From Rugalucina vietnamica (taxonomy: Eukaryota; Mollusca; Bivalvia; Lucinida; Lucinidae), in the NCBI GenBank assembly GCA_964017185.1, contig OZ024870.1, positions 29,163,621 through 29,227,620 on the forward strand: a stretch of 64,000 bases of DNA, read 5' to 3'. The position numbers and the translations under genes are program-made. Below, one piece after another: positions 1-64,000 of this stretch; position 1 is the stretch's first letter, and each line of letters opens with the position of its first letter. The notes beneath the pieces are model-generated. The model saw only the letters and a program-made list of their open reading frames with translations. It was not told the origin of the DNA and did not search any database.

Positions 1-2310
1 AGCTCTCTATATTTTTAGTTGCTGACGTATTAAGTTTTTTTGGTAGTATACCCCATCAATTTTTTCTGGTATACCCCATCAATTTTTTCTGTGATTTTTC
101 TCTAATATTTAAAGTTTTTATCACTATTCAAAAAAGTAAGTCAGATTGTTTAAGAGACTTACCAAGTGGTTTTAAAGCGTTATTTTAGCAATCATTTGAT
201 ACCGATTTAAGCTTTCTAGGGCTTTTTGTCGATGAGGTATTAGCAGTTTTATTGGTATACCCCCTTCGTTTGCAAGTGATTTTTCTCTTATATCGTAAGT
301 TTTTTTTTAAATATTTGAGCAACAAGAAAGTCAGTTTGTTTATATACTTGTTACATGGTTTTATAATATTGTCAAAGCAATCATATTATAGCATTTTTAG
401 TCTCTAGAACTTTTGGTTATTGAGATATATACGTTTCCGTTGGTATACCCCTAAATTTTTCTGAGATTTTTTATCTAATATTTAAAGTTCTCATCACTAT
501 TTCATCAATGAGAAAGTCAAATTATTTATGTTTTTATCACATGATTAAAGAAAGTTATTCTAGCAATCATTTGATACCAATTTTAGCTCTCTAGATCTTT
601 TGGTTACTGATATATTAGCAGTTTTCTTGGTATACCCCCTTCGTTTGCCAATGTTTTTTTTTTCCTATAGCTTAAGTTCTCTTAAATATTCGAGAAAGAA
701 AAAACATATTTTGTTTATATACCTTTCACATGGTTATAGAATATTGTCGTAGTAATCGTTTGATACCAATTTCAGCTGTTTAGGACTTTTGGTTGCTGAG
801 AAATATACGTTTCCGTTGGTATATCCCCTATATATTTCTGAGATTTTTATCCAATATTTAAAGTTTTCATCTATATTCCAACAATGAGAAAGTCAAATTA
901 TTTATGTTCTTTATCTTATGCTTATAGAACATTATTCTTGCAATCATTTGATACCAATTTTAGCTCTCTAGAGCTTTTGGTCACTGATATATCAGCAGTT
1001 TTATTGGTATACCCCCTTCGTTTGCAAATGTTTTTTCTTCTATAGCTTAAGTTCTCTTAAATATTCGAGAAACAAGAAAGACATTTTATTTATATACCCT
1101 TTACATGGTTATAGAATATTGTCATAGCAATCATTTGATACCAATTTCAGCTGTCTAGGACTTTTGGTTGCTGAGATATATACGTTTCCGTTGGCATACC
1201 CCCTATATTTTTCTGAGATTTTTATCTAATATTTTAAGTTAGCATCTATATTCCAACAATGAGAAAGTCAAATTAATTATGTTTCTTATCTAATGATTAT
1301 AGAACATAATTCTAACAATCATTTGATTCAAATTTTAGCTCTCTAAAGCTTTTGGTCACTGAGATATCAGCAGTTTTATTTGTATACCCCCTTCGTTTGC
1401 CAGTGATTTTTCTCCTATATCTGAAGTTCCCTTAAGTATTTGCGCTACAAGAAAGTCAGCTTATTGATATATCTAATTGTATAATTATAAAATATTGTTA
1501 TAGCAATCATTTGATACCAATTTCTGTTCTTTATGACTTTTGGTTCCTGAGAAATACACGTTTTCGAAGGTATACCCCCTCCATTTTCTGTAATTTTTCT
1601 CTAATATTTAAAGTTTCCTCAATATTTGAACAGCACAAAAGTCTGAGTATTAATATATCTTATTATGTCGTTTTAGAATGTTATCATAGCAATCATTTGT
1701 TACAAACTTCAGCTCTCTATGGCTTTTGGCTGCTGAGCTATAAACGTTTCTGTAGGTATACCCCCTACATTGGTCTGTGATTTGTCTCTAAAATTGAAAG
1801 TTCTTATCAATATTTGAACACCAAGAAGGTCAAAATCATTCTGTAGTTTTTCACATTAATATAGAACATTATCATAACAATAATTTAATACAAGTTTCAA
1901 GTCTTTGGAGTTTTTGGTTGCTGAGATATCTGAATTTCGTTGATTTTTCCCCTTCGTTTATCTGTCATTTTTCTCTAATATCTGAAGTTCTTTTTTAATA
2001 TTTGAGCCTTAAGATAGCCATCTTGTTTATATATCTTATTATATGGTTATAGAGCATTGTCATAGCAATCATTTGATACCAATTCAAGCTCTTTAGAGAT
2101 TTTGGTTGCTGAGATATAAACAACTGTGCTGGTATTCTCCATTTTCTGTGATTATAGTCTAATACATGCAGTTTTCATTAATATTCGAACACCAGGAAGT
2201 CAGTTTGATAATTATATCTTATTACATAGTTATATAGCATTGCAAAAGCAATCATTTGATACCTATTTCTGCTTTCTAGGTCTATCAGTAGCCAAGATAC
2301 ATGTGGTAAT
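1..2310. repeat. 188-bp satellite array, about 12 copies
   Basis: The motif CAATCATTTGATACC recurs near 190, 378, 566, 753, 940, 1129, 1316, 1504, 1691, 1880, 2068 and 2249, a period of about 188 bp. Each unit also carries a GGTATACCCC box and a TCTAATATTTAAAGTT box. Between about 560 and 1400 two versions alternate. One reads TTTTAGCTCTCTAG followed by AGCAGTTTTATTGGTATAC. The other reads TTTCAGCTGTTTAGGAC followed by TATACGTTTCCGTTGG. This makes a 376-bp dimer the likely amplified unit. The array runs off the left edge and decays to the right. Short open frames in it have no protein-like features. Confidence 0.9.
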
Positions 2311-2329
2311 ATAGGTGTACCACCTTACT

Positions 2330-3384
2330 ATCTGCGCTTATTAGGGATTGTATTGAACACTCCGTGATTTTAGGTGACACAAATGGGCATTAAAGTGATC
2401 CTCTGACCAAACTGGCACCCTTGAGCATTTGTTCTAGGGGTTCAAATTACATCCTATAACCCAAACCAAACCCTTCAAATGGCAATATAATTATTTTCCC
2501 TTTGTAAATTTTGATTTTCGTCATTTTCATTAATATTCATGAAAATGCAAATGAGATGATTTTCATTTAGGCCCATGGCATCAACAAATTTGTAAAATAT
2601 AATAATTGATACAATAACAAGGAGTCACAATGATAGTTTAGGCCTGAAATTAGTTTTTATGGGATAATTGATTTTTAACTTCTTTTTTTTTTCATTTTAA
2701 TGTTTTAATGAAAATTCATGAATATGCAAGTAAGATAACTTCCATTACTTATCATAGGATAAAAGGGATGTGTCTAAGCTTAAGAATGAGACCAAGTTCA
2801 ATGGTCTAGGATAAAAAACAATTGAGATATTTTCAGTTTTCTATGTGTACCCCCATTATTGACGCAAAAATTGAATATTTAGAGTAATTTAATAAAACAT
2901 ATCGTAAACCGCAAACGCCTCGACTTTCAGATGGCAGAAAACAGGATTTGATAGCTTTTTCAATGTACTTTTAAGGAATAATAGTGTAGAAATTTCCTTT
3001 GGAGAGGAAAGGGGGATATGGATAGCTAGAAGACTATTCCCTGTTTTTTTTTTGTGTTGAAATGACGTTTTTTTAATTATGGGGTATCGTAAATAACATG
3101 TCGTTTCACCATTAAAGCTACCAGCAATGCAAGTCCCCCCGATTTTTTACATGTCTACAAACATAGTCCTACATGAAAATCATAAGGGGATTTGTTCAGG
3201 CCAGATGGTACCGACCCCCAAAATTTACGGTATTGGCTCATGGACCATTATTAGTGAGAACTTGGAAGAATTCACGAGGCAACCAATTCGCGAATATTAG
3301 CGAAATTTAAGTTCTCGCGAATATTTCCGGATCTACAGTATCACAAAGATCATAACTAATAGTAGTTTTGGTATTTTATCATAG
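2330..3384. other. non-coding, no recognised feature
   Basis: AT-rich DNA, with no convincing exon and no clear repeat structure by eye. It probably lies in an intron of, or upstream of, the visible BRD8-like exons. Confidence 0.5.
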
Positions 3385-3446
3385 CCAGAAGTTCCACTGG
3401 ATCCAGGAGAGGGGTTCCAAGGGGACCAAGAAGATCTATTGCTACT
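3385..3446 (+). CDS. possible internal exon of the BRD8-like gene
   Basis: A 62-bp segment bounded by TTTTATCATAG on the left and GTAAGT on the right, which is a good donor. If spliced straight to 6616 it is read in the frame that gives an Arg/Ser/Gly/Pro-rich peptide (RSSTGSRRGVPRGPRRSIAT). That would suit the low-complexity region upstream of a BRD8 bromodomain, but all three frames are open over this short length. The call rests on splice signals, composition and phase only. Other exons could lie between it and 6616. Confidence 0.4.
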
Positions 3447-3489
3447 GTAAGTGGTGTTTTATTTTGCACAATTATGTAAATACCTGGGG

Positions 3490-3705
3490 GCAGTTGTTCA
3501 AAACTTCATTAGCTTAATGCTGTCATCAAGCCCTCAATTTGTTAACCATATATTGACTTCTAAAGCAAGTACACTGTTATTTTTTGTTGAAAAAATGTGA
3601 GATTCTCACATTTTATCAACAAAAAATAACAGTGTATTTGTAATATTCATGTTTGAAATTTTGACGAAACGCTAACTAACAACATTATTAATTTTGAACA
3701 ACTGG
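3490..3705. mobile_element. palindromic MITE, family P1, copy 1
   Basis: The ends read CAGTTGTTCAAAACTT and TTTTGAACAACTGG. The centre is a near-perfect palindrome, ACTGTTATTTTTTGTTG and its complement around GTGAGATTCTCAC. The same element recurs at 14989, 17290, 17707 and 59765. It has no coding capacity. Confidence 0.8.
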
Positions 3706-3882
3706 CATTTTTGGGAAAATGACAAGTCAAAGATCCTTGAATCCACTTATGTAAATACTCTAGATAGTAAAACAAATTGTTTTTGTGTGCGATTAATTTT
3801 TGCGATATTCGAGAGGAACAAACAATGGCAAAAATATATCACTGCGAAAATGTTGGGTCAAATGGAGACATCATTGATGATT

Positions 3883-5364
3883 ATACCCCCGGCATTTATG
3901 CCGACGGGTATATAGTTTTCGCTTTTCCGTTCGTCCGTTCGTATGTTCGTTAGTTCGTTAGTTCGTTGGTTCGTTAGTTCAGTTAAAATGTCAAAGTTTT
4001 GGTTAAAGTTTCTCTGCTGGTGTATATCTCATGAACTATATATCAGAAACCATTCATATTTGGACTATAGGTACCCTATAGGGTTAGCTTTGTTTCTATG
4101 AGTTTGGACCCCAGGGTCCATGCCCGGGGGTGGGGCTAGAGTTCAAAATCTAGGTCACCTTTAATTTGCGTCAAAGTTTTGGTTAAAGTTTCTCTATTGG
4201 TGTATATCTCATGAACTATATATCAGAAACCATTCATATTTGGACTATAGGTACCCTATAGGGTTGGCTTTGTTTCTATGAGTTTGGACCCCAGGGTCCA
4301 TGCCCGGGGGTGGGGCTAGAGTTCAAAATCTAGGTCACCTATGATTTGCGTCAAAGTTTTGGTTAAAGTTTCTTTGTTGGTGTATATCTCATGAACTATA
4401 TATCAGAAACCATTCATATTTGGACTATAGGTACCCTATAGGGTTGGCTTTGTTTCTATGAGTTTGGACCCCAGGGTCCATGCCCGGGGGTGGGGCTAGA
4501 GTTCAAAATCTAGGTCACCTTTGATTTGCGTCAAAGTTTTGGTTAAAGTTTCTCTATTGGTGTATATCTCATGAACTATATATCAGAAACCATTCATATT
4601 TGGACTATAGGTACCCTATAGGGTTAGCTTTGTTTCTATGAGTTTGGACCCCAGGGTCCATGCCCGGGGGTGGGGCTAGAGTTCAAAATCTAGGTCACCT
4701 TTGATTTGCGTCAAAGTTTTGGTTAAAGTTTCTCTATTGGTGTATATCTCATGAACTATATATCAGAAACCATTCATATTTGGACTATAGGTACCCTATA
4801 GGGTTAGCTTTGTTTCTATGAGTTTGGACCCCAGGGTCCATGCCCGGGGGTGGGGCTAGAGTTCAAAATCTAGGTCACCTTTGATTTGCGTCAAAGTTTT
4901 GGTTAAAGTTTCTCTATTGGTGTATATCTCATGAACTATATATCAGAAACCATTCATATTTGGACTATAGGTACCCTATAGGGTTAGCTTTGTTTCTATG
5001 AGTTTGGACCCCAGGGTCCATGCCCGGGGGTGGGGCTAGAGTTCAAAATCTAGGTCACCTTTAATTTGCTTCAAAGTTTTGGTTAAAGTTTCGCTTTTGG
5101 TGTATATCTCATAAACTATATATCAGAAACCATTCAAATTTGGACTATAGGTACCCTATAGGGTTGGCTTTGTTTCTATGAGTTTGGACCCAAGGGTCCA
5201 TGCCCGGGGGTGGGGCTAGAGTTCAAAATCTAGGTCACCTTTAATTTGCGTCAAAGTTTTGGTTAAAGTTTCTCTAGTGGGGTATATCTCATGAGCCAAT
5301 CATCAGAAGCCATTCATATTTGGACTATAGGTACCCTATAGGGTATAGAGTTTGGTCCATGTCG

Positions 5365-5397
<33 letters not shown>

Positions 5398-5420
5398 GCG
5401 CTTGAGTTCAAGATCTAGGA
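3883..5420 (+). mobile_element. Helitron-like non-autonomous element with 180-bp tandem repeats
   Basis: The element opens with a hairpin (GGCATTTATGCC), followed by a CGTTCGTTAGTTCGTTAG-type simple repeat. Eight units of exactly 180 bp follow, with TGGTTAAAGTTTC at about 4000, 4180, 4360, 4540, 4720, 4900, 5080 and 5260. Each unit carries GGTACCCTATAGGGTT and GTTTGGACCCCAGGGTCC. Inner units are nearly identical, which points to recent homogenisation, while the last two diverge. The array ends in a G run of about 30 at 5367-5396. Hairpin plus simple repeat plus tandem core resembles the bivalve pearl/HINE type. Assignment to Helitrons is inference. Confidence 0.75.
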
Positions 5421-5429
5421 CATCAGTAC

Positions 5430-6300
5430 TTTTATTATTACTATTTTTTTTTTTAATTTAGACTGACATTCTATTTTCATTTTCCATCTAGGACTGAGGA
5501 CCTGACCCTCAATGTCCGTGATTAAGTCCTAGATGGAGTACACAAGTCAGCTCTGTGTACTGCTCTAAAGAAGATATGTCACTCTAAAAACTACACTTCC
5601 TCATGTCTGTGGTCAAAGTGCTTTAGAATGCACACTTCTATAAAGTATTTGATAAGGGTACTGTCTTTTGTTCGGGATTTGTGATTCAATGTCACAGGTG
5701 TACATGTGCTGGGTGGTTGTGGGAGGGAGAAGGAGGACTGGGTGACCACCAGCCGGGGGTATACGTGCCTCTCAAGGCACTTTTTCTAGTTTATCCTATT
5801 TCAAATTTTCATCAGAATATGCAAATTATTACTTACCTTTGTCAATCTGGTCATTATGCTAATTATCGGTGAAAGTTATTTTTGAGGATTTTGCAATTGT
5901 CAAAAAATAACTTTCTCAAAAATGTCCCTGAAGATAAAAACAAAATAAATAGCTGTGAAAATATGTTGGGTTACAGTTATTTGTAATAAAGTCTCACAAG
6001 AGTGATTTTTACTTCTAGAGAAAATATCATAAAGGAAAACTGAAGCTTTTACCTTTCTTGTTTAGGCATTAGATGTTGGAGTAGGGTATTGTTAAAATAA
6101 TTTTAAAGCAGAAAAATGGAGTAAAATATTGAAAATTGATTTGAAAATGTAATAATTTGACCCTGTAAGGCATTTCAGTTAAGTTTGGACAGATGGCTGT
6201 TAAATCAGGTGTAACATAAGATGTCTTGCTCAACCTTGGACAAAAGGTGGGGCAGTAGAATGCCGTCCCACCCCATATCCAACTTTTGATACAGAGTCTG
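5430..6300. other. intronic, no recognised gene
   Basis: The only structure seen is a short inverted repeat, CCATCTAGGACT near 5486 and AGTCCTAGATGG near 5525. No exon with matching splice sites was found. Confidence 0.4.
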
Positions 6301-6560
6301 ATGGTCAACTTAGCACCTCGGTTCTCAGGATGATATGTCCGTGTAATGAATACCCCCTCGTACCCCACTTTTAAACAGTAAAATGGGTATACAGGGGTAT
6401 ACAGATTTTCTCATTTTTGTTCCAAAACATAGATTGTGGATACTCATTAGAGCCGAGGGGATTCAAACGTGACCTACAATCTATGTTTTGAGTAAAAATA
6501 GAAAGATATCAAAATTTTTCAATTGAAAATTTTAAAAATTGACAGTTAAAAGAAAATCAT
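6300..6560. mobile_element. palindromic MITE, family P3, copy 1
   Basis: The TGTCCGTGTAATGAATACCCC end, a GGGTATACAGGGGTATAC box, and the paired AAAACATAGATTGTGG and CCTACAATCTATGTTTTGAG arms match the family also seen at 10420, 21309, 26208, 39251, 56022 and 63665. It ends about 55 bp before the BRD8-like exon at 6616, so it sits in the branch-point neighbourhood of that intron. Confidence 0.75.
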
Positions 6561-6615
6561 TTTATTGGATGGACATGTTTTTAATGTAAAAAATGCAAGG
6601 CTTTTATTATGTCAG

Positions 6616-6761
6616 GATGATGAAAGAAAAGATGAGCTGAGTTCCAGGGCCAGTGACGGAGAATTTACGGATGACGATGATCACTCCTCGGTGGCTACAC
6701 TGACCCACCTCGGCATGTCAGCCTTCTCAGAATCTATACCGGGTAGCCCTGTCTCACACTG
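6616..6761 (+). CDS. BRD8: BRD8-like exon: acidic/Ser-rich linker
   Basis: The acceptor is TTTTATTATGTCAG and the donor G|GTATGT. It encodes DDERKDELSSRASDGEF, then an Asp run, and ends IPGSPVSH. It ends in phase 2; the split codon joins with the next exon to give Cys. Confidence 0.85.
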
Positions 6762-9700
6762 GTATGTTAATAAACATTTTTTATGAACTCCTTTCTGAGT
6801 GTTGAGAGCGGCAACAATCAGCCTACTAAGATTACCAGATTTGCAGGGTCTGCCTTAAGGAGCTGTGTCTCACATTGGTAACCACAGAGCCTATAATATT
6901 AGAATCTTAAATGTGTGTAAAGTACAGATTGTTAAATCTATTCACTGGAACAATGAAAATTCTTTTTAAATAAAGTCTTTGTATTACAATTGTTGTTGGA
7001 AAACATTTAAATTTATATTTCACTATATAACAGTAGTGACACTGAAGATGACAAGGCCTACAAAATCTGGAAGAAGTCTATTATGCTGGTCTGGAGAGCA
7101 GCAGCCAATCACAAGTAAGTCTCTTGGTTACATGATTGTTGGCAGCCAATAATAAGTAGACTCTTTGTCACATGATAGTTGGGAGCCAAGTAAGTCACTT
7201 GGTCACATGATTTAGGGGTGTTAGCTTCCATCTCGGATCCAATAATTATTTTGGTTTGAAATATTATTCATTGGTGGCACAGAGATTGTTCTTTAGCAAG
7301 ACACAATATTATTGGTTAATATCTTGGAGTGGTGTCTCCGTCTGGAAAGTTTTGAATGACTAAACGTTTGTTGACTGGGATGTTTCATCACAAAACAAAT
7401 ATATAGAGGATATTCAAGTTTTTGGAGTGAATATGAGTTTTATTTCATTGAGTGAAGTGAAATTTTTTTATATTTCATGAGTGCCGAAGGCACGAATGAA
7501 ATATATAATTTTTCACTTCACGAGATGAAATAAAACTCATATTCACGACAAAAACTTGAATTTTCTTTTTATTATATTGCATGTAGTCATTGTAACGTTG
7601 CGCGCTAAAGCATATGACGTCAAAATCTTAAATGACATCATTACGTCGCTATTGTGTGTGAACTTTCATTGCGTCAACAATAGCATGGATTATAAAATTT
7701 AGTTATGTATAAATTAGAAATGAAACGGTGGAATCGTAATTTGCGTATTCCCAAATCTTATATTTTCACATTTGAAAATATAACTTTTTTATATTTTCAC
7801 ATGTGAAAATATAACTTTTTCAAATATTGGTTATATTTAATACATATTTTTCTATATTTCATCACTTGCCATATAATAAAACAATCTTAATGATGTTTTC
7901 TGTACTGTTAAATGAGATTTGAGTTTTGTTTTCTTACTTCAGATTTGCCAGTGTGTTCCTTCATCCAGTAACCAATGATATTGCTCCTGGGTATACAAGA
8001 GTAGTTAGAAGGTAAATATTGTTGTAGCCATTCATAGGAAATGAGCCTGTGTGTGAGAAAACCAACAATTTGGGTTCTGACCAGGTCTGACACAAACCAG
8101 CCTGTACGGTCACAGAAGCAGGTTAGAAGCTGGAAATTTCAGATTTAAGAAGAGGAGAGGAGCGAAAACAAAGGCGCTGATTAGCTGTGAAGTTACTGCA
8201 CAGCTGATCTACGCCTTTGGTTTCGCATATGCAAATTGTTGGTTTTCTGATGCAGCGGCTCAAATTTATTTATTTAGTTTGTATCCAGCTACAAATAAAT
8301 CTGAACCTTTGGGTCATGGGGTTCATGTATGCACTTAGCAATCTTGAAAATGTTTGCTTAATCCTGACCCAGAGATTAAACAAACTTTTTTTCCTGCTCA
8401 TCTCGGCTGAGTATGGATTTAAACTGCTCACAAATACAGAAATAGCCAAAATGTATTGGCATTGAAGGTATAAACCACCAAAGCCAGTAATTTATTCTGC
8501 AAATAAATGTCAAAATCCAATCAATGTTAGCATTTTAACTTTAATGAGGAGGATAACTTTCATGCTAAGCTGAGTTAAAATTGAGAAAAGTTTTATAACC
8601 TTGGGGACTGGATTTCAGATTTATTAGCTCACCTGAGCCGAAGGCTCATAGGTGAGCTTATAGTATACCCATGCTCCGTCGTCCGTCTGTTATCCATCCG
8701 TCCGTTGTCCGTCGTCCACAATTTCAAAGATCTTCTTCTCTGAAACCGCTGGGCCGATTGTTCTCATATTACACATACACCATCTATAGGGGGAAAGAAT
8801 AATTGTGTTTTTTGTTTTGATCGGATAAGGACTCTGGTTGCTATGGTAACTTATGCTTCCCATAGACTTATAATGGAAAAAAGTTACTATTGCCAGTTTT
8901 TGCTGTCTTGTTGGAGATATTTAAATTTTGTTTTTGCAGAAATGTTTATTGAGTAGTCCTCTACGTTTCATGTTACTTTTGTCCTAATCCTTCATTTTGA
9001 TTGGTTGCAGGGGCCCCATATAGGGCAAAATTTCGAAAAACATCAAAAATCTTCTTCTCAGAAACTGTTAAGGGGATGAAGCCTGTACTTTGTATACATG
9101 TTCCTGACAGTGGCCTCTACATAATTTGTGTTTTTTATTCCAGGCGGATAAGAACTCTGGTTGCTATGGCAACTTAAAGTTTCCATAGACTTATGATGGG
9201 AAAAGTGGAAATCGGCTATTTTTCCGCTAAAATTGCAGACATTTGAATTTTGTTTTTGCAGAAATGTTTATTGAGTAGTGTTTGACGTTTCTTGGGAGTT
9301 TTGTCCTAATCCTTTATATTGATTGGTTGCTGGGGCCCCATAAAGGGCAAAATTTTGAAAAAAAAAAAAAAACAAACATTCAAAAATCTTCTCCTCAGAA
9401 ACTGTCAAGTGGATGAATCCTGTATATGTACTTTGTACACATGTTCCTGACAGTAGCCTCTACATAATTTGTGTTTTTTATTCCAGTCGGGTAAGAACTC
9501 TGGTTGCTATGGTAACTTTAAGTTTCCATAGACTTATAATGGGAAAAGTGGAAATTAGCTATTTTTGGAAAACTGTTGCGGCCTGAGATCTGAAAAGTGG
9601 TAGATGCAAACAAAACAACTAATGGATTAGATGAAGGTATATGATTAATTTAGGTCAAAGTCATCTCTTGACCTTGGCCGGTCTGTCGTCCATACACACT

Positions 9701-12700
9701 TTTCAAAGATTTTTTTCTCTGAAACCTCGTGGCCAATCAAAGCCAAATTTTATATGAAGCATCTATTGGAAGTGGGAACCAATGTATATATAAATAATCC
9801 AGGTCACATGACCAAGATGGCCACCATGCACATATATGGTAAAAACCCTTCAAATATCTTCTTCTCCAGAACCGGTGAACTGATTTCAACGAAACTTTGC
9901 ATGAAGTATGGATGACTCAAGTACTACAATGTATATATAAATCATGACCCTATGGTGACCTTGACCTATTTTATGGCAAGTTCAACATAGGTCGTCAGTG
10001 CATTTGAATGGGGAAAACTTTTGAAATGTCATTTTAAGTGAAAGTCTTGCAGGAAATGGGCAGTAAGACTGAATTTAAATGATTCTGAAAAAAAAATGGA
10101 CCCTAGGGGCTCATCTGCTTTTATAATGTTATTTGAAGGGAAAAATCAGCAGGAAATTGGCAAATGGACAGAATATTGATTATTCTGAAAAAGAAAATGG
10201 CCCAAGGGCTTCATCTGCCCCTGCACTGGGGTTAAATACCATAATATTCAAATATGTTTATTGGTATATGAAGCAGATCTCAGGTGAGCGTTTACAGGAC
10301 CATTGGTCCTCTGGTTTTTCCATATCACATGCTTATGATTGGTTTTCACCCACTCTTTAAAGGTGCTAGTATTTATTTATCTTATTTATAGCTAAATATA
10401 AACTGAAAATATATGTACGTATATTGCATTCTTGACCACAATCTATTTTTTGAGCAAAAATAAGAAAAATATCAAAATTTTTCCAGGGAAAATTTTCATC
10501 TTTATAGCCAAAAATTTTCTGTATATTGCATGGGCATGTTTGCATAATGAACAAACCTGTAATCCAGAGACAACTAATGCAGCTGAGAACAACCAATGCA
10601 TATGTAATCAATGAGCGACAATAGGGTGTAAGGAAAAGACAGGTATTTGCAATCTCAAGCTTTATATTGACTTTATCTCTGTTGATTTTGTTCTAAGTTG
10701 TTTTTTGTCCCTGGATAAGCAGTGTTTGTAGGGCATTGGAGCCTGCGCATGAGAAAGCTAACAATTTGGGTTCCCACCTTGCTCAGATGGTATTGCTTGT
10801 TTGTTCACAATTTTCTGCTTCTTCATACAGGCCCAAAGACTTGAGTACAATAAAACGGCATATTGAGAACGGCACCATACGAACTACAGCAGAGTTCCAA
10901 CACGACATGATGCTCATGTTCACCAACGCCATTATGTACAACAGCTCCAATCATAATGTGTACAGGATGGCTGTTGATATGTATGATGATGTATTGCAAC
11001 AGATTGAGGTCAGTTAATGAACTTTTCTTAAATATAAACAATATGAACCTTCTCTTGAAAAAAAACCAACAATTTAAGTCTCCGAACTGATCCACCACAA
11101 ACCAGCCAGTTACTGCACAGCTGATCTGCACCGTTGTTTTCGCATATGTAGTTTGTTGGTTTTCTTATGCGGCAGCTCATATTGATATTAGAATACATTT
11201 AGAAGCAGAATTTCTTACAATAATGATTATTTGCAGTTTTAAGTAGAAATTATTTACGGATCTCAAGATCTGAAGAATGGCATGAAGAATGGTATACCTT
11301 TGTATGATACGAGTAGATTTGTAAATTATTCCTTTTCGTTACATTTGCAAGAAAACCCTGCGCTGATATAGTGCATAGTCTAGTACTTGTTTTTAGCTCG
11401 ACTGCACGAAGTGCATAGAGCTATTGCAGTCACCCCTGTCGTCCACGTTCCCGTTCCCGTGTGCGTTCCCGTTCCCGTTCCCGTGCGCGTCACACTTGCG
11501 TTAAAGTTTTCTAGAAGTCCATATCTTGACAACCACTCATCAGAAAGCATTCATACTTGGACCATAGATACCCTGTAGGGTTAGCTTTCATTCCATGGCA
11601 TCGGGCCCCTGGGTCCAGGCCTGGGGGGTGGGGCTGGAGGTTAAAATCTAGAACACCTTAAAAAATAGCTATTATTGTGTTAAAGTTTTCTAGAAGTCCA
11701 TATCTTGACAACCACTCATCAGAAAGCATTGATACTTGGGCCATTGACACCCTGTAGGGTCGGCTTTCATTCCATGGCATCAGGTCCCTGGGTCCATGCC
11801 AGGGGGAGGGGCTAGAGGTTAAAATCTAGAACACCATTAATAATAATGGCTTTTCTGTGATATTGTATTCTAGAAGTCTATATGTTGAAAAAATTTTATC
11901 AGAGGGCTTTCATACTGGGACCATAGGTACCCTGTAGGGTTGAGTGTCATTTCATGGCATCAGATCTCTGGGTCCATGCATGGGGGGTGGGGCTGGAGGT
12001 TAAAAACTAGAACACTGTAAAAAATAGATGTACTGCTGTGTAACTTTTACAAGGAGTCCATATCTTGACAACAACTTATCATAAAGCATTCATACTTCGT
12101 ACACTTTAGGTTCCATGGCATCCGACCGGGTCGGAGTCAGGGGGGCGGGGCTAGAGGTCAAAATCTAGAACACCGATTTTTTTTCTTTTTATTTCTTAAT
12201 AGAAACAACTTAGGAAGATGGTTGGTCATTCATCTTTTGACTTTTTGACACTGTCTTGTGTGTCACGACGGTAAGGGTCGGTTGACCTACTTTCCATGGT
12301 TCAGTGATTTTGCCTGATATGTTGACACTCAATTAGTATATTTTCTTACTTCTTTCAGATTATGAGTGAGTACGACCAGGCCTTTGACCCCAATATACTT
12401 ATAGGTCACTGTGACCTAATTTCATGGTTCAGTGATTTCGCCTTATATCTTGACACTCAATTAGTATATTTTCATACTTTTTTCAGATTATGAGTGAGTA
12501 TGACCAGACTTTCGACCCCAATATACTTATAGGTCACTGTGACCTAATTTCACGGTTCAGTGATTTTGCCTTATATCTCGGTACTCAAATGGTTTATGAA
12601 CAAACTTCTTTCAAAGTATGTTTGCTTATGACAAGACCTTTCACCCTGAAGTAGTCCTAGGTCACTGTGACCTAATTTCACGGTTCAGTGATTTTGCCTT

Positions 12701-15467
12701 ATATCTTGACACTCAATTAGTATATTTTCATATTTTTTTCATATTATGAGTGAGTATGACCAGACCTTTGACCCCAATATACTTATAGGTCACTGTGACC
12801 TAATTTCACGGTTCAGTGATTTTGCCTTATATCTCGGTACTCAAATGGTTTATGAACAAACTTCTTTCAAAGTATGTTTGCGTATGACAAGACCTTTGAC
12901 CCTGAAGTAGTCCTAGGTCACTATGACCTAATTTCACGGTTCAGTGATTTTGCCTTATATCTTGACACTCAATTAGTATATTTTCATACTTTTTTCAGAT
13001 TATGAGTGAGTATGACCAGATCTTTGACCCCAATATACGTATAGGTCACTGTGACCTAATTTCATGGTTCAGTGACTTTGCCTTATATCTCAGCACTCAA
13101 GTGGTTTATGAACAAACTTCGTTCACACTATGTTTGCGTATGACAAGACCTTTGACCCTAAAGTAGTCCTAGGTCAATATGACCTGATTTCACGGTTCAG
13201 TGATTTTCCTTTATATCTCGGCACTCAATTGGTATATGGACATACTGCTTTCACGATATGTATGAGTATGACAAGACCTTTGACCGTAAAGTATTCCTGG
13301 GTCACTGTGACTTAATTTCATGGTTCAGTGATTTCGCCTTATATCTCGACACTCAGTTGGTATTTTTTCATACTTCTTTCTGATTATGAATGAGTATGAC
13401 CAGACCATTAACCCAAACATACTTATAGGTCACTATGACCTAATTTCATGGTTCAGTGATTTTGCTTTATATCTCAACACTAAATGGGTATATGATCATA
13501 TTTCTTTCACATTATGAGTAAGTATCACTAGACCTTTGAACCTGAAATACTTATAGGTCAGTGTGACCTTATTTCACAGTTCAGTGATTTTGCCTTGTGT
13601 CTTGGCACTCAGTTGATATATGAACACACTTCTTTCACAATATGAGTGAGACCTCTAAATCTTAGGTAGTTATAGTTAACTTCCATGGTTCAGTGATTTT
13701 GCCTTATTGCATCAAGGCAAAAAGATGTATGGGTTACTGGTCAGGTTTGGCCTTATGTTTGACAAAGGTCAGAAGCAGTCGAGCACGCTGTCCTGCGACA
13801 GCTCTTATTTTTTAAACAAGGAAATAATTCAGGACTTGGCACATGAACCAATGGTAAACAGCCTGGTTTGTGTCAGAAATTGATTGAAAATCTGAAGACC
13901 TGTCTAGACTCAAAAGTTGAATGACCTCATAAATTAGATATACCTCAACATTAGAGTATAGTTTGTATTTTTCAGCAATATGTGAGTACACAGCTCATGG
14001 TACAGAATACAGAGACCAAACTTCTCAGACCATCAAGGAGAAATGAAAGCAGTGATAAGGTAAGAAGGTCAAGGTCACAAGGAATGTAAGATGTGATGAA
14101 ATAAGTAGGTCAAGGTCACAAGGAATAAAAGTAGTGATAAGGTCAAGGTCACAAGGAATGAAAGTAATGAAGCAAGTAGGTCAGGGTCACAAGGAATGAA
14201 ACTAGTGATGAAGTTAGTAGGTCAAGGCCACACAGAATGAAAGTAGTGATAAGGTCACAGAGAATGAAAGTAGTGAAGTAAGTAGGTCAGGGTCATAATG
14301 AATGAAAGTAGTGATAAGGTCAGGGTCACAAGGAATGAAAGTAGTGATGAAGTAAGTAGATCAGGGTTTCAAGGAACGAAAGTAGTGATAAGGTAAGTAG
14401 GTCAAGGTCACATAACAATCCTGACCTTTGATTTGGCTGAAATTGTAAACACACCTGACTCCAAGGCTTTTTCATGCTTATACTTGAAATTTTATAACTG
14501 CTCACAAAAATAACCCAAATTGGTAGAAAAACCAGGTCTAGATTACCAAAATTAATCATTTATCCTGCTAATAAATGTTAAAATGCCAACAACATTGATG
14601 AGCAGGATACATGTCAGTCTCAGCTGAGTTGAGCTTGAAAGAAGTTTATAACCTGGAGACCAGATCATGATGAGGCGACACTTTCTGTATTTACACATCT
14701 GTAGTTCTGTACTGAATCTACACCATTTGCCTTTCCATCTCGGAGTTTTTATCATGGTTTGTATTGTACAAAATTTCATTATATAACATTGGTTTGCATG
14801 TGAGATATGTTTTCTTATGGTACCATTGATGAAATCCATAATTTGAGCCAGCTAACTAAATCTACACAAGTTCAGAGCAAATTTATGTTTTAGAAGATTG
14901 GTGAGAGTGATATTGAAAATGAAAATTACACTTAAAGTTATGAAAAGTTCATTCTGGTACCAGCCATTATAACTTCCTGGGCCCAGTTGTTCAAAACTAA
15001 CGACGTCGTTAGTTAACGTTTCGTTAAAATTTCAAACATTAATATTACAAATACACTGTCATTTTTTGTTGAAAAAATGTGAGAATCCTTTGCAGTGCAA
15101 AGGATTCTCACATTTTTTCAACAAAAAATGACAGTGTATTTGTTACTTTAGCTGATATTTGCTTAACAAATTTATGTCTTAACGATATCGTTAAGCTAAC
15201 GATGCTTTGAACAACTGGGTCCAGAATGACAAATGTAGCTTAAATGGTATGAATCGGTAACCATTGTTTATGCATGTATTTGCTATCATGCACTTGCTGA
15301 TGTTTAATACATTTCAGCTAAATGCACATTACATGCTTAAAACATGGCATAATTAAGACTTATTTTTAACCAATAACTTTCAGGAAGATGAATCACGTCG
15401 GCGGAGAACATCTTCTGAAGATGGTGGAAAAGCTAAGAAGAGAAAATCAAGGGCTGATGATACCTAA
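6616..15467 (+). CDS. BRD8: BRD8-like bromodomain protein, 3' part (six exons)
   Basis: Exons are 6616-6761, 7034-7114, 7943-8011, 10831-11008, 13976-14059 and 15384-15467, all with AG/GT borders and matching phases (2,2,2,0,0). Together they encode 213 residues and a TAA. An acidic, Ser-rich stretch ending SESIPGSPVSH leads into a bromodomain at about residues 58-155. It has KIWKKSIMLVWRAAANHK as helix Z, VTNDIAPGY in the ZA loop, DLSTIKRHIENG, and the acetyl-lysine-binding Asn in MYNSSNH. A Lys/Arg-rich tail follows (KAKKRKSRADDT). From memory this matches vertebrate BRD8, a subunit of the NuA4/TIP60 acetyltransferase complex, more closely than other bromodomains. The 5' part lies left of the window or was not found. 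The nuclear role is inferred from the family. Confidence 0.9.
7034..7114 (+). CDS. BRD8: BRD8-like exon: bromodomain helix Z
   Basis: The acceptor is ACTATATAACAG and the donor GTAAGT. It encodes SDTEDDKAYKIWKKSIMLV followed by WRAAANH, the start of the bromodomain. Confidence 0.92.
7395..7575. repeat. foldback palindrome, family D
   Basis: The arms GAGTGAATATGAGTTTTATTTCAT and the complement ending ATTCACGACAAAAACTTGAA fold around GTGCCGAAGGCAC. It is preceded by TATATAGAGGATATT. The same design occurs at 28153-28335, also followed by a stretch holding TGACGTCA-type sites (here 7614-7680). Confidence 0.75.
7943..8011 (+). CDS. BRD8: BRD8-like exon: bromodomain ZA loop
   Basis: The acceptor is TTCTTACTTCAG and the donor G|GTAAAT. 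It encodes FASVFLHPVTNDIAPGYTRV. The P-V-T-x-D-I-A-P-G-Y stretch is typical of the BRD8 ZA loop. Confidence 0.92.
8043..8261. mobile_element. palindromic MITE, family P2, copy 1
   Basis: The ends are GAGCC...GTGAGAAAACCAAC and GTTGGTTTTCTGATGCAGCGGCTC. The centre is the GCTGATTAGCTGTG...CACAGCTGATC palindrome between two CGAAAACAAAGGCG-type arms. It is flanked on both sides by AAAT, a likely 4-bp target duplication. It starts only 31 bp after the preceding BRD8-like donor. Confidence 0.85.
8627..10325 (+). mobile_element. Helitron-like non-autonomous element, family H
   Basis: The 5' end is the hairpin AGCTCACCTGAGCCGAAGG with its inverted partner, then a CCGTCGTCCGTC-type head. Three units of about 330-345 bp follow, with CTATGGTAACTT...CCATAGACTTATAATGG near 8840, 9162 and 9508. 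A GTCAAAGTCA/TGACCTTGACC-rich part follows. The 3' end is an AGGACCATTGGTCCT hairpin followed by CTGG. No TIRs or proteins were seen. It lies in a BRD8-like intron. Confidence 0.8.
10420..10560. mobile_element. MITE family P3, half copy
   Basis: CACAATCTATTTTTTGAGC through CATATTGCATGGGCATGTTTGCATAATGA-type sequence matches one arm of the P3 family. The other arm is missing. Confidence 0.65.
10736..10790. mobile_element. MITE family P2, left-end fragment
   Basis: GGAGCCTGCGCATGAGAAAGCTAACAATTTGGG-type sequence is the P2 end. The palindromic centre is absent. It ends about 40 bp before the acceptor of the next BRD8-like exon. Confidence 0.65.
10831..11008 (+). CDS. BRD8: BRD8-like exon: bromodomain helices A-C
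   Basis: The acceptor is TTCTTCATACAG and the donor GAG|GTCAGT. It encodes PKDLSTIKRHIENGTIRTTA, EFQHDMMLMFTNAIMYNSSN and HNVYRMAVDMYDDVLQQIE. The Asn in YNSSN is the conserved acetyl-lysine contact. Confidence 0.95.
11057..11183. mobile_element. MITE family P2, internally deleted copy
   Basis: AAACCAACAATTTAAG, ACAAACCAGCC, GTTACTGCACAGCTGATCTGC and TTGTTGGTTTTCTTATGCGGCAGCTC occur in the family order, but the left part of the palindrome is missing. Confidence 0.7.
11395..13812 (+). mobile_element. Helitron-like element with two different tandem arrays
   Basis: The head is the hairpin AGCTCGACTGCACGAAGTGC...GAGCT, then (CGTTCC)n. About four units of roughly 178 bp follow at 11487-12180 (TTAAAGTTTTCTAGAAGTCC, ACCCTGTAGGGTT). 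A second array of 128-bp units fills 12284-13690. The tail is GAGCACGCTGTCCTGCGACAGCTC, a hairpin end I know from bivalve repeats. The first array resembles the 180-bp unit at 3.9-5.4 kb, so the two elements are probably relatives. It lies inside a BRD8-like intron. Confidence 0.75.
12284..13690. promoter_or_regulatory. 128-bp tandem array with palindromic nuclear-receptor elements
   Basis: AGGTCAnnnTGACCT, two AGGTCA half-sites inverted with a 3-bp spacer, starts at 12403, 12531, 12659, 12787, 12915, 13043, 13171, 13427 and 13555. The spacing is 128 bp or a multiple of it. A decayed copy is at 13299 (GGGTCA ctg TGACTT). Five copies have spacer CTG, giving AGGTCACAGTGACCT on the minus strand, the classical vitellogenin oestrogen-response palindrome. 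Units also contain TTTTTTCAGATTATGAGTG, an acceptor-like tract followed by a GTGAGT donor-like site. Whether any receptor binds is not shown. Confidence 0.7.
13976..14059 (+). CDS. BRD8: BRD8-like exon: post-bromodomain helix
   Basis: The acceptor is GTATTTTTCAG and the donor AAG|GTAAGA. It encodes QYVSTQLMVQNTETKLLRPS then RRNESSDK, phase 0 at both ends. This parallels the stretch after the BRD8 bromodomain (QxLxTQLxxQ). The last 20 bases and the donor are copied repeatedly in the intron that follows. Confidence 0.9.
14060..14412. repeat. degenerate tandem repeat derived from an exon end and its donor
   Basis: GAATGAAAGTAGTGAT followed by AAGGTCA- or GTAAGTAGGTCA-type sequence recurs about nine times. 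The first unit overlaps the end of the BRD8-like exon (AAATGAAAGCAGTGATAAG|GTAAGAAGG). A later unit near 14375-14400 keeps the same junction with an even better donor, GTAAGT, at 14393. Many units contain TCAAGGTCA or AAGGTCAC half-sites. Confidence 0.75.
14989..15223. mobile_element. palindromic MITE, family P1, full copy
   Basis: It runs from CCCAGTTGTTCAAAACTAAC to GCTTTGAACAACTGGG. The inner arms CAAATACACTGTCATTTTTT and complement fold around GATTCTCACATTTTTT with the central CCTTTGCAGTGCAAAGG palindrome. This is the most complete copy in the window and lies in the last BRD8-like intron. Confidence 0.9.
15384..15467 (+). CDS. BRD8: BRD8-like terminal coding exon
   Basis: The acceptor is CCAATAACTTTCAG. 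It encodes EDESRRRRTSSEDGG then KAKKRKSRADDT and ends in TAA at 15465-15467. The basic runs look like a nuclear localisation signal. The 3' UTR follows. I could not fix a polyadenylation site. Confidence 0.85.
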   Translation, partial: EDESRRRRTSSEDGGKAKKRKSRADDT

Positions 15468-15754
15468 CATAGCACTTTGAAAAGACTTAAATCATGGGTG
15501 GCCCAAAACACTTTCTATACAAGTTTTACTGGAACAAGTTAAGTGATGGCTTTGAATCATGAAAGAGCAGGTGTTTTTGATCCATTGGTGTAAATGTTTC
15601 CATGCTCATTGCTTTTAAAATAATAACCATGAGCATAAATGTCACTTGAAGCTGGTGTACAAAGAATAGAGCAGGCTTTGCTATTGTGCAGACTGATCAG
15701 TGCAATAGATTATTGGTTATAGTTAATATGCTCAGTACCTATAAAAGTGATTAC

Positions 15755-16342
15755 TAAAGGCCTGTTTACACATTCACGATTTTTGGCTACGGTGCCGCTA
15801 CGATTCGCCACGATTTGTAAAATCGTTGTGTACCTTGGTGATTGGTAGTAGAACCGTGGTGAACCATGGTGAATCTTGATGAATCGTGATGATTCGGGAA
15901 ACTCCACGGTAGCTGTACGGAAGTTTTAAACTGTTTAAAACATTGATGGCGTATCATGGCACATCGTGATGGCTATTGGGCGTGGCCTAATTCGTAGCGC
16001 AACCGTAGCGAAATCGTGCTTATTCATACTGACACTGTAGCTATATTCGCGGCTATTCGTGAGTTCTTAGCCAATCGTGGAGCTCCATAGTGAAACCGTG
16101 GAATCTTTGACACCACAAGCTCTCAGGATTCACCACGAATTGAGTACGGTTGTCATCCATGGTTTCGCTACGAAGCTCCACGATTGGCCACCGTGAATGG
16201 TACTAGTACCGTGATGAACTGTACAAGCACCGTGAGCATTCGTTGTGCCACCGTGGTCCATCCCGATTTTTCCGACAATGAGAAATTGGGGTGAATCGTG
16301 GTGAATCGTAGAGAAAATCATGAATGTGTAAATAGGGCTTAA
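15755..16342. mobile_element. TIR element filled with CACGATT/GAATCGTGG words
   Basis: The left end GGCCTGTTTACACATTCACG and the right end, the complement of GCCCTATTTACACATTCATG, form an imperfect TIR of about 25 bp. The interior is made of many variants of CACGATTC, ACCGTGGTGAA and TTCGTAGCG. No protein is encoded. Its ends resemble those at 46161, 46751 and 62343. Confidence 0.8.
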
Positions 16343-16516
16343 GACTCTGGCTTTCAGATGCATTGAAGTCGCAAATAATCACCAAAGTTAGAATATCCTG
16401 CAATGCATCAAAGGGCAATAAAATCATAAAATCAACATAAAGTTACAACTTAACACAGGTAATACATATTTTTCAGACAAATCATTCATAACATCTTGTT
16501 ACATATAAATCTTCAA

Positions 16517-16712
16517 TTGTGCCTTCGCATGAGAAAACCAACAATTTGGGTTTTCAACTAGGCCCTACACAAACTGGCCTGTACAGTAAAAGAAGCAGAC
16601 TATTGGTGTAGCCAAAACAAAGGCGCTGATCAGCTGTGCAGTTACTGCACAGCTTATCTGCACCTTTGTTTTCGCCTAAGCAAGTTGTTGGTTTTCTTAT
16701 GCGGCGGCTAAA
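16517..16712. mobile_element. MITE family P2
   Basis: GCATGAGAAAACCAACAATTTGGG...AAAACAAAGGCGCTGATCAG, CTGTGCAGTTACTGCACAG and GTTGTTGGTTTTCTTATGCGG occur in order. The two ends look imperfectly kept. Confidence 0.8.
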
Positions 16713-16853
16713 TTAATATTGATAAATAATTGAATTGAACAAAAACGAAAAAAATGTGTCAACCACAAAATAGAGAGCCTTATTTTTTTTTCAAAATCAA
16801 AAACTAAGGTTAAGATAGGCTGCATAGTAAACATGTACCTGGTCAGCACATTT

Positions 16854-17082
16854 GAGCCGCCTCCTAAGAAAATCAACAACATGCATAGGTGAAACCAAAG
16901 ACACAGCTGTGCAGTAACTGTACAGCTGATCAGCACCTTTGATTTTGCCCCATATGTTGTAAAATGTCTCTTCTTTCTAATCTGAAATTTCAAGTGTCTA
17001 GCCTGCTTCTGTGGCTGTGCAGCCTGGTTTGTGTCGGACCTGGTTGGAAACCTAGATTGTTAGTTTTCTCATGCAAAGGCTC
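16854..17082. mobile_element. MITE family P2, opposite orientation
   Basis: GAGCCGCCTCCTAAGAAAATC through TTAGTTTTCTCATGCAAAGGCTC. ATTT flanks both ends, consistent with a 4-bp duplication. The palindrome is CAGCTGTGCAGTAACTGTACAGCTG. Confidence 0.85.
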
Positions 17083-17289
17083 ATTTGTTTTAAATCTCTT
17101 CACTACCAAAATCTAATGTGCAATAAATAGTGGTAATCTGTTTCCTATAAGCACAGGAACAGTGTGGTTAGGATAACTGACTGTCTTGACATGTTCTTAC
17201 CTGCTGATTATGAAAAGAGTGAATCAAATTAACAGTGTTAATTGTGAAATTTCAAACCGTTAGCTGATTTTGTGGGCCTACAGTCCAGG

Positions 17290-17703
17290 GGTCAGATGTT
17301 CAAAATTAATGATGTCGTTAGTTAACGACTTGTAAAAATTTCAAATGGAAATATTACAAATACATTATTTTTTATTGAAAAAAATGAGAGAATCCTTTGC
17401 AAAGGATTCTCACATTTTTCATGCGCGGATCCAGAGGGGGGGGGGGGACCGGGGATCCAGACCCCCCCTGGAATTTGAAAATTTTACCTAAAAAAAGGTC
17501 ATTTCGGGATTTTTTGGGGGTTGGACCCCCCCTCGTCTGTGACCAAAAATTAACATTTTCGTTGGACCCCCTCTCATGAAAATTTCTGGATCCGCGCATG
17601 TTTTTTCAATAAAAAATAACAGTGTATTTGCTTTTGAAGTCGATATATAGTTAACAAATTGAGAGCTTAACAAAGTGTTTAGCTAACAAAGTTTTGAACA
17701 GCT
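17290..17703. mobile_element. MITE family P1 split by a nested palindromic MITE
   Basis: The outer arms are GATGTTCAAAATTAATGATG...CATTTTT and TTTTTTCAATAAAAAATAAC...GTTTTGAACAGCTGG, as in the intact copy at 14989. Between them sits an unrelated insert at 17420-17599. Confidence 0.85.
17420..17599. mobile_element. 180-bp G/C-tract MITE with CATGCGCGGATCC ends
   Basis: CATGCGCGGATCCAGA and TCTGGATCCGCGCATG form a 16-bp near-perfect TIR with an A-run slippage. Inside are opposing G and C tracts. It is inserted in the T run of the P1 element, so any target duplication is hidden in T residues. Confidence 0.85.
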
Positions 17704-17706
17704 GGG

Positions 17707-17855
17707 GTCCAGTTGTTCAAAACTTTGTTAGCTTAACATCATCGTTAGCAATGCAAAGGATTCTCAAATTTTATCAACAAAAAATGACGGTGTATTTGTA
17801 ATATTCATGTTCGAAATTTTAACAAATCTTTAATTTTGAACAGCTGGGCCCAGGT
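17707..17855. mobile_element. MITE family P1, truncated copy
   Basis: CCAGTTGTTCAAAACTTTG, then GCAAAGGATTCTCA...CAACAAAAAATGACGGTG and TTTTGAACAGCTGGGCCC. Most of the left palindromic arm is gone. It follows directly on the previous P1 copy. Confidence 0.75.
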
Positions 17856-17859
17856 TGAT

Positions 17860-18900
17860 ACCCAGGAAGCAGCAGCTCCATCCCGACATGACTAAAAAAT
17901 TTTGACTGAAATGTTACACAAGAACCAACCAAAGCCTATCAGAACAAAGGGCTTATGCACTAAGATCACTTACACAAAGATTTATATGACAGAATTAAAT
18001 TTAAAGTTGCTTAAGTAATGTACAACTTAAGTTAATAGCCTTAAGCCAGTCATCCATCAAAGTACTGTCAATCTAAGATTTAAGAGCTACATCATACAAA
18101 AGGCTTTTTGCATATGCCAAAACACAAACACTTCAAATGGGAATTAACAAATGATTGCCAGTGCATGTTCCAGCTTTAATATACATGAAAATAAATCTGT
18201 ATTATGATTTTTGATGTGTTGCTTAACATCCCGGTCAACAGCTATTGTTGTATAGAGACATCGCCTCCATTTTGCAGGACTTCTATGTTACTTTAAGGAT
18301 GTCATGACATCGTAAAAGTGCTTTGAATACAGCCACCCAAGTAAGCCACAGGCTTATGCATCTGTCATTTGTAACCATGGCTCTCCAACCTACGGGGAAG
18401 GGCGTGGATTATAACTTTTCCGTTTTCAATGCCTTGCTATAGACCCCACAATCAGGGGACAAACTGGAGGTCAAAACTATGCTATTTGCCCTGCCTTTGG
18501 TAAGGATCTGAACATAAAAACGTGTCATTTCCCCTCCACTGCCGGGACAATAAAAAAGTAATTGTTCCACACTTTAGCCTCGCTATCCCCCCACCATTCC
18601 CTGTAGGTGGTGCCTGTGGTTACAAATGACTAGTACATTACATGTATGGATGACTTAAACATTTTTCCTAGGCAGGAGCAGACCTTATTGGTATACCGGT
18701 ATCTGTTGGTCAGGCTGTAGTCTTTACCTGGAGGCACAAGCAGTGCGTATATGTCTCACAGCCCTGATGGGTCGGGGACAACTCATTCTTAACTCATTCT
18801 TTCCACATATACGCTTAATAACTATATACAAATATATAGAATATTAACAGACATAATAAATACACAACTCACATTATACAATACAGAGGAGCATCACACA
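17860..18900. other. intergenic, no gene seen
   Basis: There is no exon-like open frame with splice sites. 18215-18330 (GCTTAACATCCCGGTCAACAG, GTCATGACATC) resembles stretches near 23050, 25800, 34430, 44010 and 55620, probably a dispersed SINE-like repeat. Confidence 0.4.
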
Positions 18901-18904
18901 TACA

Positions 18905-21293
18905 TGAGGGTCTGGATGGGGGTCCTGGTATTCACTAATCACTAAAAATTTAGCCATTTATTCACTGTCATTAAAATTTTTGCTTATTCATTAAAATTAG
19001 CTCGATTATTCATTAAAATATGATAATTACTAGTCACGCCTTCTTCACCCAGCTAATATCCATAAGCAAATAGGTGTTCCCCACCTAAGGCATCCCTAAT
19101 CTCAAGCCACAAGGACTAGTTCTATGATATTAAATTGTAGACTGCTGAGTGCAACCTTGATATTAACATCTTGAGAGAAGCATTATTATATACTCTGCTA
19201 GACCACAAAGAAACTTTCAAAAATAGTATATCGATTTTTTTTTAGCAAATCCCCTTTCAAATCTGTTGGGAGTATAATCCCCTCCACCTTAAATACTGAA
19301 TACGCCGGGTATTACCCTGAACCTTTCTCTTCAATTATGAATATCAAAAATTGTAACTTCAGGGGTAAAATTTATAATAAAATGCTGTTTTTTTTTATTT
19401 TGTAAACTAGTTAGTATGTGATGTATGGATTTTGTGCTTGTGCCTGATTGTACAATACGTTTATTAATGTCTTAAATACCGAGCGAGCGAAGCGAGTGAG
19501 GAAAAAAAATATGTAGCGATAGATTTGCATTAATGCTCTTAGTGCTGCCTTGTTTCTGATTGCAAAAGACACTATAATTATGTACTGTTATATAAAAAGC
19601 AAGATGATGTCCATCCACAGAAAAGAGTATCATTATAGGATTGGAACATGCACAATAAGGACAAAGTGGGGTAATAGAATAAAAAGAAAATATATATACA
19701 TAAGCAAACAAATTAGTGAAATATTATCTGGCCCAGTAAACATCCAGAATGATTTATTTTTCTCTGCCTTCAAATGACACAGTTCTTTTTAAATTGGCCC
19801 ATGAGGTGAGCCCCTACATGCTTGGCTTCCAGACATATGTCTTTCCAAACATTCAAGGATTTCTGAAATATGAATACAACATTTGAACTAAATCGGGTCT
19901 GGGGGCGTCCGGACCCTAGAAAAAAAATGAAATTCTGGAATGTCAGTGAAGCCATCTATTAAAGACAATTTCATAGCCAAATTTTAGCTTATTCATTATT
20001 CTTTAAAATGTTGTTATTCACTATTCATTATATTACTCAGCTATTCATTAAAAAATTACATTTATTCATTATTCTTTAGGACCTCATTATTAGCTCACCT
20101 GAGCCGAAGGCTCACAGGTGAGCTTATAGGATAGGCAGGCATCCGTCGTCCGTCGTCGTCGTCCGTCGTTGTCCGTCCACAATTTCAAAGAAGAATATTT
20201 CTGAAGCTAGTAGGCCGATCTTGATCAAATTTAATGTGAACCATAATTGGGTTGGGGGATTGATGACATTAGGTTTTGGAGCAGATTGTATCAAAATTGT
20301 GGTTTCCATGGCAACAGATAGGTCCCATAGACTTACAATGGGAAAAACTAAGAAAATCTTCTTCTCTGAAACCACTAGGCCCACAGCTTTGATATTTGGT
20401 ATGTAGCAATGGCTAATGGTCCTCTACATAAATTGTGCCATTCATGCCCCTGGGGTCAAATTTGGCCACGCCCCGGGGGGTTGATAGTCTCCATAGACTT
20501 ACTATGGGAAAAAAATTCAAAAATCTTCTTCTCTGAAACCACAGGGCCCACAGCTTTGATATTTGGTATGTGGCAATGGCTAATGGTCCTCTACATAAAT
20601 TGTGCCAGCCATGCCCCTGGGGTCAAATTTGGCCACGCCCCGGGGGTCGATAGTCTCCATAGACTTACAATTGGAAAAACTAAAAAAATCTTCTTCTCTG
20701 AAACCACTAGGCCCACAGCTTTGATATTTGGTATGTAGCAATGGCTAATGGTCCTCTACATAAATTGTGCCATTCATGCCCCTGGGGTCAAATTTGGCCA
20801 CGCCCCGGGGGTTGATATTCTCCATAGACTTACTATGGGAAAAAAATTAAAAAATCTTCTTCTCTGAAACCACAGGGCCCACAGCTTTGATATTTTGTAT
20901 GTGGCAATGGCTAATGGTCCTCTACATAAATTGTGCCAATCATGCCCCTGGGGTCAAATTTGGCCACGCCCCGGGGGTCGATAGTCTCCATAGACCTACA
21001 ATAGGAACAAAACTAAAAAAATCTTCTTCTCTGAAACCACTAGGCCAACAGCTTTGATATTTGGTATGTAGCAATGGCTAATGGTCCTCTACATAAATTG
21101 TGCCATTCATGCCCCTAGGGTCAAATTTGGCCACGCCCCGGGGGTTGATAGTCTCCATAGACTTACTATGGGAAAAAAATTCAAAAATCTTTTTCTCTGA
21201 AACCACAGGGCCCACAGCTTTGATATTTTGTATGTGGCAATGGCTAATTTTAGGCCATTATTCATTAATCATTATACCCCATCCAGACCCTCA
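18905..21293. mobile_element. TIR element with TATTCATTA words, split by a family H element
   Basis: TGAGGGTCTGGATGGGG at 18905 and its exact complement CCCCATCCAGACCCTCA ending at 21293 form the TIR. TACA flanks both sides. Just inside each end the sequence is built of TTATTCATTA and TATTCACTA words, and TTTAGCC and GGCTAAT also pair. A family H element occupies about 20091-21245, so the original element was about 1.2 kb. Confidence 0.75.
20091..21245 (+). mobile_element. family H Helitron-like element with 166-bp tandem repeats
   Basis: The head hairpin AGCTCACCTGAGCCGAAGGC is followed by CCGTCGTCCGTCGTC. About five units of 165-168 bp follow, with ATGGTCCTCTACATAAATTG near 20415, 20583, 20748, 20914 and 21082. 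The unit differs from that of the copy at 8627, although head and phrases such as TTCTTCTCTGAAACCAC are shared. An open frame of 109 codons across the repeats follows from their near-multiple-of-three length and is not judged a gene. Confidence 0.75.
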
Positions 21294-21308
21294 TACATGT
21301 ATTGAATA

Positions 21309-21545
21309 GCCCCAAATTACACAATTTTATATAGCAAAACTGGGGTTTACAAGGGTATACATCTGTTGTTAATGTTGATCCAAAACATAGATTATGGTTA
21401 CTAGTTAGAACCGCCTCGCTAACATGTACATGCAATCGATGTTTTGAGCAAAATTATTACAAAAAAATCATTTTTTTTTCTATTATGAAGTATATACTGC
21501 TGAAAGAATTCTTTGCATATTGCATGGGCAATTTTTTATAATGAG
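21309..21545. mobile_element. MITE family P3
   Basis: AGCAAAACTGGGG, GGGTATACAT, CCAAAACATAGATTATGG, TAGAACCGCCTCG, CGATGTTTTGAGC and CATATTGCATGGGCA follow the family order. Confidence 0.75.
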
Positions 21546-21550
21546 ATATG

Positions 21551-21645
21551 GGGAGCAAGGAGGCATAGTGATAATAGAGCGTCAGACTTCAAATCGAGAG
21601 GACCTGGGTTTGAATCATACTGGTGCCACATTTTGACCCTTGAGC
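21551..21645 (+). repeat. tRNA-like SINE head
   Basis: GGCATAGTGATAATAGAGCG resembles an A box, CAGACTTCAAATC an anticodon arm, and GGGTTTGAATC a B box. The arms do not pair well enough for a functional tRNA, so a tRNA-derived SINE remnant is the better reading. Confidence 0.5.
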
Positions 21646-21682
21646 AACACATTATGGCATAGTGCATGTACAAGAAAGAGGT

Positions 21683-21827
21683 GGCTCACAGCTGATTAGC
21701 ACCTTTGTTTATGCTTCATGGATAGTACAAGCCCTCTACATTCCAAATCTGTGATTTCAAGTTTTCATTTCTGTTCTTATGCTGGCTGGTTCTTGTCAGA
21801 CCTGGTCGGAAACCCGGATGCAGCTCA
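21683..21827. mobile_element. MITE family P2, right half
   Basis: CAGCTGATTAGCACCTTTG, GATAGTACAAG, GTCAGACCTGGTCGGAAACC and GATGCAGCTC match the P2 right arm only. Confidence 0.7.
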
Positions 21828-21879
21828 TATAATAATCCTAAGTCTTGGGATCCACACTTCATTTATTTACAGCACATAT

Positions 21880-22114
21880 GAGCCGTGACGCAAGAAAACC
21901 GGTCTTCGGGGTCTCCGACCAGGTCTGACATAAAACGGCATGTACAGTCACAGTAGAAAGTTAGAATCTTGAAATTTTGGGTTCAGATAGAGGAGGAATT
22001 GTACTAACCGAGCAGCGAAAACACAGGCGCTTATCAGCTGTGCAGTTACTGCACAGCTGATCAGCGCCTTTGTTTTTGCATAGGAAATAATCCGGTTTTC
22101 TCGCGACGCAGCTC
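21880..22114. mobile_element. MITE family P2, full copy
   Basis: GAGCCGTGACGCAAGAAAACC and GGTTTTCTCGCGACGCAGCTC, with central CAGCTGTGCAGTTACTGCAC and AGCTG. Confidence 0.88.
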
Positions 22115-22345
22115 AATTATAATCCTTGTCAGTTACACACTGGGCTGCATTTGTGTCTCTCATTGTGTCACAGAATGTTATACATACACAAACTTTCCAT
22201 TCAGTACACTGACTATTTTCATATCCAGAAAAATTGAACATGATTTGTTGGAATTTCTCAGACATAATCCTGGTAGGTCAGTTCATCTGAAAGTAGACAA
22301 AGATCGAGCATTACAAATTACAAAAGATCAGATCTAACACTATAT

Positions 22346-22581
22346 GAGCCGCATCGTGAGAAAACGGGATTATTGCCTATGCGAAAACAAAGGCGCAGAT
22401 CAGCTTCGCGGTAACCGCGAAGCTGATCAGCGCCTTTGTTTTCGCTACTCGGAAAGTACAATTCCTCTTCTACTTAAATCCGAAATTTCAAGCTTCTAGC
22501 TCTTTTCTGAGCTTGTACAGGCCGGTTTGTGTCGGACCTGGTCGGAAACCCCGAACACTGGTTTTCTCGCGTCGCGGCTCA
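22346..22581. mobile_element. MITE family P2, full copy
   Basis: GAGCCGCATCGTGAGAAAAC and GGTTTTCTCGCGTCGCGGCTC. The central palindrome is CAGCTTCGCGGTAACCGCG and AAGCTG. ATAT stands on both sides. Confidence 0.9.
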
Positions 22582-22619
22582 TATATATTTTATATGTAAG
22601 TGATTGATCCAAAATTTGT

Positions 22620-24205
22620 CTTTTTGTTGTTTTAAAGTGTAAATGACCTTTGGGCAAGGTCAAGAAAAGAACTTGACCTTGAATACTCACATAGCTGCAT
22701 CAGCACAATAAAATGTCTGTATCTACCAACTTTAAGATCACAGGCTACAAAACTTTCTGAAAAATCTAATTGATCCACTGGTTCTGTGGAAGACACGTAT
22801 TTAAGGGGTTTACAATATACATGTATGGGCATGGTAGACATCTTGATCATGAGACCTTTATCATTATTCGAACTTCCATTCGCCCTTCCCAAGGAGGCTC
22901 CACATAAAATTTGGCTTTGATTGGCCAAGCACTTTCTAAGAAAATTGTTTTTAATTTTTATGTGTACATGACCTTTGGCCAAGGTCAATAAATGAACTTG
23001 ACGTCGAAAACTCACTTTACTTCATTAAAACAGTAAGTTGTTGGTTGATTGGGGTTTAACGTCCCACCAACAGCTAAGGTTATATGGAGACAGGACCTCG
23101 GTTTATAGTCCCATCCGACAGACTCGAACCTGCGACCCCTGGTTTACAAGGCCAGTGACATAACCACTGCACCACGAGGCTTCTAACAGTAACTAAGTTT
23201 CAGGTCACGGGCTACAGAAGTTTCTGAAAAATTCGCTGTTTCCATTTTTTCCCCATTGAAAAGCCCATTTTACCTTGCCATTAAATACTTACTAGATCAA
23301 GGTCAACCAAAGGACTTAAGGCCATGATCTATTATGTTGGACCAGTCACCAATGCTACATACCAAGTTTCATTGAAATAGGTCAACTGCATCTGGAGAAG
23401 ATTTTAAGGGGGTTTACCGTATATGGGAATGGAGGCCATCTTGATCATGTGACCTGTATCGTTTTTTTTTTTCAAACTTCCCAGAGAAGCTCCACATAAA
23501 ATTAGGCTTTGATTAAACAAGAAGGTTCTCGGAAAATAAAAGTTTAATGTAATATATGACCAGGACCTTGAATACTCACATAATTTCATTATTTCATTAA
23601 TGAAATATAAAAGTTTGATCCTGTGGTAGCAGTAGAACATTCAAAGGGAGATAGTATGGACTTTATTGCGCAATTTCCGGTAATGAACCCTCATCATTAG
23701 CCCTGTTTAAACCGGCAACGAAAGCCAGACTATTGTACTGTAATTTCGAAAATTTACACAAGTCTAAATCAAAGACACATTCCTAAACGGGTCAAATAAT
23801 TTAAACATTGCTTGGAAGTATGTTTCTAAACACTTTGTTGTCTGTACCCACCAAATGACAGGTCCCAGGCCACAAAACTTTGAAAAATCCAATGTTTCCA
23901 CTTTTTCCCATTGAAAAGCTCATATAACTAAATTTCACCTGGTCGTAAAACAGGTCAAGGTCAATCAAAGGTCATGATTAAATTAAATTTATCAGTTTCC
24001 CTGATGCTACATGCCAAATTTCGGTTCGCCTGTTTTGTTGAAGATTTATGAAGGTTTTAACCATACATGTTATCTTTTTTTTTCGTGCGACCTGAACCAT
24101 TTATACAAACTACCTAAGGATGTTCCACATGAAGTTTGGCTTTCAAAAAGGCGTTTTAGATGAGAAGGTCTTTGAAAAGGACGACGGCCAGACGCCGGTA
24201 GATGC
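22620..24205 (-). mobile_element. family H Helitron-like element, minus strand
   Basis: Repeated TGACCTTGGCC/AAGGTCAA, GCTCCACATAAAATTTGGCTTTGATTGG-type and CCATTGAAAAGC phrases are shared with the H copies. The CCGTC-type head is at the right end (GGACGACGGCCAGACGCCGG, 24180). A SINE at 23036-23185 interrupts it, and a 27-A run follows at 24209-24235. Confidence 0.7.
23036..23185 (-). repeat. tRNA-Thr-like SINE
   Basis: On the minus strand it opens GCCTCGTGGTGCAGTGGTTA (A box), has CTTGTAA like a Thr(TGT) anticodon loop, and GGTTCGAGTCT (B box). It then runs into a body ending GGGGTTTAACGTCCC on the plus strand, a motif known from mollusc SINE cores. Acceptor-stem pairing is lost and the body continues, so this is a SINE and not a tRNA gene. 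Confidence 0.75.
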
Positions 24206-24206
24206 G

Positions 24207-24238
<32 letters not shown>

Positions 24239-24248
24239 ACGTATATAC

Positions 24249-24713
24249 CTATGAATCATCCGTGCTACTGGTCCCCTCCGGTATATAGGGCGTGTAGCTG
24301 TTCCAGAATCCATCAAGTCCAAACCCCCGAAGTGAGGGAGTCTTCATGTTGTTGAATAACCATGGAAACGTCTCCTTCAAGTTGCCCCTGATCAACGAGT
24401 GTCGAAGATTGTCCTTTGCCACCGCGTGTTGCCATGACTTGTGGTCCCTGTAGCTACCGTACTGTCCAAACGTTCGTCCGTACGTGGTGGAGAACGTTCC
24501 CGTGTTGGTTTTAGGCTGAAACGCTACGGTTCCTATCGGTCTGTTGAATGTTTCTCGAGCCGGCTGTTGAAAACTGAAGGATGTGGCAGGGACCGTCGGG
24601 TTCAAGCGGATCTGCTGTGACCTTGACCTTGACCGGTGCAACACTGTAGCCATAGCAACATCACATACCAGGAATAAGCTAGCACAAGCGCAAATTATGG
24701 TTGTGGTCTTCAT
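24249..24713 (-). CDS. small secreted protein, function unknown
   Basis: 154 residues with a clear N-terminal signal peptide (MKTTTIICACASLFLVCDVA, cleavage probably near MATVL), no later membrane span, and few cysteines. The mature part is basic, with RSRSRSQQIR near residues 28-37, and rich in Thr, Phe, Gly and Arg. It ends with an acidic-Ser tail (EGTSSTDDS). TTYGRTFGQYGSYRDHKSWQ near residue 75 is the most distinctive stretch. The start is the ATG following AACAAA. Ten bases upstream lies TTTTTCTGTCCACAG on the minus strand, a good acceptor, so a 5' UTR intron is likely. GC content is higher than in the neighbouring DNA, as expected for coding sequence. I do not recognise the family. Confidence 0.65.
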   Translation of the reverse strand: MKTTTIICACASLFLVCDVAMATVLHRSRSRSQQIRLNPTVPATSFSFQQPARETFNRPIGTVAFQPKTNTGTFSTTYGRTFGQYGSYRDHKSWQHAVAKDNLRHSLIRGNLKETFPWLFNNMKTPSLRGFGLDGFWNSYTPYIPEGTSSTDDS

Positions 24714-25930
24714 TTTGTTTTATCCTGTGGACAGAAAAACGGAATTCACGAATTCACGAAACTAATTTCAAGAAAAAAAAGAGAGGTTTTACTTTTATCA
24801 ATCACGACTAGACTGCCACAATGTCAACTGACCGAAAAAATCAGAAAGGCCTTGTTTTTGTAGCTTTTTATGATGACGTTTTCTTTTATGTCAGAATCAA
24901 TCAATCATACATTTAATGATTATTGTCGTATTGATATTGATAATTAGTATGACGTATCACACGCCTTTCCCCAAAACAAAAATGATACATGTGACTAATA
25001 ATTGTTAATTAATTGGGCATTAATAATGGCTTCGCGCGTGCCACATTTTTTAACCAATGGAGTCGATGCTTTAATTCTTATGAAACATATAAAAGACACG
25101 TACATCAACATGTGTAGAACTAGAAATTTCTATATAAAAAGGTGCAGATCTTGTTCCGAAACCGCGGCGCGAGACCGTTTTTTCGACCTGGTTTGTTTTC
25201 GATTCGGCCATTGTTTATGAACGTTTCCTTTGCCTATATTCTATCTTGCCTTTCTCGAAGATTTTCTAACGATTCCAACGTTCTTTTTCAACAAAAATAG
25301 CAGAGTTTGGATTACATTAAAATAAATGATTTTACTTTCTAGTTTAGATACATGTATTTAGATAGGCTGTGAGTGTTGATACGCAAGGGACCCGATTCAT
25401 AAAATATGCATATCAGTTCTTTTTCTGGGACGATCACTTTCAAGTTTGAAAATAGTGTACATGTTCCATCACGGCGGTTTTTGACGATGGGTGGCTTGAG
25501 GCAATTTTAAAATTCAAATGACTATTGGTTCATCAAACTCGCGGAAGCGATGGGAAAATTTATTATGTTTGAACGAAACAACTTATTTGAAGTTTGGGCC
25601 GGGTAATGCTAAACATGTACATGTACCTTAGCCGAGGTCATCAGCAATGTCTCTTTCAATATGATCAGATGGGCTGCTTGTGTTAACGTTACTGACTGAC
25701 CAAATGACTGCTATGGTCTGAGCCTGCGTAGGAAAAGTGGTTCAAGTCAAACCATCCATGCGTTTAATCCATTGTGGTTTACTTGGATGTTGATGCTGGA
25801 TGTCATGACATCCCCATTTTCGGTAAAAATCCCATAAAATAGAGGCAACGTCTTGACATGATCATGGCTGTTGACGGGGACGTATAGCATAAATGCAAAC
25901 AAACAAGCAAATCATTGTGCAGCCGGAATA
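24714..25930. other. upstream region of the minus-strand secreted gene
   Basis: It holds the putative acceptor at 24725-24727 and no recognised first exon. 25655-25905 resembles a dispersed repeat seen near 34430, 38330 and 55130 (GGATGTCATGACATCC, AATAGAGGCAACGT). Confidence 0.4.
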
Positions 25931-26184
25931 TGATGACCACGGAGGTTATTCAAATGATGCTACCTGTGCTGTCGTCCGAGTCATTCATGCTAAATCTTGC
26001 TGTCGTCCGAGTATATCTTCAGCCGTATCATGACTCGGGCGACAGCAAAATCACTAGTATCATATTAAAGGCTGTCGTCTGAGTATAGTATCTTGGACGA
26101 CAGCAGGATTTTTCATGTAATGATACAAGTATACAAATGACTCGGACGACAGCACAGGTAGCATCATTTGAATCACCCCCGTGA
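25931..26184. mobile_element. TIR element made of GCTGTCGTCCGAGT words
   Basis: CAAATGATGCTACCTGTGCTGTCGTCCGAGTCATT and its complement form arms of more than 35 bp (25952-25991 with 26133-26172). The word TGTCGTCCGAGT or its complement occurs six times. The right end, read on the minus strand, is CACGGGGGTGATTCAAATGATG, resembling the TIR of the element at 31074. Confidence 0.8.
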
Positions 26185-26207
26185 TGACACTGTGTTCTGA
26201 TACCATT

Positions 26208-26485
26208 ACGAAAACTTGCCCATGCAATACACACAAATATTTAAACTTGTAAAAAATGAAAATTTTCAGTAGAAAAAGTTTGATATTTTTCTTATTTTTG
26301 CTCAAAACATTGATTGTGGGTACACGTTAGAACCGTCTCGGCGAGGCGGTTCTAACGAGTAGCAACAATCTGTTTTGGAGCAAAAATAAAAAAATACCCC
26401 TGCATACCGCAGTTTTACAATATGAAAGTGGGGTATAAGGGGGTATTTATTTCACGGACATGCTTTCCTGATGCGCACAGGCTCA
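26208..26485. mobile_element. MITE family P3, near-complete copy
   Basis: ACGAAAACTTGCCCATGCAATA, TTTGCTCAAAACATTGATTG and the palindrome TAGAACCGTCTCGGCGAGGC with GGTTCTA. Then CCCCTGCATACC, and TCACGGACATGCTTTCCTGATG at the other end. Confidence 0.85.
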
Positions 26486-26589
26486 TATAGGAACTTTGAC
26501 GGCTGCCTCTAACATACTCATTTAGACTTCAAACTTAAGTTGGATTATTTATCAGCACAAACTTTTTTAAAAATGTTTTGCCCGACTTC

Positions 26590-26745
26590 AGAATGTATTT
26601 TTTATTTTTTTTATTTAATTTTACGTCCCTTTCAAGATTATTTCAGCTCATTTGAGACGTACCAGTCAGCAGGTGGGGCGAAAACATGAGAACCACGAGA
26701 AAAAAACACTTGATACACCCGCAAGCAGACTTGTCTCACGTTTAA
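26590..26745 (-). repeat. SINE 3' body, truncated
   Basis: TTTTACGTCCCTTTCAAGAT, GGTGGGGCGAAAACATGAGA and CACCCGCAAGCAGAC match the body of the SINE at 57740-57975. The tRNA-like head is lost or unrecognisable, though GTGGCTCGAACC at about 26922 could be a stray B box. Confidence 0.6.
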
Positions 26746-27062
26746 GTTGATATTTGCCAGATGACCGCTTTGTTTGGAAACAGCCATACGCAATGGTTTT
26801 TATTTATTTATTTAGTACTGCGCACCGAGTCGACCAAGTTGTACTCTTTTCATTGTCTCAAAAGCTGTAGAAATGTTTCTTTCTCAAGGCCGCAACCCCC
26901 GCCTCGACCCTCTCCCCCGCCTGTGGCTCGAACCATGTACCCCTCTGTCCATAATCATATACATGTAAATGCCTTAGGCGACGTCTAGTGTTGTCCTTTT
27001 CTATTCCCGCCTGGGACTTAGAATTAAATTTTCTAATTTTCTAGTCTTCCTTGTTCGATTAT

Positions 27063-27096
<34 letters not shown>

Positions 27097-27474
27097 GTTA
27101 AAACTTACTGTACCTCAGTTTTAGGATATTGTAATTAATTCAATTCCTTAAAAACTACTTTTTCACTAATATTGTTCCCCCAAAAATCCCTCTTTCTATA
27201 TCCTGAAGTTATACAAATGTATTTTCAATCCAACCAATAAAGTATGATGAGATAATTAATCACCGTAGGGCAAGAAAGTTTTTCAGAAATTTGACGTTTC
27301 TATTACCTGTTCGCCTGCATGTATTTGCACAGCCTTCCGGGGGCGGAAGCGCGACGTTTATTCGATTTTGACCACTAATAACTTACAACTCATGATTTCC
27401 CCGCAAACTTTCTGCGTAAACAGAATAAAATGAACTCTAGAGCATTTTATTTTTTTTTCTACCATCTTAAATTG

Positions 27475-27552
27475 AAAAGACGACGGACGGACGCCGGATG
27501 CCTGCCAATCCCATTAGCTCACACGGTGAGCCTTCGGCTCAGGTTAGCTAAA
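27475..27552 (-). mobile_element. family H head fragment
   Basis: GACGACGGACGGACGCCGGATG followed by CCTTCGGCTCAGG and GTGAGC is the family H head on the minus strand with no body attached. Confidence 0.7.
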
Positions 27553-27559
27553 AAGGTAC

Positions 27560-28095
27560 ACCAAAGGGCAGGAGAAAGATGTAGAAAAGCTATGTAATGA
27601 TTTAGAATGCGACAGAAGACATCGTCGTCAGAGAAGCTACGTCTTTAATTTTAGAGGATCAAGCCTCTGAGTGAAAAACGTTGCAGGGATAAAGCTACAA
27701 TCAGAGACAAGAGTTGGGTGGTTATGTTGTAATTTATGAACAAGTGTTTCCCAAGTATCATCGAATGAGTGTCGAAGTGTCGAGGGCCATAGCCGAAAGA
27801 AAAATAGCATGGAAAGTGGTCATCGCCCTTCATTTATTTTGAATCTGATTCTCAAGCTGGTGCATTATGACCTTTATAACTATCTTTTTAGAAATAGAAT
27901 CTCATGAATTGACAAGAACAGCTACGAATACTTATTATTCGTACATGCTATCGTCATACTCGCAACTGATTCGTAACTGATTCTCAAACGTTCGCGCAGC
28001 ATACCCTCAATAGATTAGTGTAAATCGTAACTTGAGAATTCTTGCCAAGTTCGTGCGATTGCAGCCGAATTTAACCGAATCAGCCGAATATTCGT
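27560..28095. other. no gene seen; TTCGTAAC-type words
   Basis: 27915-28095 carries several ATTCGTA, CGTAACT and CCGAAT variants, reminiscent of the word-array elements, but I could not define the ends. Confidence 0.3.
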
Positions 28096-28098
28096 CGT

Positions 28099-28150
28099 TT
28101 AAATAAACAACCAGAGGACCAATGGTCCTGTAAACGCTCACCTGAAACCC
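28099..28150 (-). mobile_element. family H 3'-end fragment
   Basis: CCAGAGGACCAATGGTCCTGTAAACGCTCACCTGA is the complement of the 3' tail of the H element at 8627. Confidence 0.7.
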
Positions 28151-28152
28151 GA

Positions 28153-28335
28153 GATATATAGAGGATATTTGCTTTTTTGAGGTGAATACCAAATGTATTT
28201 CATCGAGTGAGTTGAAAACATCAGAATTTTCACGAGTGCGCAGCACGAGTGAAAATTATTATGTTTTCAACTCACGAGATGAAATATATTTGGTATTCAC
28301 CGAAAAAAAAAGCAAATTTTCTTTTTATTTTATAC
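28153..28335. repeat. foldback palindrome, family D, copy 2
   Basis: TATATAGAGGATATTTGC, then GGTGAATACCAAATGTATTTC with its complement, folding around GTGCGCAGCAC. A TGACGTCA-containing flank follows at 28530-28600, as after the copy at 7395. Confidence 0.8.
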
Positions 28336-28624
28336 AATGCACAGGCATTTTCCAATGCACAAGGTAGGCGGTGAAAATGCAAAAACAAATTTTTTTTGAA
28401 AACACGAATAATTTTGGTACCACATTGTTCCTTATGTTCTAACTAAGAAAATGAATACCCACACTTTATGTTTTCGTTCATAAATAACGGAGTTATAGGC
28501 GTTTGAATTTCTGAAGTGAGACACATTTAATGACGTCAAGTAAATGGAAACGTCAGAAGTAATCCAAAAAATCTGACGTCATTACAGTGACGATATATAG
28601 AGATTATCATATGACAATTTTCAT

Positions 28625-28790
28625 ATCGTACCTCGTATCAACCCGAGAATCCCGTATCAGCCCGAGACTCTCGTATCAGCCCGAGGGCCGAAGGCCCGAG
28701 GGCTGATGCGAGAGTCGAGGGCTGATACGGGATTCGAGGGTTGATACGTGGGTACGATATGAAAATTGTCATATCGTAATCTTTTTATCA
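28625..28790. repeat. perfect-arm palindrome with CCCGTATCAGCCCGAG words
   Basis: ATATGACAATTTTCATATCG and its complement enclose repeated words CGTATCAACCCGAG and CGTATCAGCCCGAG, with GGGCCGAAGGCCC at the centre. The arms pair almost base for base over about 80 bp. Confidence 0.8.
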
Positions 28791-29059
28791 TATATTTTAA
28801 TTCATGACCATTTTTTCCCTTTCTTTGTTTTATTTATCTATTTTATTTTATTTTATTTATTTTATTTATTTATTTTGACATACCGCCAAAGCGTGCAGTA
28901 GAGCGCATATTATTTCCACATTAGCACAAATCGAAAATTCGTCTCGACATGACAAAATACTGTTGCTTGTGACAAAAACCACAATCTAAACAAATCTAAA
29001 ATGCCTGCGGTACACTACCTAATGAACTCAATACAATAGGAGCCGAGTGCTCCGACTAT

Positions 29060-29172
29060 AATTTTATTAGCCAATCATTTGGTGATACGGCTTTTTCTCC
29101 CTAGGGATGATATGGGTCACGTGGGTATGTGAGCCAATCATTTGGTGATACGGCTTTTTCTCCCAAGGGAGT
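29060..29172. repeat. 62-bp direct duplication
   Basis: AGCCAATCATTTGGTGATACGGCTTTTTCTCCC-type sequence occurs at about 29069 and 29131. Confidence 0.85.
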
Positions 29173-29439
29173 GATATGGGTTTTATCAATTTTTGAACGG
29201 ATACGGCTTTCGAGATACTGTGCCGCGATACGTGAACGTAACTCTTGTCTGTATCGCATATGCAAAAAGAACATATTTTGTAGTAAATATATGATAAAGG
29301 CTGATATCAGTCACTAGTGACTTTTGATATCAGTGAGATTTGATATCAGTGAAATTTCATATCAATGAAAATACCAATTTTATCAAGTTTTGATATACAT
29401 TGGGTTTCACTGTAAAGTATAAAATAAATACCAATAAAC

Positions 29440-30920
29440 TTGTTTGATTAGAATGGTAATATCCATGTATATAACCCCAGGGCTTGGTCAGAGCAACCCC
29501 TGGTGCTCCAAGGGCTTGGTCAGAGCAACCCCTGGAGTCAATTTCTTTTTGAAAACATAAAATTGCAGTCTATTAGCCAATTTACTGAAAGTTTTGCCCT
29601 TCAAATGACATTTTAACAATTTTCCCCATTCAAATGCATGGGCGACCTAAGTTGACCTTGCCGTAAAATAGGTCAAGGTCATCAAAGAGTCACGATTTAT
29701 ATAACTTTGTAGAGCTCCATTGCCTGATGCTTCATGCCAAGTTTCAAAATCATAGGCCTTCTGGTTCTGGAGGAAAAGATTTTTACAGATTTTGCTATTT
29801 ATAGCCATGACAACCATCTTGGTCATGTGACCATGACCATTTATATACACTTTCATTCCCACTTCCTAACAATGCTAATCATAAAGTTTGGCTTTGATTG
29901 GCCGAGCAGTTTCAGAGAAGAAGATCTTTGAATATCACTGTAATATACATGTATATTGCCCCGGGGTGGGGGCTGACATACCCCTGGGGTCCAATTTTTT
30001 TCAGAATCATCAATCTTAAGTCCATTTGCCCATTTCCTACAAGTTTTTCCTTACAAATGACATTTTAACACTTTTCCCCATTCAAATACATGAGCGACCT
30101 ATGTTGACCTTGCCGTAAAATAGGTCAAGGTCATCCCAGGATCATGATTTATATAAACTTTGTAGAGCACTAGTCACTGATGCTTCACACCAAGTTTCAA
30201 AATCATTGGCCTTCTGGTTCTGAAAAAAGAAGATTTTTAAAGGTTTTTTCTATTTATAGCCATGGCGGCCATCTTGGTCATGTGACCTTGACCATTTATA
30301 TAAACTTTCTTTCCCCCTTCCCAAGGATGCTCCATATGAAGTTTGGCTTTGATTGGCCATGCGGTTTCAGGGAAGAAGTTTCATTATTATGGAAATATAC
30401 ATGTAAATAGCCCCGGGGCAGGGGCAGACAACCCCCCAGGGGCTAAAATTTTCCATTAACATTAATCTTCTGTCCATTTGCCTATTCCCATTAAGTTTTA
30501 CCCATTAAATAGCAATTTACCATTTTTTCCCATTCAAATGCATTGGCGACCTAAGTTGACCTTGCCGTAAAATAGGTCAAGGTCATCCTAGGGTCATGAT
30601 TTATATAAACTATGATGGGCCCACGTCCCCAATGCTACATACCAAGTTTCGTGGAAATCGGCCCACTGGTTCTGGAGAAGAAGATTTTTAAAGGTTTTTG
30701 CTATTTATAGCCATGGCGGCCATCTTGGTCATGTGACCTGGACCATTTATATAAACTTTCGTTCCCCCTTCATAAGGATGCTCCACATGAAGTTTGGCTT
30801 TGATTGGCCAAGCGGTTTCAGAGGAGAAGATCTTTGAAATTGTGGACGACGGACGGACGGACGCCGGAGCATGGGTATACTATAAGCTCACCTGAGAGCC
30901 TTCGGCTCAGGTGAGCTAAA
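29440..30920 (-). mobile_element. family H Helitron-like element, minus strand
   Basis: Head at the right end: GACGACGGACGGACGGACGCC then the AGCTCACCTGAGAGCC hairpin. Three units of about 440-460 bp carry GACCTTGCCGTAAAATAGG TCAAGGTCATC, CCATGGCGGCCATCTTGG and TTTGGCTTTGATTGGCC. The left end is not sharply defined. Confidence 0.8.
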
Positions 30921-31073
30921 AAGTACACGAAATGACACGAACCCTAAAATTTATCAATTAGTAGCAATTCGTGGAGTTAGGTCTCGAAGTCAGATAGGGG
31001 CATTAAGGTACGTAGACAAGTAGCCTCAGGAACCAGTTCCAGTCTTTTGCAATTGGCTGCTTCTATACAAATA

Positions 31074-32024
31074 CGGGGGTCATTCAAGAATTAATGACAA
31101 TGATTCAATAAAACTTTATTCTTAACACTTATGTGCTTCTCATATACTATCAACCAAATTTGAAGATGTATGCTATTCAATCGTTCCTCCAAAATTTTGC
31201 TAGGATGCCAGTTCTGTGGTTGCTAGGCAACCAAAGAATACAAGGTAAATGAGCTTGGACGCGACACACTGTTATTTATAAAAGCTAGTACTTGCCTGTA
31301 CAGAGGACCAATATCTTGAATCTGTTAACAACATTTCATGAGGATTAAATATGTGTTTGTTGTAAGCATGACTGCAAATGGTATTGATCACAGTGACACT
31401 GTACACAGAGTTTCAAAATGAGTCAGCGCCGTCTCCAACTCAAATTTAACTATCAAATCTAGCTAGTATTTTTTAAAATCTAATACTTGTTACATAACAG
31501 TCTCAGATTTCTGAATTTTTGTTTTTGTTAAGAAGCCTTTTAAATACATTTAAGATTAAACACATCATTAGCTGTTTGAATTTATTTGGTTGTTTCATTA
31601 TTTGGTTTATAACGCACTGATAGGCTCAGAATGGGTTTATTTTGTCCTGTTCTGCTGTTGCTTAGCAACCACGCGTGTTCCAAATCAGAAAATTGACATG
31701 AATGTTATTGTTGCTCTTGTTGGCCTCTGGTGCTATCATTTACCATCAAAAATCACTGATAAGACTGTCCAAGCAACAATCCTACGTGTTTTACTTACCC
31801 TACCCCCATATAAAATAAGTTGAAATTGACTTTTTCGCGTCCGTGGACTCTTCAGGGGCCATATTCAAATTAGCATAGCGTCAAATCTAGCTATGATAAA
31901 AGCACAAAATTTTCAGAACGAATTTATTATATATGTGTCAACATGTGACATATCAAATAAAGCTGAGCTTAATAATACTTTCCGAGATATGGATCCATTG
32001 TCATTAATTCTTGAATGACCCCCG
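31074..32024. mobile_element. 951-bp TA-flanked TIR element
   Basis: CGGGGGTCATTCAAGAATTAATGACAATG and its perfect complement form 29-bp TIRs with TA on both outer sides. TA targets and an end of this type suggest a Tc1/mariner-like non-autonomous element. Open frames inside are short and show no transposase motif. Confidence 0.85.
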
Positions 32025-32730
32025 TAACTTGATGTAAGTATATGCGTAAGGTGTTTGTAGTAAACGTTTTTTCTACCATATTTTAGAAAATATAAAGTGT
32101 ATCCCAGAACCGTTCAGCGAGATGGTCAAATGACATTCTGCAATGTTAAAACGTGCTTTAATTTTATTATATAGGTGTTTAAACTATTAAAAGATGGCTG
32201 CGCACACGACATGTATGCTCTTGATTGCGAGTGTAGCAGCACGTGTACGATGATGATTGTTTGCGTATAAGTACATTGACTATATCCTGTATATCAATCG
32301 TCAGTATCTTTAAGATGTCTTACATAAATTATCTAACGCTGATAAAAACATACTAAAGTGGCGATGTACCACAGTTTATTAATTTTATCAGATAGTGTGG
32401 TATGTTCAATGTTTTGTTTGTTTATTAGTATTTGTTTGTTTATTTCTTTCATTAAAAGCAGATTTAAAAAAAAAAAACAAACAAAAAAACATCGTGTAAT
32501 CTTGAAAACAAGAATCAAATGTAAGGTACGCTTTAAAATGAGCCGTGTTTATAAGCATGAAACTAATACAAGGCGTACACTACAAAGGCAACCTGGAAAA
32601 AAAGTACAACAAATTAAAACTTTGTAGATCCGAAATGGCATCCATAACGTGTGCCTGGTTATGAAAGTCATCGTGTTATTTGTCACATTGATATTATCCT
32701 ATTTTGCACTGATTTTCTTCAGACGACAGC

Positions 32731-33200
32731 ATGATGCCACATTCGACCCCAACAGCAATATGTGTCTGCACAATTCTTCTGCTGATAGTTTACTCAGAGC
32801 AGGCAACTCAAAGTGGTTCGTGCCCGAGTCCTTGCCGATGTCTGTTCTTCGAGGGTCTTTGGTCCGTTTATTGCAACAGGACGGGAATAAGTACCATACC
32901 AACTAACATACCTCGCTCGACACAACTACTTGACCTGGCTGGGAACAACATACAATCATTGCAGAAAACAGACGTGGCGTACCTTTCCAAACTTCAAAAT
33001 CTGGATATCAGCGAAAATTATCTAACTGACGAAAGTATAGCGGCAGGTGCCTTGGAGTTGCCCTATTTGACCACTGTTGATGTATCGGAGAATAAGTTTA
33101 GTAGGATCCCGAATGTGCTGCCTCGAAACTTGACGACGCTTTATTTTCTGTATAATAATATCGGAACACTTAAAGCCGACAGCTTCGTACATTATCCTTC
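32731..33200 (+). CDS. LRR gene, 5' coding part
   Basis: Starts at ATG 32731 (the second of two Met codons would serve equally well) and gives the signal peptide, N-cap and first four LRRs. It breaks within the codon after HYP at the transposon border. Confidence 0.85.
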
Positions 33201-34009
33201 TAGTCCTGTGGCCATCTGGGCTATTTGAGGTGGACCTGGATTTAAAGTACATAGAAAATGTTTTTACATATTTGGAAAGGTGAGGTCTTCTACATTAAGA
33301 ATCCGGCGGGTGACATCTTGTCACCATTGAGCAATTTGAGAAATTCAAGATGGCGTCCAAGATGGCTGCCCATATACAGAAAATGCTATTTTCCTGTGAA
33401 ATAATCATGTTTTGACAGACTTTTAGACCTGAAATCACTTGTATTTAAAAGCTGAATTAATTGTACATTCAAATAAGTGCAACAAAATATACACTGTAAA
33501 GGTGAGATCCAAGATGGCTGCCAAAACTAAGGAAAAACGCAATACTTGAAAGAGGTTCCTTCGAAAATGACCAAACAACTTGGTAGCAATTTTGTTAATG
33601 TTAATGGATCCAGTGGATGGCATCTTGTCACCATTGAGCAAATTAAGAAATTCAAGATGGCATTCAAGATGGCTGCCCGTATATGGCAAAAGTAGTTACC
33701 AGGCAAATATTCATGTTTTGGCATATTTAACACCTGACATCATGATCAGTGCAATTAATACCATGTTAAGAGTGCATCTAATATGACCACCACAGTAAAG
33801 GAAAATTTTGCAGTTTTTGCTTTGTTTGTTTGTTTTGTTGATTTACGCCCAAGTCAGCCGATATTGCAATGTCCGGATATTACCTCCATTTTATGCGATT
33901 TTTATCCAACATTAGGATGCCATATCAACCGAAACATAAGTAAACTACAACCAAAAAAATTGAACAGCTCATGCTTATAAATATAAATGTTCTTAGAGGA
34001 TCTCAGTTT

Positions 34010-34490
34010 TATTTTTATTAGTCTAAACCACTTCGGGCAGGTTCAGACCAGTAATCAAAAGGCTGGTCAGTTAGTTTTATCTGGAAACACAAGCAGCCCA
34101 TATTGCTATCAGAACCTAAAATAACGGGGACTATTTCCTTTTATGCTGCATGCGTAATGCTACAAAAGGGTGATCAAGAGGGAATGTGAGCCCCGCCCAT
34201 TGGAGTCAAGAGAAATATATTAGCTGCTTTTGTCTCCAGGCAAAGTTATAAAAAATCTACTGAATGACCATCTGATAAATGGGTTACAGCACAGAAGGCC
34301 ATAGCCTGCCCAAGCAAAGAGGTTAAAGTAAAACGAGCCTTAGCTGTTAACTCAGGTGGTTATATTTTCAAGCACATATTGAGAGTCATGTCATCCTAAA
34401 GTTTGGTAGAAGTCCGGACATGACCATAGCTGTTCAGTTGACTGGGACATAAAGCACCAGCACAAGCAAACAAACAAACAAGTAATGTGG
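34010..34490. repeat. dispersed repeat of unknown class inside the FB element
   Basis: GAGCCCCGCCCATTGGAG, CCAGGCAAAGTTA, GTGGTTATATTTTCAAGCAC and AGTCCGGACATGACC parallel 38330-38590, and partly 25655-25905 and 55120-55680. Confidence 0.45.
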
Positions 34491-35289
34491 TCACTTTCAG
34501 ATAGTATAAAAGTCAAAGTTCTGTTGACAAATCACTGATAAATACAGGGATATGTAGTTCACAGCGACCTAGACTAAAAATGATTCATGGGGTTTAATAT
34601 CTCATTATCTATAGGCTCACATACATGTATCTTTTCTCATATACATGTATGTATCTTTTATTCTGGAAGACAGACAGCAAAGTCTGAAAATGTAGATCCA
34701 AGTGACATATGATTATGATTTTTAGGGGGCGGGCTGTAACTAATATTGTCAGAAATTGGAGCCCAATCCCTCGTCTTCGGGATAACAATAAAATATGTTT
34801 TAACTATGATCACTGTAAAAGCATGAACTCCTATTGATTGACAGTCATTAGCTGATAACTGATATGGAACATGATACTAGAAAACCTGGTGGCCAGACAA
34901 TGGCTCTGAATACAGGTTGGGTTCCAAAATGAAAACTCAATATTAATTGCGGAGGGGGACAGTTGTACTGTGCAGGTAATAAGGGACCAAAAAATAAACA
35001 TTGGTATCACCTGCATTATCCTTTAGGAGTCTCTTTATTATTCCATAAAGTGATGGGAAAATACCTTAGTATGGCAGTCCATTGATCATTTGCGCATATT
35101 GCACAAGTGAGGTCATAAATTGAATAAACAAATTGAATAAACATTGGCACCAATATACATGTGTGTAGCACATTCAGAAGAATATACACCATATCTCTTT
35201 TAATTGTAGAACAGTGGGTTCTATTGATAAACCATCTATATGCACACTTTTATGTATCCTTTGTCTAGAAAATATGCATGTTCAACTAA

Positions 35290-36110
35290 ATGGTATACAC
35301 ACGCTTGAGACCAAGCTGAAAGTCTACAAGGCTGCGATGCTGCCAACCCTCTTGTATGCATGTGTGACCTAGTCAGTATACCAACGTCATGCAAAGAGAC
35401 TTCACCATTTCCATTTAAGCTGTTAGAGAAAGCTGTTAATATCAAGTGGCAAGACAAGATTCCAGACATAGAGGTCCTGAAGAAAGCAGGGACGCAAAAC
35501 ATGTAAACAGTCTTAAAGCTAGCACAGCTTTAATGGACTGGCATTCTTATAAGAATGCCTGATCATTCTTATAAGAATGCCTGATACGCGACTTCCAAAG
35601 AAAGTTTTCTATGAAGAACTAGAGGAAATCGCTCTTAAGGTGGCCCAAAGAAACGCTAGAACCTCTCTGAAGGATTTCGAAATACAAATGGGTTCTTGGG
35701 AACAGATTGCACAGGCGAGGTCTCATCAACGAAGAAGCAGCTGTTGGCACCTTATGTGTGTTTTCATAGTTTTAGTTAAGTTAAGGTAACTGAGTGGCCA
35801 CCTATTGGGAAAATAGCTGCTCATTCGGCTTACGATATGTTTCATGGTATAAGTACCTGATTGCTGGTGTGTGTTTTTTTCCCCACCTCGGTTTTTGGAG
35901 TGGGGGTCTTTTTCTGATTGCGCCTTTTCCTGATCTTTGCTTACTTGTACCATTCTACGAAAAAACTCTGAAGCTGAAAGAAAGCGCAGAGAAAGCAAAG
36001 CCAAGACCAATAGGTCATCAGCAGGTTCCATGATACTGACTTGCTCTACTTGCAACAGACAGTTTAGAGCTAGAATTGGCCTAGTCAGCCATCAAGAAAT
36101 AATGATGGTC
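35290..36110 (+). pseudogene. non-LTR retrotransposon 3' end, decayed
   Basis: Translation in shifting frames gives TLETKLKVYKAAMLPTLLYA, then MPDTRLPKKVFYEELEE, ARTSLKDFEIQMGSWEQIAQ and, after a gap, EAERKRRESKAK and ILTCSTCNRQFRARIGLVSHQ. From memory this is the C-terminal part of LINE reverse transcriptases, with a terminal C2H2-like finger. Stops (for example after LLYAC) and a duplicated ATTCTTATAAGAATGCCTGAT at about 35543-35583 show it is dead. The frame is interrupted at about 35757-35940 by another repeat. Confidence 0.75.
35757..35940 (+). repeat. dispersed repeat inserted in the LINE remnant
   Basis: GTTTTAGTTAAGTT, CCTATTGGGAAAATAGCTGC, TCGGCTTACGAT, AAGTACCTGATTG and TTTCTGATTGCGCC recur in inverted orientation at 46480-46670. 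The class is unknown; SINE-like size. Confidence 0.65.
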
Positions 36111-37162
36111 TTTCTCATTAGTGAGAGACGAACAACCATAGGCTGAATGGACTGAAACATAAAAGAGTGAGGGTCAAACACTGGGTCTTAGTATGTCATA
36201 CTCCAAAGTCATCATGACAAAAAATCATCGAGTTGACCTTCTCTTCATGACAATAATCTACCTCTTCATGACAATAATCTACAAACAAAGCTTGAGAGAA
36301 AAGTTGCCAAATATGTTCTTTAAAAGTTGTTCTAGTGTAAGACCTTCTTGGCCAAAAGTGTACATTTTTAATGATAAGGCCTAATAAAGAGTATCATTGG
36401 TTCAAGTACATGTACCTTCAGAAGAGTGATTCTTTGACTGATGTTAACAAATTTTACCACCTTACAGTTGTTTGGTTTGAGAAATTCTTTAGTTTCAATA
36501 CCAGCGCTTTTCAATATTGCATTTTCCTTTATTCTGGCTGCCATTTTCGATGATCTCCATACTTTGTGAATTTTTGAAATAGTTTCAATGTACACAGACT
36601 TCAGCCTTTAAATGTGAGTAATTTCAGGTCTTAAAAACCCGATTATTTACATGGCAATTACTGTTCTCTATATACGGGCAACCATCCTGAATGCCATCTT
36701 GAATTTCTCAAAGTGTTCAATGGTGATAAGATGACATCCATTGGAGTCTTAAATGTTTTAATCAAAAGTGCCACCAAACTGTTTGGTTTAAGAAATTCAT
36801 TAGTCTTGAAATCACCTCTTTTCAATAATGTAATTTTCCTTAATTCTGGCGGCCATCTTGGATGCTCTCCATACATTGTCTGTTTTATTGCACTAATTTC
36901 TATGTACCATTGATTCTGCTTTCAAATACAAGTGATCTCATATTCAAAAGTCTCTCAAAATATGATTATTCCCATGTCAACTGCTGTTTTCCTTATACGG
37001 GCAGCCATCTTGGACGCCATCTTGAATATCTCAAAATGCTCAATGATGACAAGATGTCACCCGCCGGATCCTTAATGTAGAAGACCTCACCTTTCCAAAT
37101 ATGTAAAAACATTTTCTATGTACTCCAAATCCAGGTCCACTGAAGGTTCTGCCGGACTATTC

Positions 37163-37925
37163 TCTGAATTATATTGATGTCTCTTACTGTGGCTTGCGAC
37201 TGATTGAGAATCACACCTTTGACAGTGTTGGCGAACTCAGTGTCCTATATGCTCCATTTAATAAGTTGACAGACGACAGTTTCCCGCCAAATATTTTGAT
37301 GAAAAATACAAAGGTAACTATACTCAGTTTGAGATTTAACCAACTGGAGCATTTACTACGAGACCTACCGTCTTCTTTGCTACATCTAGATTACGTTGGT
37401 AATAATATCAAGACAATACCGAAATTCGCATTCCGGTCCTTGCCAAATTTGCAGACGATAGAACTATGGAACGGACGGATAACCACAATTGACGCATTCT
37501 ATGGACTTCCGAATCTTTCAATTCTAGATATAAACACTGACAAAGTGTCATCCGCTATTACGAACAATACTTTTAATGGACTAACAGGCTTGCAAACTTT
37601 GTATTTCTACGAAAATCAAATCAGCAAAATCGAACCAATGGCGTTCTCCTCCTTTCGGAATATCACCTCCATTTGGCTAAGCTCAAATAATCTGACGTCA
37701 CTTGTACCGGAAGTGCTTGACATGAGATTCATTCCACATCTTTCTGAGCTATTTATAGACTTTAACCCATGGAACTGTGACTGTCATCTAAGATGGCTGA
37801 GAGAGAAAGTGGACAATGCTTCCTACGTTATTCAAGACCCACATTTGATAACTTGTGCATCACCAAAAGCGGTTGCTGGCAAAGCATGGGATATACTGAA
37901 GCCAAGTGACTTTATATGTGCTTAA
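37163..37925 (+). CDS. LRR gene, 3' coding part
   Basis: Resumes in the frame of the 5' part with SLNYIDVSYCGLRLIENHTF and runs through the remaining LRRs and the C-cap to TAA at 37923-37925. The only ATG-free stretch is its start, as expected for the second half of a split exon. Confidence 0.85.
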
Positions 37926-37965
37926 AAACATAAAATTAAAAATTATTATATATACATGTATTGAT

Positions 37966-38198
37966 TGAGTCACTGCATAAGAAAAGCAGCAAAATGCTTG
38001 GGCGAAAACAAAGGCGCAGATCAGCTTCGCGATAATCGCGAAGCTGATCAGCGCCTTTGTTTTCGCTACACGGATAGTACAGTTCCTCTTCTTCCTAAAT
38101 CCGAAATTTCAAGCTTTTAGCCTGCTTTTGTGACTGTACAGGCTGGTTTGTGTCGGACGTGGTCGGAACCAAATTGTTGGTTTCCCTTGCGATGGCTA
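37966..38198. mobile_element. MITE family P2
   Basis: CGAAAACAAAGGCGCAGATC, CAGCTTCGCGATAATCGCG and AAGCTGATCAGCGCC at the centre; the right end is TTGTTGGTTTCCCTTGCGATGGCT. The left end is decayed. It starts about 40 bp after the LRR stop codon. Confidence 0.8.
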
Positions 38199-38584
38199 AA
38201 TTACTATTTTTAATGTTCTCAGTTGGACAGTTCTGACCTCAAAACAAAGAATGAAATACAGCTAGACATACGAAGCCTTGTGTCAGTTTAGATATTCGTA
38301 CGCTGTTCTATTGCAAAAGTAAAGGGGTTAATGTAAGACGAAATATGGGCTCCGCGCGTTGGAGCCGTGAGAAATAGATGGGCTGCTCGTGCTTCCAGAC
38401 AAAGCTTACATCTGTTTATTGGTTGACAGATTAGAAGGTCTGAGTCTGCCAAGGAAAATTGGTTCAAGTCATACCAACCATATTTGTACATGTATACCAG
38501 CCACAAATGTTTGATTCTGGTTATATTTTCAAACAGATTTGAGTGTCATGGCATCCAAATATTGGGATGAACTCCCATAAAATG

Positions 38585-38818
38585 AGCCGCCTCGTGGGAA
38601 AACCAACAATGTGGTTTCCGAACAGGTCCAACACAAACCGGCCTGTACAGCTACAGAAGCAGGCTAGAAGCTTGAAATTTTGGAGTTAAGTAGAGGAGGA
38701 ATTGTACTATTCGAGTAGCGAAAACAAAGGCGCTGATCAGCTTCGCGGTCACCGCGAAGCTGATCTGCGCCTTTGTTTTCGCCAGTGCAGATTGTTGCTT
38801 TTCCCATGAGGCGGCTCA
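38585..38818. mobile_element. MITE family P2, full copy
   Basis: GAGCCGCCTCGTGGGAAAACC and CTTTTCCCATGAGGCGGCTC, with the centre CAGCTTCGCGGTCACCGCG and AAGCTG. AAAT flanks both ends. Confidence 0.92.
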
Positions 38819-39250
38819 AATATTGGCAACGTCCCGGAATGACCAAGGTTGTTGTCAGTGACGCTATACCAAGAATCAAACATACCAACGCAATCCGAGA
38901 TCACCCGTCATGTGCTCAGTGTGCGAGCCTCGATCCAAAATAACGTGTTTATTGGATTCGAGTGCGAGCCGATTCTTAATATAATAAGATATGCAATGGT
39001 GAAATCTTGAAAGTCATTCCTGATTTCTGTTTCCAATTCCATTGCAATAAATTGTTAATTTCAATTCTAATTTAAAGACGAATATGTTAAAACAACTATG
39101 ACTTCACACATTCTAGATAGCCAGTGTAATGTTACAGTGCAATAATGCTTGATTATTGTCACCTATCACATATCGCAGCAAATAAGGCACAATGATGACT
39201 TACTATTATAAAATGAATGTAGGAGCGTAGAATGGGCGGAATTCATCAGG

Positions 39251-39466
39251 AAAACGTGTCCGTGTAATGTATACCCCTTATACCTCACTTTTGTATAGCA
39301 AAACTGGGATACGCAGGGGTATACCTATTTCGAGGCGGTTCTAACGTGTACCCACAATCTATGTTTTGATCAAAAATAAGAAAAATATCAAAATTTTTCA
39401 GCTGAAAATTTTCAATTTTTAAAGCTAAAAAAATCTCAGTATATTGCATGGGCAAGTTTTCGTAAT
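39251..39466. mobile_element. MITE family P3
   Basis: AAAACGTGTCCGTGTAATGTA, CTGGGATACGCAGGGGTATAC, CGAGGCGGTTCTAACGTGTA, CCCACAATCTATGTTTTGAT and TATTGCATGGGCAAGTTTTCG. Confidence 0.85.
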
Positions 39467-39610
39467 GTTAATTTCCAAGAAATGATGATTGTATTCCCGA
39501 TGGACGAACAAGATGGACAAACAAGATAGTCTACAAAAATTAAGAGATCTTTCTATTGCTCCCAATTGAAAGTCCAACCAACTCGTGTGATCACTGAGGA
39601 ATGGAGCCGT

Positions 39611-39853
39611 ACAGAATTTGAGCCGCCACATGGGAAAACCAACAATCTGCATAGGCGAAAACAAAGACGCAGATCAGCTTCGCGGTAACCGCGAAGCTGA
39701 TCAGCGCCTTTGTTTTCGCTACTCGGCTAGTACAATTCCTCTCCTACTTTAATCCGAAATTTCAAGCTTCTAGCCTGCTTCTGTGACTGTACAGGCCTGT
39801 TTGTGTCAGACCTGTTCGGAAACCACATTGTTGGTTTTCCCACGAGACGGCTC
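39611..39853. mobile_element. MITE family P2, full copy
   Basis: GAGCCGCCACATGGGAAAACC and GGTTTTCCCACGAGACGGCTC. ATTT flanks both ends. The centre is CAGCTTCGCGGTAACCGCG and AAGCTG. Confidence 0.92.
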
Positions 39854-40104
39854 ATTTGTAAATAATGACGCTCAATGACATTGACGTGATTGGACGCATC
39901 AGGTTTTGGGCGACCAACACGTTTGTGCGAGCATTTTACTCAAGTCTATTGTATTCATACCTTCGAAACATGGTTGTGGGGCGAATGAAACCTGAAGTAC
40001 ATGGAAAGACAGGTATTTTACTTGAACGTTTCTGTGTCCATTGTCCATGACATAGAATCCCAATGCTTCCATAAGGTTAAGGCCCATCTTACTGTCTTAG
40101 TTAA

Positions 40105-41475
40105 AGGGAAAGGCAAGGTTGAAATACAATGCATCTTGAATTAAAGAACACACTTTCCTTAACAATATGGTACATGTTTTATGAAAATCGGATGCAAATT
40201 AAGAAAGTTATTTTAGTTTGAATATTCATCAATGTTTGATGGCGGCCATCTTGGATATTCATGAGGCTTTATGATGTCATAAAGCCCTAATTAAATATGC
40301 AAAATCAATATTAATGAAACAATATTTATATTTTTCTGTTAATGTTTGTTTGAATGTTTTCTACTATAGATTTACTCTAAATTTTAGCCATATTTCACCA
40401 TATTAGTTTTGAAATATGGATTTTATTCTAATTTTAAGATTTTACAGTTTTCTAATTAAATATTCAAAATGGCCGCCAAAAGTCACTTCATTCCAAAATT
40501 TCAATTAAGAAATGAATTTCATTTTTCTGATGTTCATGGAGCTATGAACCGCAGTGGGTCGCGTGCAAAGTGAATGAACCCCGAAGGGGTTCATGTAAGC
40601 TTTGCTAGCGACCCACTGCCGTTCATAGCTCCATGAACATCAGAAAAATTAAACTCATTTCTTATATTTATATTCATTTCTTTCTATCGCTAGTTGAAAA
40701 ATCATCAAGGCGATCATATTTACGAGCGGATAGATAATATACACACAGTGTGTATACAAACAGCGGAACGGCGTCGACGTTAACAAAGTCCAATCAGATT
40801 GGCGAGAGCATTGTTTGTTGACGCCAAGTGTGACGTCGCGTGACACGATGTTGTTCATGGAAGTATGAACACAGATGAACATCTAATGGTTCATCTAAGG
40901 AGGTTTTAGAAAAATGTAAATATTTAAGAAATGAATTTCATTTTTCTGGTGTTCATGGAGCTATGAACCGCAGTAGGTCGCGTGCAAAGTGAATGAACCC
41001 CGAATGGGTTCATGTAAGCTTTGCTAGCGACCCACTGCGGTTCATAGCTCCATGAACAACAGAAAAATTAATTTCATTGCTTATATTTACATTCATTTCT
41101 CTATATCGCTTGTTGAAAAATCACCAAGGCGGTCACATTAACCAGCAAATAGAGAATCTACACACAATGAGTGTTCATACAGCGGAACGGTGTCGACGTT
41201 TACAACGTCCAATCAGATTGGCGATATTCATGTTTTTTGACGTCAAGTTTGGATTACGTCACGTCGCGTGACACAATGGTGTTCATGGAAGTATGAACAC
41301 AGATGAACATCTAATGGTTCATCTAAGGAGGTTTTAGAAAAATGTAAATATATGTTAATATCTCATGTATTCCTCGATCGATTTGAACAAAATTTGCGCC
41401 AAAATGAGTGCTTTGACCAGTTCTTAAGTTTAAAGAGCATTGTTATTGAATATTGCGTTCTCCTTTAAGATGACA
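40105..41475. mobile_element. TIR element with a duplicated 419-bp palindromic core
   Basis: TTAAAGGGAAAGGCAAG and the complement of TTAAAGGAGAACGCAAT mark weakly matching ends. The core unit starts at 40509 and again at 40928 (GAAATGAATTTCATTTTTCT). Each unit carries long arms GTTCATGGAGCTATGAACCGC and complement around CCCCGAAGGGG (CCCCGAATGGG in the second), then a tail with GACGTC and GCGTGACAC. Confidence 0.65.
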
Positions 41476-41479
41476 AATC

Positions 41480-41690
41480 ACCATTATAATCTGTAATATT
41501 AAAGTTTTCTGAAAATGGATTTAGAATAGAATGCCATTGTCACCTTAACTAACTTAAGGTCGTCCTAACTTTACGAGCGGAATCGTGAATTTAACTTGAT
41601 ATGAAGTACTATTAAATAAGTTCAAATCTCACTTCCCACTTCAACAATTGTTGAACGTGAATCAGCAGTCTGATACATGCAGAAATCATT
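41480..41690. other. non-coding upstream of the kringle-CUB gene
   Basis: Nothing recognised. The promoter of the kringle-CUB gene should lie between here and 42155, but no clear TATA box was picked out. Confidence 0.3.
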
Positions 41691-41694
41691 TGAC

Positions 41695-41940
41695 CCTGTG
41701 CGTGAGAAAACCAACAATTTGGGTTCCGACCAGATCCAACACAAACCAGCTGTACAGTCACAGAAGCAGACTACAAACTTGAAATTTGGGCTTTAAGAAG
41801 AATAGGGATTGTACTATCCGTCTAGCGAAATTAAAGTCGCTGATCAGCTTCGCGGTAACCGCGAAGCTGATCTTACCGCGAAGCTGATCTGCGCCTTTGT
41901 TTCGCCCAAGCATTTTGTTGGTTTTCTTATGCAGCGGCTC
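41695..41940. mobile_element. MITE family P2 with a duplicated central arm
   Basis: GTGCGTGAGAAAACCAAC and GTTGGTTTTCTTATGCAGCGGCTC. ATTT on both sides. The centre reads GATCAGCTTCGCGGTAACCG, CGAAGCTGATC and then a second TTACCGCGAAGCTGATC, a local duplication of one hairpin arm. Confidence 0.88.
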
Positions 41941-42154
41941 ATTTCATATTTTCTGCAATTCATACCACATGTAATTACATAGCCCTTCTCTACGAGCATG
42001 CCTTCTGAGTGATTCAGTATAAAAGTTCAGTTGCTCAAACAACTATTATGCGAAATCAGCTTATACTTGACTACAAGTATTACTGTGTTTAAATAAAAAG
42101 AAATTCTGAAAATGCTTCTCCATTACGACATTTCGTGGTGATATTATATGCGAT

Positions 42155-63626
<21,472 letters not shown>

Positions 63627-63664
63627 GTAAGTTCATAAGAAAAAAAAAACATATCCATGAAAAG

Positions 63665-63893
63665 TATAAACCTTGAACCCCAATCTTATATGTAAAACTG
63701 ACTGGGATACACCGGGGTATACATATTTTCTTCATTTTGATCCAAAACCTAGATTGTGGGTACCCGTGGCGGTTCTAACGTTTACCCACAATCAATGTTT
63801 TGAGCAAAAATAAGAAAAATATAAATATGTTTCAACTGGAATAAAAATCTACATATTGCATGGGCATGTTTTCGTAGTTTCGTAAATGTCTTG
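63665..63893. mobile_element. MITE family P3, 40 bp after a donor
   Basis: GATACACCGGGGTATACAT, CCAAAACCTAGATTGTGGGT, GCGGTTCTAACG, CCCACAATCAATGTTTTGAG and ATTGCATGGGCATGTTTTCG. Confidence 0.85.
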
Positions 63894-64000
63894 TCGCATA
63901 GAACCTATTGAGTAATTTAAATTATGTGCCAATCAAAGCCAAATTTTATCTGTAGACCCTTTTGGAAGGGGAAACAAAGTTGGCATAAATGGTTCAGGTC

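Follow-up and report, generated by a model that had tools for sequence, protein, structure and literature searches.

A single-copy leucine-rich repeat (LRR) gene of Rugalucina vietnamica has very probably received, in its coding exon, a non-autonomous transposon with terminal inverted repeats (TIR), which duplicated the target triplet TTC and disrupts the gene on the assembled haplotype. The evidence comes from the window, meaning the whole stretch of 64,000 nucleotides that was analysed, and from other copies of the same element elsewhere in the genome.

The insertion and its family

The interval at the centre of this analysis is 3,959 bp long, has TAGTCC at its left end and GGACTA at its right end, and is flanked on both sides by TTC. 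Between the two copies of this triplet it reads TAGTCCTGTGGCC...GGTTCTGCCGGACTA. The features that define the insertion are:

33198 to 33200, no strand: target-site duplication TTC, left copy (window sequence and family copies)
33201 to 37159, + strand: inserted non-autonomous DNA transposon, with termini common to other copies in unrelated flanks
37160 to 37162, no strand: target-site duplication TTC, right copy (window sequence and family copies)

A three-base match at one site has a chance of about 2% at the base composition of the window, and is weak alone. It gains strength from the other copies of the element, since 17 of the 19 that have both ends, with borders fixed by alignment, carry exact 3-bp duplications in unrelated flanks (16 different triplets). 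The two remaining copies depart slightly from this pattern: in L023 the duplication is inexact by a single base, ATT against ATA, and in L027 the final three bases of the element are missing, the AAC that follows matching its left flank triplet. Because these copies share their ends and carry duplications at unrelated sites, the borders of the element are fixed independently of the LRR reading frame.

The element is a member of a dispersed transposon family. The genome searched was that of the window itself (1.09 Gb in 47 contigs), and a search with the first 360 bases of the element gave 1,076 candidates at a first look, of which 40 were scored; all 40, the window copy included, match from base 1. 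Twenty other copies were fetched and the right end was found in 19, L024, which has none, not being counted. Identity to the window copy is 95.8-97.1% over aligned bases in nineteen copies. Genome-wide, the left-end pattern (up to two mismatches) occurs 118 times against 0 for its control, and the exact right-end pattern 91 times against 1; pairing of the 91 right ends with the 100 listed left ends gives 78 same-strand pairs within 30 kb, which span 0.8-18 kb. Only at the window site does the insertion interrupt a long open frame, 353 aa in the span tested against 32-109 aa at 18 other insertion sites (L024 and L027 left out). An earlier, sequence-only reading of the window had proposed that a transposon entered an LRR exon and duplicated 3 bp, and the family-wide evidence bears it out; the borders that it had drawn, 33201 and 37159, are correct to the base, the TAGTCC and GGACTA ends recurring in other copies.

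The interrupted gene

The host gene lies on both sides of the element:

32721 to 32722, + strand: possible splice acceptor TTTTCTTCAG just upstream of the host ATG, suggested by the sequence
32731 to 33200, + strand: 5' portion of the host coding sequence, with the first LRRs and, by eye, a hydrophobic leader and a CPSPCRC cap; found at one place in the genome
37163 to 37925, + strand: 3' portion of the host coding sequence, with the other LRRs, the TAA stop and, by eye, a C-terminal cap; one full match in the genome

When 33201-37159 and one TTC are deleted, the halves join, as the sequence-only reading had said they would, into a single open frame with no other lesion. The frame, joined by script, comprises 410 open codons from the ATG at 32731 to the TAA at 37923-37925 and reads ...SFVHYPSLNYIDVSYCGL... 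Among 13 trial joins, shifted by -6 to +6 bases, the five at multiples of three are open to the natural stop and the remaining eight run into a stop no more than about ten codons past the junction. At zero shift the LRR cores fall at residues 134, 158 and 182, so that the 24-residue spacing is kept on both sides of the junction. The joined protein has 11 recognisable LRR cores in all, spaced by 21-26 residues, and appears by eye to have a hydrophobic leader, a CPSPCRC cap at its start and a CDC-type C-terminal cap, so that it is a candidate secreted LRR protein. The Pfam LRR_8 profile matches each half above its cut-off, and among proteins of solved structure LRRC15, LRIG1 and TLR13 are the best relatives of the 3' half. 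Given the acceptor-like TTTTCTTCAG before the ATG, the host coding sequence may lie entirely in one exon, preceded by an intron in the 5' UTR.

On the searches made here the host is a single-copy LRR gene. For the 3' part, scoring of 149 of 364 candidates gave 1 full match in the genome and 108 others, of which the best has 32% identity; no tandem paralogue was found in the window or within 10 kb on either side of it. Each host half occurs at one genomic place only, and a second haplotype is therefore not seen in the assembly, nor was an empty-site allele seen in this one assembly when it was searched with both halves.

Two other features of the surrounding DNA may be mentioned. The segment directly 3' of the LRR gene, 38004-38783, is flanked by inverted copies of the GCGAAAACAAAGGCGC type (by eye) and is probably another fold-back or MITE-like element, and an open frame at 42728-43108 contains a kringle domain (Pfam PF00051, E 3.7e-14).

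Structure of the element

The two arms of the window element are 83% complementary over 327 nt, and CAAGATGG units are repeated near both of its ends. Its internal features are:

33230 to 33556, + strand: long inverted arm, left, with gapped similarity continuing inward to about 33740
33347 to 33690, + strand: subterminal repeats of the CAAGATGGCTGCC type, left side (repeat families D1-D3, inverted pairs I1-I4)
35290 to 36110, + strand: remnant, interrupted by stops and frame changes, that by eye resembles the 3' end of a LINE coding sequence
35716 to 35953, no strand: extra insert of about 238 bp in the window copy, similar to window positions 46494-46676
36428 to 36429, no strand: site where, by alignment, the window copy lacks about 500-550 bp present in most other aligned copies
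36814 to 37140, - strand: long inverted arm, right

The inverted counterparts of the subterminal repeats (pairs I1-I4) lie at about 36634-37075. Two short peptides from the LINE-like remnant gave no Pfam match. Several other copies contain related open stretches, and the remnant thus belongs to the family core. The short repeat of about 200-240 bp present at 35716-35953 and at 46494-46676 is also found, inverted, inside copies L035 and L039. A search of the whole window against Rfam gave no match.

Classification

With inverted terminal repeats, a fixed 3-bp duplication at dispersed copies and no transposase of its own, the element is, to judge by its sequence, a non-autonomous TIR DNA transposon. 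No stop-to-stop frame of at least 200 aa and no transposase was seen in 20 copies, the window's included, in a survey that left aside the three longest copies (10.2 kb, C4:22034635-22044874; 11.2 kb, C13:48427608-48438841; 18.3 kb, C7:24852590-24870862). The longest frame in the 20 is one of 190 aa in L035, a copy with a large extra insert, and the family would thus be non-autonomous as far as it has been seen. A copy of 8.4 kb was considered as a possible autonomous member and rejected: the 6.4 kb of it that were read consist of the family core and other sequence, with no stop-to-stop frame of at least 120 aa.

EnSpm and Academ elements make 3-bp target duplications; EnSpm/CACTA is defined by CACTA/CACTG-like termini, and classical Harbinger elements prefer a TWA target triplet. 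The element is like non-autonomous TIR transposons with 3-bp duplications (candidate superfamilies EnSpm/CACTA, Academ, Zator and PIF/Harbinger) in its inverted ends, its duplication, its copy number, the lack of a transposase in the copies surveyed and its subterminal repeats. Its termini, TAGTCC...GGACTA, are however not of the CACTA/CACTG type that marks EnSpm/CACTA, and unlike PIF/Harbinger it has no TWA target preference, as seen from the variety of triplets among its 17 exact duplications. For Zator, whose target duplication is 3 bp (PMC10045372), the duplication is the only point of agreement. Academ is said to be amplified in bivalves (PMC10294476). A genome search with the EnSpm-related profile Transposase_21 (PF02992) gave 15 matches, none of them, by eye, within any of the 78 end-to-end intervals, a comparison in which autonomous copies might carry diverged ends.

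Nine of the Transposase_21 matches (G000, e.g. C4:15163307-15163744) cover one stretch of the profile with equal or almost equal scores (E 3.8e-11 or 8.1e-11), and six of these nine lie in 901-aa open frames, which suggests a recently active EnSpm-type family; none of the nine is in a paired copy of the element.

A second element of like type is found in the window at 58605-62139, flanked by TTA at left and right. Its ends, TAGCCGGCAC / GTGCCGGACTA, are more diverged, its inverted arms are up to 94% complementary, and it too has subterminal CAAGATGG repeats. At its right end, TAGTCCGGCA, 10 bases match the right end of the element at 33201-37159. Repbase places two elements in one superfamily if they share the length of the duplication and 11 terminal bases, one mismatch being allowed (PMC4455052), and by this rule the matching right ends would put both window elements in one superfamily. 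In a literature search not keyed to the species, none of the papers listed dealt with the element or the locus, a result of little weight.

Recent movement and age of the insertion

Two members of the family, L028 (C17:16886928-16892319, + strand) and L029 (C17:16794514-16799905, - strand), are 5,392 bp each, identical and in opposite orientation, 87,023 bp apart, with different duplications, AAT and TAA. Their flanks agree at 74 and 88 of 300 bases, roughly the level of random sequence. Copies that are identical and yet differ in flanks and duplications point to very recent transposition, and the pair is best described in this way, assembly error apart.

The window copy differs from the family majority by 1.7% (62 of 3,663 bases, 54 of them private). 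We rejected the private changes as a means of dating the insertion, since L028 and L029, identical to each other, each carry a distance of 2.0% from the same majority, so that the 1.7% of the window copy is no insertion clock. The lack of any second lesion in the 410 codons of the host gene suggests that the insertion is probably young. Were all private changes later than the insertion, 1,230 unconstrained coding bases would be expected to have gathered about 0.7 stops and 2-3 frameshifts, an estimate based on 54 private changes and no more than about 12 small indels in the window element; neither a stop nor a frameshift is seen, and an intact frame would then be expected in a few percent of cases. 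The simplest answer would be that the insertion is younger than the private changes, as the C17 pair shows to be possible. The gene could also still be under selection by some route. That the insertion is "fresh", as first proposed, is plausible but unproven.

Effect on the gene and alternative readings

The disruption of the LRR gene on the assembled haplotype can be read directly from its coding frame, the consequence for the protein being predicted:

33226 to 33228, + strand: in-frame TGA in the element, ending the host frame, as read from the host ATG, after 165 codons

The last eight of these 165 residues would be encoded by the element, and eight of the 11 LRR cores would be lost together with the C-terminal cap.

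Such a loss would be avoided if the element were removed from the transcript as a new intron, leaving a working gene with perhaps a few extra residues in one LRR. Both host halves are still open, an old insertion would make the intact frame somewhat surprising, and in-frame splice pairs exist near the borders, 16 of them among donors at 33060-33319 and acceptors at 36850-37259. When these were scored with generic site frequency tables, not specific to the host species, none of the 16 removed the element with good signals at both sites. The best-scoring pair costs 100 host coding bases. Three pairs have donors nearest the border. Donor 33203 with acceptor 37134 gives HYPSSPLKVLPDYSLNYID; among all AG sites of the window this acceptor ranks in the best 12%, but the donor is in the weakest 13% of GT sites. 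Donors 33187 and 33208 are in the weaker 34%, with a middling acceptor. Splicing of the element as an intron, one of the options of the sequence-only reading, is therefore unlikely from sequence, with no convincing pair among the 16, and we give this explanation only a slim chance.

It is very improbable that misjoined reads placed the element in the LRR exon during assembly: numerous similar copies can mislead an assembler, but a misjoin is not expected to yield a matching 3-bp duplication, a complete element and a host frame unbroken to its left and right, and each host half occurs once in the genome.

The ancestral state of the site can be approached through two host paralogues, each with one long open frame across the matched region (513 and 463 aa). 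The better of them, L044, 26% identical overall, aligns with the host without gaps from 16 residues before the junction to 36 after it; the alignment of L045 (27%) is gapped by one residue some ten residues ahead of the junction and is ungapped at the junction itself, in a comparison where LRR repeats may align out of register. The ungapped alignment of the best paralogue at the junction argues for a derived disruption and not an ancestral intron, and on the evidence of these two paralogues the ancestral site would have had no intron and no additional residues. An intron or additional residues at the site in relatives had been named beforehand as evidence that would tell against an insertion; neither is present in the best paralogue, the paralogues being those of this genome only. 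An ancestral intron or coding insertion colonised later by the transposon has no point in its favour among our results and is highly unlikely, as the frame break coincides exactly with the element borders and duplication, the same ends are found in family copies at unrelated sites, and the best paralogue has nothing extra at the site.

Significance

The preferred reading remains insertion of the transposon into an LRR coding exon with duplication of its target, TTC. The move would have been of the cut-and-paste kind, by a transposase supplied from elsewhere; translation would now enter the element and end there, and the result would be a null allele, either segregating or recently fixed, of probably recent origin. 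That the family still moves in present-day populations, and that the insertion in this single-copy LRR gene is a null allele that segregates, we put forward more tentatively, as a possibility with somewhat less than even chances.

Transposon insertions in exons are common, and this one is ordinary in kind, if documented to the base. It is an unusually clean case, combining exact borders and duplication, an intact host frame, a single-copy host and evidence of very recent movement of the family.

Gene presence/absence variation in bivalves has been described in the mussel pan-genome (PMC7653742), where neither "LRR" nor "leucine-rich" occurs in the main text (0 occurrences). Set beside that study, the LRR locus, known here from one assembly, would supply, if it is segregating, a concrete case of a null allele made by a transposon. 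The insertion would then be a transposon-made presence/absence polymorphism in a recognition-type gene, with exact borders, and would offer a simple two-allele marker for asking whether transposons are a source of gene presence/absence variation in a large animal genome.
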